DNA from: Roseomonas sp.
GTDB lineage: Bacteria; Pseudomonadota; Alphaproteobacteria; Acetobacterales; Acetobacteraceae
Direction: 5' to 3'
NCBI GenBank assembly: GCA_020249505.1
Contig: JADCFN010000013.1
Location: forward strand, 1 to 60,303
Length of the DNA stretch: 60,303 bases
Shown here one piece after another: positions 1-60,303 of the stretch. Numbering within the stretch: the first letter of the stretch is position 1; the number at the start of each line of letters is the position of its first letter. Position numbers and translations under genes: made by a program. A model generated the notes under the pieces. It saw only the letters and a list, made by a program, of their open reading frames with translations. It did not search any database and was not told the origin of the DNA.

Positions 1-112
1 GCACCGTATCTCGCACAAAATGCGCCAAATGACCGGGGGGTACAAACTGATGCAGCGAAGCAGGAAGTAGCCACCCCTGGTCCACATCCCACGCTCGGAA
101 AGTCTTGCTCAT
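1..112 (-). CDS. IS1182-family transposase, N-terminal fragment
   Basis: The reading frame begins with ATG at 112-110 and runs off the window after 37 codons. Its start, MSKTFRAWDVDQGWLLP, followed by a VPPGHLAHFVRDTV segment, matches the well-known N-terminus of IS1182-type transposases, DDE enzymes that move the element. Only the N-terminal region is present, so catalytic residues cannot be seen. The gene reads outward, away from galU. The copy at the right edge differs at one residue here (Phe in this copy, Cys in the other). The truncation is a window-edge effect rather than a mutation. Confidence 0.85.
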   Translation of the reverse strand, partial: MSKTFRAWDVDQGWLLPASLHQFVPPGHLAHFVRDTV

Positions 113-168
113 GAAAACAAATGAATCAGAATTACAGAGAAAAAACTAGGGAATTCTCAGACAGGCTC
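1..168 (-). mobile_element. Left-edge IS1182-family insertion sequence, partial
   Basis: This is the 5' end of an insertion sequence cut by the window edge. Read on the minus strand it begins GAGCCTGTCTGAGAATTCCC next to CTAG (169-172) and then carries the start of a transposase. The same sequence occurs inverted at 60170-60303 with two mismatches in 134 bases. The shared homology stops precisely at CTAG on both sides, which defines the element tip. Family assignment rests on the encoded transposase N-terminus. Confidence 0.85.
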
Positions 169-1041
169 CTAGCCGTAACGCTTCAGAATATCGCGCATGG
201 CCGGCGCCAAATCCGGCCTGGCCAGCGCGTAAGCCACCTGTGCTTCCAGAAAGCCGGCCTTGTCGCCGCAGTCAAAGCGGCGGCCTTCATAGCGCAGCCC
301 ATGGAAGGGCTGTGTGCCGATCAGCTTCGCCATGCTGTCGGTCAATTGCACTTCACCGCCCGCGCCCTTTTCCATGCGCGCCAAATGGCCGATCACTTCC
401 GGCATCAGCACATAGCGGCCAATGATGGTCAGGTTGGAAGGCGCCTTTTCAATCGATGGCTTTTCCACCAGGCCCTTGACGGAAACCAGCCGCCCGCGAT
501 CTTCCGCAACATCCAAAACGCCATAGCGGTTGACGCGATCACGCGGCACTTCTTCAATCGCGACAACATTGCCGCCGGTTTCGCGATAGGCTTCGGCCAA
601 TTGCGCCGTGCAGGAAGCTTCGCATTGCATCAAATCATCGGGCAGCAGAATGGCGAAGGGATCATCGGCAATGAAGGCGCGCGCGCACCAGATGGCATGA
701 CCAAGCCCCATCGGCACTTGCTGGCGGACAGAAAAAACCATCCCCGGCTGAATCGCCTCGGCCCGCAGCGCGGCCAATTCCTTCTCCTTGCCGCGTTCGG
801 CCAGCGTCTTTTCCAACTCATAGGCAATATCGAAATGATCCACGAGCATGGTCTTGCCGCGCCCGGTGATCAGGCAGATTTGTTCAATGCCCGCCGCGCG
901 CGCTTCTTCCACCGCGTATTGGATAAGCGGCTTGTCCACGATGGGCAGCATTTCCTTCGCCATGGTCTTGGTGGCGGGCAGGAAACGCGTACCAAGCCCA
1001 GCAACGGGCAGCACGGCTTTCTTGAGCGGCTTCAACGGCAC
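169..1041 (-). CDS. galU: UTP-glucose-1-phosphate uridylyltransferase
   Basis: This cytosolic enzyme makes UDP-glucose from UTP and glucose-1-phosphate, the precursor for exopolysaccharide, LPS sugars and trehalose. The 290-residue length is typical. The nucleotide-binding signature GLGTRFLPATKTMAKEM lies at about residues 15-31 and is followed by LPIVDKP. LPDDL and VEKP motifs of the nucleotidyltransferase fold are also present, and nothing is missing. The gene stands alone. The downstream insertion sequence begins immediately after the stop codon: the TAG belongs to the CTAG target, so the protein is not shortened, although any terminator downstream has been displaced. Confidence 0.95.
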   Translation of the reverse strand: MPLKPLKKAVLPVAGLGTRFLPATKTMAKEMLPIVDKPLIQYAVEEARAAGIEQICLITGRGKTMLVDHFDIAYELEKTLAERGKEKELAALRAEAIQPGMVFSVRQQVPMGLGHAIWCARAFIADDPFAILLPDDLMQCEASCTAQLAEAYRETGGNVVAIEEVPRDRVNRYGVLDVAEDRGRLVSVKGLVEKPSIEKAPSNLTIIGRYVLMPEVIGHLARMEKGAGGEVQLTDSMAKLIGTQPFHGLRYEGRRFDCGDKAGFLEAQVAYALARPDLAPAMRDILKRYG

Positions 1042-1116
1042 GGGAGGCTTCCCCTGAATTGATCTTCTATCATCTTATGCCGCGAAAGCCGGGCATGATT
1101 AAGGCGGGGGTAGCGC

Positions 1117-2430
1117 CTAAAATATCGAAAAACGTTCTTCCAGGATCCGCCGCCGGGGCACGCCAAGTGCGGCCAAGCCCTGATGCGCAGCACGGATCAT
1201 CGGGCCGGGGCCGCAGAGCAGGAAAACCCAGCCCTCCCGGGCGGCCTGCGCTGCTTCGGCCTGGATCAATGTAGGCGTCATCATGCCGGCAAAGTCCGTC
1301 CAGCCAGGTGGCGGCTCCTGCAACACATGGTGCAGGTCAAGCCGCAAGCGCCCGGCAAGCGCGGCTAATTCCGCCGCTGCCATGATCTGCCCTTCATGCC
1401 GATTGCCATAAAGCAGGGTGATGGAGCGGGTTTCACCGCGCGCCGCGGCGTCCCGCAACAGGGAAAGCATGGGCGCCAACCCCGCCCCGCCGGCGATCAT
1501 GAAAATGCCGCGTTCTTGCCTTCCTTCCAGACACAGCGCGCCATGCGGGCCATCCACAAAGGCGCGCGCGCCAAGCGGCAGCGTGCCGATCTGGCGTGTG
1601 AAATCGCCCACTTCCTTGATCAGAAAGCGCAAAGCCTTCCCATCCGCAGGCGCCGAGGCGATGGAGAAAGGATGCTCGCGCACCGAAAAGGCCGAGCAAT
1701 TCAGCCGCAGCCAGGCGAATTGCCCAGCGCGATAGGCCAGCCCCGCATGGCCATCGGGTTCCAGCGTCAGCGACCAAAGCCGATCACCGACGCGCTCCAG
1801 CCCCGCAATGCGCCAAGGGCGCTGCGCCAGGCGCCAAGGCCGCAGCAGATAAACCGCGACCAGGCTGCCCAAGGCCAAGGCCAGCAGGAAGGCCCAATAG
1901 GCGATCAGCGCCGGCGCGCCCGAATAGCGCCCGGCCGTGATGGCGTGATGCAGCGCCAAGCCCGCCAGCAGCGCTGCGCCAAGCCCATGGCCAACCCGCC
2001 AGACCTCATAGCGATAGGGCAAATCATCGCGCCTAATGGCGGTGAGTGTCAGCACGCCAAGCAGTAGCCACGCCAAAGCACCGGAAATGAGCGATGCCGC
2101 ATCCAAGCCCAGCACCAGCGCGCCGGTAGGGTCATCCGGGCGCTCAAAAGCCGCGCCGCTTGGGCTCAGATAGAATAGCGGATGCAGCAGCGCGGCGATT
2201 GTCAGGATTTGCGCGAAAATCTGATGCCAGCGCAGGCTACGATCCATGCCGATGCCGGCACTGATCACGCGAAACCGGCCAGAGAGCAAAAATTCCAGCA
2301 GTAGCGCTGCGGTTGCCATCATGGCGATGGCGCTGGAGGCTTCATCCAACCACGGCCGCGCGGGGCCGATCAGCCACCAGCCAAGGATAACTGGCAGCAC
2401 GACTAGCAGGGCATAGGCAGCAAGGATCAC
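1117..2430 (-). CDS. Ferric-reductase-like membrane flavohaem oxidoreductase
   Basis: This is a 437-residue membrane protein of the ferric reductase/NADPH oxidase type, which moves electrons from NAD(P)H through FAD to membrane haem. The N-terminal half has about six hydrophobic segments. Histidines at about 69, 83, 148 and 161 have the paired spacing expected for two haems. The C-terminal half is a ferredoxin-reductase module: an FAD motif HPFSIAS at 253-259, a nucleotide-binding GGAGLAPM at 314-321, and LLCGPGPM near the end. A GTG start (2430) is used. It is divergent from the DUF1028 operon. The acceptor (iron, oxygen or a partner protein) cannot be told from sequence. Confidence 0.8.
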   Translation of the reverse strand: MILAAYALLVVLPVILGWWLIGPARPWLDEASSAIAMMATAALLLEFLLSGRFRVISAGIGMDRSLRWHQIFAQILTIAALLHPLFYLSPSGAAFERPDDPTGALVLGLDAASLISGALAWLLLGVLTLTAIRRDDLPYRYEVWRVGHGLGAALLAGLALHHAITAGRYSGAPALIAYWAFLLALALGSLVAVYLLRPWRLAQRPWRIAGLERVGDRLWSLTLEPDGHAGLAYRAGQFAWLRLNCSAFSVREHPFSIASAPADGKALRFLIKEVGDFTRQIGTLPLGARAFVDGPHGALCLEGRQERGIFMIAGGAGLAPMLSLLRDAAARGETRSITLLYGNRHEGQIMAAAELAALAGRLRLDLHHVLQEPPPGWTDFAGMMTPTLIQAEAAQAAREGWVFLLCGPGPMIRAAHQGLAALGVPRRRILEERFSIF

Positions 2431-2555
2431 CAGGGCGGGCAGGGCGTATCACCTTTCAGTACGCACGCAGCCTATCATCGCCAGCGCCGCACGTCTTGGT
2501 TTTGACGCCTGCGTTGAACGGGCCTTGAATGCCCGAAACATAAGGGAAGCCCTGC

Positions 2556-3212
2556 ATGACATTCTCTCTGCTTGGCCGCTGCGCCCGCACTGGGCAATTC
2601 GGCGCGGCGGTCACCACATCCTCCATCGCGGTCGGCACGCGCGTGCCCTTTGTGGCGCCGGGCTTGGGCGGGGTGCTGACGCAGCACCGCACCGATCCCA
2701 GGCTTGGGCCGCGCGGGCTTGATTTGCTGCGTTCGGGTTGCTCGGCCGAGGAGGTGGTCGCGGCCTTGGTCGCCTCTACCCCGCATCACAAGTGGCGCCA
2801 GATTGCGGTGATGGATCGCGCTGGGCGCACTGCGCATTTTCATGGCGCGCGCGTCAAGCCCGCCCTTTGCGTGGCGCATGGCAAGGATGTGGTGGCGATT
2901 GGCAATATCCTCGCGAATGAAAGCATTGCCGCCGCCATGGCAGCAGCCTTTGAAGCCAGCGCGGATCAACCCTTGGCGGAACGCCTGCTGCGCGGGTTGG
3001 AAGCGGGCGAAGCCGCGGGCGGTGAGCATGGCGATGTCACCTCAGCCAGTTTGCTGGTGATGGCCGATTATAGCTTCCCCTATGTGGATCTGCGCGTGGA
3101 TAAATCGCGCATGCCCCTTACCGATTTGCGGTGCCTTTGGACGGAATATGCGCCGCTTGCGGATGGCTTTGTGCAGCGCGCGCTTGATCCTGATGATGCG
3201 CCAATCATTTGA
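2556..3212 (+). CDS. DUF1028 family protein
   Basis: This 218-residue protein has the hallmark start of the DUF1028 family (MTFSLLGRCARTGQFG, then AVTTSSIAVG and VPFVAPGLGGVLTQ). The family is related to Ntn-hydrolases and is often found beside amino-acid or peptide metabolism genes, but its reaction is not established. An AAGGGA ribosome-binding site precedes the ATG. The gene starts a likely three-gene operon, with a PLP aminotransferase 12 bases downstream and a zinc alcohol dehydrogenase after that. The context suggests catabolism of an amino acid or amide, which is inference. Confidence 0.8.
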   Translation: MTFSLLGRCARTGQFGAAVTTSSIAVGTRVPFVAPGLGGVLTQHRTDPRLGPRGLDLLRSGCSAEEVVAALVASTPHHKWRQIAVMDRAGRTAHFHGARVKPALCVAHGKDVVAIGNILANESIAAAMAAAFEASADQPLAERLLRGLEAGEAAGGEHGDVTSASLLVMADYSFPYVDLRVDKSRMPLTDLRCLWTEYAPLADGFVQRALDPDDAPII

Positions 3213-3224
3213 AAGGCTAATCAC

Positions 3225-4352
3225 ATGATTGCGCCGCTTTTCGATCCCGCTGCGTTTCGTATCGCCCCCGGCATTACCCATCTTTGCGCCGCCGGTGAGA
3301 CACCCTTTCTGCGCCAGCATGATGCGGCCTTTGCCACCTATGCCGCTGATAAATCCGATGGCCCTGCCGGGCGCCATCGCCAGGAAGCCATGATGGAAAG
3401 CGCGCGCGCCTGTGCAGCGCGGCTGTTTCATACCGCCCCCGCCGATATCGGCTTTGTGTCATCGGTGGCGGAAGGCATTTCCATGGTGGTGGAAAGCCTG
3501 GATTGGCGCGAAGGTGATACGGTAGTGGTGGACCCGGATGAATATCCATCGGTCGTCGCACCACTGACGCTGCAACGCCAACCCAGAGTGACGCTCCGCT
3601 TCGCCAAGGCCGCCGACCCTGCCAGTTTCGCTGCCGCGATTGATGGCTCTACGCGCATGATCGGCATCAGCGCGGTTTCCTTCCTGAATGCCGCGCGGCA
3701 TGATCTGCTGGCCCTGCGCGCGGCGGCAGATAAGGTGGGTGCGCTGCTGGTGGTGGATTTCACACAAGGCGCCGGCTGGATGCCGATCCATGCCGAGGTC
3801 GCGGATTTTGCTTTCTCCGCCTGCTATAAATGGCTGCTGGGCTGTACGGGTGTTGCGCTGGCCTATTGGAACCCGAAGCGCCAGCCAGGCTGGGTACCGA
3901 GTACGGCAGGCTGGCATTCCATCGCCTCCATGGGGCGGCCGGATTGGTCGGAAACGCCCGCGCTGCTGCCAGGCGGCGCGCGCTTCACGCGCGGCAATCC
4001 ATCACATCTTGGGCTTTATGTTTTGGACTCGGCGCTGCGCTATCTGGAAGGCTTTGCGCCGGAGGCGATTGAAGCCCATGTGCAGCGCCTGACGGTGGGG
4101 TTGCTGGAACGCTTGCGCGATGCCGGCATTCCTTCCACCACACCGCCCGATCCGCGCTGGCATGGCGCCAGTGTTTGCGCAGAACACCCAAAGGCGGCCG
4201 CGATTGTGGAGGGCATGGCGCGGCGCGGCGTGCTCGCCTGGAATGGGCGCGGGCGCATCCGCATTTCCTTCCACGGCTATAATGGCAGTGAAGATATGGA
4301 CCGCGCCGCCGATGCCCTGATTGCCGAATGGCGTGCTGCCGGTGCAAGCTGA
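3225..4352 (+). CDS. Class V aminotransferase / kynureninase-like PLP enzyme
   Basis: This 375-residue fold-type I PLP enzyme belongs to the class V (NifS/kynureninase-like) group. Asp178 and Gln181 in VDFTQGAG are the usual cofactor contacts, and Lys202 in SACYKWLLGCTG is the expected Schiff-base lysine. HPxR-type substrate motifs are not obvious, so substrate and reaction (transamination, desulfuration or C-C cleavage) remain open. A GAAAGG site precedes the ATG at 3225. Its position between a DUF1028 gene and an alcohol dehydrogenase suggests that the three work on one substrate. Confidence 0.75.
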   Translation: MIAPLFDPAAFRIAPGITHLCAAGETPFLRQHDAAFATYAADKSDGPAGRHRQEAMMESARACAARLFHTAPADIGFVSSVAEGISMVVESLDWREGDTVVVDPDEYPSVVAPLTLQRQPRVTLRFAKAADPASFAAAIDGSTRMIGISAVSFLNAARHDLLALRAAADKVGALLVVDFTQGAGWMPIHAEVADFAFSACYKWLLGCTGVALAYWNPKRQPGWVPSTAGWHSIASMGRPDWSETPALLPGGARFTRGNPSHLGLYVLDSALRYLEGFAPEAIEAHVQRLTVGLLERLRDAGIPSTTPPDPRWHGASVCAEHPKAAAIVEGMARRGVLAWNGRGRIRISFHGYNGSEDMDRAADALIAEWRAAGAS

Positions 4353-4381
4353 ACGATAACTGATACCAGGAGAAAGCGCCG

Positions 4382-5515
4382 ATGCGCATGAAAGCCGCCA
4401 TTCTATTCGAACAGGGCCTGCCGCGCCCCTATGCCAAGACTCGTCCTTTGGTGGTTGAGGAGGTGGAGCTTGACCCACCTGGCCCCGGTGAAATCCTGAT
4501 CGAAATCGCGGCGGCGGGGCTTTGCCATTCCGATCTTTCCACCATTGAAAATCAACGCCCGCGCCCGCTTCCGATTGTGATCGGCCATGAAGGGGCCGGC
4601 ATTGTGCGCGAATGTGGGCCTGGCATTACGGATTTGAAGCCCGGTGATCACGTCATCACGGTATTCGCTTCATCCTGCGGCACGTGTCGCTATTGCGCGC
4701 GCGGTCGGCCAAATATCTGCCCAAGCGGCAATGCAGCACGCGCGGCGGGGTCCTTGGTGAGTGGTGCGAAGCGCATCAAGCGCCTGGATGGCAATTATGT
4801 GAATCACAATAGCGGCTTGTCATTGTTTGCGCAGTTCGCCGTGGTGGCGCGGCGTTCGGCGGTGAAGATTGACAAGGATATCCCGCTGGATGACGCGGCG
4901 ATCTTTGGCTGTGCGGTGATGACCGGCGCTGGTGCGGTGATCAATACCGCGCGTTTGCAGCCGGGCGAGAATGTCGCCGTGGTGGGCCTGGGCGGTGTTG
5001 GCATGAATGCTCTTTTCGCCGCTGTGGCATCGGGCGCGGATCGCATCATTGCCGTTGATACCAATCCGAAAAAGCTGGAACAGGCCAAGGAATGGGGGGC
5101 GACTGATGTCTTCCTGGCCGGCAATGATGATTGCGCGGCGGCGGTGCGTGACGCGACTGATGGCGGCGTGGATACGGTGATTGAAACCGCCGGCACGATC
5201 CCCGCCATGCAGCTTGCCATTGCCATTACCGCGCGCGGCGGCAGCACCATCAGTGCGGGCTTGCCCAATGTGAATGCGTCAGTTTCTTACCTCCATGCGA
5301 ATTTGGTTTCAGAAGAAAAGAGCATTCGCGGTTCCTATATGGGATCCTGCGTGGCAGAACGCGATATTCCGCGCCTGCTGTCGCTCTATCGGCGGGGCAA
5401 GATGCCGGTTAATAAGCTCAAAAGCGGTGTGGTGAAGCTTGAAGAAATCAATGAAGGCTTTGACCGTCTTTCAGACGGCACGGTACTGCGGCAGATGCTG
5501 AAGCCGAATAGTTAA
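4382..5515 (+). CDS. Zinc-dependent alcohol dehydrogenase (MDR family)
   Basis: This 377-residue NAD(P)-dependent medium-chain dehydrogenase is probably cytosolic. Catalytic zinc ligands are visible as Cys48 (GLCHSD) and His69-Glu70 (GHEGAG). The structural zinc site is the four cysteines of [15 protein letters not shown] (99, 102, 105, 113). A Rossmann GLGGVG motif lies near residue 197. The order and length resemble class III or aryl-alcohol dehydrogenases. AGGAGAAAG precedes the start; ATG 4382 is used, with ATG 4388 as an alternative. It is the last gene of the DUF1028 operon and converges on the SDR gene with a 3-base gap. Substrate unknown. Confidence 0.85.
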
Positions 5516-5518
5516 CGA

Positions 5519-6301
5519 TTAAATGTTGCCATCCTTGGCGGGCAGGCGGCTGAAAATCGCGGCCCGCCAGGAAATCGGCAAGGCGCCCGCGAAGCGCGCC
5601 AGCATATAGGTGGGCCAGGGATAGGCGATGCGCGTCTTGCCGCGCGCCAGCCCCGCCAGCGTGCGCCGCGCGGCTTCATCCGCATCCATCAGAAACGGCA
5701 TGGGGAATTTGTTGCGCGCCGTCATGGGGGTGCGGACATAGCCGGGGCAGATCGCATGCATCCGAATGCCGCGCTGGCGTTCTGTTGCATCCAGCGCTTC
5801 CGCCCAGCGCTGCACCGCGGCTTTGCTGGCACAATAGGTGGGCGCGCCCGGCGCGGCCACGAAAGCAGCGACGGATGCCACCACGGCGATGCGCCCGCGC
5901 AGCCCATCGGCGCCCGGGGTTTGCGCGGCCATCACCTCCAGCGCCGGTAGCGCCGTGTTCAAGACGCCGGTGACGTTGGTCTCAAAAATGCGCCGGGTTT
6001 GGGCGGTGGGTTCCGTGGTCCCGCCCGTGCCGGCGGAAATGCCAGCATTGGCAATCACCAGATCAAGCCGCCCGGCGCCCATGACCCAGCCCGCCATGGC
6101 CGCCGCATCACATACATCAAGCACGCGGGGCAGCACTTCGGCGCCACGCGCGCGGCAGGCGGCAGTGGCTTCTTCCAGCCTGGCAGCATCTCGGCCCGAG
6201 AGATGCAGCACTACGCCAGGCGCGGCGCAGGCTTCCGCCAGGGCGCGGCCAAGGCCGGATGAGGCGCCGGTAATCAGCACATTTTGCCAAAGCGCTTGCA
6301 T
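5519..6301 (-). CDS. Short-chain dehydrogenase/reductase
   Basis: This 260-residue classical SDR carries the cofactor motif TGASSGLG (11-18), NAG at 85-87, catalytic Ser143, and Tyr156/Lys160 in YCASK. The frame stays open far upstream, but the family start (Rossmann strand immediately followed by TGASSGLG) fits the ATG at 6301-6299, which has GGAGATG just before it. The gene is divergent from yicC with 28 bases between starts. The C-terminal stretch YPWPTYMLARFAGALP resembles membrane-associated SDRs. The substrate cannot be inferred. Confidence 0.85.
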   Translation of the reverse strand: MQALWQNVLITGASSGLGRALAEACAAPGVVLHLSGRDAARLEEATAACRARGAEVLPRVLDVCDAAAMAGWVMGAGRLDLVIANAGISAGTGGTTEPTAQTRRIFETNVTGVLNTALPALEVMAAQTPGADGLRGRIAVVASVAAFVAAPGAPTYCASKAAVQRWAEALDATERQRGIRMHAICPGYVRTPMTARNKFPMPFLMDADEAARRTLAGLARGKTRIAYPWPTYMLARFAGALPISWRAAIFSRLPAKDGNI

Positions 6302-6329
6302 AACATCTCCTCTGGGGCAAAAACCGCGC

Positions 6330-7229
6330 ATGGCCAAGCTTGAATCCATGACCGGTTTCGCCCGTGCCGATGGCACCCTGCCCGATGGCGCTTCCTTCCT
6401 GTGGGAAGTGCGCAGCGTCAATGGGCGGGGGCTCGATTTGCGGCTGCGCCTGCCCAATGGGCTGGATGCGGTGGAACCCGCCTTGCGCGATGCGGCGGGG
6501 AAGGTCTTCAAGCGCGGCAATATCTCCGCCACCTTGAACATCAAGCGCGAGGAGAAGGCAGGGCCACGCCTGACGCCAGACCCTGCCGCACTGGAACAGG
6601 CTTTGCGCCTGGCGTTGGATTTGGCGGCGCGCATCCCCGGCGCCCCACCGCCGCGTGCCGAAGCGCTGCTGAGCCTGCCCGGTGTGCTGCGCGCTGAAAG
6701 CAGTGAGCTGGATGAAGCGACTGAAGAAGCGCGCCGCGCGGTGGTGACCAAAGGCTTCTCCGCTGCCCTGCAAGCTTTGGCGAAGTCCCGCGCGGCAGAA
6801 GGCGCGCGCTTGGCCGAAATCCTGACCGTGCTGATTGATGAAATCGCGGCCCTGGTCACGCTGGCGCGCGACGCTGCGGCGGATCAACCCGCCCAGCAAA
6901 AAGCGCGCTTGCGGGAAAGCCTGGCCGCGCTGCTGGAAGGCGAACGCCGCGTGCCGGAAGAACGCCTGGCGGCCGAGGTCGCCTTGCTCGCCGCCAAATC
7001 CGATGTGCGGGAGGAGATTGATCGGCTTAACGCCCATATCGCCGAAGCACGCGCGCTGCTCGCTTCCGGTGACGCGGTGGGCCGGCGGCTGGAGTTTCTG
7101 ACGCAGGAATTCGTGCGCGAAGCCAATACGCTTTGCAGTAAATCCGCGACTGTGGCGCTCACCAGGCTAGGACTTGATCTAAAGGCCGCGATTGAACGCC
7201 TGCGCGAACAGGCAGCGAATGTGGAGTAA
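6330..7229 (+). CDS. yicC: YicC/YloC family endoribonuclease
   Basis: This 299-residue protein begins with the diagnostic MTGFARAD and has the RSVNGRGLDLRLRLP segment of the YicC N-terminal domain. The C-terminal DUF1732 region ends in FLTQEFVREANTLCSKS. The family is a metal-dependent endoribonuclease linked to stationary phase and sRNA turnover. It lies 6 bases upstream of gmk, a widely conserved order. The ATG at 6330 is chosen because the open frame upstream runs antisense through the SDR gene and lacks family similarity. Confidence 0.9.
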   Translation: MAKLESMTGFARADGTLPDGASFLWEVRSVNGRGLDLRLRLPNGLDAVEPALRDAAGKVFKRGNISATLNIKREEKAGPRLTPDPAALEQALRLALDLAARIPGAPPPRAEALLSLPGVLRAESSELDEATEEARRAVVTKGFSAALQALAKSRAAEGARLAEILTVLIDEIAALVTLARDAAADQPAQQKARLRESLAALLEGERRVPEERLAAEVALLAAKSDVREEIDRLNAHIAEARALLASGDAVGRRLEFLTQEFVREANTLCSKSATVALTRLGLDLKAAIERLREQAANVE

Positions 7230-7235
7230 GCGCCC

Positions 7236-7856
7236 ATGAAGCGTCGTGGCCTTTGCCTGGTGATTGCGGCTCCGCCCGGGGCGGGCAAGACCAGCGTTTC
7301 CCGTGCGCTATTGGACAGCGAGGACGATCTCACGCTTTCCGTCAGCGTCACCACGCGCGCCATGCGCCCAGGTGAACAGGATGGCGTGCATTATCATTTC
7401 CGCGACATGGCGGAATATCAGGCCATGATCGCGCGTGGCGATTTGCTGGAACATGCCATGTTTCTGGGCCGTGGCTATGGCACGCCGCGCGCCCCGGTAG
7501 AAGCGGCGCTGGCCGATGGGCGCGATGTGCTGTTCGATATTGAATGGCAGGGCCATCGGCAGTTGAAGGTCAGCATGCCGGCCGATGTCACCAGCATCTT
7601 CCTGCTGCCGCCCAGTATGGCGGAACTCGAGAACCGGCTACGCAAGCGCGGCCAGGATAGTGATGCGGAAATCATCAAGCGCATGGCCGCCGCAAGGGAA
7701 GAAATCACCCATTGGGATGAATTCGATCATGTGCTGATCAATCAGGATTTCGATGCCACTGTGGCGACGGCACGCGCCGTTTTGCATGCCGCACGCAGCA
7801 CCCGCGCGCGCCAGCCAGGCATGGCGGATTTCATCAAGGGCTTGCTCGGCGCGTGA
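7236..7856 (+). CDS. gmk: Guanylate kinase
   Basis: Guanylate kinase phosphorylates GMP to GDP with ATP in the cytosol. The 206-residue protein has a P-loop APPGAGKT (12-19), the GMP-binding SVSVTTRAMRPGEQDGVHYHF region and the conserved DIEWQG and LRKRGQDS segments. The P-loop reads Ala-Pro-Pro rather than the more common Gly-Pro-Ser, which still satisfies the Walker A pattern. It follows yicC by 6 bases, and its stop overlaps the GTG start of the AEC transporter gene (GTGA), so the three are probably co-transcribed. Confidence 0.95.
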   Translation: MKRRGLCLVIAAPPGAGKTSVSRALLDSEDDLTLSVSVTTRAMRPGEQDGVHYHFRDMAEYQAMIARGDLLEHAMFLGRGYGTPRAPVEAALADGRDVLFDIEWQGHRQLKVSMPADVTSIFLLPPSMAELENRLRKRGQDSDAEIIKRMAAAREEITHWDEFDHVLINQDFDATVATARAVLHAARSTRARQPGMADFIKGLLGA

Positions 7857-8776
7857 GTATTGTTCTTGGCATTGTCCTGCCGGTCTTTGCCATTATTGCG
7901 CTGGGCTATGCGGCTTCGCGCTGGCGTTTTGTGGATGATGGCGGCTTTCGCGGGCTGAATTTCTTCACCTTCTCCATCGCTTCGCCCTGTTTGTTGTTCA
8001 ATGGTGGCACTTCCGGCCATGAAGGCGGCGGGCCGGCGGCCTTCGCCTTCTTCATCGCCTCCATGCTGATTTACGGCATTGCGCTTTGGCTGGGCCGTGC
8101 AAGGCTGCGCCAGGGCATAGGTGCGGCGGGCCTGTTCGCGCTGAATGCCAGCTTCGGCAATACCGTCATGCTCGGCATTCCACTGATCACGGCGGCTTTC
8201 GGTCAGGCTGGACTGACCATTTTGCTGGCGATACTCGCGCTGCATTCCATGGTGTTGCTGAGTGTCGCAACCGTGGTGGCGGAGATTGGCCTGCATAGCC
8301 AGGCGCCGCTGTCACGCGTGTTGCGCGCCACCTTGCTGGGTGTGCTGCGCCATCCGATTGTGATGGCGGTCTTCCTGGCCTTCGTCTGGCAGGGGCTTGG
8401 CCTGCCCGTACCGCCGCCCGCGCGACGCGTTTTGGAATTACTCGGCGCGGCGGGGCCACCGCTGGCCCTGTTCTGCCTTGGCGGATCGCTCGCGGGGTTT
8501 TCGTTGGCCGGCGCGCGGGCAGAGGTTGGCTTTGCGAGCTTCCTGAAACTCGCCCTTATGCCCGCGCTTGCCTGGGGCGCTTGTTGGGCCTTGGGGCTTT
8601 CGCCCTTGGAAACGGCGGTAGCGGTGGTGAGCTCTGCCCTGCCCACCGGCGCCAATGCCTTTCTGCTGGCGCGGCGTTACGAAACTGGCGTAGGGGCTTC
8701 CGGTGCGACGGTCCTGCTTTCCACGCTGATATCCATCGCAACACTTTCCGCGTTGCTCGCCTACTTCAAGGCATGA
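7853..8776 (+). CDS. AEC (auxin efflux carrier) family transporter
   Basis: This 307-residue integral membrane protein has about ten hydrophobic helices arranged as two five-helix halves, as in AEC/BART carriers. Typical features are the N-terminal LPVFAIIALGYAASRW, FNASFGNTVMLGIPL in the middle (ALNASFGNT) and ALPTGANAFLLARRY near the end. Bacterial members export or import small carboxylates such as malate; the substrate here is unknown. Translation starts at GTG 7853, overlapping the gmk stop by four bases. The stop TGA abuts the stop of the convergent MFS gene with no gap. Confidence 0.85.
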   Translation: MSIVLGIVLPVFAIIALGYAASRWRFVDDGGFRGLNFFTFSIASPCLLFNGGTSGHEGGGPAAFAFFIASMLIYGIALWLGRARLRQGIGAAGLFALNASFGNTVMLGIPLITAAFGQAGLTILLAILALHSMVLLSVATVVAEIGLHSQAPLSRVLRATLLGVLRHPIVMAVFLAFVWQGLGLPVPPPARRVLELLGAAGPPLALFCLGGSLAGFSLAGARAEVGFASFLKLALMPALAWGACWALGLSPLETAVAVVSSALPTGANAFLLARRYETGVGASGATVLLSTLISIATLSALLAYFKA

Positions 8777-9997
8777 TCATTCCGCGGCGGTGAGTGCCGC
8801 GCGGCGGCGGCGCGCCAGCCGCCATTCCTGCCCAATCGCCATGATGGCTGTCAGCAGCATGAAGCCGGCAGTGGTGATAAAGATCAGCCGCGGTTCCCCC
8901 GCTTCCAGCAACCAGCCAAACAGCGGCGGCCCCACCATGCCGCCAATATTGAAGCCGGTGGAAACAATGCCAAAGACTGCGCCCGCTTGCCCAGGCGGGG
9001 CGGCGGCACGCACCAGCATATCGCGTGATGGCATGATCATGCCGGTCAGCAAGCCCGCCGCGATCATGGCGATCACCAGCGCAAAGCCCTGGAAGGTTCC
9101 ATTGCCGATCAACAGCATCATGCTTGCGGCGGCGATGAAGCCAAAGGTCGCGACCAGCCCATGGCGCTTGGTCCAATCCGCGATATAGCCGCCCACCAAA
9201 ACGCCAATCGCACTCGCGAACAAATAACCGGTCAATGCCCCATTCGCGAGTTCCAGGGTCATGCCCTGCGCCACCCAGGCGGCGACCGAGAAACTGTGAA
9301 TGCCACCATTGGCCAATGCGAGCACGATGAAGAATACCATCATCGCCATCACGGCCGGGGTCAGCACGCGGCGCACGCCGCCTGTTTCCGCCATGCGCTG
9401 CGCGGTCGCTGCCGGGCGGGGTTTGGCCGCATCGCGCCGTGCGGCGAATATCAGCGGTATCGCGACCAGCGGGCCAATCAGGCCGCCAGCAATCATCGCC
9501 CAGGACATGCCACCGAGCGCCGCAACACCCAGCATGAAGGCGGGTGCGATGGCGCCACCCAAAAAGCCGCAAGCCGTATGCAAGGAAAAGGCGCGGCCAA
9601 CACGGCCTTCACTAATTTCCGAACCCAGTACCGCGTAATCCGCCGGGTGATAAACACTATTGGCAAGTCCTGCCATGGCGGCGGCCACCAATAGCATGGG
9701 CCAACTTGGAAACAGCCCAAGCAGGATAAAGGCCGAACCGCCTAAAGTAAGCGCTGCCGCCAACATCTTGCGCGGGCCCATACGATCCACCACAAAACCC
9801 ATCGGCGCCTGCGTGAAGGCCGATACAATATTGAAGACAGTCAGCGCCAGGCCGAGTTCAATATAGGAAACATCAAGCGATTCCCGCAGCAGCGGGAATA
9901 GCGGCGGCAGGATCAGGATATGCAAATGGCTGACGAAATGCGCCGCACAGATTTGCGCCAGCGTGGTTTTTTCAGCGGCGCTCCAGCCCGATGCCAT
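8777..9997 (-). CDS. MFS transporter
   Basis: This major facilitator protein of about 406 residues has twelve predicted hydrophobic helices. It shows the loop 2-3 motif FVVDRMGPRKML (G-x-x-x-D-R-x-G-x-R type) and a repeated equivalent (YIADWTKRHG) in the second half. The start is chosen as ATG 9997, two bases beyond the polA stop; a TTG at 10003, overlapping that stop as TTGA, is an equally possible start. It is the last gene of the minus-strand zinc-finger-polA-MFS unit. The substrate cannot be determined; the sequence looks like a generic drug/metabolite exporter. Confidence 0.8.
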   Translation of the reverse strand: MASGWSAAEKTTLAQICAAHFVSHLHILILPPLFPLLRESLDVSYIELGLALTVFNIVSAFTQAPMGFVVDRMGPRKMLAAALTLGGSAFILLGLFPSWPMLLVAAAMAGLANSVYHPADYAVLGSEISEGRVGRAFSLHTACGFLGGAIAPAFMLGVAALGGMSWAMIAGGLIGPLVAIPLIFAARRDAAKPRPAATAQRMAETGGVRRVLTPAVMAMMVFFIVLALANGGIHSFSVAAWVAQGMTLELANGALTGYLFASAIGVLVGGYIADWTKRHGLVATFGFIAAASMMLLIGNGTFQGFALVIAMIAAGLLTGMIMPSRDMLVRAAAPPGQAGAVFGIVSTGFNIGGMVGPPLFGWLLEAGEPRLIFITTAGFMLLTAIMAIGQEWRLARRRRAALTAAE

Positions 9998-9999
9998 GT

Positions 10000-12876
10000 T
10001 CAATGCGCCTCTGCCCAGGAATGACCCTGCCCAATATCCACCGAAAGCGGCACGCGCAGTGTCGCAACCGATTCCATGATTTGCCTGACGATGGCTGAGG
10101 TCGCTTCAACCTCAGCCTCCGGCACCTCGAACACCAATTCATCATGCACTTGCAGCAGCATGCGCGCCTTGAGGCCGGCATTGCGCAAGGCATGCGGCAG
10201 GCGCACCATGGCGCGCTTGATAATCTCCGCCGCACCACCCTGGAAGGGGGCATTGATCGCGGCACGCTCGGCACCGGCGCGGCGCACCGGGTCGCGCGTG
10301 GCGATATCCGGAATCCAGAGCTTACGGCCAAAGGGCGTGCGCACAAAGCCATGGGTGCGAGCTTCTTCCTTCAAGCGCTCCATCTCCTGCCTTATGCCCG
10401 GATATTGCGCGAAATAGGCATCAATGATGGCGCGTCCTTCCCCCGGTGGAATGCCAAGCCGGGTCGCCAAGCCAAAAGCCGACATGCCATAGATGATGCC
10501 GAAATTGATCATCTTGGCGCGGCGGCGTGCTTCCTTATCCACCTTGTCGCGCGGAATGCCGAAAATTTCCGATGCGGTGCGGGCGTGAATATCCTCGCCT
10601 CCCGCAAAGGCTTCGCGGAGCGTCGGCACATCGGCCAAATGCGCCAGCAAGCGGAGTTCAATCTGGCTGTAATCCGCGGCTAGCAGAACATGGCCTTTTT
10701 CGGCAATGAAGGCGCGGCGGATGCGCATGCCTTCCTCACTCCGGATGGGGATATTCTGCAAATTGGGATCGGTTGACGAAAGCCGGCCGGTGGAGGTGAT
10801 CGCCATTTGATAGCTTGTGTGCACGCGCTTATCAGTTGGATCGATTTGCGCGGCGAGCCCTTCAACATAGGTGGATTTCAGCTTGGCCAATTGGCGCCAT
10901 TCCAGCACCTTGCCCGCCAGCTCCACACCCTGGGCGCTGAGTTCTTCCAGCACCGCCGCATCGGTGGAATAGGCGCCGGTCTTGCCCTTGCGCCCGCCCG
11001 AAAGCCCCATTTCATCGAACAGGATTTCGCCCAATTGTTTCGGCGATCCAACATTGAAGGCACGCCCGGCAAGCTGATGGATGGCCGCTTCCAAGACCGC
11101 CAGGCGCCCCGCGAAATCTTCCCCAATGCGCGCCAATTCCGTGCCATCCACTTTCACGCCAGCCGCTTCCATATCACGCAACACAGGGATCATGCGGCGT
11201 TCGATTTGTTCATAACTCGCCAGCGCACCATCGGCGCGCAAGCGCGGGCGGAGCAACAGCCAAAGCCGCAGCGTCACATCCGCATCTTCGGCGGCATAGG
11301 CCGTGGCCTTGTCGAGCGGCACTTCGCTGAACAGCATGCGCGCCTTGCCGGTGCCAGTCACCTCATCAAAGCTGATCGGCTTATGGCCCAGATGCAGAAC
11401 CGAAAGCTCATCCATGCCATGGCCATGCCGCCCGGCTTCCATGGCGTAGGACAGCATCATGGTGTCATCAATCGGGCTGATATCGGCAAAGCCGCCATTT
11501 TCCGCCCGGGCCATGACTTCCAAATCATATTTCGCGTGCTGAAAAATCTTGAGCACGGAGGCATCGGTGAAAAGTGGGCGCAGCAGCGCGAAAGCAGCAT
11601 CTGGCGCAATCTGTTCCGGCGCCGGGGCGGCCAACATATCGCCCACGCTGCCATGGCGGATCGGCACGTAACAGGCGCGGCCCGGAGCAATAGCAAGGGA
11701 AAACCCAACCATGGTGGCGCGGCGTGCATCCAGGCTATCGGTTTCCGTATCCACCGCGACAACGCCGGCTTCGCGCGCCAGTGCCACCCAACGCGCCAAG
11801 GCGGCTTCATCCGTCACGCAATCATAGGGTCCAAAGGGCGCAGCAACATTGGGTGTCTCTGCCACTGACGCTTCCGGCGCCGAGACGCGACTTACTGCGC
11901 GATGCGGTGCGCCATTCGCCTCGCCAAAACCCATGCGTGCCAGGATGGAACGGAACCCCTGCGCGCGCAGAAAGGATTCCAGCTTGCCATCGCCCGGTGC
12001 CTTGGCTTCCAGCGCGGCAATCTCCAACGGCAGCGGCGCATTGTCATCCAGCGCGACGAGCCTGCGCGAAATCCGCGCCATTTCGGCGTTTTCCAACAGC
12101 GCTTCGCGGCGCTTCGGTTGCTTGATCTCACCGGCGCGGGCCAGCAGCGTTTCAAGATCACCATAATCAGTGATCAATTGCGCCGCAGTCTTGATGCCAA
12201 TCCCCGGCACGCCCGGCACATTATCCGTGGCATCGCCCGCCAGCGCTTGCACTTCCACCACCTTATCCGGAGTGACGCCGAATTTTTCCAGCACCTCCGG
12301 CGCGCGCAGCGGCTTCTGCTTCATGGGATCGAGCATTTGCACCGCAGGGCGGATCAATTGCATCAGATCCTTATCGGAAGATACAATCGTCACATGCCCG
12401 CCCGTTGCCTCAAAAGCTTTCGCATAGGCGGCGATCAGATCATCCGCTTCAAAACCTTCCTGTTCCACGCGCGCGACACCAAAAGCATCTGTCGCATCAC
12501 GGATCAGGCCAAATTGAGGCACCAATTCCGGCGGCGGATCCGGGCGGTGCGCCTTGTAATTCGGATAAATCTGATTGCGAAACGTATTGCGCCCGGCATC
12601 GAACACCACCGCGATATGGCTGGCCGCATGGCGCAGCAGGAATTGCGACAGCATATTGGTGAAGCCGAATACCGCATTCACCGGCGTGCCATCCGGGCGC
12701 GTCATGGGTGGCAGCGCGTGATAGGCGCGGAAGATATAGCCCGAACCATCCACCAAAATCAGATGGCGTTCACCGGGCTTGGTCTCCGGCAGGCCCTCGG
12801 CCCCCGCAATCGCCTCGCTCAAGGCTTTGCCATGCGGGCGCGCCGCTTCAGGGCCGGCGCCTTCTTCAATGGCCAT
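10000..12876 (-). CDS. polA: DNA polymerase I
   Basis: This 958-residue polymerase acts in Okazaki fragment maturation and repair. All three domains are present. The 5' nuclease domain starts at HLILVDGSGYIFRAYHALPP. The 3'-5' exonuclease has an intact DTETDSL motif, so proofreading is probably active. The polymerase domain carries DYSQIELRLLAHL (motif A) and HDELVFEV (motif C). ATG 12876 is chosen over an upstream in-frame GTG-type start, because it gives the usual N-terminus and overlaps the zinc-finger gene by 11 bases. The MFS gene follows directly. Confidence 0.95.
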   Translation of the reverse strand: MAIEEGAGPEAARPHGKALSEAIAGAEGLPETKPGERHLILVDGSGYIFRAYHALPPMTRPDGTPVNAVFGFTNMLSQFLLRHAASHIAVVFDAGRNTFRNQIYPNYKAHRPDPPPELVPQFGLIRDATDAFGVARVEQEGFEADDLIAAYAKAFEATGGHVTIVSSDKDLMQLIRPAVQMLDPMKQKPLRAPEVLEKFGVTPDKVVEVQALAGDATDNVPGVPGIGIKTAAQLITDYGDLETLLARAGEIKQPKRREALLENAEMARISRRLVALDDNAPLPLEIAALEAKAPGDGKLESFLRAQGFRSILARMGFGEANGAPHRAVSRVSAPEASVAETPNVAAPFGPYDCVTDEAALARWVALAREAGVVAVDTETDSLDARRATMVGFSLAIAPGRACYVPIRHGSVGDMLAAPAPEQIAPDAAFALLRPLFTDASVLKIFQHAKYDLEVMARAENGGFADISPIDDTMMLSYAMEAGRHGHGMDELSVLHLGHKPISFDEVTGTGKARMLFSEVPLDKATAYAAEDADVTLRLWLLLRPRLRADGALASYEQIERRMIPVLRDMEAAGVKVDGTELARIGEDFAGRLAVLEAAIHQLAGRAFNVGSPKQLGEILFDEMGLSGGRKGKTGAYSTDAAVLEELSAQGVELAGKVLEWRQLAKLKSTYVEGLAAQIDPTDKRVHTSYQMAITSTGRLSSTDPNLQNIPIRSEEGMRIRRAFIAEKGHVLLAADYSQIELRLLAHLADVPTLREAFAGGEDIHARTASEIFGIPRDKVDKEARRRAKMINFGIIYGMSAFGLATRLGIPPGEGRAIIDAYFAQYPGIRQEMERLKEEARTHGFVRTPFGRKLWIPDIATRDPVRRAGAERAAINAPFQGGAAEIIKRAMVRLPHALRNAGLKARMLLQVHDELVFEVPEAEVEATSAIVRQIMESVATLRVPLSVDIGQGHSWAEAH

Positions 12877-13093
12877 GATCCTCGCCGGCGCCTTCGGCCA
12901 GCACATAGGTGATGGAACAATAAGGGCAGGTCACATCATGCCCTTCAATATGTAGCCAGATGCGCGGATGGCCGAGGCCACTCGCCGCTTCCCCATCGCA
13001 GGCCACCTTGCGGGAATGGACCGTGACGCGCTGTTCGGGTGTCACGCCCACCACGGGCTTCGGGCCATAGCCGGTCATTTGCTGGTCGCGCAT
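12866..13093 (-). CDS. zf-CHCC zinc-finger domain protein
   Basis: This small protein of about 75 residues has the CHCC zinc-finger pattern: VACDGE, then GHPRIWLHI, then VTCPYCS, which supply one Cys, one His and two Cys ligands. Homologues are related to the NDUFS6-type zinc finger and are common single-domain proteins in Alphaproteobacteria; their role is unclear. The start at 13093 is favoured because GAGG lies just upstream of it on the minus strand. The 3' end overlaps polA by 11 bases, so polA translation is probably coupled to it. Confidence 0.75.
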   Translation of the reverse strand: MRDQQMTGYGPKPVVGVTPEQRVTVHSRKVACDGEAASGLGHPRIWLHIEGHDVTCPYCSITYVLAEGAGEDHGH

Positions 13094-13180
13094 CTGGGTC
13101 CTCATGTCGCAGGTCTTGAGCCGATCATACCGGGGCAGGGGGTGATGGACCAGCCTTGCCCGGCACCCTATCTGAAGCCC

Positions 13181-14173
13181 ATGACTATGAAGCACTTCAT
13201 AATGCCGCGACGGGCGCTATTGGCCAGCCTGGCTTTGGCCGGCTGTGCGGAGGCGCGCGCCCCCATGGGGCCGGTGGTGACTAGGCCCGCCGTGCTGGAT
13301 GATGCTTTGGTCATGGCCGATGGCCTGCGGTTGCCTTTGCATGCCTGGCGCCCGGAAGAGCCACCGCGCGCCGTGATGCTCGCCTTGCATGGCATGAATG
13401 AATATGGCCGTTCCTTTGCCGAAGATGCCGCGCCCTGGTTCACCGCCGCCGGGGTCGCGCTTTACGCTTATGACCAGCGCGGCTTTGGCGGCACTGCGCC
13501 GCGCGGCGTTTGGCCAGGGCATGAAACCCTGGCGCAGGATGCCATTACTGCGGCTGGGTTGATGCGCGCCCGCCATCCCGGCCTGCCGGTATTCATGATG
13601 GGCGAAAGCATGGGGGGTGCCGTGCTGGTATTGGCCGGCAGTAAGGCGCCCATGGCGGATGGCCTTGTGCTTTCCGCCCCCGCTTTGCGCGGGCGGGCCA
13701 GCCTGGCTTGGCAGGCACGGCTGATGCTGGATACGCTGAAGGCACTAACTCCGGGCCTGGCGCTTTCTTCCAGCGCGCCGCTGTTTCGTCCGACGGATAA
13801 CCTGGATGCCTGGCGCCGCTGGTCCGGCGACCCGCAAGTGCTGAAGCAAACCCGAGTTGATGCCGTGGCCGGCCTGGTTGACCTGATGGACGCCGCCACT
13901 GCCACCCTGCCGCGCTTCACCGCCCCCGCTTTGCTGCTTTACGGCGCAAAGGATGAACTTGTGCCACCAAAGCCGATTCGCGCTGCCTTGACCCAATTGC
14001 CGCGCGGGGCCGCGCAGCGTGTGGCCTTCTACCCGGAAGGCCATCACATGCTGCTCCGCGATTTGGGCGGCGCGGCGGTAGCCGGCGATATCCTGGCCTG
14101 GATGATCGATCGTGACGCGCCCTTGCCCAGCGGGGCGGATCAGGCGGCGGCCGCTTGGCTCGGTTTGGCCTGA
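13181..14173 (+). CDS. Alpha/beta hydrolase, monoacylglycerol-lipase-like lipoprotein
   Basis: This protein of about 330 residues is a serine aminopeptidase S33/Hydrolase_4 type enzyme. It has an HGMNEYG oxyanion-hole segment, YDQRGFGGT, and nucleophile motif GESMGG; DELVPP and EGHHM supply the Asp and His of the triad. The N-terminus has a short basic stretch, a hydrophobic core and the lipobox LALAGC, so it is probably a membrane-anchored lipoprotein. Starts at 13181, 13187 or 13202 are all possible; 13202 gives the most compact signal peptide. The likely substrate is a lipid ester, by family only. Confidence 0.75.
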   Translation: MTMKHFIMPRRALLASLALAGCAEARAPMGPVVTRPAVLDDALVMADGLRLPLHAWRPEEPPRAVMLALHGMNEYGRSFAEDAAPWFTAAGVALYAYDQRGFGGTAPRGVWPGHETLAQDAITAAGLMRARHPGLPVFMMGESMGGAVLVLAGSKAPMADGLVLSAPALRGRASLAWQARLMLDTLKALTPGLALSSSAPLFRPTDNLDAWRRWSGDPQVLKQTRVDAVAGLVDLMDAATATLPRFTAPALLLYGAKDELVPPKPIRAALTQLPRGAAQRVAFYPEGHHMLLRDLGGAAVAGDILAWMIDRDAPLPSGADQAAAAWLGLA

Positions 14174-14244
14174 ACGGGCTTCCAATCCTGGCGGCGCATG
14201 GCATGGTGGGGGACAGGTAACTTCGACAAGGGAGGCATAACCCC

Positions 14245-14625
14245 ATGCCGGTCAATGGCCGTGGCCCCTATGATGACAGCAATATCTTCGCACGCATTCT
14301 GCGCGGCGAGATTCCGGCGAAGAAGGTACATGAGGATGATCATGTGCTTGCCTTCCACGACATCGCGCCCCAGGCGCCGGTGCATGTGCTGGTGATCCCC
14401 AAGGGCCGATATGTCTCTACCGCTGATTTCAGCGCCGCTGCCACGCCTGATGAAATCACCGGCTTCTGGCGTGCGGTGGGTCAGGTAGCGAAGGCCCTGG
14501 GCTTGGAAGCCGATGGCTATCGCGTGCTGATGAATATGGGCATGCATGCCGGCCAGGAAGTGCCGCATTTTCATGTGCATATCTGTGGCGGGCGCCCCTT
14601 GGGTCGCATGATCGCTCAAGCTTAA
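14245..14625 (+). CDS. HIT family nucleotide-binding protein
   Basis: This 126-residue histidine-triad protein (HINT branch) has the catalytic HFHVH at residues 108-112, preceded by MHAGQEVPH, plus the N-terminal NIFARILRGEIPAKKV and HVLVIPKGRY motifs. Family members hydrolyse nucleoside phosphoramidates such as AMP-lysine. A strong GGGAGG site lies nine bases upstream of the ATG. The following GMC oxidoreductase gene starts 22 bases after the stop and may be co-transcribed, though no functional link is evident. Confidence 0.92.
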   Translation: MPVNGRGPYDDSNIFARILRGEIPAKKVHEDDHVLAFHDIAPQAPVHVLVIPKGRYVSTADFSAAATPDEITGFWRAVGQVAKALGLEADGYRVLMNMGMHAGQEVPHFHVHICGGRPLGRMIAQA

Positions 14626-14647
14626 AACGAACAAGAGGAAGCGCAGC

Positions 14648-16351
14648 GTGATGTTCGATACGATTATTGTTGGCGGCGGTTCCGCCGGTTCCGTGCTGGC
14701 GCATCGCCTCTCCGCCCGTAGCGGCCATAAGGTGCTGCTCTGTGAAGCGGGGCCCGATGCGCCGCATGGTGAGGAAGCGAAGGAAATCCGCGACAGCTAC
14801 CCAGGCACCGCCTATTTCGATCCGCGCTTTCATTGGACGGAACTCCGCGTGCATACGCAGATTGTTTCCCACAACAACCCGCAGGAACGCCCGCCGCTTC
14901 GCAAATACGAACAGGCACGGGTTTTGGGTGGCGGTTCTTCCATCAATGGCCAAATGGCCAATCGCGGCGCGCCCACGGATTACAATGAATGGGAAGCGCG
15001 TGGTGCGACCGGTTGGAATTGGGATGCGGTGCTGCCCTATTTCAAAAAGGTTGAACACGATCTTGATTTCGATGGCCCCTTTCATGGCAAGGATGGGCGC
15101 ATCAAGGTGCGCCGCATCAAGCCTGAGAAATGGAATAACCACGCCAAGGCAGCGGCAAAATCTTTCTCGGCTGCCGGCTTCAAGGCTTTGGAAGACCAGA
15201 ATGGGTTTTTTGAGGATGGCTATTTCCCGATCACCATTTCCAATGCCGAGGAACAGCGTGTTTCCGCTGCCATGGGCTATTTGGATCGCGAAACCCGCAA
15301 GCGGGAAAACCTGACGATTTCCTGCGAAACCCAGGTGAAGGAATTGATCTTCGAAGACCAGCGCTGCGTCGGCGTGGTAGCTTTGGTCCGCGGGCAGGAA
15401 CAGCGCTTCATGGGGCGCGAGATCATCCTATCTTGCGGCGCCATTCATTCGCCGGCGCATTTGCTGCGTTCGGGCATCGGCCCGGTGGGGCATTTGCGTG
15501 ATCTTGGCATTCCCGTGCGCATGGCCCTGCCAGGGGTAGGCCAGGGCTTGATGGATCATCCTTCCATTGCGCTGTCTTCTTTCCTGAAGCGCGGCGCCCG
15601 GGTGGATAATCAAACCCGCCGTCACATTCTGCTTGGGCTCCGCTATTCCTCCAAGATGGAAGGCGTGCCGGCGGGGGATATGTTTGCCGCGGTGGTCAGC
15701 AAATCCGCCTGGCATGCGGTGGGGGAGCAAGTGGCTTCCATGCTGCTTTGGGTGAACAAGACCTATTCCGAAAGCGGGCAATTGAAGCTTGCGTCCAGCA
15801 ATTGGCGTGATGAGCCGATTGTTGAATTCAACTTGCTGTCAGACAAGCGCGATCTTGATCGGCTGATGAGTGGCTTTCGCATGATGGCCGCGATCCAGAT
15901 GAGTGATGAGCTGGGCAAGGTCACCGACAATCATTTCCCAGCCAGCTATAGCGACCGCGTGCGCAAGCTTGGCGTGGTGAATGACAAGAACCGGATGCTG
16001 ACCAAGATGATCAGCATGGTGCTGGATGGGCCTTCCTTCCTGCGGAGCTACTTCATTGATCGCTTCGTGGTGGAGGGTTTCCGCATTGATCAGGTACTGA
16101 CCGATGATGCGGCCTTGGAAGCCTTCATCCGTAAGGCGACGATTGGCGTCTGGCATGCTTCCTGTTCCTGCCGCATGGGCAGGCCGGAAGACCCGATGTC
16201 GGTGGTGGATATCAATGGCCGGGTGAAGGGGATTGAGGGGTTGCGCGTTGTGGATGCCTCAATCTTCCCTGTGGTGCCTTGCGCCAATACGAATTTCCCA
16301 ACCCTGATGTCGGCCGAGAAAATCGCCGATGCGATCATTGCGGGGCATTGA
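14648..16351 (+). CDS. GMC family FAD oxidoreductase
   Basis: This 567-residue glucose-methanol-choline family flavoenzyme has an N-terminal ADP-binding motif GGGSAGSVLAHRLS (about 9-22), the RVLGGGSSINGQM signature near residue 97, and a C-terminal WHASCSCRMG segment, where relatives usually read WHxxGTCRMG. NTNFPTLMSAEKIAD closes the FAD domain. The family oxidises alcohols, often choline or polyethylene glycol-type substrates. The active-site His is present, but the Gly-to-Ser and Thr-to-Cys changes in WHASCSCRMG may alter specificity. Start is ATG 14648 or 14651. Confidence 0.88.
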   Translation: MMFDTIIVGGGSAGSVLAHRLSARSGHKVLLCEAGPDAPHGEEAKEIRDSYPGTAYFDPRFHWTELRVHTQIVSHNNPQERPPLRKYEQARVLGGGSSINGQMANRGAPTDYNEWEARGATGWNWDAVLPYFKKVEHDLDFDGPFHGKDGRIKVRRIKPEKWNNHAKAAAKSFSAAGFKALEDQNGFFEDGYFPITISNAEEQRVSAAMGYLDRETRKRENLTISCETQVKELIFEDQRCVGVVALVRGQEQRFMGREIILSCGAIHSPAHLLRSGIGPVGHLRDLGIPVRMALPGVGQGLMDHPSIALSSFLKRGARVDNQTRRHILLGLRYSSKMEGVPAGDMFAAVVSKSAWHAVGEQVASMLLWVNKTYSESGQLKLASSNWRDEPIVEFNLLSDKRDLDRLMSGFRMMAAIQMSDELGKVTDNHFPASYSDRVRKLGVVNDKNRMLTKMISMVLDGPSFLRSYFIDRFVVEGFRIDQVLTDDAALEAFIRKATIGVWHASCSCRMGRPEDPMSVVDINGRVKGIEGLRVVDASIFPVVPCANTNFPTLMSAEKIADAIIAGH

Positions 16352-16480
16352 CGGGGCGCGCGCTATTTGATCACGCGCCCTGCTGCGGAAATCACCTGAC
16401 CGAGGCCTTCGACTGGATCGGGCGCGGACCGTCATGGTCTGCGCGCTTGAATGCGATGTCGTGGCAGGAATGCTCGGCCG

Positions 16481-16663
16481 GCTGCGCGGCTTTTCATCGC
16501 CGACCTGTCTGGGCGTCAGTGCCCCGGGCACGCGCATCCACCTGCGCTAGTTGAAGACGCACAAAAGGCTGATCGGCGATTAGGCTGCGCCCGAGCAGGT
16601 TGTGTCCCCAGCCTTGGCATATTGAACGGCACGCCCACGGAGGTCTTCGGCATAGGGGTGCAT
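16481..16663 (-). pseudogene. Decayed IS630-family transposase, N-terminal relic
   Basis: On the minus strand from ATG 16663 the frame reads MHPYAEDLRGRAVQYAKAG, which closely resembles the start of IS630-type transposases (M-x-PYSxDLRxRVVxxVxxG). A stop follows at 16582-16580. The same frame continues with a second stop (16549-16547) and then resumes as GALTPRQVGDEKPR, matching the segment after the helix-turn-helix in that family. Two in-frame stops and loss of the downstream catalytic domain mark it as a dead remnant. No flanking inverted repeats were identified. Confidence 0.6.
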
Positions 16664-16695
16664 CCAGGCTGGCCTTCTCAACCCTGAGCAGATCG

Positions 16696-16719
16696 CGTTC
16701 AGATGGAATCATCTGAACG
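16696..16719. repeat. Intergenic palindromic repeat unit
   Basis: A perfect 10-base inverted repeat (CGTTCAGATG / CATCTGAACG) with a 4-base loop GAAT lies between convergent genes. It is followed by GGGTGAAGATGCTCGAAAAC and a second short inverted repeat. The layout resembles dispersed palindromic elements common between genes in Alphaproteobacteria; that comparison is from memory. It may also end transcription from either side, although no T-run follows. Confidence 0.5.
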
Positions 16720-16865
16720 GGTGAAGATGCTCGAAAACAAAGGCGCAGAGCGAGTTGGGTGAACCCATGTGAACGCAACGCGTTCGCGCGCAGGAGTTAA
16801 TGAGAAACGCCCTGAGGCAAGAATCACGATTCTGCAAAAACACAGTGTCCTTGCAGATTTCTTGG

Positions 16866-17699
16866 TCAGTGCGCGGCGAAAATCGCGCATGGTGCGCGAC
16901 GCAGCAAATGTTTAGTGGCGGAACCAGTGAATAGGGCGCGCAGCCCCGTATGTTCATAAGCGCCCATCACCAGCATGCCCGCCGGCATGGCCGTGGCTTC
17001 CGCCAAAAGCGCTTCCACCGGATGCGTGCCGATCACGGGCAGGGGCTTCGCATGTACATCATGGCGCTGCAGGAAACCCGCCGCCGTGCCGGCAAGGGCA
17101 GCGGCTTTCGCCTCATCATCCGCGACACTCAACACCGTCGCACCGCCGCGTCCAAGACCGAGCAGCGCGAAAAGTTGCACGGCACGCAGCGCCCCGGGGG
17201 AGCCATCATAAGCGACCAAGGCGGCGGCCGCGGGATCAAAACGCGCGCCGGGGGGCACCACCAGCAGCGGGCGCGTGCGGTCATGCAACAGCGCCTCAAT
17301 CGTGGGGGAAAGCCCGTCTTCGGCTTCTTCGCGCCCCAAGGTTGAATCGCGCCCCACAACCAGCATGTCATGCGCGCCAGCGGCCCCGAGCAAGGCTTCG
17401 GCCGGGGAGGAATCCAGGGTTTCCAGGGAATAGGGCACGCCATCGGCGGCCTGATGCAAAGCGGCCACGGCCTCAGCCGCCGCGGCCTCAGCCTGGCGGA
17501 GCAAGGCAGCGTCACGCCTTTCCTTGAAGGCCGCAGCGCCAGGTGGCACGGCTTCATGCGCGCCGGTGAGGCCAGGGCGATCCATCAGGATCGCTGCCGT
17601 CAGCGCCGCACCAGTATGGCGCGCGAGCGCGAGGGCGTAATCCCGCGCGGCGATAGCGCCTTCCGTATCATCCAGGGCCAGCAGAATGCTGCGCAACAT
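16866..17699 (-). CDS. Tandem universal stress protein (UspA family)
   Basis: This 277-residue protein contains two UspA domains (about 1-145 and 155-277). The second has the nucleotide-binding pattern MGAYEHTGLRALFTGSATKHLL near the C-terminus (G-2x-G-type with FTGS). The first has VVGRDS without the full glycine signature, so only the second domain probably binds ATP. Such proteins help survive starvation and stress in the cytosol. The stop converges on the 514-base gap. The M20 peptidase gene ends 12 bases upstream on the same strand. Confidence 0.88.
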   Translation of the reverse strand: MLRSILLALDDTEGAIAARDYALALARHTGAALTAAILMDRPGLTGAHEAVPPGAAAFKERRDAALLRQAEAAAAEAVAALHQAADGVPYSLETLDSSPAEALLGAAGAHDMLVVGRDSTLGREEAEDGLSPTIEALLHDRTRPLLVVPPGARFDPAAAALVAYDGSPGALRAVQLFALLGLGRGGATVLSVADDEAKAAALAGTAAGFLQRHDVHAKPLPVIGTHPVEALLAEATAMPAGMLVMGAYEHTGLRALFTGSATKHLLRRAPCAIFAAH

Positions 17700-17711
17700 G
17701 GCTATGCTCCC

Positions 17712-18818
17712 TCAAGTACCGGCGGCGGAGAGCATCCGCCGGAAGATCGGCACTGCTGCCGCCAGATCAGCCAAGGCGACGCATTCGCGTGGCGTATGGG
17801 CGGTGGCGATGGTGCCGGGACCCAAAATCACACAGGGCGCGATATCCTGCAATTCGCTGGCATCCGTGCCGTAAGGCGCGGTAGCGGCGGGCTTGCCAGT
17901 AACATTTTCCGCCAGGCGGATCAGCGGGTGATCCGTGGGCAATTCCGGTGGCGTGCCTTCACGCCGTTCCTTGAGTTCCAACCCTGCGCGTTTCGCTGCA
18001 GCCTGCACGGCGGCTTCAATGCCGCTGACATCTATGCGCCGGCTGCGGCGGAATTTTATGCGTACCGTCGCTTGCGCCACCGTCACATTCACCGCCGTGC
18101 CGTGATTATCGATCACCAAATTGAAATCGGAAAAGGACGGGTCATAGGCCGCATCGTGATAGGCCGGGTCAAAGCGCAGCTTTTCGTAAACAGCCTTCAT
18201 TTCCGCCATGAAGGGTATCAGCGCCCAATTCGCATTCAACCCCTTGCCGGTGGAGGAATGCGCCTGCACGCCGCGCGCAATGGCGGTGTATTCGATATGG
18301 CTGCGATGCCCACGCACCGGCGCTAGCGCTGTTGGTTCCGCCACCACAATCCCCTGCAAGCCAAGCGATGCGGTAAGCTTTGACTGTGCGGCAATGATGC
18401 GCGCGCCTTGCTTGCTGGTTTCCTCATCCGCCGTCAGCAGCAGCGTTGCCGGCACATGGGCGGGCAGGCCGCGCGCAGCGATAATGCAGGCCGCGACCGG
18501 GCCCTTCATATCCACACTGCCAAGGCCATGCAGCACGCCATCGGTGATGCGCGGCGTCCAGGGCGGGTCTGTCCAGCTGGTTTCCGGCACCGTATCCATA
18601 TGGCCGGACAGAGCATAACCGCCGCGCGGGCCGCGATGTGCGACAAGCGCGCGCTTCGCCACACCTTGCGCATCCGTGTAATCCAGCCGTTCAATGTCAA
18701 ACCCCGCCAATTCGGCTTCAATCCGATCAGCGAGCGGCAGGTTGGAGACAGCGGAACGGCTATCAATCGCCACCAGATCGGCGGCGAGGCGGGTGAGGGC
18801 TTCGGCTTCTTGGCTCAT
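17712..18818 (-). CDS. M20 family deacylase/peptidase (ArgE/DapE-like)
   Basis: This 368-residue zinc hydrolase has metal ligands His73 and Asp75 (SGHMDTVP), Asp103 (GSVDMKGP) and Glu132-Glu133 (DEETSKQG), and a dimerisation domain around HIEYTAIARGVQAHSS. Members remove acyl groups from N-acyl amino acids (acetylornithine, succinyl-diaminopimelate) or cleave dipeptides. It reads divergently from the PLP enzyme, M81 and DSD1 genes with 49 bases between starts. A catabolic role releasing an amino acid from an N-acyl or peptide precursor seems more likely than arginine synthesis; that is inference. Confidence 0.82.
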   Translation of the reverse strand: MSQEAEALTRLAADLVAIDSRSAVSNLPLADRIEAELAGFDIERLDYTDAQGVAKRALVAHRGPRGGYALSGHMDTVPETSWTDPPWTPRITDGVLHGLGSVDMKGPVAACIIAARGLPAHVPATLLLTADEETSKQGARIIAAQSKLTASLGLQGIVVAEPTALAPVRGHRSHIEYTAIARGVQAHSSTGKGLNANWALIPFMAEMKAVYEKLRFDPAYHDAAYDPSFSDFNLVIDNHGTAVNVTVAQATVRIKFRRSRRIDVSGIEAAVQAAAKRAGLELKERREGTPPELPTDHPLIRLAENVTGKPAATAPYGTDASELQDIAPCVILGPGTIATAHTPRECVALADLAAAVPIFRRMLSAAGT

Positions 18819-18867
18819 GCCCCCAGCATCCCTTGCGGCGCGGCCCAGGGCAAGCGAGGGTAGGGAT

Positions 18868-19992
18868 ATGAATGAAGTTACCTATCTGGACCCCCGTAGC
18901 GGGGCCACCTATCCGCTTGCCACGCCGCGCTGGTGTGGCGATGGCCAAGCCCCCCTGATGCTGACGCCCCTGCCCGGCATCACCCGCGCCGCAATCCGTG
19001 CTGAGGATCGTTCGCTCTGGCGCTACGGGGCCGCGCTGCCCTTCCTGCCGGATGATCCTATCACTATGGGGGAAGGCTGTTCACCGCTGGTGCCGCGCGT
19101 GATTGGTGGCGCCTCCGCGCTCGTGAAATGTGAATGGTTCATGCCGACCGGTTCCTTCAAGGATCGTGGCGCTTCCGTGATGCTGTCCCTGCTGCGCGCG
19201 CAGGGCGTGACCCATGTGCTGGAAGATTCCTCCGGCAATGGTGGTGCCGCGGTTGCGGCCTATGCCGCCGCGGGCGGGATGCGGGCGAAGATACTGGTGC
19301 CGGCCTCAACCTCTCCCGCCAAGACCGTGCAATCGCGCGCGTCAGGCGCCGAGATCGAATTGGTGCCCGGCAGCCGGCAGGATTGCGCGGATGAGGCTTT
19401 GCGCCAGGCTGCTAATATCTTTTACGCCAGTCATAATTGGCACCCCTTCTTTCTGCATGGCACGAAGACGCTCGCCTATGAATTATGGGAGGATTTGGGG
19501 TTTGTCGCGCCCGATAATGTGATTGTGCCCTGCGGCGCGGGGTCCAATGTGCTGGGCTGCGGGATCGGCTTTGCTGAATTGCAGCGCGCGGGTGAGATCA
19601 AGAAGCTGCCGCGCATCTTTGCCGCTCAGCCGGAAAACTGCGCACCAATCGCGCGTACTTTCCTGAAGCAGCCACTGGTGGCAGCAGTGCCGACGATTGC
19701 GGAAGGCACCGCCATTGCGCAGCCCATTCGCACACCGGAAGTCATGGCGGTTTTGCAGGAAAGCCAGGGCGGCGCCGTGATGTTGAGCGAGGCTGAGATT
19801 GGCGCTGCCACGCTCGAACTCGCCCGCACCGGCATTTATGTGGAACCGACTTGCGCGCAGGCAGCGGCGGCTTTCGTGAAATTGCTGGAAGCCGGGACGA
19901 TCCGCGCCGATGAAACCACCGTGGTGGTGCTGACCGGCACAGGGCTGAAATCCACCCCGCGCATCGCTGAACTTTTGGGAGTAGTGATTTGA
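18868..19992 (+). CDS. Threonine-synthase-like PLP lyase
   Basis: This 374-residue fold-type II PLP enzyme has the Schiff-base lysine Lys98 in PTGSFKDRGA, a phosphate- or substrate-binding SSGNGG (121-126), and a cofactor-phosphate loop PCGAGSNVLG. It resembles threonine synthase but is shorter than the bacterial biosynthetic enzyme and sits in a catabolic-looking cluster. A dehydratase/ammonia-lyase or beta-replacement activity is plausible. The ATG at 18868 follows GAGGGTAGGGAT; the frame is open further upstream but runs antisense through the M20 gene. Its stop overlaps the M81 gene start as TGATG. Confidence 0.78.
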   Translation: MNEVTYLDPRSGATYPLATPRWCGDGQAPLMLTPLPGITRAAIRAEDRSLWRYGAALPFLPDDPITMGEGCSPLVPRVIGGASALVKCEWFMPTGSFKDRGASVMLSLLRAQGVTHVLEDSSGNGGAAVAAYAAAGGMRAKILVPASTSPAKTVQSRASGAEIELVPGSRQDCADEALRQAANIFYASHNWHPFFLHGTKTLAYELWEDLGFVAPDNVIVPCGAGSNVLGCGIGFAELQRAGEIKKLPRIFAAQPENCAPIARTFLKQPLVAAVPTIAEGTAIAQPIRTPEVMAVLQESQGGAVMLSEAEIGAATLELARTGIYVEPTCAQAAAAFVKLLEAGTIRADETTVVVLTGTGLKSTPRIAELLGVVI

Positions 19993-21497
19993 TGGCCGGG
20001 CCGCGCATTGCCCTTTTGGGCTTTTCCATTGAATGCAATCGCTTTGCGCCTGCGGCGACATTGCGCGATTTTGAAACGCGCTGCCTGATTGCCGGCGATA
20101 CCATTATGGCGGATGCGCGTTCCGCCGCCCCAGCCGCCTTGGGCGAAATGCCGGGCTTCGTCACGGCGATGGATGCCAGCGGTGCTTGGCAACCCTGCCC
20201 CATTCTGCTCGCCATGGCGGAACCCAATGGTCCGGTGGCGCAATCTGTTTTCGATGGCTTCATGCAGCAATGGCGCGAGGGACTGGCTGCGCTGAAAGGC
20301 CGTGTGGATGGCGTTTATTGCGTGCTGCATGGCGCGGCGCTCGCCACCGCTGATCTTGATCCGGAAGGCAGTCTGCAGGCGCTGATTCGCGAGATCCTGG
20401 GGAATGTGCCGCTGGTGTGTTCCTATGATTTGCACGCCAATGTTTCTGATCGCATGGTGGCGCTGACCGATGCCTTTGTTGGCTATCGCACCAATCCGCA
20501 TTTGGATATGCGCGAACGCGGCGGGGAAAGTGCCGCGCTGATGCGCCGGCTTTTGGCCGGTGAGCGTTTCCATCGCGCCCTCCGCCGCTTGCCGATTGTG
20601 GCGCCCACGGTTTCCATGCTGACCGCGCAGGGGCCTTATGCCGAGGTGATCAATCTCGGCCAGGAATGGGCGGCGCAAGATCAGCGTATTGCCAATGTCT
20701 CCATCATGGGCGGTTTTGCCTATGGCGACACGCCCTTCAATGGCATGGCGGTGATCATCACGGCGACAGAACAGGCGGCAGCGGAAGCGCTGGCGGATCG
20801 GCTGGCGGCGGCGGCATGGGAAAGGCGTGGGCGTTTCATTGCCAATCTGACCAGCTTGGAAGACGCCACGCAAAAAGCGCTGCATAGCCCCGTGCCGCTG
20901 GCTTTCGCTGATGTTGCGGATAATCCCGGCGGCGGTGGGCGCGGCAATACCATGTGGATTCTGGAAGCCTTCCATCGCGCCGGGGTGCAGGATTGCTTGG
21001 TGGGTGTGATCCATGACCCTGCCTTGGCGGCGGAAGCGCATAGTTTTGGCAAGGGCGCGCGCTTCACCGCGCGCTTCAATCGCGATGTCACCGCGGATGA
21101 CCCCTTCAGCAAGCCCTTCAGCGCAGAAGCGGAAGTGGTGGCGCTTTCCGATGGGCGTGTGACGGGGCGGCGCGGTATTTTCGCTGGCACGGCCATGACT
21201 TTGGGCGCCACGGCAGCACTGAAGATCGGTGGCATCACTGTGGTGGTGATTTCCATTCGCACGCAATGCGCTGATCCGGCGTTTTTCGAACATCTTGGCT
21301 TGGATGTGGGGAAGGCACGCGCTGTAGTGGTGAAATCGCGCGGGCATTTCCGCGGTGGCTTCGATGAATTCTTCAAACATGAACAGATTGTCGAGGTTGA
21401 TTGCCCGGGCCTTACTTCCCCAATCCTCACGCGCTTTGACTGGAAGCATATGCCAAGACCTGTTCTGCCGATTGATAAGGAAGCGCGTTGGCCATGA
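19992..21497 (+). CDS. M81 family metallopeptidase (MlrC/microcystinase-C-like)
   Basis: This protein of about 501 residues has the M81 (DUF1485) N-terminal start RIALLGFSIECNRFAP and a C-terminal MlrC domain. CSYDLHANVSDRM and GYRTNPHLDMRERGG carry conserved His and Asp residues typical of its metal site. The founding member MlrC cleaves linearised microcystin peptides, but most relatives act on unknown short peptides or amides. The start is ATG 19992 in the TGATG overlap with the upstream stop. The next gene starts at 21494 and overlaps by four bases, so three genes are translationally coupled. Confidence 0.83.
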   Translation: MAGPRIALLGFSIECNRFAPAATLRDFETRCLIAGDTIMADARSAAPAALGEMPGFVTAMDASGAWQPCPILLAMAEPNGPVAQSVFDGFMQQWREGLAALKGRVDGVYCVLHGAALATADLDPEGSLQALIREILGNVPLVCSYDLHANVSDRMVALTDAFVGYRTNPHLDMRERGGESAALMRRLLAGERFHRALRRLPIVAPTVSMLTAQGPYAEVINLGQEWAAQDQRIANVSIMGGFAYGDTPFNGMAVIITATEQAAAEALADRLAAAAWERRGRFIANLTSLEDATQKALHSPVPLAFADVADNPGGGGRGNTMWILEAFHRAGVQDCLVGVIHDPALAAEAHSFGKGARFTARFNRDVTADDPFSKPFSAEAEVVALSDGRVTGRRGIFAGTAMTLGATAALKIGGITVVVISIRTQCADPAFFEHLGLDVGKARAVVVKSRGHFRGGFDEFFKHEQIVEVDCPGLTSPILTRFDWKHMPRPVLPIDKEARWP

Positions 21498-22600
21498 AGC
21501 TGGATGATCTGCACACCCCCTGCCTGGTGCTGGAACTTGGCATTCTGAAGCGCAATCTGGCGCGCATGGCCGATGCTGTAGCGCGACATCCTGGCTCGAA
21601 ACTCCGCCCACATATGAAAACGGCGAAAAGCCTGGCGGTGGCGGCCTTGGCCGCGCCAGATCATGGGCCGATTACCGTCAGCACAGTCGCCGAGGCGCGG
21701 TATTTCGCTGGTGGTGGCTATCGTGATCAGATCTATGCGGTTGGCATCACGCCGCAAAAGCTGGATGCGATTGCGGCGATCAATGCGCAGGACAATGACG
21801 TGAAGATCATCACCGATGATGCGGATGTCGCGAGCGCCATCGCTGGCCATCCAGGCATTTTGCCAACGTTGATCGAGGTTGATTGTGGTGAGGGTCGCGG
21901 CGGCATAGCGCCGGATTCGGACAGGCTCGCGGAAATCGCTCAGCGACTTGGCGCGCGCTGCGCCGGCATCATGACCCATGCCGGGCATTCCTATGCCGAA
22001 CGCAGCGAAGACGGCATGCGCAAAGTGGCTGAGGCTGAACGCGCTGGCGCCGTGCTGGCCGCCGAGCGCTTGCGCGGTATGGGCATCACGCCGCGCGTTG
22101 TCTCGGCCGGGTCTTCGCCCACCGCGCTTTACGGGCAATCCATGGCGGGCATTACGGATATTCGAGCCGGTGTTTATATGTTCGGTGATCTGTTCCAAGG
22201 CCAGATCGGCACGCATGGCATGGAAGATATCGCGGTGACGGTGCTTTCCGCCGTGACTTCCCGCAAGCAGGATCGCAATGCGGTGCTGATTGATGCGGGC
22301 GGCATTGCGCTTTCCAAGGATCGCAGCACCCAGGCGGCGCCGAAGGATCTCGGCTTCGGTGTCATGCTGGATCGCCATGGGAAATGGCGTTTTGGGGAGG
22401 CGATTGTGGCGCGCACCCATCAGGAACATGGCGAAGTGCGTGGCGCTGGCCCACTACCTTTCGCGGAACTTCCCGTGGGCGCCCTGGTGCGTGTGGCGCC
22501 GAACCATACCTGTCTGACCGTTGCAGCGCATGACCGTTACTACGTGGTGGATGGCGGGGATGAGGTAATTGCCGTCTGGGACCGGGTGAATGGCTGGTAG
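21494..22600 (+). CDS. DSD1 family PLP enzyme (D-threonine aldolase / D-serine dehydratase-like)
   Basis: This 368-residue alanine-racemase-fold enzyme has the PLP lysine Lys42 in RPHMKTAKS and the zinc ligands His338 and Cys340 in NHTC near the C-terminus. Both are diagnostic of the D-threonine aldolase / eukaryotic-type D-serine dehydratase family. It would cleave or deaminate a D- or beta-hydroxy amino acid, releasing glycine or a keto acid. ATG 21494 overlaps the M81 stop (ATGA). It is the last gene of the coupled trio. Beta-hydroxyaspartate aldolase is a related possibility. Confidence 0.85.
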   Translation: MKLDDLHTPCLVLELGILKRNLARMADAVARHPGSKLRPHMKTAKSLAVAALAAPDHGPITVSTVAEARYFAGGGYRDQIYAVGITPQKLDAIAAINAQDNDVKIITDDADVASAIAGHPGILPTLIEVDCGEGRGGIAPDSDRLAEIAQRLGARCAGIMTHAGHSYAERSEDGMRKVAEAERAGAVLAAERLRGMGITPRVVSAGSSPTALYGQSMAGITDIRAGVYMFGDLFQGQIGTHGMEDIAVTVLSAVTSRKQDRNAVLIDAGGIALSKDRSTQAAPKDLGFGVMLDRHGKWRFGEAIVARTHQEHGEVRGAGPLPFAELPVGALVRVAPNHTCLTVAAHDRYYVVDGGDEVIAVWDRVNGW

Positions 22601-22639
22601 GACGCCCGCCCTGTCATGGAAATTTCATGTGCACCAAGC

Positions 22640-22673
22640 TTTGTTTCCATTATGCTAGAAACATGGAAACAAA
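22640..22673. promoter_or_regulatory. Likely ArsR operator (inverted repeat)
   Basis: TTTGTTTCCAT (22640-22650) and ATGGAAACAAA (22663-22673) form perfect 11-base arms around a 12-base spacer containing a -10-like TATGCT (22651-22656). The right arm covers the likely arsR start codon. A second short palindrome (GAAATTTC) lies about 20 bases upstream. The position and symmetry fit autorepression by the downstream ArsR-type protein. Confidence 0.65.
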
Positions 22674-23463
22674 ATCCGCCGCCGCAGCCTTTGCCGCCTT
22701 GGGCCAGCCCACCCGTCTGGCCCTGATCCAAAACCTGCAAGGGGCAGGGCCTGAGGGCCTGCCCGCAGGCGAAATCGCCGAAGCTCTGGGTGTCCCGCCT
22801 TCCACGCTTTCATTCCATTTGCGTGCGCTGGAAGAAGCCGGGCTGATCACGCCGCAGCGCCAGGGACGCCAAGTGCTTTACGCCAGCGCCCCGGCGGCCT
22901 TTGCCGCTTTGGTCGGGTTTCTGGGTGGGGCAACCGCGCCCATCACCGGCCTGGGCCGGGCCATGCGGGTGCTGTTCCTCTGCACGCGCAATTCGGCGCG
23001 TTCCATCATGGCGGAAGCCATTCTTAACCGCATCGGTGCGGGGCGTTTTCGCGCCTATTCCGCCGGGTCGGAACCCGCGCCGGATGGGCCGCTGCCGGAA
23101 GTGCTCGCGCAGCTACAGGCACTTGGGCATGATGTGGCGCCGCTGCGCTCCAAATCCTGGGAGGAGTTTATCGGCCCCGAAGCGCCGCGTTTCGATTTCG
23201 TCGTCGCGCTTTGCGATACGCTGGAAGGTCAGCGCTGCCCGGATTTTGGCGATACCATCACCAGCGCGGCCTGGCCCTTGCCGGACCCGGCGAAGTTTTC
23301 GGGCGGCGGCGCCGAACGCGCGACGCTACTAAATGAGCTTTATGCGGCGCTGCGGCGCCGGTTGGATATTTTCACCAGCCTACCCTTCACCACCCTGGAT
23401 CGCATGGCGTTGCAGGCGCGGGTTGAAGCTTTGGGCAATCCGATGATGGGGGCACGGGCATGA
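22663..23463 (+). CDS. Fused ArsR-type regulator and ArsC-type arsenate reductase
   Basis: This 266-residue fusion has a winged-helix ArsR domain at about 1-90 ([27 protein letters not shown]) followed by a low-molecular-weight-phosphatase-type arsenate reductase from residue 101. The reductase has the C-x5-R loop CTRNSAR with Cys107, redox cysteines Cys184 and Cys192, and general-acid Asp in [10 protein letters not shown]. It would repress the operon and reduce arsenate in one protein. The ArsR half has no cysteine. ATG 22663 lies inside the operator and has no clear ribosome-binding site, so the message may be leaderless; an upstream ATG at 22627 would add two cysteines. The stop overlaps the GAPDH start (ATGA). 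Confidence 0.85.
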
Positions 23464-24503
23464 GGGTTGGCATTAATGGCATGGGCCGCATTGGCCGCCT
23501 GGCATTTCGTGCCGCTTTTGGTGCGGCAGAGCGGGGGGAGGATGATCCGCGCCGCGCCAATCGGTTGGACATTGTGCATGTGAATGAAGTGAAGGGCGGT
23601 GCGGCGGCGACCGCGCATTTGCTCAGCTTTGATAGCGTGCAGGGCCGTTGGCGCGCGCCCATTGCGGCTGAAGGCGCGGATGCGTTGCGCATTGTTGACA
23701 AGCGCATCGGCTTCACGGAACACGCGACACCGGCAGCAATTCCCTGGGGTGATTTGGGCGTTGATCTGGTGCTGGAATGCAGCGGCAAATTTCTGACCGA
23801 AGCGACTTTGCGCGGGCATCTCGATCGCGGGGCAAAGCGCGTGATTGTTGCTGCACCGGTCAAGGAAGTCTCAGTCCTCAACATCGTCGTTGGCGTGAAT
23901 GATGCGCTTTATGATCCCGCACGCCACCCGATTGTCACCGCCGCATCCTGCACCACCAATTGCCTCGCCCCCGTGGTGAAAGTGGTGCATGAGGCGATTG
24001 GCATCCGGCATGGCCAGATCACCACCATCCACGACCCCACCAATACCAATGTAGTGACGGATGCGCCGCGTAAGGATTTGCGCCGCGCGCGTTCGGCAAT
24101 GCTGTCCTTGCAGCCCACTACCACCGGCAGCGCGACGGCGATTGCGCTGATCTATCCTGAATTGAAGGGCAAGCTGAATGGCCATGCGGTACGGGCACCT
24201 GTGTTGAATGCGTCCCTCACCGATTGCGTGTTTGAATTGCAGCGCGCCACAAGCGCCGAGGAACTGAACGCGCTGTTCCGTGCTGCCGCCGAAGGCCCGC
24301 TGGCCGGTATTCTGGGCTATGAGGAACGGCCGCTGGTTTCCGCCGATTACGCGCGCGATACGCGAAGCTCAATCATAGATGCACCATCCACTTTGGTGAC
24401 GGATGGCACCATGGCAAAAATCTATGCCTGGTACGATAATGAAATGGGCTATGCCTGCCGCATGGTGGATCTGGCCTGCATCATGGAAGCGCGCGGCATC
24501 TGA
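23460..24503 (+). CDS. Arsenic-operon glyceraldehyde-3-phosphate dehydrogenase
   Basis: This 347-residue GAPDH has the NAD-binding start [12 protein letters not shown] and the active-site ASCTTNC with Cys164. The catalytic histidine region reads TIHDPTNTN (His191), not the HAYTGDQ of the glycolytic enzyme at 39480. GAPDHs encoded beside ArsJ convert glyceraldehyde-3-phosphate and arsenate to 1-arseno-3-phosphoglycerate, which ArsJ then exports. The gene overlaps the fusion gene by four bases and is followed after one base by arsJ, supporting that role here. Confidence 0.88.
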
Positions 24504-24504
24504 C

Positions 24505-25719
24505 ATGCGCAACTACGCCATCGTCACCGCCGCCTATTGGGGCTTTACGCTGACCGATGGCGCCTTGCGCATGCTGGTGCTGCTCTATTTCCACAAGCTT
24601 GGCTATTCGTCCTTCGCGCTGGCGTTTCTGTTCCTGCTGTATGAAGCGGCGGGGATTGGTGCGAATCTTATCGGCGGCTGGCTTGCCACGCGCTTTGGCA
24701 TTGCGCGCATGCTGGCGGTGGGGCTTACCGCACAAATCACGGGGTTTCTGATGCTGTCAGCGCTGTCGCCCAATTGGGTGCCAGCCATGGCGCTGGCTTG
24801 GGTAGTGCTGGCGCAAGGCATTTGCGGCATTGCGAAGGACATCACCAAAACCGCGTCCAAATCCGCCATCAAGCTCACGGCGGGCGATGCCTCTGGTCGC
24901 TTGTTCCGTTGGGTGGCTTGGTTCACCGGCAGCAAGAACGCGATGAAGGGCGTGGGGTTTTTCCTGGGCGGTGTGTTGCTGGAAGCGCTTGGTTTTCAGG
25001 GGGCGCTATGGTTGATGGCGGGGCTGCTCGCGCTGGTGTTGCTCGGCGTTGTGGCCTCCCTCCCGCCGCTGATGGGCAAGGCCAAGGCGTCAAGCTCCAT
25101 GCGCGAATTCATGGCGCGGGATCGCGGTGTCAATCTGCTGGCCGCCGCGCGCGTTTTGCTTTTCGGTGCGCGCGATGTCTGGTTTGTCGTGGCGCTGCCC
25201 GTGTTTCTCTATTCCTCGGGTTGGAGCTTTGCAGCAGTGGGTGGCTTCCTCGCCATTTGGACCATCGGCTACGGCCTGGTGCAGGCCGCAGCGCCATCTG
25301 TGATCCAGCGCAGCCCCGATGGGCTGAGCGCGGAAGTGCCCGCTGCGCGACTTTGGTGCCTTGGCCTTGCGGTGATTACGCCCGCGCTGATGGCGGCACT
25401 TTGGTTTGGCGTGGCGCGCGCCGATCTGGTGCTGGTGCTCGGGCTTTTGGTTTTTGGTTTTGCCTTTGCGGTGAATTCCTCACTGCATTCCTACCTCATC
25501 CTGGCTTATGCAGGCTCAAAGAAAGCCGCCGAGGATGTCGGCTTCTACTACGCCGCCAATGCCGCTGGGCGCTTTGCCGGCACGCTCCTCTCGGGCTTGC
25601 TCTATCAAATAGCCGGCATCATGGGCGCTTTGGCAGGCGCTGCGGTGATGCTGGGCCTGTGTTGGGCCATCACGCTTGCACTGCCGGATGATCGGGCGGC
25701 TTGCGCTGAAGCGCGCTGA
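24505..25719 (+). CDS. arsJ: ArsJ organoarsenical efflux permease
   Basis: This 404-residue MFS-type membrane protein has about twelve helices. The start RNYAIVTAAYWGFTLTDGAL and the segments LGYSSFALAFLFLLYE and KDITKTASKSAIKL are typical of ArsJ. ArsJ exports 1-arseno-3-phosphoglycerate, which breaks down outside the cell to arsenate, giving arsenate resistance without reduction. ATG 24505 follows the GAPDH stop by one base. The pairing with GAPDH makes this call strong. A binding-protein gene begins 34 bases downstream. Confidence 0.92.
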   Translation: MRNYAIVTAAYWGFTLTDGALRMLVLLYFHKLGYSSFALAFLFLLYEAAGIGANLIGGWLATRFGIARMLAVGLTAQITGFLMLSALSPNWVPAMALAWVVLAQGICGIAKDITKTASKSAIKLTAGDASGRLFRWVAWFTGSKNAMKGVGFFLGGVLLEALGFQGALWLMAGLLALVLLGVVASLPPLMGKAKASSSMREFMARDRGVNLLAAARVLLFGARDVWFVVALPVFLYSSGWSFAAVGGFLAIWTIGYGLVQAAAPSVIQRSPDGLSAEVPAARLWCLGLAVITPALMAALWFGVARADLVLVLGLLVFGFAFAVNSSLHSYLILAYAGSKKAAEDVGFYYAANAAGRFAGTLLSGLLYQIAGIMGALAGAAVMLGLCWAITLALPDDRAACAEAR

Positions 25720-25753
25720 GCGCAAGACTTGCCCCGAGACAAAGGGGGCCGCC

Positions 25754-27337
25754 ATGCTGAAACGTTCTGAATTTCTTGTAGGCTTCGGCGCAAGCCTGTT
25801 TGTGCTGACCCAGGGCGCCACGGCGCAGCCCGTGCCGGGCGGCGTGCTGCGCGTTGGCATCAAGCTCAGCCCCACTTCCATGGACCCGCAATTCCGCTTG
25901 GCGGGTGAACAAAACCTGTTGCGCGGCTGCCATGCGCGGCTGATTGGCATGACACCGGATGGCAAGCCCACGCCCGGCATCGCGCAATCCTGGCGCGCGG
26001 TGGGCGATGGCCGCGCCTGGGAAATCACGCTGAACCCTGCGGCGAAATTCAGCGATGGTAGCCCGATCACTTCTCAGGACGTCGCCTTTTCCCTCCGGCG
26101 TATCCCGCGCCTGGAAGGCTCAGCCGGCGGCTATCAGATTTTCGTCCGCGCCATCAAGGATATCGAAATCCTTGATGCGCAGCGGTTGCTGGTCAAAACC
26201 GAAGAACCCTATCCCTTCATGGCGGAGGATCTGACGGAAATCGCCATTGTTGCCGCATCGCTTGGTGAGGATTTCAAGCCCGCCGATTTCAATGCCGGCA
26301 AGGCACGCGTATTCTCAGGCCCCTATGCGCTGGTGGATTACCGCTTCGGCGAATTCGTCACCATGCGCCGCAACCCGCATTGGTTCGGCCCCAAGCCAGA
26401 ATTCGAAGAAGTACAATTCCGTGTCATCCCTAATGATTCCGGGCGTATCGCCGCGCTGCTTTCCGGCGATGTGCAAGCGATAGATGAGGTGTCCATCCCC
26501 GATATCGCGCGGCTGCGCAGCAATAACGCGATGGATGTCTCGCAAATCGCCGGCATGCGCGTGATGTATGTCGCGCTTGATATGGACCGCGATGTAACGC
26601 CCCATATCCGCGACAATAATGGCCAGGCCATGACGAAGAATCCGCTCAAGGATGTGCGGGTACGCTTGGCGCTGTCGCATGCCATCAATCGCGCGGCGAT
26701 TGTGGACCGTGTCATGGAAGGCGCGGCTTCGGTTGCATCTGATGTGCTGCCGCCGGGCACGCCTGGCACTTCCCCACGCCTCAAGCCTGTCGCCTTTGAA
26801 CCGGATCGTGCGCGGCGTTTGCTGGCGGAAGCGGGCTATCCGAATGGATTTCAGATCACCATCCACGCAACCAATGACCGCTACCCGAATGATGAAAAAG
26901 TGGCGCAGGCCATCGCACAATTCTGGACGCGCATTGGCGTGAAGACTGAAGTGCAAACCATGCCGAATGCGGCCTATTTCCCAGCCGCCGCGCGGCAGAC
27001 CTTCACAGTGATGGCCGCGCAATATGGCGCGGATAACATCAGCTACGCCTATCGCGCGCTGCTCCATACCTTCAACCGCGATGCCGGGCTTGGCACTGCC
27101 AATCGCACGCGCCATTCCAGCCCACGCGCCGATGCGCTGGTGGCGGAAGCGCTAAAAACCATGGACGAAGCCAAGCGCGACGCGCTTTTCGCGCAAGCAA
27201 CCGATATCGCAATTGGCGAGGAAGCGATCATGCTAATGATCTACTACCCGGCCTATGTCTATGCCGCGCGAAAGCCGGTTTTAGCAGTGCCCTATTACAA
27301 TGGCGCCTTCCTGCCGCAGGGCTTGGTGCGGCGCTAA
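25754..27337 (+). CDS. ABC transporter substrate-binding protein, family 5 (peptide/nickel type)
   Basis: This 527-residue periplasmic binding protein has a signal peptide of about 25 residues ending near GATAQ. It shows the family 5 pattern: LRVGIKLSPTSMDPQ, then a long body with VRLALSHAINRAAIVDRV and FDRTP-like ligand loops. Such proteins deliver oligopeptides, nickel or opines to ABC permeases. No permease or ATPase genes lie nearby, so it is an orphan receptor. It follows arsJ by 34 bases and precedes a flavodoxin-like gene by six. No arsenic role is evident. Confidence 0.85.
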   Translation: MLKRSEFLVGFGASLFVLTQGATAQPVPGGVLRVGIKLSPTSMDPQFRLAGEQNLLRGCHARLIGMTPDGKPTPGIAQSWRAVGDGRAWEITLNPAAKFSDGSPITSQDVAFSLRRIPRLEGSAGGYQIFVRAIKDIEILDAQRLLVKTEEPYPFMAEDLTEIAIVAASLGEDFKPADFNAGKARVFSGPYALVDYRFGEFVTMRRNPHWFGPKPEFEEVQFRVIPNDSGRIAALLSGDVQAIDEVSIPDIARLRSNNAMDVSQIAGMRVMYVALDMDRDVTPHIRDNNGQAMTKNPLKDVRVRLALSHAINRAAIVDRVMEGAASVASDVLPPGTPGTSPRLKPVAFEPDRARRLLAEAGYPNGFQITIHATNDRYPNDEKVAQAIAQFWTRIGVKTEVQTMPNAAYFPAAARQTFTVMAAQYGADNISYAYRALLHTFNRDAGLGTANRTRHSSPRADALVAEALKTMDEAKRDALFAQATDIAIGEEAIMLMIYYPAYVYAARKPVLAVPYYNGAFLPQGLVRR

Positions 27338-27343
27338 ACCCGC

Positions 27344-27835
27344 ATGAAGACACTTCTGGTCATTCACCATTCCATGACCGATGGCGCGCGGCAGATGGCG
27401 CAAGCCGCACTCGAAGGCGCCATGGCGGAAGGCAACACCGCCGTGGGCGGTCTGCATGCCACCGAAGCGGCGCCTGAGGATTTGCTGGCCGCCGATGGCT
27501 ATATATTCGCTACGCCAGAAAACCTGGCCAGCATGGCCGGCGTGATGAAGGATTTTTTTGATCGCTGCTATTACCCGCTGCTGGATCAAATCCAGGGACG
27601 GCCTTACGCCACCATGATCTGCGCGGGGTCCGATGGCACAGGCGCCGCGCGGCAAATCGCGCGCATCGCCACAGGCTGGCGGTTGAAACCCATTGCCGAG
27701 CCACTGATCGTGATCACCGGCGCGCAAACGCCCGAAGCCATTGCTGCGCCGAAGATCATCAAGGCAGAAGACCTTGCGCGCTGCGAGGAACTTGGTGCCG
27801 CTTTTGCCGCGGGGTTGGCGAGCGGTATGTTCTGA
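27344..27835 (+). CDS. Flavodoxin-like NAD(P)H-dependent FMN protein
   Basis: This 163-residue flavodoxin-fold protein has an FMN phosphate-binding start (LLVIHHSMTDGARQMAQAALEGA), a mid-chain ADGYIFATPENLASMAGVMKDFFDR motif (the usual GxPxYxGxxxxxxKxFxDR region) and a GSDGTGAARQ loop. It is probably a small cytosolic FMN reductase or quinone reductase. It follows the binding-protein gene by six bases and converges on the Bug-type gene with a two-base gap. Confidence 0.8.
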   Translation: MKTLLVIHHSMTDGARQMAQAALEGAMAEGNTAVGGLHATEAAPEDLLAADGYIFATPENLASMAGVMKDFFDRCYYPLLDQIQGRPYATMICAGSDGTGAARQIARIATGWRLKPIAEPLIVITGAQTPEAIAAPKIIKAEDLARCEELGAAFAAGLASGMF

Positions 27836-27837
27836 AA

Positions 27838-28836
27838 TCAGCTTTCCGGCTTAAGCCCCAGCCGGCGGATCAGCCCGCCCCAGCGCGCAATATCGGAAGC
27901 GAGTAGCGTGCGGAATGACGCCGTATCACTACCCACCACGGTAAAGCCCGCGGTTTCAAGCGCGCGGCGCTGATCGGGAACCAAAAGCGCCTTGCCGGTT
28001 TCCTCCGCCAGCCGCGCGATGCGATCTGCCGGGAAGCCCGCCGGCGCGAAAAGCCCGATCCAGGCAATGGCGGGATCGGAAGGCACACCCGCTTCCGCCA
28101 TGGTTGGCACTTCAGGCAAAGCGGGGAAACGCTCCGCACTCGTCACCGCTAAAGCGCGCACGGAACCATCACGCACCTGGCCAAGCACTCCACCAGTTGC
28201 AGCGAAAAACGCCTGAATGCGCCCGGCGACCAAATCCAGCACTGCCTGACCCACCGCGCGATAAGGCACATGCACCGCTTCAAAACCCTGCGACGCCGCC
28301 AAGTCTTCCATCACCAAATGGGAAAGAGTGCCGGGCCCGGTAGAGGCATAGCTGATCTTGCCCGGATTGGCCTTGGCGAAAGCAACGAACTCGGCGGCAT
28401 TGCGCGCGGGTACGGAAGGATGCACCACCAGCACGAACGGTAGCCGCGCCAAAAGGCTAATAGGTGCGAGGTCGGTCGCTGGGTCATAGCCCAGCGCCGG
28501 GTTCAGAATTTTCGCTGTGCTGCCCGGCCCGCCAATGGTCACCCCCAGCGCATGACCATCCGTCGCGCGCGCCACGGCTTCCGTGCCGATATGCCCGCCG
28601 CCGCCGGCGCGGTTTTCCACAATCACCGGCTGGCCCAGCACCTGCTGCAAATGCGGCGCAATGGCGCGTGCCGCGAGGTCCGGCGTCGAGCCCCCCGGAA
28701 AAGCGCAAATGATCCGTACTGGCCGATCCGGCCAAGCCGATTGCGCGCTTGCCGTGCCTGGGCCGGCGGCAAGCCCTGCGCCAAGCGCGAGAAGAGAGCG
28801 GCGATTGAAGCTGTCCATGAAGTGATGCCCGGTCAA
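27838..28836 (-). CDS. Bug/TctC family tripartite tricarboxylate receptor
   Basis: This 332-residue solute-binding protein of the Bug type has WPDRPVRIICAFPGGSTPDLAARAIA at the mature N-terminus and VENRAGGGGHIGTE, both diagnostic. A twin-arginine-like NRRSLLALGAG sequence and a cleavage region near TASAQ suggest export. The start is taken as TTG 28836: a strong GAGGAGG site sits four bases before it, while the ATG at 28818 is about 22 bases away from that site. No TctA/TctB membrane genes are nearby, as is common for this expanded family. The ligand is probably a carboxylate. Confidence 0.85.
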   Translation of the reverse strand: MTGHHFMDSFNRRSLLALGAGLAAGPGTASAQSAWPDRPVRIICAFPGGSTPDLAARAIAPHLQQVLGQPVIVENRAGGGGHIGTEAVARATDGHALGVTIGGPGSTAKILNPALGYDPATDLAPISLLARLPFVLVVHPSVPARNAAEFVAFAKANPGKISYASTGPGTLSHLVMEDLAASQGFEAVHVPYRAVGQAVLDLVAGRIQAFFAATGGVLGQVRDGSVRALAVTSAERFPALPEVPTMAEAGVPSDPAIAWIGLFAPAGFPADRIARLAEETGKALLVPDQRRALETAGFTVVGSDTASFRTLLASDIARWGGLIRRLGLKPES

Positions 28837-28878
28837 AATACCTCCTCACAATGGCGTGAGGCCGCGCGGGCTGCAAGA

Positions 28879-29706
28879 TTACCTCTGGCTTGGTCCGGCT
28901 TCGATCAGCGCCAAATTCTGTGCGGCCAGATCGGCGGCAGCGCTGTCAGGGGCCAATTCCAGCACCCTTTCCCAATCGCGCCGCGCGGCCTCGCCCTCAC
29001 CGCGCAACTGGCGCAGAATACCGCGTTCCAAAAGCGCTTCCACATTGCGTGGTGCAAGGCGCAGCGCGGTAGTGATGCTGTCTTCCGCCGGGCGCAGCCT
29101 TTCCAAGCGACGCTGGGCAGCAGCGCGCCAGATCCAAGCTTCAGCGCGATCCGCATCCAAAACCACAGCAAGGTCAAGATCAGCGAGTGCACCCGGCACT
29201 TGCCCCAGCGCAAGCCGCGCCATGGCGCGTTCCAAAAGCAAATCCGGGTCTTGCGGTGTGAGCGCTAGCGCCAAGCTTGCAGCGGCCGCGGCGCGTTGCG
29301 GTTTGCCGGCCGCGCGCCAAGCTTCCGCCGCCTGACCGAATACCGCCGCACGCGCGGCAATCCCGGCTTCGCTGCGGGCCGCGATGCGTTCAAGCGCCTC
29401 GGCCGCCGGATCGGCCTCCCCCAGGCTAAGCTGTGCAAGGGCTTCGCATTGCGCCGCCCCTTCGCCGCCGCCCTGCATATGCCAATCCCGCGCAAAGCCG
29501 CGCGCGCCGGTGGGATCAACCAGCAAAAGGTCAAGGCAGCGCCCATATTCCGGCGCCTGGGAAAGCCGAGGCGGCTCAGGCGGCACAGGCAGCGCGGAAT
29601 CCTGCTGAGTAGGGGACAGCACCCCCGAAAGCCACAGACCGCCCGCCGCGCCCACAACCAAGAGCGCGGTGGCAACCCCGATCAGCTTCATGGGCGTTTG
29701 CATCAT
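28879..29706 (-). CDS. TPR-repeat membrane-anchored protein
   Basis: This 275-residue protein has one N-terminal hydrophobic segment (LIGVATALLVVGAAGGLWLSG) and then a largely alpha-helical region. At least three tetratricopeptide-like units can be seen (around 95-200), for example AEAWRAAGKPQRAAAAASLAL, MARLALGQVPGALADLDLAV and ITTALRLAPRNVEALLERG. It is probably anchored in the inner membrane with the repeats outside, serving as a protein-interaction scaffold. It is divergent from the epimerase-like gene, with 63 bases between starts. Confidence 0.7.
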   Translation of the reverse strand: MMQTPMKLIGVATALLVVGAAGGLWLSGVLSPTQQDSALPVPPEPPRLSQAPEYGRCLDLLLVDPTGARGFARDWHMQGGGEGAAQCEALAQLSLGEADPAAEALERIAARSEAGIAARAAVFGQAAEAWRAAGKPQRAAAAASLALALTPQDPDLLLERAMARLALGQVPGALADLDLAVVLDADRAEAWIWRAAAQRRLERLRPAEDSITTALRLAPRNVEALLERGILRQLRGEGEAARRDWERVLELAPDSAAADLAAQNLALIEAGPSQR

Positions 29707-29769
29707 CGCCTATAGAATAGCCTAGAGCGCCCATAATGTTAGCATGCTACCCTGGAGCCTGAACGAATT

Positions 29770-30651
29770 ATGATGGTGCGTGACGGAAAAACCATGGAAC
29801 AGAACAAGCAGCTGATCATCGCCGGGCTGGGCTATTCGGGGCGCGCCGTAGCCGAGGCCGCCGTTTCCGCCGGTTGGCGCGTGATGGGCACCTCACGCCA
29901 GCCAGGGGTCGTGAAGGCGCCGCCAGGGGTTGAGGTGATCAGCTTCGACGCTGCCGGACCGGCCTTCGCGGCGGCAAGCCATTGGCTGATCACCACACCA
30001 CCGGATGAGGCCGGCGACCCCGTGCTGCGCCGCCATGCCGCTGCGCTTGCTTCAGGGAAGCAGCGCTGGATCGGCTATCTTTCCACCACAGGGGTTTATG
30101 GTGACCGCGCCGGCGGCACGGTGGATGAGGCGACACCCCCCGCGCCCGGCCAGCCGCGCAGCCAAAGGCGCCTGGCGGCAGAGGAAGCCTGGCGCGCGGC
30201 GCGGCCTTCGGGTGCCGCTTTGGATCTTTGTCGCGTTGGTGGGATTTACGGGCCGGGGCGCGCGCCCTTTGCCGAATTGCGCGCTGGCGTCGCGCGGTGC
30301 GTGGTGAAGCCCGGCCATAGCTTCAGCCGCATTCACCGCGATGACATTGCCCATGCGGTGATGGCCGCCATCAGCAACCCGCCCCCGCCCGGCTGCCGTG
30401 TGTTGAATTTTGTGGATGATGAACCGGCTGAAAGCGCGGCAGTGATTGCGGAAGCCGCGCGGCTTTTGGGGATGCCGCCACCGCCGGTGGTTCCCTTTGA
30501 AGAAGCACGCGCCAGCATGTCACCGATGGCGCTATCCTTCTGGTCGGAAAATCGCCGTGTCGCGAATGCCGCGACCAAGGCAGCGCTTGGGATTGAATGG
30601 CTGTATCCGAGTTATCGGGAGGGGTTGGCGGCAAGCCTAGCCGAGGATTGA
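29770..30651 (+). CDS. NAD(P)-binding epimerase-like protein (YeeZ type)
   Basis: This 293-residue extended SDR-like protein has a Rossmann glycine motif GLGYSGRAVAEA near residues 19-30, YLSTTGVYGD, and VGGIYGPGRAPF. It lacks the full YxxxK dyad in the usual place (the segment after TTGVYGD reads RAGGTVDEATPPAP), as in YeeZ-type proteins, so it may bind nucleotide without SDR chemistry. The start could also be ATG 29794. Its 3' end overlaps the convergent hydrolase gene by 15 bases. Function unknown. Confidence 0.72.
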   Translation: MMVRDGKTMEQNKQLIIAGLGYSGRAVAEAAVSAGWRVMGTSRQPGVVKAPPGVEVISFDAAGPAFAAASHWLITTPPDEAGDPVLRRHAAALASGKQRWIGYLSTTGVYGDRAGGTVDEATPPAPGQPRSQRRLAAEEAWRAARPSGAALDLCRVGGIYGPGRAPFAELRAGVARCVVKPGHSFSRIHRDDIAHAVMAAISNPPPPGCRVLNFVDDEPAESAAVIAEAARLLGMPPPPVVPFEEARASMSPMALSFWSENRRVANAATKAALGIEWLYPSYREGLAASLAED

Positions 30652-31383
30652 TGCCACCGTCTCACCCAACAACGCCAAATCCCCCTCCCGCGAAAGCCGA
30701 TGATCCCCATCCTTGATCAGCGTCACGCGCACATCGCCGCCCGTCACCGCTTCCGCAATCCGCAACGCATGGCGCCAGGGCACATCCGGGTCCTGCTGGC
30801 CTTGCAAAATGCGTAAGGGGCAATCAATCGCGATTGGCCCGCGCAGCAAAAGCTGGTTGCGGCCATCTTCAATCAAAGCCCGCGTGATGGGATAAGGCGC
30901 GCCGTATTCGCTCGGCCGATGCCACACACCATCGCGCATAATCGCCTCACGTATCGCGGGCGAAAATTCTGCCCACATCAAATCCTCGGTGAAATCAGGC
31001 GCCGGCGCTATGCCGATCAACGCCCGCACCGGCACCCTGCGGCGTGCGGCCAGCAGCAGCGCAATCCAGCCGCCCATGGAAGACCCAATCAGGATTTGCG
31101 GGCCTTCCGTCAGCGTCGCAATCACACAAGCCGCATCCTCGGCCCAACGCCCGATCGTGCCATCCTCAAAACGCCCTTCGGATGTGCCATGGCCGGAATA
31201 ATCAAAGCGCAAAAACGCCTGCCCGCGCGCGGCACACCATCCCGCGAGGAATTCGGCCTTGCTGCCGGTCATGTCGCTATTGAAGCCGCCCAGAAACACT
31301 ACGCCAGGCCCGCGCCCGGCGATGCGCCGCCAGGCCAGATGCACGCCATCACCGCGATTAAGCCGCCCGGTTTCTGCCTTCAT
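30637..31383 (-). CDS. Alpha/beta hydrolase
   Basis: This hydrolase of about 248 residues has FLGGFNSDM near the start, RFDYSGHGTS (the usual loop after strand 4), the nucleophile elbow GSSMGG, and DGDHRLS supplying the catalytic His. Relatives include esterases and dienelactone-type enzymes acting on small esters or lactones. ATG 31383 overlaps the FAH-family gene stop by four bases, so it is coupled to that gene and may hydrolyse a related intermediate. Confidence 0.78.
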   Translation of the reverse strand: MKAETGRLNRGDGVHLAWRRIAGRGPGVVFLGGFNSDMTGSKAEFLAGWCAARGQAFLRFDYSGHGTSEGRFEDGTIGRWAEDAACVIATLTEGPQILIGSSMGGWIALLLAARRRVPVRALIGIAPAPDFTEDLMWAEFSPAIREAIMRDGVWHRPSEYGAPYPITRALIEDGRNQLLLRGPIAIDCPLRILQGQQDPDVPWRHALRIAEAVTGGDVRVTLIKDGDHRLSREGDLALLGETVASILG

Positions 31384-32546
31384 GCGCGCGGCAATCCACG
31401 CGCCGCGAGGGAAGCAAACAGCGCCCCAAGGCCATAGCGCCAGGGCGGGCATTCATCGGTGCGATCCACCTCATTCACCAGCACGCCAAGACGCGGCGAT
31501 GCAATCCGCACCACATCCCCTTCACGATGCGTGAAGCCCATGCCGGGCGCGCCACGATCCTTGGCGGGCGAAAAAGGCGTGCCGAGATAAAGCACCGCGC
31601 CATCCGGATATTGATGATGCGCACCAATCATTTGCGAAACCACATCAGCAGGATCACGACTGATCGCGCCCACCGGCCCGCTTTCCGCCAATTCAAATCC
31701 ATCACGCCCAGTGATGGTCAGGCTGAGTTCCGCGCGGCGTACATCTTCCAAAGTAAAGCCCGCATCAAACAGCCGGATCATCGGCCCCAGCGCGGCGGAG
31801 GCGTTATTGTCCTTGGCACGCCCCAGCAATAGCGCGCTCCGCCCTTCCACATCCCGCAAATTCACATCATTGCCGAGAGTGGCGCCCTGAATGCGCCCCT
31901 TGCCATTCACCACCATCACCGCTTCCGGCTCAGGATTTGACCAAGCGGATACAGGATGCACGCCAATCTTGCTGCCCGTGCCAACAGAAGCCATGGCGGG
32001 GCATTTGGTGAAAATCTCCGCATCCGGACCAATGCCGACTTCAAGATATTGGCTCCACCAGCCCTTTTGTAGCAAGGCAGCTTTCAGGCGCATGGCTTCC
32101 GCGCTGCCGGGAATGATCGCGGCCAGATCATCGCCGATGATGCCGCGAAATTCAGCGCGCACCGCTTCCGCCTGGCCGGCATCGCCGCGGCAGCGTTCTT
32201 CCACCACGCGTTCCAGCATGCTGCGCACATAGGTCACGCCGGCGGCCTTCACCGTTTGCAGATCAATGGGCGACAGCAGGAAGGGCTTGGCAGGATCGCG
32301 CGCATCCCAGGCGGAATTGGCCAATAGCGCTGCAAGATCAAGCGTGATGGGCTCACCGCGCGCGGAGATGGCGCCAATCGCGTCATCTTCTTCCAGAAAA
32401 CGAGAAGCAGTGCCGAAGGCCGGCGTCAGGTCATAAGCCGCGCCGCGCGCGAAGCCGATCACGCAGGGCCCTTCGGGCCGCATGATGCGGGCGCAGAAAT
32501 GCCCCTCGGCGAAATCCATCGGCAAATGGCTGGAAGTGATCTGCAT
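31380..32546 (-). CDS. Fumarylacetoacetate hydrolase family protein
   Basis: This 388-residue protein has the FAH C-terminal fold. Metal-site acidic residues occur in the VGIGPDAEIFTKCPAM region, and the dimer/metal loop lies in WSNPEPEAVMVVNGKGRIQG. FAH-superfamily members cleave acylpyruvates or decarboxylate and hydrate ring-cleavage products of aromatic or sugar-acid degradation. Its length matches the larger 2-keto-3-deoxy or fumarylacetoacetate-like subgroup. It is the first gene of a two-gene unit with the hydrolase and lies divergent from a Crp/Fnr regulator, 107 bases apart. Confidence 0.82.
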   Translation of the reverse strand: MQITSSHLPMDFAEGHFCARIMRPEGPCVIGFARGAAYDLTPAFGTASRFLEEDDAIGAISARGEPITLDLAALLANSAWDARDPAKPFLLSPIDLQTVKAAGVTYVRSMLERVVEERCRGDAGQAEAVRAEFRGIIGDDLAAIIPGSAEAMRLKAALLQKGWWSQYLEVGIGPDAEIFTKCPAMASVGTGSKIGVHPVSAWSNPEPEAVMVVNGKGRIQGATLGNDVNLRDVEGRSALLLGRAKDNNASAALGPMIRLFDAGFTLEDVRRAELSLTITGRDGFELAESGPVGAISRDPADVVSQMIGAHHQYPDGAVLYLGTPFSPAKDRGAPGMGFTHREGDVVRIASPRLGVLVNEVDRTDECPPWRYGLGALFASLAARGLPRA

Positions 32547-32605
32547 GGCGCCCCCCGTTTTTGCCCCGGCATTTTGCGTGAAGTGGCGCCTTATCGCCAG
32601 GGTGC

Positions 32606-32619
32606 TTGCGCTGCATCAA
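32606..32619. promoter_or_regulatory. Possible Crp/Fnr-family binding site
   Basis: TTGCG-CTGC-ATCAA resembles the FNR/FixK/DNR palindrome (TTGAT-N4-ATCAA) with a mismatched left half. It lies between the FAH gene and the Crp/Fnr gene, where autoregulation or control of both genes would be expected. If real, the regulator starts at 32654, not at a TTG inside the site. Confidence 0.4.
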
Positions 32620-32653
32620 GAAGCGGGTGGGCGAATTCGGTTTGTCTGACACC

Positions 32654-33337
32654 ATGCAGGAAATGATCGCCGCGCCCGCCTATGGCATCGGACACCCCTT
32701 CCTTTCCGCCGCCGGGGCTGCGGCTGCCCGCGCCCTGATGGCCGCCGCCATACCGATCACGGTGCACCGCCGGGATGTGATTTTCGCGCCCGAGGCCGAG
32801 CCAGAGGCGCTTTACCTTTTACTTGAAGGCTCGGTTGGGCTGTCCATGCAGAGGGCGGATGGCGCGCCGGGCCTGCTGGAGATTATCGGCCCCGGAGAGT
32901 GCTTTTTGATGCCGGCGGTGATTATGGGTGGCGCCTGGCCCTTTGGCGCCGAGGCTTTGGCCCCAAGTCGCCTGCTCCGCATCCCCCTGGAAGCCTTCCA
33001 CGCCACCATGGCCGAGGAGCCGCAGCTCGCTGAGGCAAGCCTCACGCAAATGGCGCGGCAATGGCGGGTTCTGGCGGATCAATTGCGTGACATGAAGCTT
33101 ACCAAGGCAAGCGAACGCGTGGCGCATTTCCTGACCGGGCGGCTGATGCCTGGCGGGCGTGTTGCCATGCCCGAACCCCGCGCGGCCATTGCAGCGAGGC
33201 TAGGCATGACGCCGGAAAGCCTCTCACGCGTCATGCATGGGCTGGAAGCGGCGGGGCTGGTGCGGCTGCAAGGAAGACGCGTGGAAGTGCCGGATGCCGA
33301 AGCCCTGAACCAGGCGACCCGGGCTTCCGGCGTTTAA
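32654..33337 (+). CDS. Crp/Fnr family transcriptional regulator
   Basis: This regulator of about 227 residues has an N-terminal cyclic-nucleotide-binding beta-roll (LYLLLEGSVGLSMQRADG, then LEIIGPGECFLMPAVI), a dimerisation helix around AEEPQLAEASLTQMARQW, and a C-terminal winged helix (RAAIAARLGMTPESLSRVMHGLEAAGLV). The Fnr iron-sulfur cysteines are absent, so it does not sense oxygen as Fnr does; the signal is unknown. LTKASERVAHFL is typical of DNR/NnrR-like branches. It is divergent from the FAH-hydrolase genes. Confidence 0.85.
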   Translation: MQEMIAAPAYGIGHPFLSAAGAAAARALMAAAIPITVHRRDVIFAPEAEPEALYLLLEGSVGLSMQRADGAPGLLEIIGPGECFLMPAVIMGGAWPFGAEALAPSRLLRIPLEAFHATMAEEPQLAEASLTQMARQWRVLADQLRDMKLTKASERVAHFLTGRLMPGGRVAMPEPRAAIAARLGMTPESLSRVMHGLEAAGLVRLQGRRVEVPDAEALNQATRASGV

Positions 33338-33375
33338 TTTAAGCAGTTAGGCTTCCTCAAAATGGAGGATTGCCC

Positions 33376-33924
33376 ATGGCCCGCGTACCCGATTTGACAG
33401 TGGATGATCTGGCGGAAGCCGATCGGGACCTGCTGAAGCGCCCGATTGCCTTGCATAAGGCGCTGGTCAATAGCCCTAAGGCGGCGCGTGCCTTTTCCGG
33501 CCTTGGGCAATTCATTCGCTACGGGTCGCGACTCGACCCGCGCCTTCGGGAATTGGCCATTCTGCAAGTGGGCTGGCAGGCGCGTTCACCTTATGAATGG
33601 TCGCATCACGTGAAAATCGGCAAGGATTTTGGCGTCAGCGATGCCGATATCCGGGGCCTGATCGCGGAAAGCGCCGGGCAGGCTTCGGCGCTTGAACCTC
33701 TGGCGAAGCTGGTGCTGTTGGCCGCGCGGGAAGCCGCTGCGGGGCCGGGGGTGAGCGAGGCCACTTATAAGGCGCTGGCGGCGCATTTCGACCATGAACT
33801 GATGGTGGATTTGGTCGTGACCATTTCTTTTTACTGCGCGGTGGTGCGCGCCCTTTCATCCCTGGCGATTGAAGTTGAGCCCGAATACCAGCCCTATCTG
33901 GATCAATATCCACTGCCGACATGA
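33376..33924 (+). CDS. Carboxymuconolactone decarboxylase family protein (AhpD-like)
   Basis: This 182-residue alpha-helical protein belongs to the CMD/AhpD family: LRELAILQVGWQARSPYEWSHHVKIGKDFG is the family core, with the conserved Glu and His pair. The CxxC of AhpD peroxidase reductases is missing (the segment reads ARSPYEW), so a thiol-peroxidase role is unlikely. A GGAGGA site lies just before the ATG at 33376. It lies 38 bases behind the Crp/Fnr gene and may be part of the same transcript. Confidence 0.82.
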   Translation: MARVPDLTVDDLAEADRDLLKRPIALHKALVNSPKAARAFSGLGQFIRYGSRLDPRLRELAILQVGWQARSPYEWSHHVKIGKDFGVSDADIRGLIAESAGQASALEPLAKLVLLAAREAAAGPGVSEATYKALAAHFDHELMVDLVVTISFYCAVVRALSSLAIEVEPEYQPYLDQYPLPT

Positions 33925-33968
33925 CGGGTATTTTTAGTAAACTCCTGATTCAAAACAGTTAAATTTAC

Positions 33969-33996
33969 CGGCCAGGGTTAGCAAACACCCCGGCCG
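33969..33996 (+). other. Predicted RNA hairpin
   Basis: CGGCCAGGGT and ACCCCGGCCG form a 10-base stem with one mismatch around the 8-base loop TAGCAAAC. It lies in the 218-base gap before the ctrA-adjacent hydrolase gene. No T-run follows, so it may be part of a leader or small RNA and not a classic terminator. Confidence 0.45.
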
Positions 33997-34020
33997 AGAC
34001 AGCTTTTCAGCGAAAGAGCG

Positions 34021-34041
34021 CCCCAGCTCTACATCCTGGGG
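34021..34041 (+). other. Predicted RNA hairpin
   Basis: CCCCAG and CTGGGG pair around a 9-base loop (CTCTACATC). A small adjoining palindrome, CGAAAA-A-TTTTCG (34045-34057), follows. With the stem at 33969-33996 this makes the gap unusually rich in secondary structure. Confidence 0.4.
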
Positions 34042-34083
34042 TTGCGAAAAATTTTCGATTTAAGGGGTCCTTCAGCCTGCGCG

Positions 34084-34099
34084 TTAACCTTTTGGTTAA
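34084..34099. promoter_or_regulatory. TTAACC-TTTT-GGTTAA palindrome
   Basis: This is a perfect 16-base inverted repeat, 43 bases before the hydrolase start at 34143. The half site TTAACC resembles the CtrA half site TTAACCAT, but the N8 spacing does not match the TTAA-N7-TTAA full site. It is a candidate operator for an unknown regulator, or a promoter element. Confidence 0.4.
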
Positions 34100-34142
34100 T
34101 GCTTCCGATGAAGAATGCGTCAACCGAGGAGAGCGGGCGACG

Positions 34143-35036
34143 ATGGAACTACGGATGGTCAAGGCCGGGGTGTTGGATATGGCGGTGGAAATGCACGGCC
34201 CCGAAACCGGGCCGGCTGCGATCCTGCTCCATGGCTTTCCCGACGACGCCCGCGCCTGGGATGGCGTGGCGCCGGAGCTTGCCGCCCAGGGGTTTCGCGT
34301 TCTGGTGCCTTATCTGCGAGGCTATGGCCCGACCCGCTTTCTGGATGCGGCAATGCCGCGCTCCGGCGAACAGGCGGCCCTTGGGGCGGATTTGCTGGCG
34401 CTGATGGATGCGCTGGCAATCCCGAAGGCGATACTGGCCGGGTATGATTGGGGCGGGCGGGCAGCCTGCGTTGTCTCGGCCCTTTGGCCGGAACGGGTGA
34501 TCGGCCTAGTTTCCGCAAATGGCTATAATATTCAAGATATTGCGGGGAGTATCCGCCCCGCCGCGCCAGCGCAGGAAGCGCGCCATTGGTATCAATGGTA
34601 CCTGCAAACAAATAGGGGCGCGGCGGGCCTGGCCGAGAATCGGCGGGAGCTTTGTGAGCTTCTGTGGCGTCTCTGGTCGCCCAATATGGGCTTTACTGCC
34701 GAAAGCTACGCCAAAACGGCGGCCAGCTTCGACAATCCTGATTTTGTGGCGGTTGCTGTGCATTCCTATCGCCATCGGCACAGGGCGGTGGCGGGCGATT
34801 CGGCCTATGCGGCGATTGAAGCCCGCCTTGCCGCCCGCCCGATGATCACGGTGCCAAGCCTGGTTTTGCATGGGGCGGAGGATGGTGTGGACCCGCCGGG
34901 CAATAGCGCCGGCTGCGCGCGGCATTTCACCCAGCTTCTGGCGCGCAAGGTTGTTCCAGTTTCTGGGCACTTCCTACCGCGCGAGTCCCCGGCTGAATTT
35001 TTAGCCGCAATTCACCTTTTGGTAAGCACCCATTAG
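34143..35036 (+). CDS. Epoxide-hydrolase/dehalogenase-type alpha/beta hydrolase
   Basis: This 297-residue enzyme carries the HGFPDD oxyanion motif (30-35) and a nucleophile elbow AGYDWGG, placing Asp102 at the nucleophile position as in epoxide hydrolases and haloalkane dehalogenases. The acidic triad member is probably in HGAEDGVDPP and the catalytic His in SGHFLPRE. It could hydrate epoxides or act on halogenated esters; the substrate is unknown. GAGGAGA lies upstream of the ATG at 34143. It is separated from ctrA by a 182-base AT-rich region. Confidence 0.82.
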   Translation: MELRMVKAGVLDMAVEMHGPETGPAAILLHGFPDDARAWDGVAPELAAQGFRVLVPYLRGYGPTRFLDAAMPRSGEQAALGADLLALMDALAIPKAILAGYDWGGRAACVVSALWPERVIGLVSANGYNIQDIAGSIRPAAPAQEARHWYQWYLQTNRGAAGLAENRRELCELLWRLWSPNMGFTAESYAKTAASFDNPDFVAVAVHSYRHRHRAVAGDSAYAAIEARLAARPMITVPSLVLHGAEDGVDPPGNSAGCARHFTQLLARKVVPVSGHFLPRESPAEFLAAIHLLVSTH

Positions 35037-35218
35037 GAGGGAAATGACCAATGGTCGTAAAAATCTGTCGAAAAACTCATTTTAAGTATATTTCTTTATC
35101 AAGAAATTTACTTTTTTGGACGAATATGTGTCCAGGGATGCGGGGGGAAGAAATTTCCTATTTCAATTCCCTTCGAAACTCGGTAAAACCCCTCTAGTCG
35201 GTCAAAAGGAGCGATCAA
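35037..35218 (+). promoter_or_regulatory. AT-rich ctrA upstream region
   Basis: These 182 bases are clearly lower in GC than their surroundings and hold no gene. A perfect 7-base inverted repeat (ATTTCTT-TATC-AAGAAAT, 35090-35107) and a shorter one (TGGAC/GTCCA at about 35115-35133) are present. A TTTTAAG half site exists, but no full CtrA site (TTAA-N7-TTAA) is seen. AAAAGGAG before the ATG is the ctrA ribosome-binding site. Confidence 0.5.
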
Positions 35219-35956
35219 ATGCGTGTACTTCTAGTTGAGGATGATCCTACAACGGCGCGTGGCATTTCGTTAATGCTTCGTCATGCCTCCATGATTGTGG
35301 AAACGGCGGATACGGGGGAAGAAGCCCTCGAACTCGCGAAACTCTATGATTATGACATCATCGTTTTGGATCTGATGTTGCCGGATTTGGATGGCGGCGA
35401 AGTCGTGCGTCGTCTGCGCGCTGGTCGCGTGGAAACGCCGGTGTTGATCCTGTCGGGCGTCAGCCGCCCGCAAACCAAGGTGAAGGTCTTCGGCATGGGC
35501 GCCGATGATTTCATCACCAAGCCTTTCGACCAGCAGGAACTGGTCGCGCGTATTCAGGCCATTGTGCGCCGCGCGAAGGGTTTCAGCCAACCGACCCTGA
35601 CTGTCGGCCCACTGCAACTCAATATCGGTTCGCGCGAAGTCGCTGTCAGCGGCAATGCCGTACATCTGACCGGCAAGGAATACGCCATCCTGGAACTGCT
35701 CGCGCTCCGCAAGGGCGTTGTGCTCACCAAGGAAGTTTTCCTGAACCACCTTTATGGCGGCATTGATGAGCCTGAAGTGAAGATCATTGACGTCTTCATC
35801 TGCAAGCTCCGCAAGAAGCTGGCCACCGCCGGCGGCGCCGATCTGATCGGGACCGTTTGGGGCCGCGGCTATGTTCTGCGCGAGCAGAATGATCGCGCGG
35901 AATTCTGGGGTGGCGCGAAGCCGGCGGTCAGTGCTTCTGGCGCCCAGGCGGCCTAA
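35219..35956 (+). CDS. ctrA: Cell-cycle response regulator CtrA
   Basis: This 245-residue OmpR-type response regulator is the essential alphaproteobacterial master cell-cycle and motility regulator. The receiver has acidic residues Glu7-Asp8-Asp9, phosphorylatable Asp51 in VLDLMLPD and Lys101 in [10 protein letters not shown]. The effector domain contains the signature [19 protein letters not shown] and [20 protein letters not shown]. The protein ends in Ala-Ala, as in the ClpXP-degraded CtrA of Caulobacter. The DNA-binding half is more conserved than the receiver. It stands alone with hairpins on both sides. Confidence 0.95.
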
Positions 35957-35976
35957 GCTAGTTTTGCTTGAGCTTG

Positions 35977-36006
35977 GTTCCGTCAGGCGTCTTTGTCTGG
36001 CGGAAC
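35977..36006 (+). terminator. Stem-loop after ctrA
   Basis: GTTCCGTCAG and CTGGCGGAAC form a 10-base RNA stem (one G-U pair) with a 10-base loop, 20 bases after the ctrA stop. No strong T-run follows, so it is a possible terminator or mRNA-end stabiliser. Confidence 0.5.
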
Positions 36007-36100
36007 TCTGCGGGATAAAAATTAGTCATCCCTGAAAGATTTTGGTTGGTCGTTTTTGAGCCGCATGACGGCTTCAGATGGTCCAATCTTTTATCGGGCA

Positions 36101-36148
36101 GCCGGCTCCTGGATATTTTGCAAAAAATGCGTCAGTCCAGGGGGCGGC
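36101..36148 (+). ncRNA. Predicted structured RNA element between ctrA and chaA
   Basis: GCCGGCTCCTGGA and TCCAGGGGGCGGC pair over 13 positions (12 pair, including one G-U). They enclose a 22-base loop that itself folds as ATTTT-GCAA-AAAAT. A second nested set lies just upstream (AAAGATT...AATCTTT at 36035-36091, enclosing AGCCG/CGGCT). The element sits 75 bases before the antiporter GTG start. It could be a leader element of that gene or an independent small RNA; no known riboswitch family was recognised. Confidence 0.45.
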
Positions 36149-36223
36149 CGCAGCTGTAGTTTATCGTTGCAGTCAAACGCCTGATATCTTGAGGAAAAGG
36201 TGTTTGCCGACTAGGCTGCTGCG

Positions 36224-37303
36224 GTGACCCATCATTCAACAAACCGCATTCCGCTTTTTTTCATTGCCGCCCCACTGCTTGGTATCGCGGCTTGGCTTGG
36301 CATCGGTAAGGTGGGGCTTGGGCTGATCGCTTTACCCGTTCTGCTTGCGCTGCTTTGCAATGTGATCGCGGCAGTGCATCACGCCGAAGTGGTAGCGCTG
36401 CGTGTCGGTGAACCCTTTGGCGGCCTGATACTGGCGCTTTCCGTCACCGTTATCGAAGCGGGGCTGATCATTTCGCTCATGCTGACCGGAGATGAGAATC
36501 CGGCGCTGATGCGCGATACCTTACTTGCGACCGTGATGCTGGTGCTACATGGGATTGCTGGTCTTGCGATATTGGTGGGCGGGATTGTGCATCGGGAAAA
36601 CCAGTTCCGCGTGGCCGGCGCCAATGCACTTCTCGCGGTGCTGATGCCAATGGCCGTGCTGGTGTTGATTGTTCCCAATCACGTGGTTTCGGCACCCGGC
36701 CCCTATTACAGCAATGGCCAATTGGCGTTTGTTTCGTTGGTGTGCCTCGCGCTTTATGGCGCCTTCCTATTCGTGCAGACGAATCGTCACCGGGAGTATT
36801 TCCTGCCAGAGGAAAGTGCCGTCGGCGAAGGCGATGTGCGGCCAAGCGGAGGTTTGGCTCTGCTCTCCTTTTTGTTGCTTTGTGTTGCGCTGCTGGCGGT
36901 TGTGATGCTTGCCAAAAGCCTGGCCCCAGCCTTGGAGGGTGGGGTGGCGGCCGTCGGCGCGCCGGTTGCGCTGGTTGGTGTGATCGTCGCGGCCATTGTC
37001 CTGTTACCCGAATCGGGGGCAGCGCTCCGGTCCGCGGCGCATAACCGGATGCAATCGGCCATTAACCTGGCGCTTGGCAGTGGTGTCGCTTCGATTGGGT
37101 TAACGGTACCGACTGTGGCGGCGGTCACTTGGTGGCATGGTCAGCCGCTCGCGCTTGGTGTTTCGCCGGGGCATTCGGTGCTGCTGGCGCTGGGTTTTGC
37201 CGTTGCGATGCTCACTTACGGGACTGGGCGGACGAATATCCTGTCTGGGATTGTGCATCTGGTGCTGGCGGCGACCTTCGTTTTTACGATTTTCGCGCCG
37301 TGA
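36224..37303 (+). CDS. chaA: Calcium/proton antiporter
   Basis: This 359-residue inner-membrane protein of the CaCA (cation/Ca2+ exchanger) family has about ten helices. The alpha repeat has HHAEVVALRVGEPFGGLILALSVTVIEAG, with the functional Glu residues; the second half has SGVASIGLTVPTVAAVTWW. ChaA-type exchangers export Ca2+ or Na+ and K+ in exchange for protons. Translation starts at GTG 36224. A 267-base structured region precedes it, which suggests regulation at the RNA level; that is inference. Confidence 0.88.
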   Translation: MTHHSTNRIPLFFIAAPLLGIAAWLGIGKVGLGLIALPVLLALLCNVIAAVHHAEVVALRVGEPFGGLILALSVTVIEAGLIISLMLTGDENPALMRDTLLATVMLVLHGIAGLAILVGGIVHRENQFRVAGANALLAVLMPMAVLVLIVPNHVVSAPGPYYSNGQLAFVSLVCLALYGAFLFVQTNRHREYFLPEESAVGEGDVRPSGGLALLSFLLLCVALLAVVMLAKSLAPALEGGVAAVGAPVALVGVIVAAIVLLPESGAALRSAAHNRMQSAINLALGSGVASIGLTVPTVAAVTWWHGQPLALGVSPGHSVLLALGFAVAMLTYGTGRTNILSGIVHLVLAATFVFTIFAP

Positions 37304-37324
37304 GCCCTGGCGCACGACCATTCT

Positions 37325-37341
37325 ACCGCCCGGCCGGCGGT
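37325..37341 (+). terminator. GC-rich hairpin after the antiporter gene
   Basis: ACCGCC and GGCGGT pair around the loop CGGCC, 21 bases after the antiporter stop. It may end that transcript before transketolase, though no T-run is present. Confidence 0.35.
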
Positions 37342-37410
37342 TGCCTGAGCCCGCCCCGCGCCCTATAGCGACCAGGGTCTAGACACAGCCATTTTAAGGT
37401 TCCCGCTCAC

Positions 37411-39450
37411 GTGGCCACCATCGCCGCCCCCGACGCGCCAAACCCCGCGCTCGCCGCCCAGGCGGCCATTCTTGCCCGTCCGCTTGATGATCCCCGCCGC
37501 ATGGCCAATGCCATCCGGGCGCTCGCGATTGACGCGGTGGAGCAGGCCAAATCCGGCCATCCCGGCATGCCGATGGGCATGGCGGATGCCGCGACCGTGC
37601 TTTTTGCGGGTTTCCTGAAATACGACGCCGCCGACCCGCGCTGGCCGGATCGGGACCGTTTTGTGCTTTCCGCCGGCCATGGGTCCATGCTGCTCTACGC
37701 CCTGCTCCATCTGACCGGGCATGAGGGCATGGGGGCGGAGGACCTTCGCCGCTTCCGCCAGTTGCATTCCCCTGCCGCCGGGCACCCTGAATTTGGTGAG
37801 CATCCGGGGATTGAGACCACGACCGGCCCGCTCGGCCAGGGGATCTCGACCGCCGTTGGCATGGCCATGGCGGAACGCATGATGGCGGCGCGATTCGGTG
37901 CCTCCTTGGTGGATCACCGGACCTGGGTCATTGCTTCCGATGGTGATTTGCAGGAAGGCGTGGCGCATGAGGCCGCTGCCCTGGCCGGGCATTACGGGCT
38001 TTCCAAGCTGACCGTGCTTTGGGATGACAATCATATCTCGATTGATGGCGATACCGCGCTGTCATTTTCCGAAGATGTGCTGAAGCGTTTCCAGGCCTAT
38101 GGCTGGGCCGTGCGGCGCGTGGATGGGCATGATGCGGGCGAATTGGCATCGGCCATGTCCTGGGCCATGCGTAACCGCAAACCGACGCTGATTGCCTGCC
38201 GGACCATCATTGGCCTCGGCGCACCGACCAAGGCGGGGACCGCGGGCAGCCATGGCTCGCCCTTGGGTGCCGCTGAAGCTGCTGCCGCCAAGCAGGCGCT
38301 CGGCTGGACTGCGGCGCCCTTTGAAGTGCCGGCGGATATCAAGGCGCTGTGGGAAAGCGCCGGCAAGCGCGGCGCGGGGGCGCGGCGTTCCTGGCTGAAG
38401 CGCATCGCCAAGCACCCGCAGCGCGCGGAATTCGAACGCGCCATGGCCGGCCGCCTGCCAGAAGCCTGGAATGAGGCGCTGTCCGCGCTGCGCGCCCAAA
38501 TCGCGACCGATAAGCCAAAGCTGGCAACCCGCGTTTCCAGCCAGAAGGCGCTGGAAGCCCTGGTGCCTTCAGTGCTGGAAATGGTTGGCGGTTCGGCGGA
38601 CCTCACGGGGTCCAATAATACCAATGTGAAGGGCGTGCCGGCGATTACGCCGAGCAATTTCAGCGGTCGCTTCGTGCATTGGGGCGTGCGCGAACATGGC
38701 ATGGCGGCGGCCATGAATGGCATGGCGTTGCATGGCGGCATCATCCCCTATAGCGGCACCTTCCTGGTCTTTGGCGATTACCTCCGCCCCGCGGTGCGGC
38801 TTGCGGCACTGATGCGCCAGCGCGTTATTCATGTGCTGACGCATGATTCGATCGGCCTTGGCGAAGATGGCCCGACGCATCAGCCGGTGGAACATCTCGC
38901 TTCCTTCCGCGCCATGCCGAATGTGCATGTCTTCCGCCCGGCGGATGCCATGGAAACGGCGGAATGCTGGGAATTGGCGCTGCGGCGTGCTGATGGGCCT
39001 TCCTTGCTGGCGCTATCACGCCAAAACCTGCCGACGCTGCGCACCGATACTGCGGAAAATCGCTCCGCCCGCGGCGGCTATGTGCTGGCGGAAGCCGATG
39101 GTGCGCGCCAGGCGACGCTGATCGCAACGGGCAGCGAGGTCTCGCTCGCCATGACCGCGCGGGATGCCTTGCAGGCAGCCGGCATTCCAACCGCTGTGGT
39201 GTCACTGCCGTGCTGGGAGTTGTTCGCCGCACAGGATGACGCCTATCGCAACAGCGTGCTGGGCAACGCGCCGCGTTTTGGGATTGAAGCCGCGGTTGGC
39301 TTTGGCTGGGAACGCTGGCTTGGCGCGGATGGTGTTTTCATTGGCATGTCGGGCTTCGGCGCCTCGGCGCCCGCCGATGATTTGTTCAAGCATTTCGGCA
39401 TCACGCCGGATGCGGTGGTTGAAGCCGTACGCAAACGGCTTGCTATCTGA
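37411..39450 (+). CDS. tkt: Transketolase
   Basis: This 679-residue thiamine-diphosphate enzyme of the pentose phosphate pathway transfers two-carbon units between sugar phosphates. The N-terminal [11 protein letters not shown] motif, the cofactor-binding [14 protein letters not shown], and the catalytic-domain [15 protein letters not shown] are all present; length is normal. GTG 37411 is the start, as no in-frame ATG fits better. It leads the tkt-gap-pgk group (29 and 57 base gaps), which serves central carbon metabolism. Two hairpins occur in the region: one before tkt and one between gap and pgk. Confidence 0.95.
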
Positions 39451-39479
39451 TTTCGGTTCTTTCGGGGAAGGAAAATATC

Positions 39480-40496
39480 ATGGCCGTCAAGGTTGCCATC
39501 AATGGGTTCGGGCGCATCGGGCGCCTGGTGCTGCGCGCGATGATTGAAAGCAATCGTCGCGATGTGGAATGCGTTGCGATCAATGACCTTGGTAGCGTTG
39601 AAGCCAATGCGCATCTGTTCCGTTATGACAGTGTGCATGGCCGCTTCCCCGGTGAGGTTGCGGTGGATGGCAATAAGATCATCATCACCGCCAATGGCCG
39701 AATTTATGCGCCGATTGTTGTCAGCGCCGAACGTGACCCGACCAAGGTGCCCTTCCAGGGCGTTGATGTCGCCATGGAATGCACCGGCATTTTCACGAGC
39801 AAGGAAAAGGCTTCCGCGCTGATCACCGCCGGCGCGCGTAAAGTTGTGATTTCGGCCCCTGGCGACAATGCGGATGCGACGATTGTCTATGGCGTCAATC
39901 ACAAGACGCTGACGAAAGACATGACGGTGATTTCCAACGCATCCTGCACCACCAATTGCCTCGCACCCGTGGCCAAGGTGCTGCATGAAAACTTCGGCAT
40001 TCTGCGCGGCTATATGGTGACGATCCACGCCTATACAGGTGATCAGAACACCGTGGATACGCTGCACAAGGATTTGCATCGCGCCCGCGCCGCGGCGGTT
40101 TCCGCGATCCCGACCTCAACCGGCGCGGCCAAGGCCGTGGGCCTGGTGATGCCGGAATTGAAGGGCAAGCTGGACGGCACGGCCATTCGTATTCCAACGC
40201 CCAATGTATCGCTCGTGTCGCTTGATTTCGTGCCCGCCAAGGAAGGTGTGACGAAGGAGGCTGTGAATGCCGCGATGAAGGCGGCGGCTGAGGGCGAATT
40301 GAAGGGCATTCTTGGCTATAATACCGAACCGCTGGTCAGCATTGATTTCAACCACAACCCGGCGTCTTCCACCCTTGATGCGACGCAGACGCAGGTGGTG
40401 GATGGCGGGCTGGTGCGCGTGCTGTCCTGGTATGACAATGAATGGGGTTTTTCGAACCGCATGAGCGATACTGCGGCGTTGTTCGGTTCGCTTTGA
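39480..40496 (+). CDS. gap: Glyceraldehyde-3-phosphate dehydrogenase (glycolytic)
   Basis: This 338-residue enzyme oxidises glyceraldehyde-3-phosphate to 1,3-bisphosphoglycerate. Active-site Cys156 lies in ASCTTNC, and catalytic His183 in TIHAYTGDQ. The NAD-binding start is [11 protein letters not shown]. It follows tkt and precedes pgk. The arsenic-linked GAPDH at 23460 shares the ASCTTNC site but departs at the His-loop, so this copy is the housekeeping one. GGGGAAGGAAA precedes the ATG. Confidence 0.95.
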
Positions 40497-40507
40497 TGTG
40501 GTCTTAA

Positions 40508-40532
40508 GGGGCAGCGCGCCACGTGCTGCCCC
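40508..40532 (+). terminator. Hairpin between gap and pgk
   Basis: GGGGCAGC and GCTGCCCC form a perfect 8-base stem with a 9-base loop in the 57-base gap. With no T-run it is more likely to be an mRNA stabiliser or partial attenuator between two co-transcribed genes than a complete terminator. Confidence 0.5.
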
Positions 40533-40553
40533 ATCCCTGCCCGAGGTTCCATC

Positions 40554-41741
40554 ATGGCTTTCAAAACGATTGATGCGCTGCATGCCAAGGGTCAGCGCGT
40601 ATTGCTGCGCGCCGATTTGAATGTGCCGGTCAAGGATGGCCGCATCACGGATCGCACGCGTATCGAACGGCTGTGCCCGACCATCGCCGAATTGGCGCAT
40701 AAGGGTGCTCGCGTTGTGGTGCTGAGCCATTTTGATCGGCCCAAGGGCAAACGCGTGCCGGAAATGTCCCTGAAGCCGATGCAGGAAGCCTTGGCGGCAG
40801 CGCTACATCGCCCGGTTGCCTGGTGCAATGATTGCGTGGGCGCAGAAGCCGAAGCGGCTGTGGCGGCGCTGGCCGATGGCGGCGTGCTGCTGTTGGAAAA
40901 CACGCGCTTTCATGCCGGCGAGGAAAAGAATGATCCCGCCATGGCGGCCGCACTCGCCAAGCTTGGTGACGCCTTTGTGAATGACGCGTTTTCGGCAGCG
41001 CATCGCGCCCATGCCAGCACGGAAGGTGTGGCGCGGCTGCTGCCGGCCTATGCCGGGCGGCTGATGGAAGCGGAATTGAAGGCGTTGGATGCGGCGCTGG
41101 GTAGTCCGGCGCGGCCAGTGGTGGCCATTGTTGGCGGTGCCAAGGTTTCGACCAAGCTCGAACTGCTCGGCAATCTTTGCAGCAAGGTTGATGTGCTGGT
41201 GATAGGTGGCGCCATGGCCAATACCTTCCTTGCCGCACAGGGCCATGGCATGGGCAAATCGCTCCAGGAAGCCGAAATGCACGCAACAGCGCGCCAGATC
41301 ATGGAACAGGCCAAGGCCGCGCATTGCGAAATCCTGCTGCCGGTTGACCTGGTGGTGGCCGAGGAATTTCGCCCCAATCCACCAACCCGCACCGTCGCCG
41401 CGAATGCCGTGCCGGCCAATATGATGGCGCTGGATGTGGGGCCGGAGACTGAGGCCGCCTTGGAAGCGCGGCTGCGCACCGCTTCCACCCTGGTCTGGAA
41501 CGGTCCGCTCGGCGCGTTTGAAACCGCGCCCTTTGATGCGGCGACGGTGGCGGCGGCGCAAACCGTGGCCGCACTCACGCAATCCGGCGCGCTGAAATCC
41601 ATCGCGGGCGGGGGTGATACGGTGGCCGCTCTGCGCCATGCCGGTGTGCTGGAACGCATGAGTTATGTCTCAACCGCCGGCGGCGCCTTCCTGGAATGGC
41701 TGGAAGGCAAGGAATTGCCGGGGGTTGCGGCGCTGGGTTGA
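40554..41741 (+). CDS. pgk: Phosphoglycerate kinase
   Basis: This 395-residue kinase transfers phosphate from 1,3-bisphosphoglycerate to ADP. Family motifs are [17 protein letters not shown] at the start, [10 protein letters not shown], and the ATP-site [12 protein letters not shown] near the C-terminus. Nothing is missing. It completes the tkt-gap-pgk set. A 74-base gap separates it from the flavin monooxygenase gene, which has its own GGGTGGGAA leader and is probably independent. Confidence 0.95.
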
Positions 41742-41815
41742 GTACAACGTAAAGGCAGGTTGACGCTGCCCACCAAGGTGCAAAACTCACCCTGAATCAA
41801 GGGTGGGAACAGACC

Positions 41816-43174
41816 ATGCGGCAAATGCATCTTGTCGGCTTCATGCAGGCGCAGAACTGCACCAATTACGCCAGTTCCTGGCGGCACCCGCTCTCACGCA
41901 CGGATTTCCTGACCGCCGATTTTTATCAGGAAATCGCCCGCATCCTGGAAGCCGGCAAATTCGACCTTGGCTTTTTCGATGACCGGCTTTCCATGCCGGA
42001 TCGGTACGGCAATGACCATCACCACACGGTGGAACATGGCATTCGCTGCGTGAAGCTTGATCCCATTGTGACGCTGACGATGATGGCCGCGGTCACCTCG
42101 CGCCTTGGCCTCGGCTCCACTGCGTCCACCACTTATTACGAGCCCTTCCATGTCGCACGCACCATGCAGACGCTTGATCTGATGAGCAACGGGCGCGCGG
42201 CATGGAATGTGGTGACATCGCTGAATGACGGCGAAGCGGCCAATATGGGCCATGATGAAATGATGGAACATGACCGGCGCTATGATCGCGCCGATGAATT
42301 CGTGGAAATCGTGCTGGGTCACTGGGATGCCTGGGACCCGGATGCGCTGATTGTCGACAAAACCACAGGCCGCTTTGCCGATGGCGATAAGGTGCGGCGC
42401 TTGGATTATCGCGGGCAATTCCTGAAATCGCGCGGGCCCTTCACCGTGCCGCGCAGCCCGCAAGGCCGCCCCGTTGTGATCCAGGCTGGCAGCAGCGGGC
42501 GCGGCAAGCGCTTTTCCGCGCGCTGGGCAGAGCTTGTCTTTGTCGCCTATCACGATGTCGCTTCTGGCGCGAAGGAATATGCCGAATTCAAGCATATGAT
42601 TGCGGAAGCCGGGCGCAATCCGGATCATGTGAAGGTGGCAACGCTGATCTCCCCCATCTGCGCTGCGACCAAGACGGAAGCCGAAGACAAGGCGGCGCTG
42701 ATCGCAAGCCTGCCCTTGGAAATTGATGCGCTGTCGCTGCTGTCAGAAGCGTTGAATTTCGATTTCGCGACCAAGGGGATGGATGAGCCCTTCAGCGATG
42801 AGGAAATGGCCAGCATGCAAGGGCTGCAAGCCATTCGTGACCGCGTTGTCCGCAATACCGGCAAGAAGAACCCAACCGTGCGCGAATTCATCACCGGCAG
42901 TGGGCGCGGTCGGCCCAATATGAATATGGTGGGCGGCCCCAAGGAAATCGCCGATAAGATGGAAGAATGGTTCACCAAGCCCGCTTGCGATGGCTTTGTG
43001 GTGGCGGCGACCTATGTGCCGGATGGCTACCGCGATTTCGTGACGCATGTGGTGCCGGAACTGCAGCGCCGCGGGCTGTTTCGCAAGGAATATGCGGGGG
43101 CGACTTTGCGGGATCATCTGGGCCTGGCGATATCGACCATCGGCGATTGGCGGCCCAAGGCAGCGGCGGAATAG
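41816..43174 (+). CDS. Luciferase-like FMN-dependent monooxygenase (NtaA/SnaA/DszA type)
   Basis: This 452-residue protein is a class C flavin monooxygenase of the NtaA/DszA group. Typical segments are WRHPLSRTDFLTADFYQEIA, KFDLGFFDDRLSMPD, RAAWNVVTSLND and PVVIQAGSSGRGK. These enzymes use reduced FMN from a separate reductase to oxidise substrates such as nitrilotriacetate, EDTA, dibenzothiophene sulfone or pristinamycin precursors. No flavin reductase is adjacent. The next gene, a zinc alcohol dehydrogenase 82 bases downstream, may act on the product. Confidence 0.87.
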   Translation: MRQMHLVGFMQAQNCTNYASSWRHPLSRTDFLTADFYQEIARILEAGKFDLGFFDDRLSMPDRYGNDHHHTVEHGIRCVKLDPIVTLTMMAAVTSRLGLGSTASTTYYEPFHVARTMQTLDLMSNGRAAWNVVTSLNDGEAANMGHDEMMEHDRRYDRADEFVEIVLGHWDAWDPDALIVDKTTGRFADGDKVRRLDYRGQFLKSRGPFTVPRSPQGRPVVIQAGSSGRGKRFSARWAELVFVAYHDVASGAKEYAEFKHMIAEAGRNPDHVKVATLISPICAATKTEAEDKAALIASLPLEIDALSLLSEALNFDFATKGMDEPFSDEEMASMQGLQAIRDRVVRNTGKKNPTVREFITGSGRGRPNMNMVGGPKEIADKMEEWFTKPACDGFVVAATYVPDGYRDFVTHVVPELQRRGLFRKEYAGATLRDHLGLAISTIGDWRPKAAAE

Positions 43175-43256
43175 GCGTTGCTTTTCGCCGCGCGGCTGCG
43201 CCATGCTGCGGCCAAACCAGGGCAAACCCCCACCAAAACCAAGGGAAGGAACCACT

Positions 43257-44339
43257 ATGCGCGCTGCGATATTCCGCCAAGGAAGTTTTGTGCTCGGCGA
43301 TGTGCCGGACCCGCAACTCCAGCCCGGCCAGGTGCTGGTGCGCACGAAATCCTGCGGTATTTGCGGCACGGATTTGCACGCCGCGCGCTTCACGCGTGAA
43401 TTCGTCTCCCTCTCGCAGCGCAGCGGCGGGCGCTGGACGATGGATACCGAACGCGACGTGGTCTTTGGCCATGAATTCATGGGTGAGGTGGTGGCGAATG
43501 GCCCCGGCACGGAAGGCAAGTTCAAGCCGGGGGATTTGGTCACTTCCATGCCGCTCACCATCGCGGGCAATACCGTGCTTGGCCTTGGCTATAACCCGGA
43601 TGTCGCCGGCGGCTTTGCCGAGTATATGCCGCTGGCGGAACGCATGCTGCTGCCGTTGCCCAAAACGATGGAACCCGACCACGCCGCGCTGACCGAACCC
43701 ATGGCGATTGGCCTTCATGCGGTGGAATATTTTGGCGTGAATAATGCCGAAGTGCCGCTGGTGATTGGCTGCGGCCCGATCGGGCTTGCCACCATCGCCG
43801 CGCTCAAGCTGCATGGCCATGCGCCAATCATTGCGGCGGATTTCTCGGCAGGGCGAAGGGCACTCGCGAAGAAGATGGGCGCGGATATCGTGATAGACCC
43901 GGCCGTTGAATCCCCCTACCAGGCCTTGGAACGCGCCATCACGCCGGATGGCCATGATGCCAGCCGCTACGCAGCACTTTTTGGCCTTGGCCCCAAGCGC
44001 CGCCCCGCCCTGCTATTCGAATGCGTGGGTATCCCCGGCGTGCTGGCCGCCATGATGGAAGGCGCGCCGACCGGGGCGCGCATCATTGTGGTTGGTGTCT
44101 GCATGGAACCCGACGGGATCGAGCCGTTTTTTGGCATTGTGAAGCAGTTATCCATGCAATTTGTCCTGGGCTATAGCGCGCAGGAATTCGCGGCCACCCT
44201 TGGCCATATCGGCGCCGGGCGGCTGGATGTGCGGCCACTCATTACCGGGCGGATCGGCCTGGCCGAGGTCGGGCAGGCCTTCAAGGACCTGGCCAGTCCC
44301 GAAACCCATGCGAAGATTTTGGTGGAGCCCTGGCGATAA
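43257..44339 (+). CDS. Zinc-binding dehydrogenase (MDR family)
   Basis: This 360-residue medium-chain dehydrogenase has catalytic Cys in KSCGICGTDLHAA, then GHEFMGEV and a Rossmann GCGPIGLATIAAL. The structural four-cysteine lobe seen in the dehydrogenase at 4382 is absent, so it is a different subgroup (sorbitol or threonine dehydrogenase-like without structural zinc). The start ATG 43257 follows GGGAAGGA. Open frame continues upstream inside the monooxygenase gene but lacks the family pattern. It follows that gene and may be co-transcribed. Confidence 0.85.
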   Translation: MRAAIFRQGSFVLGDVPDPQLQPGQVLVRTKSCGICGTDLHAARFTREFVSLSQRSGGRWTMDTERDVVFGHEFMGEVVANGPGTEGKFKPGDLVTSMPLTIAGNTVLGLGYNPDVAGGFAEYMPLAERMLLPLPKTMEPDHAALTEPMAIGLHAVEYFGVNNAEVPLVIGCGPIGLATIAALKLHGHAPIIAADFSAGRRALAKKMGADIVIDPAVESPYQALERAITPDGHDASRYAALFGLGPKRRPALLFECVGIPGVLAAMMEGAPTGARIIVVGVCMEPDGIEPFFGIVKQLSMQFVLGYSAQEFAATLGHIGAGRLDVRPLITGRIGLAEVGQAFKDLASPETHAKILVEPWR

Positions 44340-44390
44340 AGCCCTCCTTTCGGCTGTATCTGTCAGCCAAATCGGTCTAGTCTGACTGTC

Positions 44391-46070
44391 ATGGCTTCGG
44401 AGCATAAACGGGAGGGGGCTGCCGCCGCCGCGCTTCTGGCGCGGGAAGCAAAGGCACTGAGGGGGCGGCTTTACGGGCCAGTCCTGCTTGGCCTTGCCTT
44501 GGCACTTGGGGCCGTGGCGCAGGCATTGCTGATCGCCCGCCTGCTGGCCGCGCTTTTGGGCGGAAGCCAGGCTTCCTGGGCAGATTTCATCGGCGCCGGG
44601 GCGCTCGCGCTGATCATGGCAGCGCTTGGCATCGCCCAGGAACGCGCCCAGACCGCTGCCGGGGAAGAAGCCAAAGCGAGCCTCCGCGCCCGCATCTTCG
44701 CGCGTTTGCTGGCGCAAGGCCCTGCAGATCAGCGCCCGGTTGGGGAAAAAAGCGCGCTTGTCGTGGAACGTGTGGAGGCCATGGAAGGCTATTTCGCGCG
44801 CTGGATGCCGGCTGCCATCATCGCTGTTGTTGCGCCGCTGTTGATCGCCGGCTGCGCCGCGTTCTTTGATCCCGTGAGCGGCCTTATCCTTTTGGTCGCG
44901 GGTCTCATGGTGCCGGCGGCGCAGGCAGCGTCCGGCATTGGCGCCGCGCAAGCAAGCCGTCGGCAATTCGCCGCGCTGCAACGGCTTTCCGGGCGTTTTC
45001 TGGACCGCATGCGCGGCCTGCCCGTGCTGGTGCTGTTCAATCAGCAGCGCGCGGAAACCCAAAGGCTTGCCGCGGCGGCCGAGGAATTGCGCCAACGCAC
45101 CATGCGTGTGCTGCGCGTTGCCTTCATATCTTCGGGCGCGATGGAATTGATTGCCGCTGCTGCACTCGCCTGTCTCGCCATTCGTCATGGTGCGGTGCTG
45201 ACCGGGGCGCATCCTGATCCTGTGACGGCGTTTTTCGTCGTGCTGCTGGTGCCGGTTTTCTTTCTGCCGCTGCGCTCCTTCGCCGCTGCCTATCATGAAC
45301 AGCTTGGCGCGCGCGGCGCGGCGGCGGACCTCGCCCCCTTGTTGAACCAACCAGAAGAAACCGGGCTGCTACTGGAAGAAGTGCCGCCTAAAGTCACCAT
45401 CACCTTCCAGGATGTGCGGCTTTCCTATGATCCATCCCGCCCGCCCGCCTTGGATGGGCTTTCCTTTCGCGTGCTAGCCGGTGAGACGCTGTTGCTGACG
45501 GGCGCATCGGGTGCTGGCAAAACTTCAGCGCTGCGTATTCTGATGGGCTTCGCCCGGCCCGAATCGGGGCGCGTTGCCATCAATGGCCAAGACGCCATGC
45601 TGCTGAAGCCTTCCGAATTGCGGCGTTTGTCATCCTATGTCGGGCAACGCGCGCATTTGTTCCGCGCGACATTGCGCGAAAATATTCGCCTGGCGCGGCC
45701 AGATGCGGATGATGCCGCCGTGCTCGCTGCCGCTGAAGCCGCGCAGGTAATGGATTTTGTGCGTGACCTGCCGCAGGGGCTGGATACGCTGATCGGCGAA
45801 GGCGGCTTTGGGCTTTCCGGTGGCCAGGCGCAGCGCGTGGCGCTTGCTCGGGCATTTTTGCGCGATACGCCCCTGGTGCTGTTGGATGAACCGACTGCGC
45901 ATCTCGACCCCGGCACCGAAGCATCCGTGCTGGATGCGCTGCGCCGGCTTTGCGTGGGCCGCACCGCGATTATCGCAACCCATGCCAAGGCCGCGCGATC
46001 CTATTTCGGCCAGAGGCTCGAAATCGCCGATGGGCGGGCGCAGGGCAGCAGACTCGCGGGGAATGATTAG
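44391..46070 (+). CDS. cydD: Thiol reductant ABC exporter subunit CydD
   Basis: This 559-residue half-transporter has an N-terminal six-helix exporter domain and a C-terminal ATPase: Walker A LTGASGAGKTS, signature LSGGQAQRVALARA and Walker B LVLLDEPTAHLD. CydDC exports glutathione and cysteine and controls periplasmic redox, which is needed for cytochrome bd assembly. The neighbouring gene at 46074 (three bases apart) is CydC, which supports the call over a generic exporter. cydAB are not in the window. Confidence 0.9.
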   Translation: MASEHKREGAAAAALLAREAKALRGRLYGPVLLGLALALGAVAQALLIARLLAALLGGSQASWADFIGAGALALIMAALGIAQERAQTAAGEEAKASLRARIFARLLAQGPADQRPVGEKSALVVERVEAMEGYFARWMPAAIIAVVAPLLIAGCAAFFDPVSGLILLVAGLMVPAAQAASGIGAAQASRRQFAALQRLSGRFLDRMRGLPVLVLFNQQRAETQRLAAAAEELRQRTMRVLRVAFISSGAMELIAAAALACLAIRHGAVLTGAHPDPVTAFFVVLLVPVFFLPLRSFAAAYHEQLGARGAAADLAPLLNQPEETGLLLEEVPPKVTITFQDVRLSYDPSRPPALDGLSFRVLAGETLLLTGASGAGKTSALRILMGFARPESGRVAINGQDAMLLKPSELRRLSSYVGQRAHLFRATLRENIRLARPDADDAAVLAAAEAAQVMDFVRDLPQGLDTLIGEGGFGLSGGQAQRVALARAFLRDTPLVLLDEPTAHLDPGTEASVLDALRRLCVGRTAIIATHAKAARSYFGQRLEIADGRAQGSRLAGND

Positions 46071-46073
46071 GCC

Positions 46074-47738
46074 ATGACCGCTGATCTTTTCCGCGTGCTG
46101 AGGCTTTGGCTGGAACGCTCCGGCTGGTTGGTGGTGGGGATTATCGTGACGGTAATCTCGGCGCTGGCGGGCGCTGCCTTACTGGCTTTTGCGGGCAAGC
46201 TGGTGGCGGCATCGGTCGGTGGGGCGGAAAGTGCGGCGCTGGCGGCGGCGGGGGTGGTGGCGCTGTTGTGGTTGCGGCCGCTGATCCTGCTTAGGCCCAT
46301 CATGCGCTATCTGGAAAGGCTCGCGACACATGAAGCGACCTTCCGCGCGCTGGCAGATATGCGCGTGTGGTTTTTCGGGCGCTTGGCTGAGCGTTTGCCA
46401 ACCGGGCTTGGCTTGCGCCGCGCGGGGGATTTGCTCGGGCGGCTGGTGGCCGACGTGGAAGCGCTTGATGGGCTTTATCTGCGCGCCTTGGTGCCGGCGG
46501 CGGCTTCCATTGCCGTGGTGCTGGCGATTGCACTGATCCTTGGCGCGGCGGACCCCTGGCTTGCCGCGCTGGTGGCGCTGCCGCTGACCGCGGCGCTGGT
46601 GCTGCCCTTGCTGCTGGCGCCCGATGCGGCACGCGCGGCTGAGGCGACGTCGCGCGCCCAAGGCGCGCTGCGCGCCGCCACGATTGATCCGCTGACAGGC
46701 ATTGAAGATACGCTGGCGGCGAATGGCGAAAAGCGCGCGCTGGCGCGGGTGGCTGAGGAGGACCGGGCACTTTCCGGCGCGCAACGTGCCCTGGCGCGGC
46801 GCGCGGCCTGGGGCGGCGCGGCGGGCGCCTTGCTCACGCAAATCGCCCTGCTCGCTGCGCTGGCTTGGACCATGCTGGCTGGGCAGCCCGGCATGGCAGC
46901 GGGTGTGCTCGCTGTATTCCTGGCGATTGCGGCGGCCGAGGCTTTGGGGCTGATGCCGCGCGCCGGGGCGGCGGTGGCGGCAGCAGCAGCGGGCGCGCGG
47001 CGCTTGTTTGAAGCGGCGGATGAGGCGGAACCGGTGCCCGATCCTGCCACGCCCAATGCCACTCCTTCAGGCCATGCGCTGGTGTTGCGTGATGTGGTGT
47101 TTTCCTGGGCGCCGGATCGGCCACTGGTGTTTGATGGGCTTGACCTTGATGTGCCGGAAGGGGCGCGTATTGCGCTGCTCGGGCCTTCAGGCACCGGCAA
47201 ATCTACACTTGCCGCGCTGCTGTTGAAATTCGCCGCCCCCCAACGGGGCAGCATCACCTTGGGTGGTGTTGATATCGCGACCCTACCCGCTGCCGTGCTG
47301 CGCGATCGCATTGCCTGGCTCACGCAGGATGCGCGGCTTTTTGATGACAGCATCGCCGCCAATCTGCGCCTGGCCGCGCCGGATGCGGATGACGCCGCAC
47401 TTTGGCGCGCCTTGGACCGCGCGCGCATTGGCGATGTGGTGCGCGCTTTGCCTGAAGGGCTCGAGACGCAATGCGGTGAGGCCGGCGCGCGGTTTTCCGG
47501 CGGCCAGGCGCGGCGGATTGCGCTGGCGCGCGCGCTGCTATCTCCTGCGCCAGTGCTGATCCTGGATGAGCCCGCCGCCGGGCTGGATGCCGCGACGGAA
47601 CGCGCCTTCATGGAAACGCTGGACGAAGCCACTGCCGGGCGCAGCGTGATCTTGATTCTGCATCGGCTGACCGGCGTGGAACGGCCAAGCCGTATTCTGC
47701 GCCTGGTGGGTGGCAAGGCCATTGCGGCGACAGGGTGA
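46074..47738 (+). CDS. cydC: Thiol reductant ABC exporter subunit CydC
   Basis: This 554-residue partner of CydD has six transmembrane segments, Walker A LGPSGTGKST, signature FSGGQARRIALARA and Walker B VLILDEPAAGLD. The YLERLATHEATFRALADMR segment after the second helix is typical of CydC. Encoded directly after cydD, it forms the heterodimeric exporter. The radical SAM gene that follows begins about 50 bases downstream. Confidence 0.9.
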   Translation: MTADLFRVLRLWLERSGWLVVGIIVTVISALAGAALLAFAGKLVAASVGGAESAALAAAGVVALLWLRPLILLRPIMRYLERLATHEATFRALADMRVWFFGRLAERLPTGLGLRRAGDLLGRLVADVEALDGLYLRALVPAAASIAVVLAIALILGAADPWLAALVALPLTAALVLPLLLAPDAARAAEATSRAQGALRAATIDPLTGIEDTLAANGEKRALARVAEEDRALSGAQRALARRAAWGGAAGALLTQIALLAALAWTMLAGQPGMAAGVLAVFLAIAAAEALGLMPRAGAAVAAAAAGARRLFEAADEAEPVPDPATPNATPSGHALVLRDVVFSWAPDRPLVFDGLDLDVPEGARIALLGPSGTGKSTLAALLLKFAAPQRGSITLGGVDIATLPAAVLRDRIAWLTQDARLFDDSIAANLRLAAPDADDAALWRALDRARIGDVVRALPEGLETQCGEAGARFSGGQARRIALARALLSPAPVLILDEPAAGLDAATERAFMETLDEATAGRSVILILHRLTGVERPSRILRLVGGKAIAATG

Positions 47739-47787
47739 AACGGGCGATGAAATGGGCTTCTTTTCAAGCGCAGAAAACGCGGTTTTC

Positions 47788-48741
47788 ATGAACCATCAGC
47801 CGCTTCGCAAGCCGCTTGACCCGCTAAAATTCCGCGACCCTTACGTGACCGCAAAAGGTGAGACGCGCGCGCAAGTGCCGCTGAAGGCGCTGGAGACGCT
47901 TTGGATCAATACTGGCACGCTCTGCAATATTACCTGCGCAAATTGCTACATCGAAAGCAGCCCGCGCAATGACGCGCTTTCCTATATCAGCGCCGCCGAG
48001 GTGGTGGCGTTTTTGGAGGAGGCGGAAGTATCGAAACTTCCCTTGCGGGAGATCGGCTTCACGGGTGGTGAGCCCTTCATGAAACCCGACTTCCTGGTGA
48101 TGTTGAAAGATACGCTCCGCCGCGGGTTCAAGGCGCTGGTGCTGACCAATGCCATGAAGCCCATGATGAAGCAGGCTGCGGGCCTGCTGGCCTTGCAGGA
48201 AAGATATGGCGATGGCCTGACGCTGCGGGTTTCACTCGATCACCCCGATCCCGCCATTCATGATGCAGAACGCGGCGCTGGCAGTTTTGATCGCACCATT
48301 GAAGGGCTGCGGTTTCTGGCAAGTCATGGCTTTCGGTTGCATATCACCGGGCGGGCGAGCTTTGGCGCAGGTGATGAGGCAAAGCTGCGCGCGGATTTCG
48401 CGGCGCTTTTCGCCACTCATGGTATTGCAGTGGATGCCGCTGATCCCGTGACGCTGATGCTGTTCCCCGAAATGGATGCGGCAGCGGATGTGCCGGAAAT
48501 CACCACCGCCTGTTGGGGCATTTTGGGCAAATCACCCGATAGCCTGATGTGCGCCTCCGCACGCATGGTGGTGAAGCGCAGGGGTGCCGCGCGCCCCGCC
48601 GTGCTGGCTTGCACGCTGCTCGCCTATGATCCACGATTCGAATTGGGCGCGACGCTTGCCGAAGCATCCCGCCCCGTTGCCTTGAACCATCCGCATTGCG
48701 CCAAATTCTGCGTCCTGGGCGGGGCGGCCTGTTCCCGCTGA
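47788..48741 (+). CDS. Radical SAM protein with C-terminal cysteine cluster
   Basis: This protein of about 317 residues has the radical SAM motif CNITCANC (Cys46, Cys50, Cys53) and a glycine-rich FTGGEPFM segment. The C-terminal third carries at least six more cysteines (in TTACWGIL, SLMCASAR, VLACTLL, HPHCAKFCVLGGAACS), suggesting an auxiliary Fe-S cluster. The start is taken at ATG 47788, which gives LRKPLDPLKFRDP directly at the N-terminus; ATG 47752 is possible. The function is unknown. It lies between cydDC and recQ. Confidence 0.8.
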   Translation: MNHQPLRKPLDPLKFRDPYVTAKGETRAQVPLKALETLWINTGTLCNITCANCYIESSPRNDALSYISAAEVVAFLEEAEVSKLPLREIGFTGGEPFMKPDFLVMLKDTLRRGFKALVLTNAMKPMMKQAAGLLALQERYGDGLTLRVSLDHPDPAIHDAERGAGSFDRTIEGLRFLASHGFRLHITGRASFGAGDEAKLRADFAALFATHGIAVDAADPVTLMLFPEMDAAADVPEITTACWGILGKSPDSLMCASARMVVKRRGAARPAVLACTLLAYDPRFELGATLAEASRPVALNHPHCAKFCVLGGAACSR

Positions 48742-48842
48742 CGTTCTGAGAATTGACGGGGCGCGCTGGGCGCGCGACCAAGGGGAAACGCCGAATCGGA
48801 GCCCCTTGTGACGCGCTGCCGCCAGAAGAATGCCGCGCCCGC

Positions 48843-50663
48843 ATGAATGCCATGCATGACGCCCCGCGCGAGACCTTGCGGCGCGTCTTCGGCTATGGCG
48901 CTTTCCGCGGCCGGCAGGAAGAAGTGATCCGCCATGTCGCGGCTGGTGGTTCAGGGCTTGTCCTGATGCCGACGGGCGGCGGCAAAAGCCTCTGTTTCCA
49001 GGTGCCCGCACTTTGTCGCCCTGGGATCGGGATTGTTGTCTCCCCTTTGATTGCGCTGATGGAAGATCAGGTGGCAGCGCTCCGCCAACAGGGTGTGGCC
49101 GCAAGCGCGCTGCATTCGGACCTGCCGGGCGATGAGGCGCGCGCGGTCTTGCGCGATTTGCACAATGGTGCGCTGAAGCTGCTCTATATCTCGCCCGAGC
49201 GCCTAACCTTGGAGACGATGCAGGCGCGGCTCGAGGGCTTGGACATCGCACTTTTTGCGGTGGATGAGGCGCATTGCGTGAGCCAATGGGGCCATCATTT
49301 CCGCCCGGAATATCGCGGCCTTGGCGTCTTGGGTGCGCGCTTTCCGCATGTGCCGCGTGTGGCACTGACTGCGACGGCTGATCCGCGCACGGTGGAAGAC
49401 ATCCGCCTGCAATTGGGCTTGCAGGAAGCGCCGGTGTTTCGCGCTTCCTTCGACCGACCCAATATCCTGATCGAAGCGGCGCCACGAGAGAATGAACGCG
49501 GCCAGATCCGCGCCCTGATCCGTGAAGCGGGCGGCACCGGCATCATCTATTGCGGCAGCCGCGCCAAGACCGAAAGCACCGCCGCCTGGCTGCGTGATGA
49601 CGGGCTGGAAGCGATTTCTTTCCATGCGGGCATGGAGGCCAGCGCCAAGCGTGACGCCCATCGGCGTTTTTCGCGCGGAGAGCAAATGGTCATGACAGCC
49701 ACCATCGCCTTTGGCATGGGCATTGATCGGCCTGATCTCCGTTGGGTTGCGCATCTCGATCTGCCGCGCTCACCCGAAAGCTGGTATCAGGAAATCGGCC
49801 GCGCCGGGCGCGATGGGCTGCCGGCGCGCGCCCTGTTGCTTTATGGCGCGGGTGATATTGCGCTGGCGCGTCATCGCATTGCCGAAAGCCCAGCCAATGA
49901 GGATCAAAAGCGCGTGGAACGCGCGCGGCTTGAAGCCATGGTGGGTATTGCGGAAGCGGCCACCTGTCGCCGTGCGCTATTGCTGCGCTGCTTTGGGGAA
50001 GAACCGGAACGTGAGGCCTGTGGGCACTGCGATATTTGCTTGCGCCCGCCTCGGCTTTTTGATGGCACCATCGCGGCGCAGAAAATGATCTCCGCCGTGC
50101 TGCGCACCGGTCAGCGCTTTGGCGTGATGCATGTGGTGGATGTGCTGCGTGGGCGGCTGACCGATAAGGTGGCGCAGTTTTCCCACGACAAGCTGCCGAC
50201 TTTCGGCGTCGGCAAGGATCTGCCCGATACCGCCTGGCGTGGCGTGGCGCGGCAATTGGTCGGCCGCGGCGCCCTGGATGTGGCCGTTGAAAACCACGGA
50301 GAGCTTGTGGCGACTGAAGCCGCGCGTCCCATTCTGCGCGGTGAGAATGTGGTGATGCTGCGCGAAGATGTGTTGCAGGCCGGCAAGAAACCCGCCCCAG
50401 CGCGCAAGGGGTCTGACGTGGCCGGTATTGGTTCCGATGATCCGGTGTTTGAGGCGCTGCGCGTCTGGCGCCGCGGCATTGCGCAGGCGCAATCCGTACC
50501 GGCCTATGTGGTGGCGGATGATCGCACCCTGGCCGGCATTGCAGCACGCCGCCCTTCAAACACAGAGGAATTGCTGGAAGTGCCGGGTATGGGGCGATCG
50601 CGCGTGGAACGCTATGGCGCCGATATCTTGCGCATCATTCGGGAAGCTGCGCCTTCGGCATAA
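48843..50663 (+). CDS. recQ: ATP-dependent DNA helicase RecQ
   Basis: This 606-residue 3'-5' helicase works in recombination and replication restart. Walker A is MPTGGGKS, Walker B DEAH is in [15 protein letters not shown], and motif VI is [10 protein letters not shown]. The RQC zinc site has four cysteines ([11 protein letters not shown] and CGHCDIC), and a C-terminal HRDC domain ends in [15 protein letters not shown]. The aromatic-rich loop reads [10 protein letters not shown] where most RecQ proteins have QWGHDF. The start is ATG 48843, the second of several in-frame candidates. Confidence 0.93.
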
Positions 50664-50676
50664 CGCGACGGTGGCT

Positions 50677-52413
50677 TCACTGCCGCGCAATTTCGACCAA
50701 TCGCCCATCTTCCATGCGCAGCACCCGGTCATGAAACCGCGCCACAGCCGGGCGATGTGCGATGGAAAGCATCGTCACGCCCGGCAGAATGCGTTGAAGG
50801 TTTTCATGCAAGGCGTCCTCGGCTTCTGGATCAAGGCTGGCCGTTGCCTCATCCAGGAATAGCCAATCAGGGCGCAGCAAAAAGGCGCGGGCGAAGGAAA
50901 GCCTTTGCTGTTCACCGCCGGAAAGCCGTTGGCCCCAGCTATCGCTATCGGCAAGGCGGGGCGCAAGATGATCAAGCCCTGCTTCACCGAGCGCCGCCAC
51001 AACCTGAGCATCGGTGAAGCGCGCTTCATCTTCCGGGTAGCAGACGGCGCGCTTCAGGGTACCAAGCGGCAAGTATGGGCGCTGCGGCAGAAACAACGCG
51101 CGCGCGTCCTGCGGCAGTGAAATGACGCCGCTGCCGAAGGGCCAGATGCCGGCGATGGCGCGAAACAGGGTGGATTTGCCTGAACCCGAAGGACCATTGA
51201 TCAGTACGGCCTCACCAGGGGCGACATGCATCTCCGCGCCGCTTAGCAGCACACGCCCATCAGGAAGCCTTAGATTGACTTCACGCATGGCGAGACCTTC
51301 AGCACTCCCCTTGCTGACTTTCGGGCCCGCACCAGCCTCTCGCGCTTTTGCAACAGCATGGGTGAAGCCTGTCAGGCGCTGCACGGTCGCGCGCCATTCT
51401 GTCAGCTTGCCGTAATTATCCACAAACCAGGAAAGGGAACCTTGCACCTGGCCAAAGGCGCTGCTGGTCTGGATCAGGCCACCAAGCGGTAGGCGGCCGG
51501 AAAAATAGGCCGGCGCAGCGACAACAATCGGGAAGATGGAAGCCACCTGCCCATAGCCCGCGGTGAAAAAGGTCAGGCGCTTGGTGGCGCGCATGATGTC
51601 CCACCAATTCACCATCAGCTTGGTAAAGCGCTGCGTGAGGCCGCGCTTTTCATCGGCCTCCCCACCATAAAGCGCGATGCCTTCGGTATTTTCGCGCAGC
51701 CGTACCAGCGCATAGCGGAAATCCGCTTCCAGCCTTTGCTGCGAGAAATTGAGCGCAATCAAAGGCCGCCCAATCAGATGCGCAAGCCAAGTGCCAAGCA
51801 ACGCATAGATCAGCGCCACCCAGACCATATAGCCTGGAATTTCAACACCAAGGATGGTGACCGGACCGGAAAGCGACCACAGCACCAGAATGAAGGACCC
51901 GAGCGTGACAATGGAATTGAGCAAGCCAATGCCAAGCCCAAGCGTGTCTTCCACAAATAGCCGCGCATCATCGGCAATGCGCTGATCAGGGTTATCCGTA
52001 TAAGGATCGGTCAAGGCCATATGGTAATAGGCACGATCAGCCAGCCATTGCGTAAGATAGACATCCGTGAGCCAGCGCCGCCAACGCATTTGGAGGGCTT
52101 GGCGCAGATAAAGCTGATACACCGCAATAAGGATATATAGCGCGGCCACCAGCACAAAGCCTGGCAGCAGCCCTTCGGCTTCGGTGCGATGCCAGGTGAA
52201 AAGCAGTGCGATGAAGCCATCCCAATCCTTATTCTCCAGCGTATTGTAGAAGGCGCGTTGCCAATAGGTGAGCAGCACGGTCATGCCCACCAGCGAAAGA
52301 TTGAGCGCGATCACCACCGCCAGCAGTAGGCGCGCACGCCAGCGTTCTTCGCTCCGCCAAAAGGGGACGATCAGCGCCCAGGCTTCGGCGATGAAGGTGA
52401 TGATCCAGCGCAT
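50677..52413 (-). CDS. SbmA/BacA-like ABC transporter ATP-binding/permease protein
   Basis: This 578-residue fused transporter has an N-terminal membrane domain of the SbmA/BacA/ABCD type (TYWQRAFYNTLENKDWDGF and YWQRA motif, LYLRQALQMRWRRWLT). The C-terminal ATPase has Walker A NGPSGSGKST, signature LSGGEQQRLSFARA and Walker B LFLDEATASLD. Relatives move vitamin B12, peptides or long-chain acyl groups across the inner membrane. It ends a seven-gene minus-strand operon, starting three bases after the DUF1499 stop. A terminator is not obvious. Confidence 0.88.
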   Translation of the reverse strand: MRWIITFIAEAWALIVPFWRSEERWRARLLLAVVIALNLSLVGMTVLLTYWQRAFYNTLENKDWDGFIALLFTWHRTEAEGLLPGFVLVAALYILIAVYQLYLRQALQMRWRRWLTDVYLTQWLADRAYYHMALTDPYTDNPDQRIADDARLFVEDTLGLGIGLLNSIVTLGSFILVLWSLSGPVTILGVEIPGYMVWVALIYALLGTWLAHLIGRPLIALNFSQQRLEADFRYALVRLRENTEGIALYGGEADEKRGLTQRFTKLMVNWWDIMRATKRLTFFTAGYGQVASIFPIVVAAPAYFSGRLPLGGLIQTSSAFGQVQGSLSWFVDNYGKLTEWRATVQRLTGFTHAVAKAREAGAGPKVSKGSAEGLAMREVNLRLPDGRVLLSGAEMHVAPGEAVLINGPSGSGKSTLFRAIAGIWPFGSGVISLPQDARALFLPQRPYLPLGTLKRAVCYPEDEARFTDAQVVAALGEAGLDHLAPRLADSDSWGQRLSGGEQQRLSFARAFLLRPDWLFLDEATASLDPEAEDALHENLQRILPGVTMLSIAHRPAVARFHDRVLRMEDGRLVEIARQ

Positions 52414-52416
52414 GGG

Positions 52417-52869
52417 CTAGCCTGCGCGCAGCGCCGCTTCCAGCGCCGCAAGCCAAGCCATCACGCGCGCGCGATTGACGCCAAGATCAGACCAGCCAAT
52501 CAGGCTGCGCGAATACATCCAAAGCCCGGTGCCACCTTCAACCGGTACGGCTTCTGCCACCACGATATCGGGGTAGTTCATCAGCGCACTGCGCACCACC
52601 CATTGCGCCTGGTTGCGCGCCGGAAAGCGCGCCAGAAAGCGCGCCAGCGGGAAGGTACGTGGCATGCCGGCCGCAACACGATCCAATGCCGCCATCACTG
52701 CTTCCGGTGAGGCTGGCAGCGGGTCCCGATGCAAATGCCCCTGCCCCGGTGCGACGCTTGGCGTCAGCAGGCAGGTATTGGGTGATGCCGGCAATTGCAG
52801 CGTGGCGAAATCAAGCGGTACGGGGGCGGGAAGGCCATCAGCGCCACGGGAGAATAGGGCAGAGATCAT
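52417..52869 (-). CDS. DUF1499 family protein
   Basis: This 150-residue protein has the DUF1499 pattern, including SPNTCLLTP near the start, YPDIVVAEAVPVEGG in the middle and the family-typical SRSLIGWSDLGVNRARVMAWLAAL at the C-terminus. The domain is widespread in bacteria and plastids but has no established function. It overlaps the DUF3253 gene by four bases (ATGA) and lies three bases before the ABC transporter gene, so it is translated in the same operon. Confidence 0.8.
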   Translation of the reverse strand: MISALFSRGADGLPAPVPLDFATLQLPASPNTCLLTPSVAPGQGHLHRDPLPASPEAVMAALDRVAAGMPRTFPLARFLARFPARNQAQWVVRSALMNYPDIVVAEAVPVEGGTGLWMYSRSLIGWSDLGVNRARVMAWLAALEAALRAG

Positions 52870-53111
52870 GATGTGGCCCTCAAGCGAATGACGCCCTTTA
52901 TTTCATCAGGGCTGATGGGTTTGCCCTTGCGCAGGATTTCGATCTTGCCGTCGCGCGCTAAATCAGCCGCGACCTTGCGTACCGCGCCCAGCAAGGGGCG
53001 CCAGTTTTCAGCGGAAACGGCGCGCGCCACGTCGGTGGGGCACATGCTTTTTTCCGGACCGCGTTCGGCGGCGATGCGGAGCATGGTGGCGGTGATGGCT
53101 TCGATATTCAT
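52866..53111 (-). CDS. DUF3253 family protein
   Basis: This 81-residue protein begins MNIEAITATMLRIAAERGPEKS and has CPTDVARAV and KIEILRKGKPISP, matching DUF3253, a small winged-helix-like domain of unknown function often beside S-adenosylmethionine or flavin enzymes. The start (ATG 53111) overlaps the PNPOx-like stop by four bases, and its own stop overlaps the DUF1499 start by four. Confidence 0.75.
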   Translation of the reverse strand: MNIEAITATMLRIAAERGPEKSMCPTDVARAVSAENWRPLLGAVRKVAADLARDGKIEILRKGKPISPDEIKGVIRLRATS

Positions 53112-53695
53112 GGCGCGATCCAATCGGCGGTAAGCTGGCCCGCTTCATCCCAGATGAAGCGCGCGCGTTGATGCCCGGCGGCGGCAAGCCAGAGCCATTC
53201 CAGCCGATGAAAGCCTATCGCCACCGCGGCGAAATGCGGGCGACCGATTTCCGCATCCTGCGGCGCGGCTGGCGGGGCGGGTACAACGGCGCCAGAAGCA
53301 TCGGGCGCAGCATAGCACATGCGGCTGCTCGATCGGCTGCGTTCCCAGGCAGCATCCGCCACCGCATCATCCAAATGAAGCGCCGCCTGACCCGCCACGC
53401 GTAGCTGGATATGCAAGGCCGCATCATAGAAATGCATCATGACGCGCGGATCACGCGCCATGCCGCGCGCCTTGTCACTGCGCCGGTCGGTATGGAAACG
53501 CAGGCGGCGCGCATCCGCATCGAAGCCGCGCAGCACAACGGTGCGCAAGCTGGGTGCGCCGGTATCATCCAGGCTGGCGATGGTTGGCGTATGGAAGGGG
53601 CTGCGCCGGTTCGGCACCGCATCCGCCAACAGGCGAAAGGCTTCCTGTAGGCTTGCCATGATGTCATCGGCAAAAGCGGGTCGCGCGGGTTTCAT
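53108..53695 (-). CDS. Pyridoxamine 5'-phosphate oxidase-like FMN protein
   Basis: This 195-residue protein has the split-barrel FMN-binding fold: RSPFHTPTIASLDDTGAPSLRTVVLRGFDADARRLRFHTD, then SDKARGMARDPRVMMHFYD and a C-terminal RLEWLWLAA. It resembles PdxH-like proteins that lack the complete C-terminal signature and is more likely a general FMN flavoprotein than the vitamin B6 enzyme. The start ATG 53695 overlaps the renalase-like stop by four bases. Confidence 0.78.
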   Translation of the reverse strand: MKPARPAFADDIMASLQEAFRLLADAVPNRRSPFHTPTIASLDDTGAPSLRTVVLRGFDADARRLRFHTDRRSDKARGMARDPRVMMHFYDAALHIQLRVAGQAALHLDDAVADAAWERSRSSSRMCYAAPDASGAVVPAPPAAPQDAEIGRPHFAAVAIGFHRLEWLWLAAAGHQRARFIWDEAGQLTADWIAP

Positions 53696-54663
53696 GCCTG
53701 CACCCGCGCGGCAAGCGCCGCACCGCTTTGCCATGCCGCTTCAGCACGCCCGCCAATGCAGCCATCGCTCGCATAGCCGATACGCGCCGTGTCATCCCAA
53801 AGGCATGGTTCGCCCAAGGGCGCTTCCAGCAGCGAAAAGCGCCAGCGATGTGCCACTGCCATGAAGGGTACGGGCAAGGGTGTGGCGCTGAAGCTGGCCA
53901 GCGCGGCGAGTAAAGGTTGCGCAATGTCTTCTGCGGGCAATTCCAGATGCGCACGCGTCCAGGCAGGCGCCGCCTGGATCACCCAGTTTTCTTGGCCCGC
54001 ATCGCGGCCGGGCTTGGCGGAATCCCGCGCCGCCCAGCCAATGGCATGGGCTTCAGGGCGGAGCGTCTCCGGCAGGGCAAGCGGCGCGTTGAAAGCCGCC
54101 ATCACCGTCCAACAAGGCGCGTATCGAATGGCAGCAAGCGCTCCATGCAGCCTTGGCGCGTGTTGCCCCAGAACCTCCCGCGCTTGCGTCGCCGGCATGG
54201 TCAGCAGCACCGCAGCAAAAGGGCCGGCTTCTTCCGGCGTGATCTCGGGCAAAGGCTTGCCCGGGCGCACCTGCCGCGCATCCCAATGGCGCAGCGTCCA
54301 GGCGCCGGGCTGTCCGGTGATTTGCCCGACATGGCGCGAGGCAACACAAGGAATGTCACCGAGCAAGGCGTGCGGCACGGCTGACATGGAAGGCACGCCA
54401 ACGTGCCGCGCCGCATCGGGCCAGGGCGCGGTTCCAGCCTCAGTCAAGGCAGAAGCGAACTCCGCACTCTCCGCACGCAGATATTGCGCGCCATGATCGA
54501 ATTGCAGCTTGCGCCCTTCAGCCTCGATCCTGCGTGTCGCAAGGCGCCCGCCTGGGCCGCGGCCCTTGTCGAAGATCGTCACCGCATGGCCGCGCGCGAT
54601 CAGCGCACGTGCCGCTGAAATGCCGGCAAGCCCAGCGCCAATGATGGCAATCGGTAGCGCCAT
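53692..54663 (-). CDS. Renalase-like FAD/NAD(P) oxidoreductase
   Basis: This 323-residue flavoprotein has the dinucleotide-binding GAGLAGISAARALIARG (9-25) followed by FDKGRGPGGRLATRR, typical of the renalase/amine-oxidoreductase-like group. FDHGAQYLRA follows. Renalases oxidise isomeric forms of NAD(P)H; other members have unknown substrates. The start ATG 54663 overlaps the DUF924 stop by one base (TGATG). It sits between DUF924 and a flavin-binding PNPOx-like gene, which suggests a flavin-linked pathway. Confidence 0.78.
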   Translation of the reverse strand: MALPIAIIGAGLAGISAARALIARGHAVTIFDKGRGPGGRLATRRIEAEGRKLQFDHGAQYLRAESAEFASALTEAGTAPWPDAARHVGVPSMSAVPHALLGDIPCVASRHVGQITGQPGAWTLRHWDARQVRPGKPLPEITPEEAGPFAAVLLTMPATQAREVLGQHAPRLHGALAAIRYAPCWTVMAAFNAPLALPETLRPEAHAIGWAARDSAKPGRDAGQENWVIQAAPAWTRAHLELPAEDIAQPLLAALASFSATPLPVPFMAVAHRWRFSLLEAPLGEPCLWDDTARIGYASDGCIGGRAEAAWQSGAALAARVQA

Positions 54664-55235
54664 CAGAAGCCTCCCCCGGCAGCAAGCCAAGCCTGTTCGG
54701 TTGGCGTTGAAATCCGACCAAGTGCGGCATTGCGATGCGGGAAGCGCCCGAATTCCTGGATGACCACGCGGTGTCGCCAAGCATAGTCAATGGCACCTTT
54801 TTCGCGCGCATGATGCGGGATATCTCGCAGCCCTTCAAATAAGGCGACCGACAAATCCTGATCCGCCATCGCCTCACTATGTTCAAAGGGCAGATAGAGG
54901 AAGGGCTTTTCGAAAGGACCAAGCTGCAGGTCAAAGCGCTTTTCCAGCACCACCTTGCGCGCAATGGCGCGGGCATGCGCGTCACTCGCAAAGGCTTCGC
55001 CGCTACCGCGAAACACATTACGCGGGAATTGATCAAGCAGGATCAGCAGTGCCAGCGCGCCTGTTGGCGTTTCAGCCCAGGAATCGAAAGCGCCTTCGCG
55101 TGCCGGGCCAATCAGCGCGCCGAAACGCTCACGGATTTCGGCATCGAAAGCATCGTTCTTTTGAAACCAGATCGGGCGATAAGTGTCGCGTCCTTCGGCA
55201 TACCAGAAGGCGCGGATGGCTTCAGCGTCACTCAT
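54663..55235 (-). CDS. DUF924 family protein
   Basis: This 190-residue alpha-helical protein has the DUF924 pattern, with a start at AEAIRAFWYAEG, then LLILLDQFPRNVFRGSGEAFASDAHA and FLYLPFEHSEAMADQ. The function is not established; the fold resembles TPR-like helical bundles. The start ATG 55235 overlaps the FAD/Fe-S oxidoreductase stop by four bases. Confidence 0.85.
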   Translation of the reverse strand: MSDAEAIRAFWYAEGRDTYRPIWFQKNDAFDAEIRERFGALIGPAREGAFDSWAETPTGALALLILLDQFPRNVFRGSGEAFASDAHARAIARKVVLEKRFDLQLGPFEKPFLYLPFEHSEAMADQDLSVALFEGLRDIPHHAREKGAIDYAWRHRVVIQEFGRFPHRNAALGRISTPTEQAWLAAGGGF

Positions 55236-58147
55236 GCCAAGGCACGGTCCAGCAGCCGCACGGAGTGGATCGCCTCTCGCCCACCGAGATCACCGATTTG
55301 GTGCCGGCAGGATGTGCCATCGGCGATGATGAAATCATTGGCGGCAGCAGCCCGCACGGCCGGCAGCAGCGACAATTCCGCCATGGCTTTGGATGCTTCC
55401 AGGCTTTCGGCCTGATAGCCAAAGGCCCCCGCCATGCCGCAGCAGGAAGATGTGATGGGCTTCACATTCACGCCTGGGATGCGCTTCAACAGCGCGACCG
55501 CCGCCGGAAAGGCACCAAAAGCTTTTTGGTGGCAATGGCCATGGATATGCACAGTCGCCTCCAGCGGCTTGAAGGCCAGCGCTGGCTTGTCGCGCTCCAG
55601 CAATTCACTCAGCAGCAAGGCACGCTTGGCCAAGGCGCGACTTTCTTCGCCCGGCAACAGCACCAGGAATTCATCGCGGAGCGTGGTCAGTGATGAAGGT
55701 TCAATGCCCACCACCGGCGATGCGAAGGGCGCCAGGGCCGCGATCACGCGGCGCGCTTCAATACGCGCTTCGTCAACCATCCCGGCGGCGAGCAAGGTGC
55801 GGCCTTCATCCAAGGGGCGCATGCCACGTGGTGGCCGCGCCACGGCGGGATCATAGCCGGCCGCGCGCAACACGCGGATGGCGGCGCGCAAATTTTCCGG
55901 CTCAAAGTAACGGTTGAAGGCATCGGGCAGCAGGATGACTTCGCCTACCCTGCCATCCGGGGCGCGCAATTCCCAATCATGGAAAACATCACCGCGAAAA
56001 CGCGGCAGCGGCCTGTCTGCTGCCAGGCCCAGCATGCTTTGCGTGAGCGCCGGCAGGCCAGGGATCATATCGCGCAGATTGAAAAGAATGGGCGCCATGG
56101 AAGCGAAGCGCGCAATGCGCGGCAGCCGCGCGATCAGGCGTTCGCGCAATGGCACGCCATGGCGCTTGGCGCGCGCGGCCAAAGCCTCGATCTTCATGCG
56201 CGCCATGTCCACGCCGGTTGGGCATTCGCGCTTGCAGCCCTTGCAGGAAACGCACAGCGCCATGGCGGCGGCGACCTCATCCCCCGCCAGCGCATCCGGT
56301 CCCAATTGGCCCGTGAGTGCCAGGCGCAGCGTATTCGCCCGCCCGCGCGTCAGGTGCTGTTCATCCCGCGTCGTACGATAGGATGGGCACATGACATTGG
56401 CATCAAACTTCCGGCAGGTACCGTTGTTGTTGCACATCTCAACCGCGCTCAGCAGACCGCCAAGCGGGCCGGGATAGTCAGACCAATCCAGCACCGGCGT
56501 TATCGCCGGATCGGCGGAGTAATCAGGCCCATAACGAAACAGCGAACGATCATCCATGCGCGGCGGGCGCGTGATGCGATTGGGGTTCAGCAAACCGCGC
56601 GGATCAAAAGCATCCTTCACTTCTTCAAAGGCAGTAACGATCCGGTCCCCAAACATCGGGCGATGGAATTCAGACCGCACAATGCCATCGCCATGTTCGC
56701 CGGAATGGCTGCCCTTATATTCGCGCACCAGCGCGAAGCATTCCTCGGCAATGGCGCGCATTTTCGCAACTTCCGCGCCATCCTTCATGTTCAAGACAGG
56801 GCGCACATGCAAGCAGCCGACAGAAGCATGTGCATACCAGGTGCCCTTGGTGCCGTGCCTGGCGAAAACCTCATTGAGCTTTTCGGTGTAATCGGCCAGA
56901 TCATCCAAACCAACCGCGCAATCTTCAATGAAGGAAACTGGCTTCCCGTCCCCCTTCATGGACATCATGATATTGAGGCCGGCTTCACGCACCTCAGCAA
57001 TCGCGGCCTGAAAGCCCGCATCGGTCGCGCGCACCACCTGGCCGGGATGGCCCAGATCGGCCATCATTTCTTCCAGCCGCGCCAAATCGCGCAGCAGCGG
57101 GCCATCTTCCTGGCCGTGAAATTCCACGATCAGCAGGCTATCCGGTTCGCCGATCAGCATCTTGTCAATCGTTGCGCGATAGATCGGGATGGAACGCCCC
57201 AGATCAATCATGGTGCGATCCACCAATTCCACCGCTTCCGGCATCAGCGAAACCAGATGCTTCGATGCCTCCATCGCCTTGCGGAAGCTTGGGAATTGGC
57301 AAATGCCCAAAACCTTACGCGGCTTGATCGGCCATAGCTTCAGATCAAGCGCTGCCGAGAAAGCCAAGGTCCCTTCCGATCCCACCAGCAGCCGCGCCAG
57401 ATTGCCGCGCCCCGCTGCCCGCGCCGCCGGTGTCAGCGCTTCGATGTTGTAGCCACCGACGCGGCGGAGTTGTTCGGGGAAGCGCGCGGCAATCTCCTCA
57501 GCCTCCCGCGCGCCAAGTGCCCGCAGGCGCTGGATCAGATCGGCAATGCCGCCCGGCACTTCGGCGCCCAAATTGTCGGGCAGATCGCCAAAGCGAAACC
57601 GCGTGCCATCGGCCAGCAGCGCATCAATCGCCAGCACATTATCGGCCATCAGCCCGTAGCGGATGGATTTGGACCCGCAGGAATTATTCCCAGCCATCCC
57701 GCCAATGGTGCAGCGCTGCCAGGTGGAAGGGTCCACCGGATAGAACAGCCCATGGGCCTTCAGCGCATCATTCAACGCACCGAGGGTAATGCCAGGCTCA
57801 ACGCGCGCCATGCCGGCCTTGGCATCCACTTCCAGCACGCGCCTCAGGTATTTGGTGCAATCCAGCACCAGGGCGCGGTTGACGGTCTGCCCGCATTGGC
57901 TGGTGCCGCCGCCCCGCGGCAGGATCGGCACGCTTTCTTCCCGGCAAATCGCCAAGGCAGCTTCCACATCGGCGATGGAACGCGGCACGACAGCCCCAAT
58001 CGGTTCCTGCTGATAGATGGATGCATCAGTGGCATAGCGGCCGCGATCCGCGGGGCGGAACAGCACCTCGGCGCTGGTCTCACGCCTCAAGCGGGCAGCC
58101 AGGCGGGGGTCTCCGGGCGTGATCCGGCCAGGGGGCAGGGCATTCAT
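55232..58147 (-). CDS. FAD- and Fe-S-binding oxidoreductase (D-2-hydroxy-acid dehydrogenase-like)
   Basis: This 971-residue protein fuses an FAD_binding_4 domain (PRGGGTSQCGQTVN, then GITLGALNDALK), an FAD-linked oxidase C-terminal domain, a four-cysteine iron-sulfur segment (CVSCKGCKRECPTG) and a CCG domain (HGHCHQKAFGAFP, then SSCCGMAGAFGY). Relatives such as YdiJ oxidise D-2-hydroxyglutarate or D-lactate; glycolate oxidase-like activity is also possible. It heads the seven-gene operon and reads divergently from the aminotransferase, with 91 bases between starts. Confidence 0.87.
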   Translation of the reverse strand: MNALPPGRITPGDPRLAARLRRETSAEVLFRPADRGRYATDASIYQQEPIGAVVPRSIADVEAALAICREESVPILPRGGGTSQCGQTVNRALVLDCTKYLRRVLEVDAKAGMARVEPGITLGALNDALKAHGLFYPVDPSTWQRCTIGGMAGNNSCGSKSIRYGLMADNVLAIDALLADGTRFRFGDLPDNLGAEVPGGIADLIQRLRALGAREAEEIAARFPEQLRRVGGYNIEALTPAARAAGRGNLARLLVGSEGTLAFSAALDLKLWPIKPRKVLGICQFPSFRKAMEASKHLVSLMPEAVELVDRTMIDLGRSIPIYRATIDKMLIGEPDSLLIVEFHGQEDGPLLRDLARLEEMMADLGHPGQVVRATDAGFQAAIAEVREAGLNIMMSMKGDGKPVSFIEDCAVGLDDLADYTEKLNEVFARHGTKGTWYAHASVGCLHVRPVLNMKDGAEVAKMRAIAEECFALVREYKGSHSGEHGDGIVRSEFHRPMFGDRIVTAFEEVKDAFDPRGLLNPNRITRPPRMDDRSLFRYGPDYSADPAITPVLDWSDYPGPLGGLLSAVEMCNNNGTCRKFDANVMCPSYRTTRDEQHLTRGRANTLRLALTGQLGPDALAGDEVAAAMALCVSCKGCKRECPTGVDMARMKIEALAARAKRHGVPLRERLIARLPRIARFASMAPILFNLRDMIPGLPALTQSMLGLAADRPLPRFRGDVFHDWELRAPDGRVGEVILLPDAFNRYFEPENLRAAIRVLRAAGYDPAVARPPRGMRPLDEGRTLLAAGMVDEARIEARRVIAALAPFASPVVGIEPSSLTTLRDEFLVLLPGEESRALAKRALLLSELLERDKPALAFKPLEATVHIHGHCHQKAFGAFPAAVALLKRIPGVNVKPITSSCCGMAGAFGYQAESLEASKAMAELSLLPAVRAAAANDFIIADGTSCRHQIGDLGGREAIHSVRLLDRALA

Positions 58148-58238
58148 ACGGGGCGGTCCTGAAACATCTTATGCGGAATTGGTCTTGGCACGGATGGGGG
58201 GTTTCGCCCATGTAGGGGCCACAAACAAGGATTCCACC

Positions 58239-59423
58239 ATGGCTTACTTCCAATCCAAGCCCACCGCCGGGCGCCATTTCCTGCAAATCCCGGGGCCGAG
58301 CAATGTGCCAGACCGCGTGCTGCGCGCGATGGACAACCCCACCATGGACCATCGCGGGCCGGATTTTGGCATCTTTGGCAAGAGGGTACTGGAGAAAATC
58401 CGCCACGTTTTCAAGACCAAAGGCCCGGTGGTGATCTACCCCGCCAGCGGCACCGGCGCCTGGGAAGCCGCTTTGGCCAATACGCTTTCGCCCGGCGACC
58501 GGGTGCTGATGTGCGAAACCGGCTGGTTCGCGCATCTTTGGCATGAAATGGCATCGCGCCTTGGGATCGTGACGGATTACGTGCGGACCGATTGGCGCCG
58601 CGGCGCGGATGTGGAAGCGATTGAGGCAAAGCTGCGCGAAGACAAGGGCCATACTATCAAGGCCGTGGCCGTGGTGCATAATGAAACCAGCACCGGTGCC
58701 ACTTCCCGCATTGCCGAAGTGCGCCGCGCCATGGATGCTGCCGGCCACCCCGCCCTGTTGCTGGTGGATACCATTTCCTCACTCGGGTCCATGGATTACC
58801 GGCATGATGAATGGGGCGTGGATGTCACCGTATCGGGCTCACAAAAGGGGCTGATGCTGCCTCCGGGCCTGTCCTTCAACGCGATCAGCGCCAAGGCGCT
58901 AAAGGCGAGTGAGACCGCCAAGCTGCCGCGCAGCTTTTGGGATTGGCAGCCGATGATCGCATCCAATGCCACGGGCTATTTCCCTTACACACCCGCGACT
59001 AATCTTTTGTACGGGCTGGATGCGGCGGTGGATATGCTGCTGGAAGAGGGCCTGGATAACGTCTTCGCCCGGCATGATCGCCACGCGGAAGCGGCGCGCC
59101 GCGCCGTACGCCATTGGGGTTTTGAGATTCAATGCGCAGATCCGCGCCATTACTCATCCGTGCTGACCGCGGTGCGGCTACCGGAAGGCCATAGTGCCAA
59201 TGCGCTGCGCGCCACCATCCTGGAACGCTTCAACATGAGCCTGGGCAATGGGCTTGGCCAATTGAATGACCGCGTTTTCCGCATTGGCCATTTGGGCGAT
59301 TTCGGTGATTTGCAATTGGTCGGCACCTTGGGCGGGGTTGAAATGGGGCTGCGCGCTGCCGGCGTGCCGCATCAATCGGGCGGGGTGCAGGTGGCGATGG
59401 CCTATCTCAGCGGGAATGCGTGA
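58239..59423 (+). CDS. Serine-glyoxylate / alanine-glyoxylate-type aminotransferase
   Basis: This 394-residue class V PLP enzyme has [19 protein letters not shown] at the start, [20 protein letters not shown] (glycine-rich cofactor contact), [13 protein letters not shown] (Asp177) and Schiff-base Lys203 in [12 protein letters not shown]. It transfers amino groups to glyoxylate, forming glycine. The adjacent FAD/Fe-S oxidoreductase could supply glyoxylate or a related keto acid. A weak ACAAACAAGG leader precedes ATG 58239. Its 3' end overlaps the acyltransferase gene by 22 bases, tail to tail. Confidence 0.88.
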
Positions 59424-60043
59424 TTTTCGAAGCGTGAACAGAAGGCTTCCACATCTTCGGATTGGAAGCTTTCCAACCGCTCCATAATCTCTTCAAAAGG
59501 CCAGTCCCACCAGGCAATCGCTTGCAGCCGTGCAGCAGTGTCGTGCGGGAAGCGTTCCTTAATGACGCGTGCTGGAACTCCGCCCACAATGGTATAGGGC
59601 GCAATATTCCGCGAAACCACTGCACCCGCCGCCAGCACCGCGCCATCACCAACGGTCACGCCGGCCAGCACCGTGACGCCATGTCCGATCCAGACATCAT
59701 TTCCAATTCTGACCCGCGCTGCGCGACGTTCGGCAAAGAACGTGGCGTCACGCTTTTTGGTCGTGTCATAATACTCCGGCACATAGGTGAAGCGATGCTG
59801 TGCGGGGCGGCCGCTTGGGTGATCCGGCGGCCCGATCCTGACACAAGCCGCTATGGCGCAGAATTTGCCGATGTCGGCATCTGCCACCTGGCAATCATGC
59901 CCAAGATAGGATGCATCACCAAGTGTCGTGTATTCAACCGATGTGCGTTCCAGGATTTCGCAGCGGGCGCCGATGCGCGATTCACGCAGCTTCGCGCTTG
60001 GGTGGATAAGGGTTTCAAGAATTTTCGGCTTGGGCGGTGGCAT
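59402..60043 (-). CDS. Phosphonate-operon-type hexapeptide acyltransferase
   Basis: This 213-residue left-handed beta-helix protein has repeated hexapeptides ([20 protein letters not shown], then [26 protein letters not shown]), the active-site-type [13 protein letters not shown] segment, and a C-terminal [13 protein letters not shown]. These match the acetyltransferase family found in phosphonate (phn) operons. The acyl acceptor is unknown. No other phn gene is in the window; it is the last gene before the right-hand insertion sequence, so partners may lie beyond it. ATG 60043 has GTGGAGA upstream. Confidence 0.78.
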
Positions 60044-60115
60044 GCCGACGGTCTCCACGGGTTACCAAAGCAGAACGCCGGAAAGAGTTGGCTCGGTCAA
60101 CCCAGTGGTCCGGTC

Positions 60116-60140
60116 GCTGCTGTCAGTTCCCGACAGCAGC
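60116..60140. terminator. Perfect 9-base hairpin near the right IS
   Basis: GCTGCTGTC and GACAGCAGC pair perfectly around the 7-base loop AGTTCCC. A second inverted repeat (TAGCCCA/TGGGCTA, 60147-60168) abuts the CTAG at the insertion-sequence tip. It lies upstream of the acyltransferase gene, so it may stop transcription entering from the right or act as an upstream regulatory structure. Confidence 0.45.
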
Positions 60141-60169
60141 ATGAATTAGCCCACCAAATATTGGGCTAG

Positions 60170-60303
60170 GAGCCTGTCTGAGAATTCCCTAGTTTCTTCT
60201 CTGTAATTCTGATTCATTTGTTTTCATGAGCAAGACTTTCCGAGCGTGGGATGTGGACCAGGGGTGGCTACTTCCTGCTTCGCTGCATCAGTGTGTACCC
60301 CCC
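60170..60303 (+). mobile_element. Right-edge IS1182-family insertion sequence, partial
   Basis: This mirrors the left-edge element in inverted orientation: 132 of the 134 bases match its reverse complement. The tip GAGCCTG follows CTAG at 60166-60169. The element runs off the window edge. The two differences show that these are separate, slightly diverged copies, unless one reflects assembly error. Confidence 0.85.
60226..60303 (+). CDS. IS1182-family transposase, N-terminal fragment
   Basis: Twenty-six codons from ATG 60226 read MSKTFRAWDVDQGWLLP and then ASLHQCVPP before the window ends. The protein is the same as the left copy except for Cys in place of Phe. It reads outward, away from the 60-kb segment. 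No catalytic residues are visible; the truncation is caused by the window edge. Confidence 0.83.
   Translation, partial: MSKTFRAWDVDQGWLLPASLHQCVPP

Follow-up and report, generated by a model that had tools for sequence, protein, structure and literature searches.

Within the window, by which we mean the whole 60 303-nucleotide stretch of Roseomonas sp. DNA analysed here, three collinear genes encode an ArsR-ArsC fusion, an arsenic-type GAPDH and ArsJ (Table 1). The fusion and GAPDH frames overlap by four bases, and those of GAPDH and ArsJ lie one base apart. Judging from coordinates and family-model scores, this is the compact operon that the initial annotation described, and the base from which it was counted, 22640, is the first of a perfect 11-base inverted repeat. 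The adjacent GAPDH and ArsJ genes both score above curated cut-offs. The N-terminal half of the fusion scores 67.3 bits against NF033788 (cut-off 55), and family models and structure matches alike place the ArsR winged helix and the ArsC domain in one open frame. The ATG at 22663 is found in all 14 upstream sequences compared from the window's clade and in 29 of 29 others; a start at the ATG at 22627, which would add two cysteines (MCTKLC), was not used, as the other 13 clade members do not have it and it occurs in one of the 29 others.

Table 1. Coordinates of genes, protein segments and promoter elements at the ars locus of the window
Feature	Position	Strand	Remarks
Pho-box-like element TGTCAT-n5-TTTCAT, 11-base period	22612..22628	+	conserved at fixed distance
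Inverted repeat with perfect 11-base arms and a 12-base spacer	22640..22673		searched form found once in genome (exact matches only)
Probable ArsR operator TTTCCA-N6-TAGAAA	22644..22661		across genera as TTCnA-N6-TGGAA
Probable -10 element TATGCT	22651..22656	+	clade consensus TATACT
ArsR-ArsC fusion, 266 aa	22663..23463	+	open frame, family models; alternative in-frame ATG upstream at 22627
ArsR winged-helix half, residues 1-87, cysteine-free	22663..22923	+	AfArsR 6j05, rmsd 1.2-1.3
Linker, residues 88-100, cysteine-free in clade	22924..22962	+	CC-x4-8-C here in 168/212 distinct fusions
ArsC half, residues 101-239	22963..23379	+	matches Deinococcus indicus ArsC2 8p5n/8p6m
C107, nucleophilic cysteine of CTRNSARS	22981..22983	+	121/121 aligned proteins
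C184 and C192, resolving cysteines (CDTLEGQRC)	23212..23238	+	each 121/121 aligned proteins
ArsJ-associated GAPDH	23460..24503	+	NF033735 535.8 bits, cut-off 450
ArsJ MFS exporter	24505..25719	+	NF033734 508.9 bits, cut-off 400

In the family searched, represented by 150 genomes drawn from a larger group, this set of genes is a common one. Full-length fusions, counted by joining two matched halves by their coordinates, occur at 37 loci in 33 genomes, and ArsJ begins 1040-1118 bases after the fusion at 30 of these loci. Since ArsR-ArsC fusions are also already in print, the parts of the operon are not new.

The ArsR half has the fold of AfArsR, with which it aligns over 87 columns at 41% identity (rmsd in Table 1). 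The As(III) motif of AfArsR consists of C95, C96 and C102, where its C-terminal helix ends, and in alignment its CC falls together with that of a triad-bearing relative. At the ArsR-ArsC junction most distinct fusions carry a CC-x4-8-C motif (Table 1; 170 of 215 rows when the three copies among them are counted). The 266-residue protein of the window is not of this three-cysteine type 2 kind, having no cysteine before C107. Linkers with zero cysteines were found in 33 of the 212 distinct fusions (34 of 215 rows with copies), and 25 of the 33 (26 rows with copies) make up the window's clade, which is a single branch (SH-aLRT 100) in a tree built by a quick method and omitting 103 motif-bearing proteins from the protein search, of which the best 120 of 8000 candidates scored were listed, together with locus L033. 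As far as the alignments go, the window's protein and its closest relatives have lost the As(III) site from their ArsR half, and no account of such a loss in ArsR-ArsC fusions came up in the parts of the literature covered by our search. The cysteine motif is also lost in several other fusion lineages, which hints at repeated loss.

The dN/dS ratios among 15 sequences of the clade (L057 excluded for the fusion, and L053 and L059 additionally for GAPDH and ArsJ) are 0.079 for the ArsR half, 0.053 for its HTH and 0.067 for the ArsC half. The DNA-binding half is thus under strong purifying selection, and values of 0.053-0.079 speak against a dead repressor. An absent ACR3 next door found no significant support as the reason for the loss of the triad: triad rows have a neighbouring ACR3 in 24 cases and none in 40, against 2 and 14 for the remaining rows, a comparison that comprises only three independent pairs and shows no significant link.

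The ArsC half carries the motifs of LMW-PTP-type arsenate reductases, namely a CX5R loop (C107, R113), C184, C192 and D208-P209. It scores 41.2 bits against Pfam LMWPc (cut-off 23.2) and only 45.2 bits against TIGR02691, below the cut-off of 174.3, as a member of a diverged group. Of 212 distinct fusions, 211 have the full set C107/R113/C184/C192; the one exception to the resolving cysteines among the 215 rows is a change of C184 to Y. The top structural matches are arsenate reductases, one D. indicus ArsC2 entry having been co-crystallized with arsenate. Because the complete cysteine set is kept, the fusion looks like a working reductase. Counting from the ATG at 22663, C107, C184 and C192 are the only cysteines that remain, and the number given earlier to C107 is right provided that translation begins there. 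The AlphaFold linker is of low confidence (block means 66 and 57 over residues 81-100, below 50 at residues 91-93) and does not suggest tight coupling of the modelled halves.

Upstream of the fusion, a 5-6-5 inverted repeat was the best supported of the repeats tried, and it lies at the same offset in all 14 clade sequences and the 29 others. From this set one identical clade row, L055 and L057 had been left out, and the other relatives had been reduced from 35 to 29 by omitting one identical row and five loci on the other strand. The repeat is a probable ArsR operator, and the probable -10 element within it would put the transcription start near the ATG, from which we infer a leaderless mRNA. 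With at most one mismatch, the operator pattern was matched four times in the window against 0.22 expected. The three matches besides the promoter site lie in or near coding frames, a perfect one (3478-3495) inside an open frame; they were provisionally taken as chance.

A second ArsR gene, on contig C16, encodes the cysteine motif CCKGRPEVC and stands under a similar repeat; its product could sense arsenite in trans. It is decidedly improbable, in our judgement, that this protein controls the operon while the fusion serves mainly as a reductase. A perfect TATCCA-N6-TGGATA spans the start codon of the C16 gene, the window's site differing from this pattern by one mismatch, and Paracoccus ArsR1 and ArsR2 are reported to bind one another's operators (PMC9137774), but the strong purifying selection on the fusion's own DNA-binding half argues against such a division of labour.

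Farther upstream lies the Pho-box-like element. Placed 52 to 50 bases ahead of the start codon, it matches at least 11 of 12 positions in 14 of 14 clade members and at least nine of 12 in 25 of 29 relatives, the shuffled controls having as many windows as the real sequences; the other four relatives are without it. The box before the genome's own pstS is identical to the clade consensus at 15 of 17 positions and to the window's own box at 13 of 17, and phnC is also preceded by such a box. The same-genome PstS (375.4 bits, cut-off 205) and PhoB (325.9 bits, cut-off 296.2) are confirmed by their family models. The Pho pattern, which was drawn up after the sequences had been seen, matched four times in the genome, with two of the matches looking like chance, and its backward control matched once. 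The promoter thus carries an element resembling that of pstS, and PhoB may bind it. Phosphate status might then be the main switch, with PhoB activation overriding an arsenic-blind repressor that sets only the basal level, and the loss of the As(III) motif, the fixed place of the element, its likeness to the pstS box and a Nodularia ArsR-SphX-GAPDH-ArsJ cluster with a weak phosphate response (PMC9846622) are in keeping with this. We regard it as unlikely: a conserved DNA-binding half and a conserved operator-like repeat would hardly be needed for a constant brake, and since relatives with an intact As(III) motif also have the element, it is no replacement for the motif.

The reductase product, arsenite, had been said to have no visible exit, since no pump lies nearby. 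This stands for the neighbourhood: when the genome was searched, no SBF, ACR3 or ArsB match turned up on contig C5, which is the whole window. It fails for the genome, as an ACR3 is encoded on contig C3 (87474-88460; TIGR00832 365.1 bits, cut-off 282.8). A pump under the same operator had been named as what would overturn the initial annotation; the pump exists, and the shared operator was not found, as the ACR3 locus (L004) has no ars operator with three or fewer mismatches and the 18-base form occurs there at chance level (2 found, 1.28 expected). No MIP match indicative of an AqpS-like channel was found in the genome. A candidate ArsB (29.2 bits, Pfam cut-off 22.2) was rejected, as it covers half of the model and its 604-residue frame has a match to DASS-family anion symporters (130 bits, short of the cut-off of 198.6). 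In the family sample, 11 of the 37 full-length fusion loci have a same-strand ACR3 match no farther than about 3 kb away, three of these matches being fragments below the cut-off (G002, G078 and G138; G110 is a fourth such fragment in the overall ACR3 list). ACR3 scores above the cut-off in 8 of 15 genomes of the fusion clade.

The missing exit is a real puzzle elsewhere, namely in two clade genomes that have lost ACR3 in place while the catalytic set of the fusion was kept, and in five of 36 ArsJ-bearing family genomes that have neither ACR3 nor ArsB. These cases favour the earlier suggestion that the ArsC half is only a sensor or a phosphatase and no reductase. With ACR3 present in this genome, the cysteine set kept in all but one of the distinct fusions and arsenate reductases as the best folds, we consider that suggestion very improbable, and a phosphatase role in particular is not favoured. 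The two genomes with the deletion share one junction, but of the ten differences in the ACR3 remnant only two are non-synonymous. How long ago the pump was lost is therefore unsure, and we do not take the deletion to prove that the ArsC half has persisted beyond it. The accompanying hunch that the ArsC half may matter in sensing seems to have been right, although an unusual sensor is better argued from the loss of the As(III) site in the ArsR half than from the missing arsenite exit.

The way in which the fusion responds to arsenic, or to a shortage of phosphate, is probably not the usual one. Our leading interpretation, put forward tentatively, is an arsenate operon boosted by PhoB and repressed by an ArsR-type protein that does not use arsenite and is switched via its ArsC half. 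Arsenate would enter via phosphate uptake; GAPDH would form 1-arseno-3-phosphoglycerate, and ArsJ would export it or the arsenate freed from it, these being roles taken from published work on the two families. Repression would come about by the fusion occupying TTTCCA-N6-TAGAAA, over the -10 element and beside the start codon, and PhoB, acting at the Pho box, would step up expression under phosphate shortage, when most arsenate is taken up. The ArsC half would be a competent arsenate reductase, with arsenite leaving via the separately encoded ACR3. Because the three-cysteine site is lost, release from DNA would not be triggered by arsenite there, but via the ArsC half, by arsenate bound at, or turned over by, C107, C184 and C192. 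That the fusion is in this way a direct arsenate sensor, which has given up arsenite and leaves the DNA once its ArsC active site binds or turns over arsenate, is possible though somewhat doubtful; if true, the switch would answer to the same ion that GAPDH and ArsJ remove. It is quite unlikely, by comparison, that the signal is still arsenite, formed by the ArsC half and bound by C184 and C192 with C107 instead of at the linker. In favour of this, these are the only cysteines left, and an ArsRC fusion is said to enhance arsenate sensing (Chen et al. 2022). Against it, the As(III) sites listed in PMC11868830 are all in stand-alone ArsR proteins, and no way is known to us by which an ArsC domain would act on the DNA-binding half.

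A repressor that senses As(V), as opposed to arsenite, has for Vibrio cholerae only been suggested (PMC9601151). Related fusions, some keeping the As(III) motif and some lacking it, form a natural series in which arsenate sensing is directly testable, and this series offers a candidate for use in arsenate biosensors. If the Pho box is real, it would tie arsenate export to phosphate hunger, which would suit bacteria that live in phosphate-poor lakes; the titles of some clade records refer to lakes.

The GAPDH-ArsJ pair is reportedly an arsenate resistance system of Pseudomonas aeruginosa DK2 and is also known from the var operon of V. cholerae. As in the window, the first gene of such operons encodes an ArsR-type repressor, and for the V. 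cholerae var operon a C-to-A change in its As(III) motif accompanies the suggestion of As(V) sensing (PMC9601151); in contrast, the window's repressor is fused to a complete ArsC, no VarH is found among the three genes, and a Pho-box-like element lies upstream. Fusions with an N-terminal ArsR and a C-terminal ArsC in one chain have been reported in Leptospirillum, Microbacterium and Sinorhizobium (PMC6205960) and in the actinobacterial clusters C4 and C7 (PMC6514093); the window's clade is free of cysteines in both the ArsR half and the linker, which may set it apart from them. As(III)-responsive ArsR types, as described in PMC11868830, use arsenite-binding cysteines. The type 2 repressor AfArsR has the same fold as the window's ArsR half, and most fusions keep the motif at the place of its C95, C96 and C102, whereas these three cysteines are missing in the window's clade. 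The closest solved relative of the ArsC half, Deinococcus indicus ArsC2 (8p5n, 8p6m), is in contrast a stand-alone enzyme.

The compact three-gene operon proposed in the initial annotation is borne out, and the coordinates of its genes are listed in the table. GAPDH and ArsJ both score above the curated NCBIfam cut-offs. So does the fusion for HTH_metalloreg and, in Pfam, for HTH_20 and LMWPc; its matches to the NCBIfam arsC models stay below the cut-offs. In published families the GAPDH product is 1-arseno-3-phosphoglycerate, and ArsJ exports this compound or, as argued for Vibrio cholerae, free arsenate (PMC9601151). The window makes up contig C5 of a genome (G000) of 4.06 Mb and 99.3% completeness. 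The nearest loci (L045-L059; 91-95% identity) belong to MAGs whose titles read Roseomonas sp., Asaia bogorensis, uncultured Rhodospirillales and Alphaproteobacteria bacterium.

Coordinates of the operon genes and of related loci in this and other genomes
Feature	Position	Strand	Remark
ArsR-ArsC fusion	22663-23463	+	start ATG 22663
ArsJ-associated GAPDH	23460-24503	+	overlaps fusion by four bases
ArsJ	24505-25719	+	one base after GAPDH
Second ars-type locus	L134:7716-9514 (G000:C16)		stand-alone ArsR with CCKGRPEVC
ACR3 remnant	L151:1498-1658 and L150		between HIBADH-like and SDR-like genes (genomes G154, G164)

With the fusion as protein query, 6302 of 8000 scored candidates matched at E <= 1e-20, as did 59 of 150 family genomes, ArsC-only matches included. 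When matches to the ArsR and ArsC halves were joined via their coordinates, the 150 genomes yielded 37 loci with a full-length fusion, spread over 33 of them; ArsJ exceeds its cut-off in 36 and occurs together with the fusion in 30. ArsJ starts 1040-1118 bases past the fusion in 30 of the 37 loci, a space that fits one GAPDH. The operon is thus no isolated oddity, and ArsR-ArsC fusions have been published before (PMC6205960, PMC6514093; Leptospirillum arsRC, PMC4443643; Chen et al.). Genomes G024, G110 and G111 and loci L091, L098, L099, L112 and L121 each hold at least two genes for fusions or ArsC-like proteins, in some cases adjacent or in divergent orientation.

The initial annotation noted no arsenite pump nearby, and none was found on the window's contig when the genome was searched by profile. 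Its statement that arsenite has no visible exit fails for this genome, since the search for arsB/acr3 that it suggested finds ACR3 on contig C3 (G000:C3:87474-88460; 365.1 bits, cut-off 282.8), flanked by a HIBADH-like and an SDR-like gene (neighbours named by eye). ACR3 exceeds the cut-off in 8 of the 15 genomes of the fusion's clade, with the same two neighbours, whole or partial, beside it in all eight. Five of the 15 gave no ACR3 match, which says little because their completeness is not given. G154 and G164 carry only a C-terminal ACR3 remnant with an identical junction, the pump having been deleted in place; their fusions retain an intact catalytic set despite the loss. Among the 36 ArsJ-bearing family genomes, 28 have an ACR3 match (a fragment near a contig end in G002) and eight have none. 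Two of these eight, G003 and G016, encode ArsB (459 and 463 bits), and G129, 73% complete, has only weak ArsB matches of 35 bits and less. An ArsB search of G021, G087, G095, G097 and G125 found nothing; three of these five have a MIP channel somewhere in the genome. ACR3 lies in the same cluster in 11 of the 37 fusion loci, three of the 11 being fragments. These family and clade counts give good support to the usual picture, in which ArsC works alongside an arsenite pump, and the exceptions are real.

Numbered from its ATG, the fusion has three cysteines in all (C107, C184 and C192), the reductase set, and C107/R113/C184/C192 are kept together in 211 of 212 distinct fusions. Its AlphaFold model consists of two good domains (mean pLDDT 83.1) and a weak linker, and Foldseek returned Deinococcus indicus ArsC2 (8p6m, 8p5n) and AfArsR (6j05). 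Residues 242-266 (window 23386-23463) form a helical extension past the ArsC fold, several residues of which are conserved over 43 aligned fusions; it is possibly a dimer contact.

At the ArsR-ArsC junction, 168 of the 212 distinct fusions carry CC-x4-8-C, 33 have no cysteine and 11 have one or two (170, 34 and 11 of 215 rows before copies were removed). This motif is the As(III) motif of AfArsR: in a relative that carries it, the CC aligns onto that of 6j05, P. denitrificans ArsR has C92, C93 and C100 (PMC9137774), and the type 2 site is given as AfArsR C95/C96/C102 (PMC11868830). The window's clade (26 rows, 25 distinct proteins, none with linker cysteines) forms a single branch on a quick tree (SH-aLRT 100), nested in motif-bearing lineages. 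The zero-cysteine state requires six changes on that tree, of which starred branches force at least four. Linker-cysteine-free fusions also occur beyond the clade (loci L018, L021, L088, L102, L113 and L121; database proteins P0047 and P0061), and the motif has therefore been lost several times. Since dN/dS among 15 clade members is low in the ArsR half (0.079), its HTH (0.053) and the ArsC half (0.067), the loss is not decay; the linker gives 0.173, and GAPDH and ArsJ give 0.058 and 0.061 among 13 members. The parts are ordinary and the fusion type is already in print; what deserves attention is a conserved repressor minus its arsenic site, which makes a clean case open to testing.

The best-supported of the repeats tried is a 5-6-5 inverted repeat (TTCCA-N6-TGGAA type) that ends just 5' of the ATG and overlaps a -10-like TATACT. 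Its arms pair at a mean of 4.5 of 5 bases in 14 clade sequences and 3.9 of 5 in 29 others, against a median of about 1.1 over other offsets. A published ArsR core, ATCAA-N6-TTGAT, is also 5-6-5 (PMC9137774). A longer perfect repeat, whose first base is the start 22640 given in the initial annotation, occurs once in the genome, and none of the relatives' upstream sequences listed shows it in full. A perfect TTTCCA-N6-TGGAAA at window 3478-3495, with no mismatch to the operator pattern, lies within an open frame and was taken as chance. We propose that the fusion would repress the operon. Control could instead be exerted in trans by the motif-bearing ArsR on contig C16, whose own gene lies under a similar repeat, a perfect TATCCA-N6-TGGATA covering the start codon. 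The FAD-dependent oxidoreductase encoded 3' of it matches ArsO weakly (37.8 bits against a cut-off of 425).

Further upstream, at -52 to -50, TGTCAY-n5-TKTCAY, is a pattern drawn up post hoc from sequences already seen. Of 29 relatives, 25 match it at no fewer than 9 of 12 positions and 23 at 10 or more, and all 14 clade members match it at 11 or more; of 5800 shuffled controls, 486 attained 9 and 59 attained 10. The genome holds four matches (backward control, one): the operon promoter, a site 22 bases 5' of phnC (TIGR02315, 336.6; cut-off 266.1) and two apparent chance hits. About 90 bases 5' of pstS (TIGR00975, 375.4; cut-off 205) lies TGTCATAAAAGCTTCAT, identical to the clade consensus at 15 of 17 positions and to the window's own box at 13, in both cases the top 17-mer of the 19-kb pstS stretch (runner-up 12). 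The same stretch encodes PhoB (325.9 bits, cut-off 296.2). We take the element as a putative Pho box, through which PhoB may activate the operon. One paper was found that covers arsJ together with PhoB, and its authors detected no P-box (PMC9846622); PhoB control has been described for arsenite oxidase genes (PMC4563254).

Release of the fusion as repressor would proceed via its ArsC half; besides control in trans by the C16 ArsR, rival explanations are phosphate control alone and arsenite bound by the ArsC cysteines. A parallel exists in V. cholerae, in which an ArsJ operon is induced by arsenate, without arsenite, and the authors suggest As(V) sensing by an ArsR whose motif carries a C-to-A change (PMC9601151).
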